From the NCBI GenBank assembly GCA_001564205.1, contig LKMY01000118.1, forward strand, positions 1 through 6,067: a stretch of DNA of 6,067 bases, read 5' to 3'. Below the pieces are notes generated by a model. That model did no database searches, had not been told where the DNA came from, and worked only from the letters and a program-made list of their open reading frames with translations. This document shows positions 1 through 6,067 of the stretch, piece after piece. Source of the stretch: Nanohaloarchaea archaeon PL-Br10_U2g5. GTDB taxonomy: Archaea; Halobacteriota; Halobacteria; Halobacteriales; Haloferacaceae. The position numbers and the translations under genes are program-made. Every line of letters starts with the position of its first letter. Within the stretch, counting starts at the first letter, position 1.

Positions 1-1
1 C

Positions 2-2248
2 TCACTCGCGCGGCGCGACCAGTTCGATCGGATGCATCGGTGCAGAGCCGAGCAGCCCGTCCAACTGCTCCGTACATGAGGTGCCGGTCGCGACGACCAC
101 GCGGTCGGTGTCGCCGAACTGCTCTTTGAGGGGCTCGCCCACGTCCATGCTCAGCTCGTAGTAGTCGGTCTTGTAACCGAACGATCCGGCCATTCCGCAA
201 CACTCCGTCTCGGAGGTGCGCACGTCGTAGCCGAGTCGCTCCATCACGGCGGTCGCGTGCTCGCTGACCCCGATCGTCCGCGCCTGACAATGCGGGTGGT
301 AAGCGACCCGGTTCCCCGACGCCACTGGTCCGGTTCCTTCAGCCGGCGCTCGCAGCGCGGCCGAGTCACCTCCGTTCTCCAGCAGGCCGAAGCAGTACTC
401 CATCACGTCGTAGCTGGCGTCGGCGAGCCGCTCGTACGAGTTGGTTGGGAGGAACTTCTCGTACTCGCTTCGGAACATCGCGAGGTCGCTCGGCTCGATC
501 ACGACCACGTCGCGGCCGGCGTCGACGTGCGTCGCAAGCGAAGCGTACGCATCGTGTGCCGCCGTTTCGGCCGTTTCAACCATCCCCTGCGAGAGCGGCG
601 GACGACCGCTTCCGGGGAGGTCGGGAACGCGGACGTGAACGCCGAGCGCTTCAAGTGCACGAACGGCAGCCTTCCCGCGGTCGACATCGGCGTAATTCGT
701 CGCTGTGTCGGGGTAGAGCACTGCCTCACGGGTTGCCTCGTCGGCTGGGACGGCGGCCCCGCCTCGCCGCTCGAACCAGTCGACGAGGGGTTCGCTCGCG
801 AACGCGGGCAGATCGCGGCGACGGTCGATGCCGGCGACGCGCTCGGCGAGGGCTCGGGCGGGGCCGAAGTCGGCGATCCGGTTCGCGATCGGAGCCGTTC
901 GGCTTCCCCACTTCGCGAGCGTCTCGTAGTTGCCGACGAGTCGCGTCCCGAGGTCGAGTCCGGCCGGCTCCTCGTCAGGGACCAGCTCCTCGAACGCCCA
1001 GTCGATCTGACTCCGGTCGGTCTCGCCGCGGTTGACCCGATCGCGGACAACCGTGTTGATCCAGGGGATGTCGATGCCGACCGGGCAGGCGGGGACACAG
1101 CGGGAGCAGCCGGTACACAGGTCGTTGAACTCGGCGGCGACATCGAGCCCCTCGATCCCCGCCTCCCAGCCGGTGGCGATGCCGCCGGAGTACGTCTCCC
1201 CGCCGAACGCGTGGCCGCCGACGCTTTGGAAGTTTCCGCAGGCGTTCGAGCAGGCCGAACACCGGATGCAGTACAGCGTCTCTTTCAGCTGCTCGTCGTC
1301 GCGCATCGCCATGCGTCCGTTGTCGATCAGCACGAGGTGGAACTCGCGATCGTCGCCGGACCCGTCGGCGAGGGGCTCCTCGTCGCCCGCGAAGTCCGGA
1401 ACGGGTGAGTCGACCGGCGGCGTCAGCGTCGAGATGTAGGAGGTCACGTCCTGACCGGTTCCCGAGCGGCCGATCAGCTCGACGAACGGCGAGAAGTCTT
1501 CGACGGTCGGGACGAGCTTCTCGACGCCCGCGACCGCGACGTGGGTGTCCGTCGCGGTCACCGTCTTTCGAGCGTTGCCCTCGCTGGTGACTAACAGCAT
1601 GGTACCGGAGTCGGCCGCGATGAAGTTCGCACCCGTCATCCCGACGTCCGCGTCTTCGACCAGCTCGCCGAGCCGCTCGCGGGCGAACATCGTCAGCTCC
1701 TCGGCGGTCTGTGGCGGGTCGTCGGGATCGAAACGCTCGGCGAACAGCGCCGCGATAGCTTCCCGAGACTTGTGGATGGCGGGTGCGACGATGTGCGACG
1801 GGGCCTCGTCGGCGAGTTGGAGCACCCACTCACCGAGGTCGGTCTCGACGACCTCGACGCCGACCGCCTCCAAGGCCTCGTTCACCTCGATCTCTTCGGA
1901 GGTCATCGACTTCGATTTGATCAGGCGATCGGCGTCGCGTTTCTCGGCTGTCAACTCGGTGATGTACTCGTTCGCGTCCGCGGCGTCGTCTGCGAGATAG
2001 ACCGTCCCGCCGTTGGCCTCGATCGTTTCGGTGACCTCCTCGATCAGCTCGGGCAGTTGCGCGATCGCGTCTTCTTTGATTTCGCGGGCCTCCGTTTTCA
2101 GCGTCTCGTAATCGTTGAGGCGCCCGGTCGATTCGTATCGCCCGGCGTTGAAACCGCGGGTGTTTTCAGCGACGGCGTCACCCTCGGTCGCCATCAGCTC
2201 GCGGATTCGGTCCGCCTTGTTCGGGGTAGCCGGACTGTCACTACTCAT
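2..2248 (-). CDS. lutB: LutB/LldF-type LUD-domain iron-sulfur protein fused to a C-terminal CCG (LutA-like) module
   Basis: Likely the electron-carrying subunit of a cytoplasmic L-lactate (2-hydroxyacid) oxidation complex. Residues about 50-310 form a LUD domain: KSKSM at 111-115, NEALEAVGVEVVETDLGEW at 123-141, SHIVAPAIHK at 151-160, GANFIAADSGT at 206-216 and EGNARKT at 223-229. Two ferredoxin-type 4Fe-4S motifs follow: C327, C330, C333, C337, then C378, C381, C384, C388-Pro. The first motif ends CGNF rather than the usual CPxx. Residues about 431-748 are a CCG module: H653-C654, C683-C684-G685 and C725 look like one intact non-canonical cluster site, but the earlier CCG motif reads G546-S547-G548. 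LutB proteins usually run about 470 residues with LutA separate; this 748-residue fusion may replace both. The ATG is fixed by an in-frame TGA 6 bases upstream and a good Shine-Dalgarno. It overlaps lutC by 8 bases, so the two are co-transcribed. Family call is secure; L-lactate as substrate is inferred. Confidence 0.93.
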   Translation of the reverse strand: MSSDSPATPNKADRIRELMATEGDAVAENTRGFNAGRYESTGRLNDYETLKTEAREIKEDAIAQLPELIEEVTETIEANGGTVYLADDAADANEYITELTAEKRDADRLIKSKSMTSEEIEVNEALEAVGVEVVETDLGEWVLQLADEAPSHIVAPAIHKSREAIAALFAERFDPDDPPQTAEELTMFARERLGELVEDADVGMTGANFIAADSGTMLLVTSEGNARKTVTATDTHVAVAGVEKLVPTVEDFSPFVELIGRSGTGQDVTSYISTLTPPVDSPVPDFAGDEEPLADGSGDDREFHLVLIDNGRMAMRDDEQLKETLYCIRCSACSNACGNFQSVGGHAFGGETYSGGIATGWEAGIEGLDVAAEFNDLCTGCSRCVPACPVGIDIPWINTVVRDRVNRGETDRSQIDWAFEELVPDEEPAGLDLGTRLVGNYETLAKWGSRTAPIANRIADFGPARALAERVAGIDRRRDLPAFASEPLVDWFERRGGAAVPADEATREAVLYPDTATNYADVDRGKAAVRALEALGVHVRVPDLPGSGRPPLSQGMVETAETAAHDAYASLATHVDAGRDVVVIEPSDLAMFRSEYEKFLPTNSYERLADASYDVMEYCFGLLENGGDSAALRAPAEGTGPVASGNRVAYHPHCQARTIGVSEHATAVMERLGYDVRTSETECCGMAGSFGYKTDYYELSMDVGEPLKEQFGDTDRVVVATGTSCTEQLDGLLGSAPMHPIELVAPRE

Positions 2249-2774
2249 CGGGAGTCACCTCGGACTCCACAGGGTCATCGTCGCGGAGTAGTACTACGTG
2301 GACCTCCTTCGGCCCGTGCGCGCCGTGGACGAGCCCACCCATATCGGCGGTCGCGCTCGGGCCGGTCGCGAAGACGACATCGACCGACTCGTCTCTGGTG
2401 CGCGGACCGAGCCACGCGAAGGCCTCGGGCATGTCGGGGACGAGATCCGACTCGCGAAGGACGACGACGTGGCGGTCAACGAAGAGGCTCACGGGCTCCG
2501 TACCGCTGGTGTCGGCCTCGATCGCGACGCTGCCGTACTCCGCGACGCCGAGCGAAGCCCCGGTGACCCCGGTGTGGGCCGCGCGCAGTTCAGCCGTCGT
2601 TGGGTCCGTCTCGACGCGACTGGGAAGCGACGCGTCGGCGACTGCAACGCCGACCGCTGGGTCGCCCGCGGCCGCGTCGATGAGCTCTGCACACGCCGTT
2701 TCGGGACCCTCGCTGACGGTAACACCAAGAGAATCGAGCCGACGCTTGAACGTTGACCGGTCGGCAACTGACAT
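2241..2774 (-). CDS. lutC: LutC/YkgG-family LUD-domain protein (lactate utilisation protein C)
   Basis: A 177-residue LUD-domain protein, probable small partner of the LutB-like protein in lactate oxidation; no cysteine cluster, signal peptide or membrane segment is visible. Family signatures are GVTGASLGVAEYGSV at 69-83 (compare the common GITGADxAIAETGT pattern) and, near the C-terminus, FATGPSATADMGGLVHGAHG at 135-154 followed by PKEVHVVLL at 155-163. It is shorter than Bacillus LutC (about 240 residues) because the N-terminal part before the LUD core is abbreviated. The ATG is fixed by an in-frame TAA at 2786-2784, 9 bases upstream, and no Shine-Dalgarno precedes it, suggesting a leaderless transcript. 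It is first in the minus-strand operon; its TAG stop lies inside the overlap with lutB. The exact biochemical role of LutC is poorly defined even in model species, so only the family and pathway are assigned. Confidence 0.9.
   Translation of the reverse strand: MSVADRSTFKRRLDSLGVTVSEGPETACAELIDAAAGDPAVGVAVADASLPSRVETDPTTAELRAAHTGVTGASLGVAEYGSVAIEADTSGTEPVSLFVDRHVVVLRESDLVPDMPEAFAWLGPRTRDESVDVVFATGPSATADMGGLVHGAHGPKEVHVVLLRDDDPVESEVTPDE
2255..2261 (-). promoter_or_regulatory. Shine-Dalgarno site of lutB inside the end of lutC
   Basis: GAGGTGA on the minus strand stands 6 bases before the lutB ATG and is complementary to the CCUCC-type 3' end of archaeal 16S rRNA. Its last three bases are also an in-frame TGA relative to lutB, so no earlier lutB start is possible. 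It lies within the final codons of lutC, which points to translational coupling or reinitiation, unlike the apparently leaderless first gene. Confidence 0.6.
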
Positions 2775-2793
2775 GAATGATGATTACCCGGCG

Positions 2794-2803
2794 AGTATTT
2801 GGA
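2794..2803 (-). promoter_or_regulatory. TATA-like core promoter of the lutC-lutB operon
   Basis: On the minus strand the sequence reads TCCAAATACT, with AAATA centred about 24 bases before the lutC ATG. No Shine-Dalgarno lies between it and the start, which fits leaderless transcription. The match to the haloarchaeal TATA consensus is only partial and the call rests mainly on spacing. Confidence 0.35.
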
Positions 2804-2825
2804 TGTTGCGTCGATTCCCACAGAT

Positions 2826-2914
2826 CACTGGCAGACGGGAGCTGCTTTGCGGGGGCCACTGGCAGATGGGAGCTGTTTTGCGGGGGCCACTGGCAGACGG
2901 GAGCTGTTTTGCGG
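2826..2914. repeat. 31-base direct tandem repeat, 2.9 copies, in the divergent promoter region
   Basis: Copies start at 2826, 2857 and 2888; the third stops after 27 bases at 2914. Each begins CACTGGCAGA(C/T)GGGAGCTG and continues (C/T)TTTGCGG. Copies 1 and 2 differ at two sites: C or T before GGGAGCTG, and C or T after GCTG. A decayed fourth copy may lie at 2924-2936 (GCAAGGGAGTTGC). The period is not a multiple of three, so the repeat falls in different frames in successive copies and is not coding. The copies abut with no spacers. It sits 25 bases from the lutC TATA-like element and about 45 from that of the dehydrogenase, so a regulatory role is plausible but inferred. Confidence 0.9.
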
Positions 2915-2927
2915 AGCAGTCTCGCAA
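2909..2927. promoter_or_regulatory. Short inverted repeat upstream of the dehydrogenase gene
   Basis: TTGCG at 2909-2913 is mirrored by CGCAA at 2923-2927. Allowing one bulged G the arms extend to TTGC-GAG and CTC-GCAA around a CAGT centre. It begins in the last repeat copy and ends about 33 bases before the TATA-like element of the plus-strand gene, a usual place for a regulator site. There is no T-run after it, and it lies upstream of both start codons, so it is not a terminator. Function is inferred; a chance palindrome in GC-rich DNA cannot be excluded. Confidence 0.35.
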
Positions 2928-2959
2928 GGGAGTTGCCTCCTTGTTGGCGGTTCAGGAGA

Positions 2960-2969
2960 TTTTTCATAC
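2960..2969 (+). promoter_or_regulatory. TATA-like core promoter of the FAD/Fe-S dehydrogenase gene
   Basis: The AT-rich run TTTTTCATAC is centred about 26 bases before the ATG at 2990, with purine-rich AGGAGA just upstream at 2954-2959 in the position of a BRE. That spacing fits a leaderless or nearly leaderless haloarchaeal transcript. A weak GAAGG at 2979-2983 could serve as a Shine-Dalgarno if there is a leader. It is the only clearly AT-rich stretch in the 90 bases before the gene. The match to the TTTAWA consensus is imperfect. Confidence 0.45.
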
Positions 2970-2989
2970 TTCGACCGTGAAGGTTACTC

Positions 2990-5900
2990 ATGGCAACCAA
3001 CACGCCGGGAGCGGACCCGGATCCAGACCCGTTGGACGGGGGAAACTTCGACTACACCGGGGGGAATATCGATCGCCCCGACCTCGTTGACGCGCTGGAG
3101 CGCCGAGTCGACGGAGACGTGCGATTCGACGACTACTCGAAGCAGCTGTACGCAACTGACGCCTCGGCGTACGAGGCGACGCCGATCGGCGTGGTACTTC
3201 CCGAATCCACGGCTGATGTCGCCGCAGTCCACGAGTACTGCTTCGAGAAGGGGATCCCGGTGCTTCCGCGGGGCGGTGGCACCTCCCTCGCCGGTCAAAC
3301 CGTCAACGAGGCGGTCGTCCTCGACCTCACACACGAGATGGACGCGATCGTCTCGACCGACTCGGATGCGCAGACTGCTCGCCTCCAAGCCGGCGCGTAT
3401 ATCGGCGATCTCAACGCCGCGGTCGCGCCACACGGGCTGAAGTTCGCTCCGGATCCGGCGTGGCGCGACAAGTCCGCGATCGGCGGTGCGATCGGTAACA
3501 ACTCCACTGGGTCACACTCGTTGAAGTACGGGAAGACGGACCATTATATCGAGGAGGTAGCGGTCGTGCTGGCCGACGGTACTCCCGCCACTTTCGGTGA
3601 GGTCGCTGTTGAAGAGCTGCGCGAATCCGCGGACCCAGACGCCGACGACCTCCTCCCTCGAATCCACGCGGAGATCGTCCGGATACTCGACGAGGAGGCC
3701 GACGCGATAGACGATCGGTTCCCCGAGATGAAACGGAACGTCTCCGGCTACAACCTCGATCGGCTGCTCGCCGAGTCGCGGGGCGAGTACGGTGAGGAGG
3801 GTGTCGTCAATCTCGGCCGACTCATGGCCGGCAGCGAGGGGACGCTGGCAACGGTCACCGAGGCGACGGTCTCGCTCGTGGAGATCCCCGAGACGAAGTC
3901 GGTCGCGCTGCTCACGTACGACGACCTCCTCGACGCGATGGAGGACGTCTCGCCGATTCTCGAACACGACCCCGCCGCCGTCGAAGTGATGGACGACGTG
4001 CTGTTGGGACTCGCGGCGAAGACACCGGAGTTCGCAGACGTCGTCGGAATGCTTCCCGACGGTACGAACTCCGTGCTCTTGGTCGAGTTCTACGCTGACA
4101 GCGACGAGGAGGGACGACAGAAGGTCGCAGACTTGATCGCGGATCGGGTGGGAGCTGGCGACGACGCGGCCGACACCGAAGAGCCGCCGAGCGCGGGCGC
4201 GGCGGAGACAACGAGCCAGCCGCGTCGGGCGGTGACCGCGATGGAGGCGCACGATCCAGCGGACCGAGACCGGTTCTGGAAGATGCGCAAGTCGGGGCTC
4301 CCGATCCTGCTGTCGCGCACCACCGACGAGAAGCACATCTCTTTCATCGAAGACTGTGCGATTCCCCCGGAACACCTCCCCGAGTACACTCGGGAGTTCC
4401 AATCGATTCTGGAAGACAACGACACCTTTGCGACGTTTTACGCGCACGCCGGTCCCGGCGTGCTCCACATCCGGCCGCTGATCAACACGAAAGAGGTCGA
4501 CGACGTGGACGCAATGGTCGACATCGCCGACCGCGTCACCGACGCCGTCGTCCGACTCGGCGGGTCAGTATCCGGCGAACACGGCGACGGCCGAGCCCGA
4601 ACGCAGTGGAATCGAAAGCTGTACGGCGACGACCTGTGGGAGGCCTTCCGCGGGTTGAAGACCGCCTTTGACCCCGACTGGCTACTCAATCCCGGAAACG
4701 TCTGTGGCGACTTCGACATGAGCACGAACCTCCGGTTTGACGCCGACTACGAGTACGACGCCGGCTTCGACCCCGCGATGGAGTGGGCCGTCGACAACGG
4801 AATGCGAGGAATGGTCGAGCTCTGTCACGGCTGCGGCGGCTGTCGGGGGCCACAGGAGACGACCGGCGGCGTGATGTGCCCGACGTACCGCGCCTCCGAA
4901 GAGGAGATTCAGGCAACTCGTGGCCGCGCGAACGTGCTACGTGGTGCCATTTCCGGTGCGATCCCCGACGATCCGACCGACGACGAGTTCGTCACCGAAG
5001 TGATGGATCTATGTGTCGGCTGTAAGGGGTGTAAAAAGGACTGTCCCAGCGGCGTCGACATGGCGAAACTCAAAGCGGAGGTCGAGCACGCCCACCACGA
5101 GGAGCACGGGATCGACCTCCGGACCCGACTCCTCGGTAACTTCGAGTCGCTCGCGCCGCTCGGCTCGGCGTTCGCGCCCCTGTCGAATCTCCCGAACAAG
5201 CTCCCCGGTGCCGGCCTGCTCGCGGAGAAGGCGCTCGGAATCGCCAAGGAGCGCGATCTCCCCACATTCCGGTCCGAGAGCCTCACCGACTGGTTCGAGG
5301 CCCGCGGCGGCGCCGGCGTCCCGAGAGACGAGGCCGACCGCGACGTGCTGTTGTTCCCCGACGTGTACACCACCTACACGAATCCCGGCGCCGGAAAGGC
5401 AGCGGTGCGTGTGTTGGAGGCCGCGAACTGCCACGTGCAGATCCCGGACGTCGACGGTAGCGGGCGGCCCCCGCACTCGAAGGGGATGCTCGATAAGTCT
5501 CGGGCGGCCGCAAGCGAGGCCGTCGAGACGCTCGCGCCCGACATCGAGGAGGGGTGGGAGGTCGTTGTCGTGGAGCCCTCCGACGCCGTCATGCTCCAGA
5601 CGGACTACCACGACCTGCTCGACGGCGACGCCAGTGACGTGCCGGACGCGGACGTGGCGACCGTCTCGGACCACACCTACGGCGTCATGGAGTACGTCGA
5701 CGCCCACCGGCTCGACGAGAAACTCGATCTCGACGCACCCAGTGAGCGCCTGACGTACCACGGCCACTGTCACCAGAAGGCGACGAAAAAGGACCATCAC
5801 GCTGTCGGCGTCCTCCGCCGAGCCGGCTACGGGGTCGACCCGCTCGACTCCTCGTGTTGCGGGATGGCCGGCTCATTCGGCTACGAGGCGGAGCACTACT

Positions 5901-6067
5901 CGATGAGCAAGGCCATCGGTCGGATTCTCTTCGATCAGGTCGATGAGAGCGACGGCGACGAGGTGGTGGCACCGGGCGCCTCCTGCCGAAGTCAGCTGAA
6001 AGAGCGCGACGGAAGCGCGCCGGAGCCGCCGCATCCGGTGGAGAAGCTCGCTGCGGCGCTGGTCTAA
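2990..6067 (+). CDS. FAD-binding and Fe-S-binding 2-hydroxyacid dehydrogenase (Dld-II/YdiJ type, GlcD-GlcF fusion), probable D-lactate dehydrogenase
   Basis: A 1025-residue respiratory-type dehydrogenase predicted to oxidise a D-2-hydroxyacid with FAD and pass electrons through Fe-S clusters. The FAD_binding_4 domain covers about 60-300, with RGGGTSLAGQ at 94-103, GAIGNNSTGSHSLKYGKT at 166-183 and GSEGTLATVTE at 281-291. The FAD-oxidase C-terminal domain covers about 300-575, with HAGPGVLHIRP at 486-496, SGEHGDG at 528-534 and NPGN at 567-570. Two Fe-S motifs follow: C612, C615, C618 with C630-Pro, then C675, C678, C681, C685-Pro. The CCG module (about 708-1025) has H926-C927-H928, C956-C957-G958 and C999, but its first CCG motif is G823-S824-G825. 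Length matches E. coli YdiJ (about 1018). No signal peptide or membrane segment. The ATG is fixed by an in-frame TGA at 2978-2980. Divergence from lutCB favours lactate, as with dld-II beside lldEFG in Shewanella; glycolate or D-2-hydroxyglutarate remain possible, so no symbol is given. Confidence 0.93.
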   Translation: MATNTPGADPDPDPLDGGNFDYTGGNIDRPDLVDALERRVDGDVRFDDYSKQLYATDASAYEATPIGVVLPESTADVAAVHEYCFEKGIPVLPRGGGTSLAGQTVNEAVVLDLTHEMDAIVSTDSDAQTARLQAGAYIGDLNAAVAPHGLKFAPDPAWRDKSAIGGAIGNNSTGSHSLKYGKTDHYIEEVAVVLADGTPATFGEVAVEELRESADPDADDLLPRIHAEIVRILDEEADAIDDRFPEMKRNVSGYNLDRLLAESRGEYGEEGVVNLGRLMAGSEGTLATVTEATVSLVEIPETKSVALLTYDDLLDAMEDVSPILEHDPAAVEVMDDVLLGLAAKTPEFADVVGMLPDGTNSVLLVEFYADSDEEGRQKVADLIADRVGAGDDAADTEEPPSAGAAETTSQPRRAVTAMEAHDPADRDRFWKMRKSGLPILLSRTTDEKHISFIEDCAIPPEHLPEYTREFQSILEDNDTFATFYAHAGPGVLHIRPLINTKEVDDVDAMVDIADRVTDAVVRLGGSVSGEHGDGRARTQWNRKLYGDDLWEAFRGLKTAFDPDWLLNPGNVCGDFDMSTNLRFDADYEYDAGFDPAMEWAVDNGMRGMVELCHGCGGCRGPQETTGGVMCPTYRASEEEIQATRGRANVLRGAISGAIPDDPTDDEFVTEVMDLCVGCKGCKKDCPSGVDMAKLKAEVEHAHHEEHGIDLRTRLLGNFESLAPLGSAFAPLSNLPNKLPGAGLLAEKALGIAKERDLPTFRSESLTDWFEARGGAGVPRDEADRDVLLFPDVYTTYTNPGAGKAAVRVLEAANCHVQIPDVDGSGRPPHSKGMLDKSRAAASEAVETLAPDIEEGWEVVVVEPSDAVMLQTDYHDLLDGDASDVPDADVATVSDHTYGVMEYVDAHRLDEKLDLDAPSERLTYHGHCHQKATKKDHHAVGVLRRAGYGVDPLDSSCCGMAGSFGYEAEHYSMSKAIGRILFDQVDESDGDEVVAPGASCRSQLKERDGSAPEPPHPVEKLAAALV

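Follow-up and report, generated by a model that had tools for sequence, protein, structure and literature searches.

The window, by which we mean the whole 6067-base stretch of DNA that was analysed, contains three genes, coding for a LutB fusion, LutC, and a divergent dehydrogenase. Their positions, and those of the features discussed below, are as follows:

2..2248, minus strand: LutB/LudB fusion of 748 aa, in the order LUD, Fer4 dicluster, linker, CCG1, CCG2 (open reading frame, Pfam)
1328..2044, minus strand: LUD domain of LutB, residues 69-307 (PF02589)
1073..1276, minus strand: ferredoxin dicluster domain of LutB, residues 325-392, the first half LutB-like (PF13183, segment identities)
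953..1171, minus strand: interval covering most of the span where LutB-type probably meets Dld-type sequence, residues about 360-432 (segment and sliding identities)
749..955, minus strand: Dld-type helical linker of LutB, residues 432-500 (segment identities)
449..736, minus strand: LutB CCG1, degenerate, residues 505-600 (motif comparison)
14..313, minus strand: LutB CCG2 with C654, C683, C684, and C725, residues 646-745 (PF02754)
2241..2774, minus strand: LutC/LudC, a LUD protein of 177 aa that overlaps the LutB start (PF02589, E 4e-16)
2990..6067, plus strand: divergent Dld-II/YdiJ-type dehydrogenase of 1025 aa, in the order FAD, Fer4, linker, CCG1, CCG2 (open reading frame, PF01565, PF02913, PF13183, PF02754)
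5114..6064, plus strand: linker-CCG1-CCG2 module of the dehydrogenase, residues 709-1025, homologous to the LutB tail (BLASTP, recount)

Pfam assigns LUD, Fer4, and one CCG domain to LutB, a LUD domain to LutC, and FAD_binding_4, FAD-oxidase_C, Fer4, and one CCG domain to the dehydrogenase, the two flavin domains being absent from the LutB fusion. The best NCBIfam model for the window LutB is LdhH (NF045670) at 429.7 bits, below its curated cut-off of 800, and the LutB/LldF model TIGR00273 gives 325.2 bits, also under its cut-off (444.8). The protein has a LUD domain and a Fer4 dicluster with eight cysteines, as in LutB/LldF, and these (C327, 330, 333, 337, 378, 381, 384, and 388) are invariant in 34 rows. 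The dehydrogenase scores 488.6 bits with the YdiJ model NF049975, under the curated cut-off of 1350, and as judged from its sequence is a Dld-II relative and not YdiJ proper. The nearest named genomes to the window DNA are Halorubrum (best segment 88-89%), and metagenome contigs carry near-identical copies. Between the divergently oriented lutC and dld genes, the intergenic DNA contains a 31-bp unit repeated 2.9 times with 94% matches (window 2826-2914); its core pattern has no exact match among 177 fetched loci, and its short motif is not in the intergenic regions of 16 relatives.

The C-terminal tails of LutB and the dehydrogenase are clearly related. An earlier note on this DNA had described them as near-identical in layout, and this is upheld, with the sequences themselves being about 40-62% identical. 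LutB residues 432-598 align without a gap to dehydrogenase residues 709-875 at a constant offset of 277, as the note had claimed, and 85 of the 167 positions are identical by our recount; its by-eye estimate of about 49 identities between LutB 478-556 and 755-833 proved exact (49/79, 62%), and the match does resume at CCGMAGSFGY (LutB 683-692), with 10/10 identities at an offset of 273. The gapless stretch corresponds to window positions 455-955 on the minus strand, and the whole tail to 5-955. BLASTP aligns LutB 373-745 with dehydrogenase 670-1021 (154/383 identical, 40%, E 1e-74), so that the match also covers the second half of the ferredoxin domain. The third-position identity of the matched DNA is 0.49, compared with 0.38 expected from composition, and 44 of the 85 identical residues have the same codon in both genes, suggesting that the DNA copy is old and not recent; the longest exact nucleotide run common to the two tails is 13 nt.

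To place the tail within its family, profiles were built from three to six sequences each and scored on 18 haloarchaeal LutBs. The CCG part scores a mean of 206.8 bits with haloarchaeal Dld, 145.6 with bacterial Dld, 112.7 with GlpC, 64.0 with YdiJ, and 44.2 with LutA, and when the linker is included these means become 277.4, 209.0, 162.7, 67.0, and 60.6, respectively. Profile-profile comparison of the LutB tail gives E values of 4e-70 for haloarchaeal Dld, 9e-51 for bacterial Dld, 5e-33 for GlpC, and 2e-15 for LutA. The tail contains the Dld-type signatures PD..TNY, EPSx, CCGMAG, and GxSC, and none of PD..TNY, EPSx, and GxSC is present in four LutA rows. Among NCBIfam models the CCG part of the window LutB scores best with GlpC (128 bits; YdiJ, 65), but the window Dld tail ranks the two in the same order (152 and 86 bits), and we therefore take NCBIfam to be without a fitting Dld-II model. 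The linker and CCG tail of LutB is nearer to Dld than to GlpC or LutA by profiles, tree, and motifs, although AU tests do not secure its position in the tree (see below), and we conclude from these comparisons of sequence that the C-terminal module of haloarchaeal LutB is of the Dld-II type, not the LutA type. Some of the identity between haloarchaeal groups may reflect common composition: haloarchaeal GlpC is nearer to LutB than bacterial GlpC by about 0.10 in the linker (0.32 vs 0.21) and CCG1 (0.30 vs 0.20), though in CCG2 it is not (0.28 vs 0.32), and composition may thus add to the raw identities.

If lutB had simply fused with lutA, in the manner of bacterial LdhH, with convergence later, this would account for the LdhH domain order and the near full-length LdhH match of the window protein at 429.7 bits, and the RDLP...W tail of bacterial LutB resembles the linker. 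Bacillus LutB fills LdhH model positions 2-465 and Bacillus LutA fills 465-705, side by side, and since Bacillus LutA and E. coli YkgE score 221 and 184 bits with this model, LdhH reads as a true lutB-lutA fusion. The haloarchaeal CCG part, however, scores 56 bits with LdhH, such that haloarchaeal LutB reads as a second, different fusion. Its mean of 44 bits with the LutA profile, the three signatures missing from the LutA rows, and a linker identity of 0.18 to bacterial LutB vs 0.43 to haloarchaeal Dld also argue against fusion with lutA, which we regard as highly improbable. With the bacterial LdhH tail LutA-like and the haloarchaeal tail Dld-like, LutB has probably been fused twice.

The position of the join can be approximated from segment identities. 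Over LutB residues 322-345 haloarchaeal LutB has an identity of 0.44 to bacterial LutB and 0.24 to haloarchaeal Dld, and across 370-396 the two are alike (0.34 vs 0.37). In the linker (432-500) identity is 0.18 to the bacterial LutB tail and 0.43 to haloarchaeal Dld, and the same comparisons give 0.21 vs 0.46 in CCG1 and 0.24 vs 0.42 in CCG2. The best change point is at LutB residue 356, and there is another peak near 429. Together these place the break in or just after the common ferredoxin domain, with the join presumably within LutB residues about 356-432; the ferredoxin domain shared by LutB and Dld is a natural place for recombination. The moved unit appears to include the linker, LutB's own tail having been replaced together with the gain of the CCG domains.

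The cluster ligands provide a discrete character. With counterparts assigned by motif, using GlpC as a guide, the CCG1 ligand set corresponds in LutB to T515, G546/S547, E585, and D588, none of which is a cysteine; in the window protein the CC dyad has become G546/S547, and D588 occupies a cysteine position. The CCG1 dyad is without cysteine in 35/35 LutB rows and 36/36 haloarchaeal Dld rows, and position 588 is Asp in 35/35 LutB rows, with 32 of the haloarchaeal Dld rows having Asp there and four having Glu; one further LutB (L165) has Ser at this position. The full CC dyad and the EPSC cysteine are kept in 18 of 22 bacterial Dlds, the other four comprising three YdiJ-like rows and one with DC/EPSS. 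Common loss of these ligands, mostly with the same replacement, is the best discrete sign of a common origin of the LutB and Dld tails. YdiJ-type Dlds are also without the same CCG1 ligands but have other replacements, showing that such loss can occur more than once. In CCG2, C654, C683, C684, and C725 are kept in every LutB and Dld row counted (35/35 LutB), and position 722, where six GlpC rows keep the first CxxC cysteine, is Gly in LutB and Dld rows. Haloarchaeal GlpC (L033-L036) has CSG for CCG in both CCG domains in 4/4 rows, which differs from the LutB/Dld change.

For phylogenetic analysis near-copies were removed by name lists, leaving 99 rows and then 73; a separate 73-row set comprises 18 LutB, 23 haloarchaeal Dld, 22 bacterial Dld, six GlpC, and four LutB+LutA rows. 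Bacterial sequences were drawn from plasmid records, from E. coli, and from one protein search (120 proteins reduced to 11 cluster representatives, 10 of them used), and not from all phyla. A piece of a Dld (L111 3-1976) was left out of the rows, and two fetched loci (L168 and L171) were left out of the analyses. Before the 99-row tree was built, L031 1-1332 (first labelled Dld, and with the N-terminus of its frame beyond the locus) and L028 (first labelled 'other') were relabelled LutB by motifs. L031 1-1332 comes from the same genome as L025 (Natronosalvus), where it adds a second LutB-type tail close to an HdrD-like frame.

In the 99-row tree of CCG columns, the 35 LutB rows form one clade (100) and the 36 haloarchaeal Dld rows another (91), and the two are sisters at 89. 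In a careful tree of the first 73-row set, LutB and haloarchaeal Dld join at 84/67 on CCG columns alone. In the tree of the separate 73-row set, which has the linker as well as CCG (309 columns) and the 22 bacterial Dlds, they join at 92/88 (bootstrap/SH-aLRT), within a wider Dld and LutB group (98/96) that leaves GlpC and the LutB+LutA rows outside. After recoding of amino acids into four classes, with D, E, K, Q, and R as one letter, the same pairing has 99.7/100 (SH-aLRT/bootstrap), the wider group 94.5/96, and LutB itself 90.9/78. The tree of CCG modules proposed in the earlier note thus has LutB branching next to haloarchaeal Dld, and none of the best trees groups LutB with LutA or GlpC.

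Topology tests are less decisive. Placing LutB with LutA is not rejected by AU (p 0.172, 0.275, 0.106, and, on recoded letters, 0.054), although with recoded letters the KH test reaches p 0.036, and neither is placing it with GlpC (p 0.167, 0.071, 0.414); LutB with bacterial Dld gives p 0.126 and 0.047. Constraint trees came from a fast search for p 0.153/0.168, 0.054/0.106, 0.071/0.414, and 0.126/0.047. The note's preference for a Dld-II origin over a simple lutA fusion is favored by profile scores, tree position, and common ligand loss, with AU leaving the LutA placement at p 0.054-0.275. A further alternative is that the tail came from an older source, either a Dld-type protein or a separate Fer4-linker-CCG-CCG subunit resembling Desulfovibrio's split Dld-II-B, with LutB sister to all Dlds and the ligands lost in parallel. 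Such an arrangement, with all Dlds in one clade without LutB, is not rejected by AU (p 0.398, 0.382, 0.153, 0.168), and the YdiJ-type Dlds illustrate that CCG1 ligand loss can repeat; against it, LutB pairs with haloarchaeal Dld in the best trees (92/88; 99.7/100 after recoding), and both share an acidic residue at 588. We consider this older source unlikely but deserving of some weight, and the donor would be a haloarchaeal Dld or an older relative.

The fusion is common in Halobacteria. Of 39 Halobacteria genomes, 34 give a full-length match (47-87% identity) to a LutB tail query; comparison verified the LUD half in 30 loci and L165, and near full-length LdhH-model matches did so in three genomes (G005, G006, and G011). 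Two LutB matches each are present in G031, G038, and G039, and in the LutB of the uncultured archaeon A07HR67 (L019 6001-8024) a stretch at about residues 110-176, part of the LUD domain, is unmatched, through a deletion or an assembly fault. With a Bacillus LutA query the best match in the 39 genomes has 54.6 bits and 27% identity, and because all of the matches listed lie in stop-to-stop frames of at least 430 aa, no stand-alone LutA was seen among them. Across 120 genomes of the phylum, LdhH-model matches spanning LUD and CCG are present only in Halobacteria, among the matches listed, and in at least 10 other genomes LUD-Fer4 matches are mostly in frames of ∼370-430 aa with CCG matches elsewhere, again among those listed. 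Ten phylum genomes outside the sampled Halobacteria (L148-L157) have ∼1020-aa FAD and CCG proteins with CCGIPM in 9/10 and CCGSV in 10/10, apparently a family apart from Dld-II.

The earlier note had also suggested that LutB gained its module by duplication or swap from the neighboring dehydrogenase. The two genes do adjoin in opposite orientation here, and in 22 of the 28 named loci the fetched flank has an upstream, oppositely oriented Dld, which adjoins lutC in 17; in Halogranum rubrum (L012) Dld is separated from lutC-lutB by a lactate permease gene. In one further locus (L071, genome G027) LutB and a Dld are tail to tail with matches about 70 bp apart, which makes a diverged inverted pair of the two related tails. 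However, LutB-Dld tail identity is 0.412 within loci (18 pairs) and 0.406 across loci (306 pairs), which indicates that neighboring LutB and Dld tails do not homogenise each other, and no gene conversion between them was seen in these pairs. Over residues 478-556 the Dlds of two other species match the window LutB better than its own neighbor does. The LutB and Dld tails are reciprocally monophyletic, and the same codon encodes only 44 of the 85 identical residues. At this sampling a recent local swap or gene conversion in this lineage is refuted by the reciprocal monophyly and the equivalent identities, and we give it almost no credence. This part of the note's suggestion thus falls: the LutB modules are one clade across the sampled class and are no closer to their own neighbors than to other Dlds, which argues for an ancient event, and the graft appears to be ancient and widespread in Halobacteria.

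We favor, as fairly probable, the interpretation that haloarchaeal LutB is a chimera, in which a LUD and ferredoxin LutB carries the linker-CCG1-CCG2 tail of a Dld-II-type dehydrogenase. An ancestral LutB of the usual kind would have given up its short tail; the replacement would have arisen by duplication, most likely from an early haloarchaeal Dld, and been joined by recombination in or just after the common ferredoxin domain before the sampled Halobacteria diverged. Tree shape by itself gives no direction, and the haloarchaeal Dld could have taken its tail from LutB. Bacterial Dlds share the FAD-Fer4-linker-CCG-CCG layout and the hallmark letters, however, and no CCG tail is present in four bacterial LutBs or in the listed LUD proteins of other phylum genomes, and the reverse transfer is scarcely credible.

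Under the chimera interpretation the Dld-type tail would take over, in one chain, the job of the separate LutA in bacterial LutABC. Electrons from L-lactate may pass from the LUD part through two ferredoxin clusters to one remaining CCG site in CCG2 (C654, C683, C684, C725), and from there to the same acceptor as the D-lactate enzyme reaches by its like tail, probably the menaquinone pool or a common partner. CCG1 would be a structural remnant, its fold kept but holding no cluster, and the oxidation of D- and L-lactate may thus have a common electron exit. The structure model of LutB has a mean pLDDT of 67, with residues 330-439 and 684-704 (the CCG2 loop) below 50 and 10-residue blocks across 481-630 at 83-97, except for 60 at 551-560. 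The model matches the LutB of the LutA-LutB integrative model (9a6l) over 8-399, and its tail matches EtfD and HdrB.

If correct, this would explain why LudB matches LutB over its first two thirds only and why the genomes searched yielded no LutA. It would also mean that domains have been traded between enzymes acting on opposite enantiomers, whose genes are often neighbors, in parallel to the bacterial LdhH fusion but from another donor. The annotation 'LutB + LutA fusion' is then probably wrong for Halobacteria, and the Dld-type tail points to a common electron acceptor, testable in Haloferax. The broader proposition, that LutB became a one-protein enzyme at least twice, with a LutA tail in bacteria and a Dld-II tail in haloarchaea, and that the latter gives D- and L-lactate dehydrogenases a common single-CCG-cluster exit to the same acceptor, seems to us evenly balanced.

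Excerpts of earlier reports already describe LUD-CCG architectures (PMC3924224) and mention gene fusion or splitting for Desulfovibrio (PMC4481167); the origin of the haloarchaeal LutB tail is not treated in the literature searched, with most subscription journals lying outside that search. In Desulfovibrio, DVU3032-33 is the L-lactate and DVU3027-28 the D-lactate dehydrogenase, according to the portion consulted (PMC4481167), and Shewanella LldEFG is said to stimulate Dld-II (PMC3949148, in part, citing Pinchuk 2009). The Haloferax volcanii LudBC genes (HVO_1692/HVO_1693) are the same kind of pair as lutB-lutC in the window and the source of the L-lactate genetics, from which L-lactate oxidation by the window LutB/LutC is predicted by analogy; in the part of the report available, the B. 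subtilis LutB match to haloarchaeal LudB stops at position 490 of 733, and the nature of the remaining residues is not described there (PMC8305020).

Several known systems resemble haloarchaeal LutB in part. Dld-II/YdiJ dehydrogenases have the same linker-CCG1-CCG2 tail, ungapped for 167 residues, but Dld has an N-terminal FAD dehydrogenase, whereas LutB has no flavin domain but a LUD domain, and the haloarchaeal LutB and Dld tails are without CCG1 cysteines, unlike most bacterial Dlds. LdhH/LldH (NF045670), to whose family we presume DVU3033 of Desulfovibrio belongs, combines LUD, Fer4, and CCG in one chain with a small LUD subunit beside it, as does haloarchaeal LutB. DVU3033 and its small LUD subunit are identified as an L-lactate dehydrogenase by deletion in the section seen (PMC4481167). 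The tail of the LdhH model is LutA-like (Bacillus LutA 221 bits, model 467-705), whereas that of haloarchaeal LutB is Dld-like. In the LutA-LutB complex (9a6l) LutA is a separate chain, in contrast to the single chain of haloarchaeal LutB. EtfD (9ojn) has clusters in both CCG domains and a membrane part, with a linear cluster in CCG1 held via Cys503, 538, 581, and 584 and a noncubane cluster in CCG2 via Cys637, 672, 673, 709, and 712 plus His, according to an excerpt of its description (PMC13083937), whereas LutB CCG1 is without ligand cysteines.
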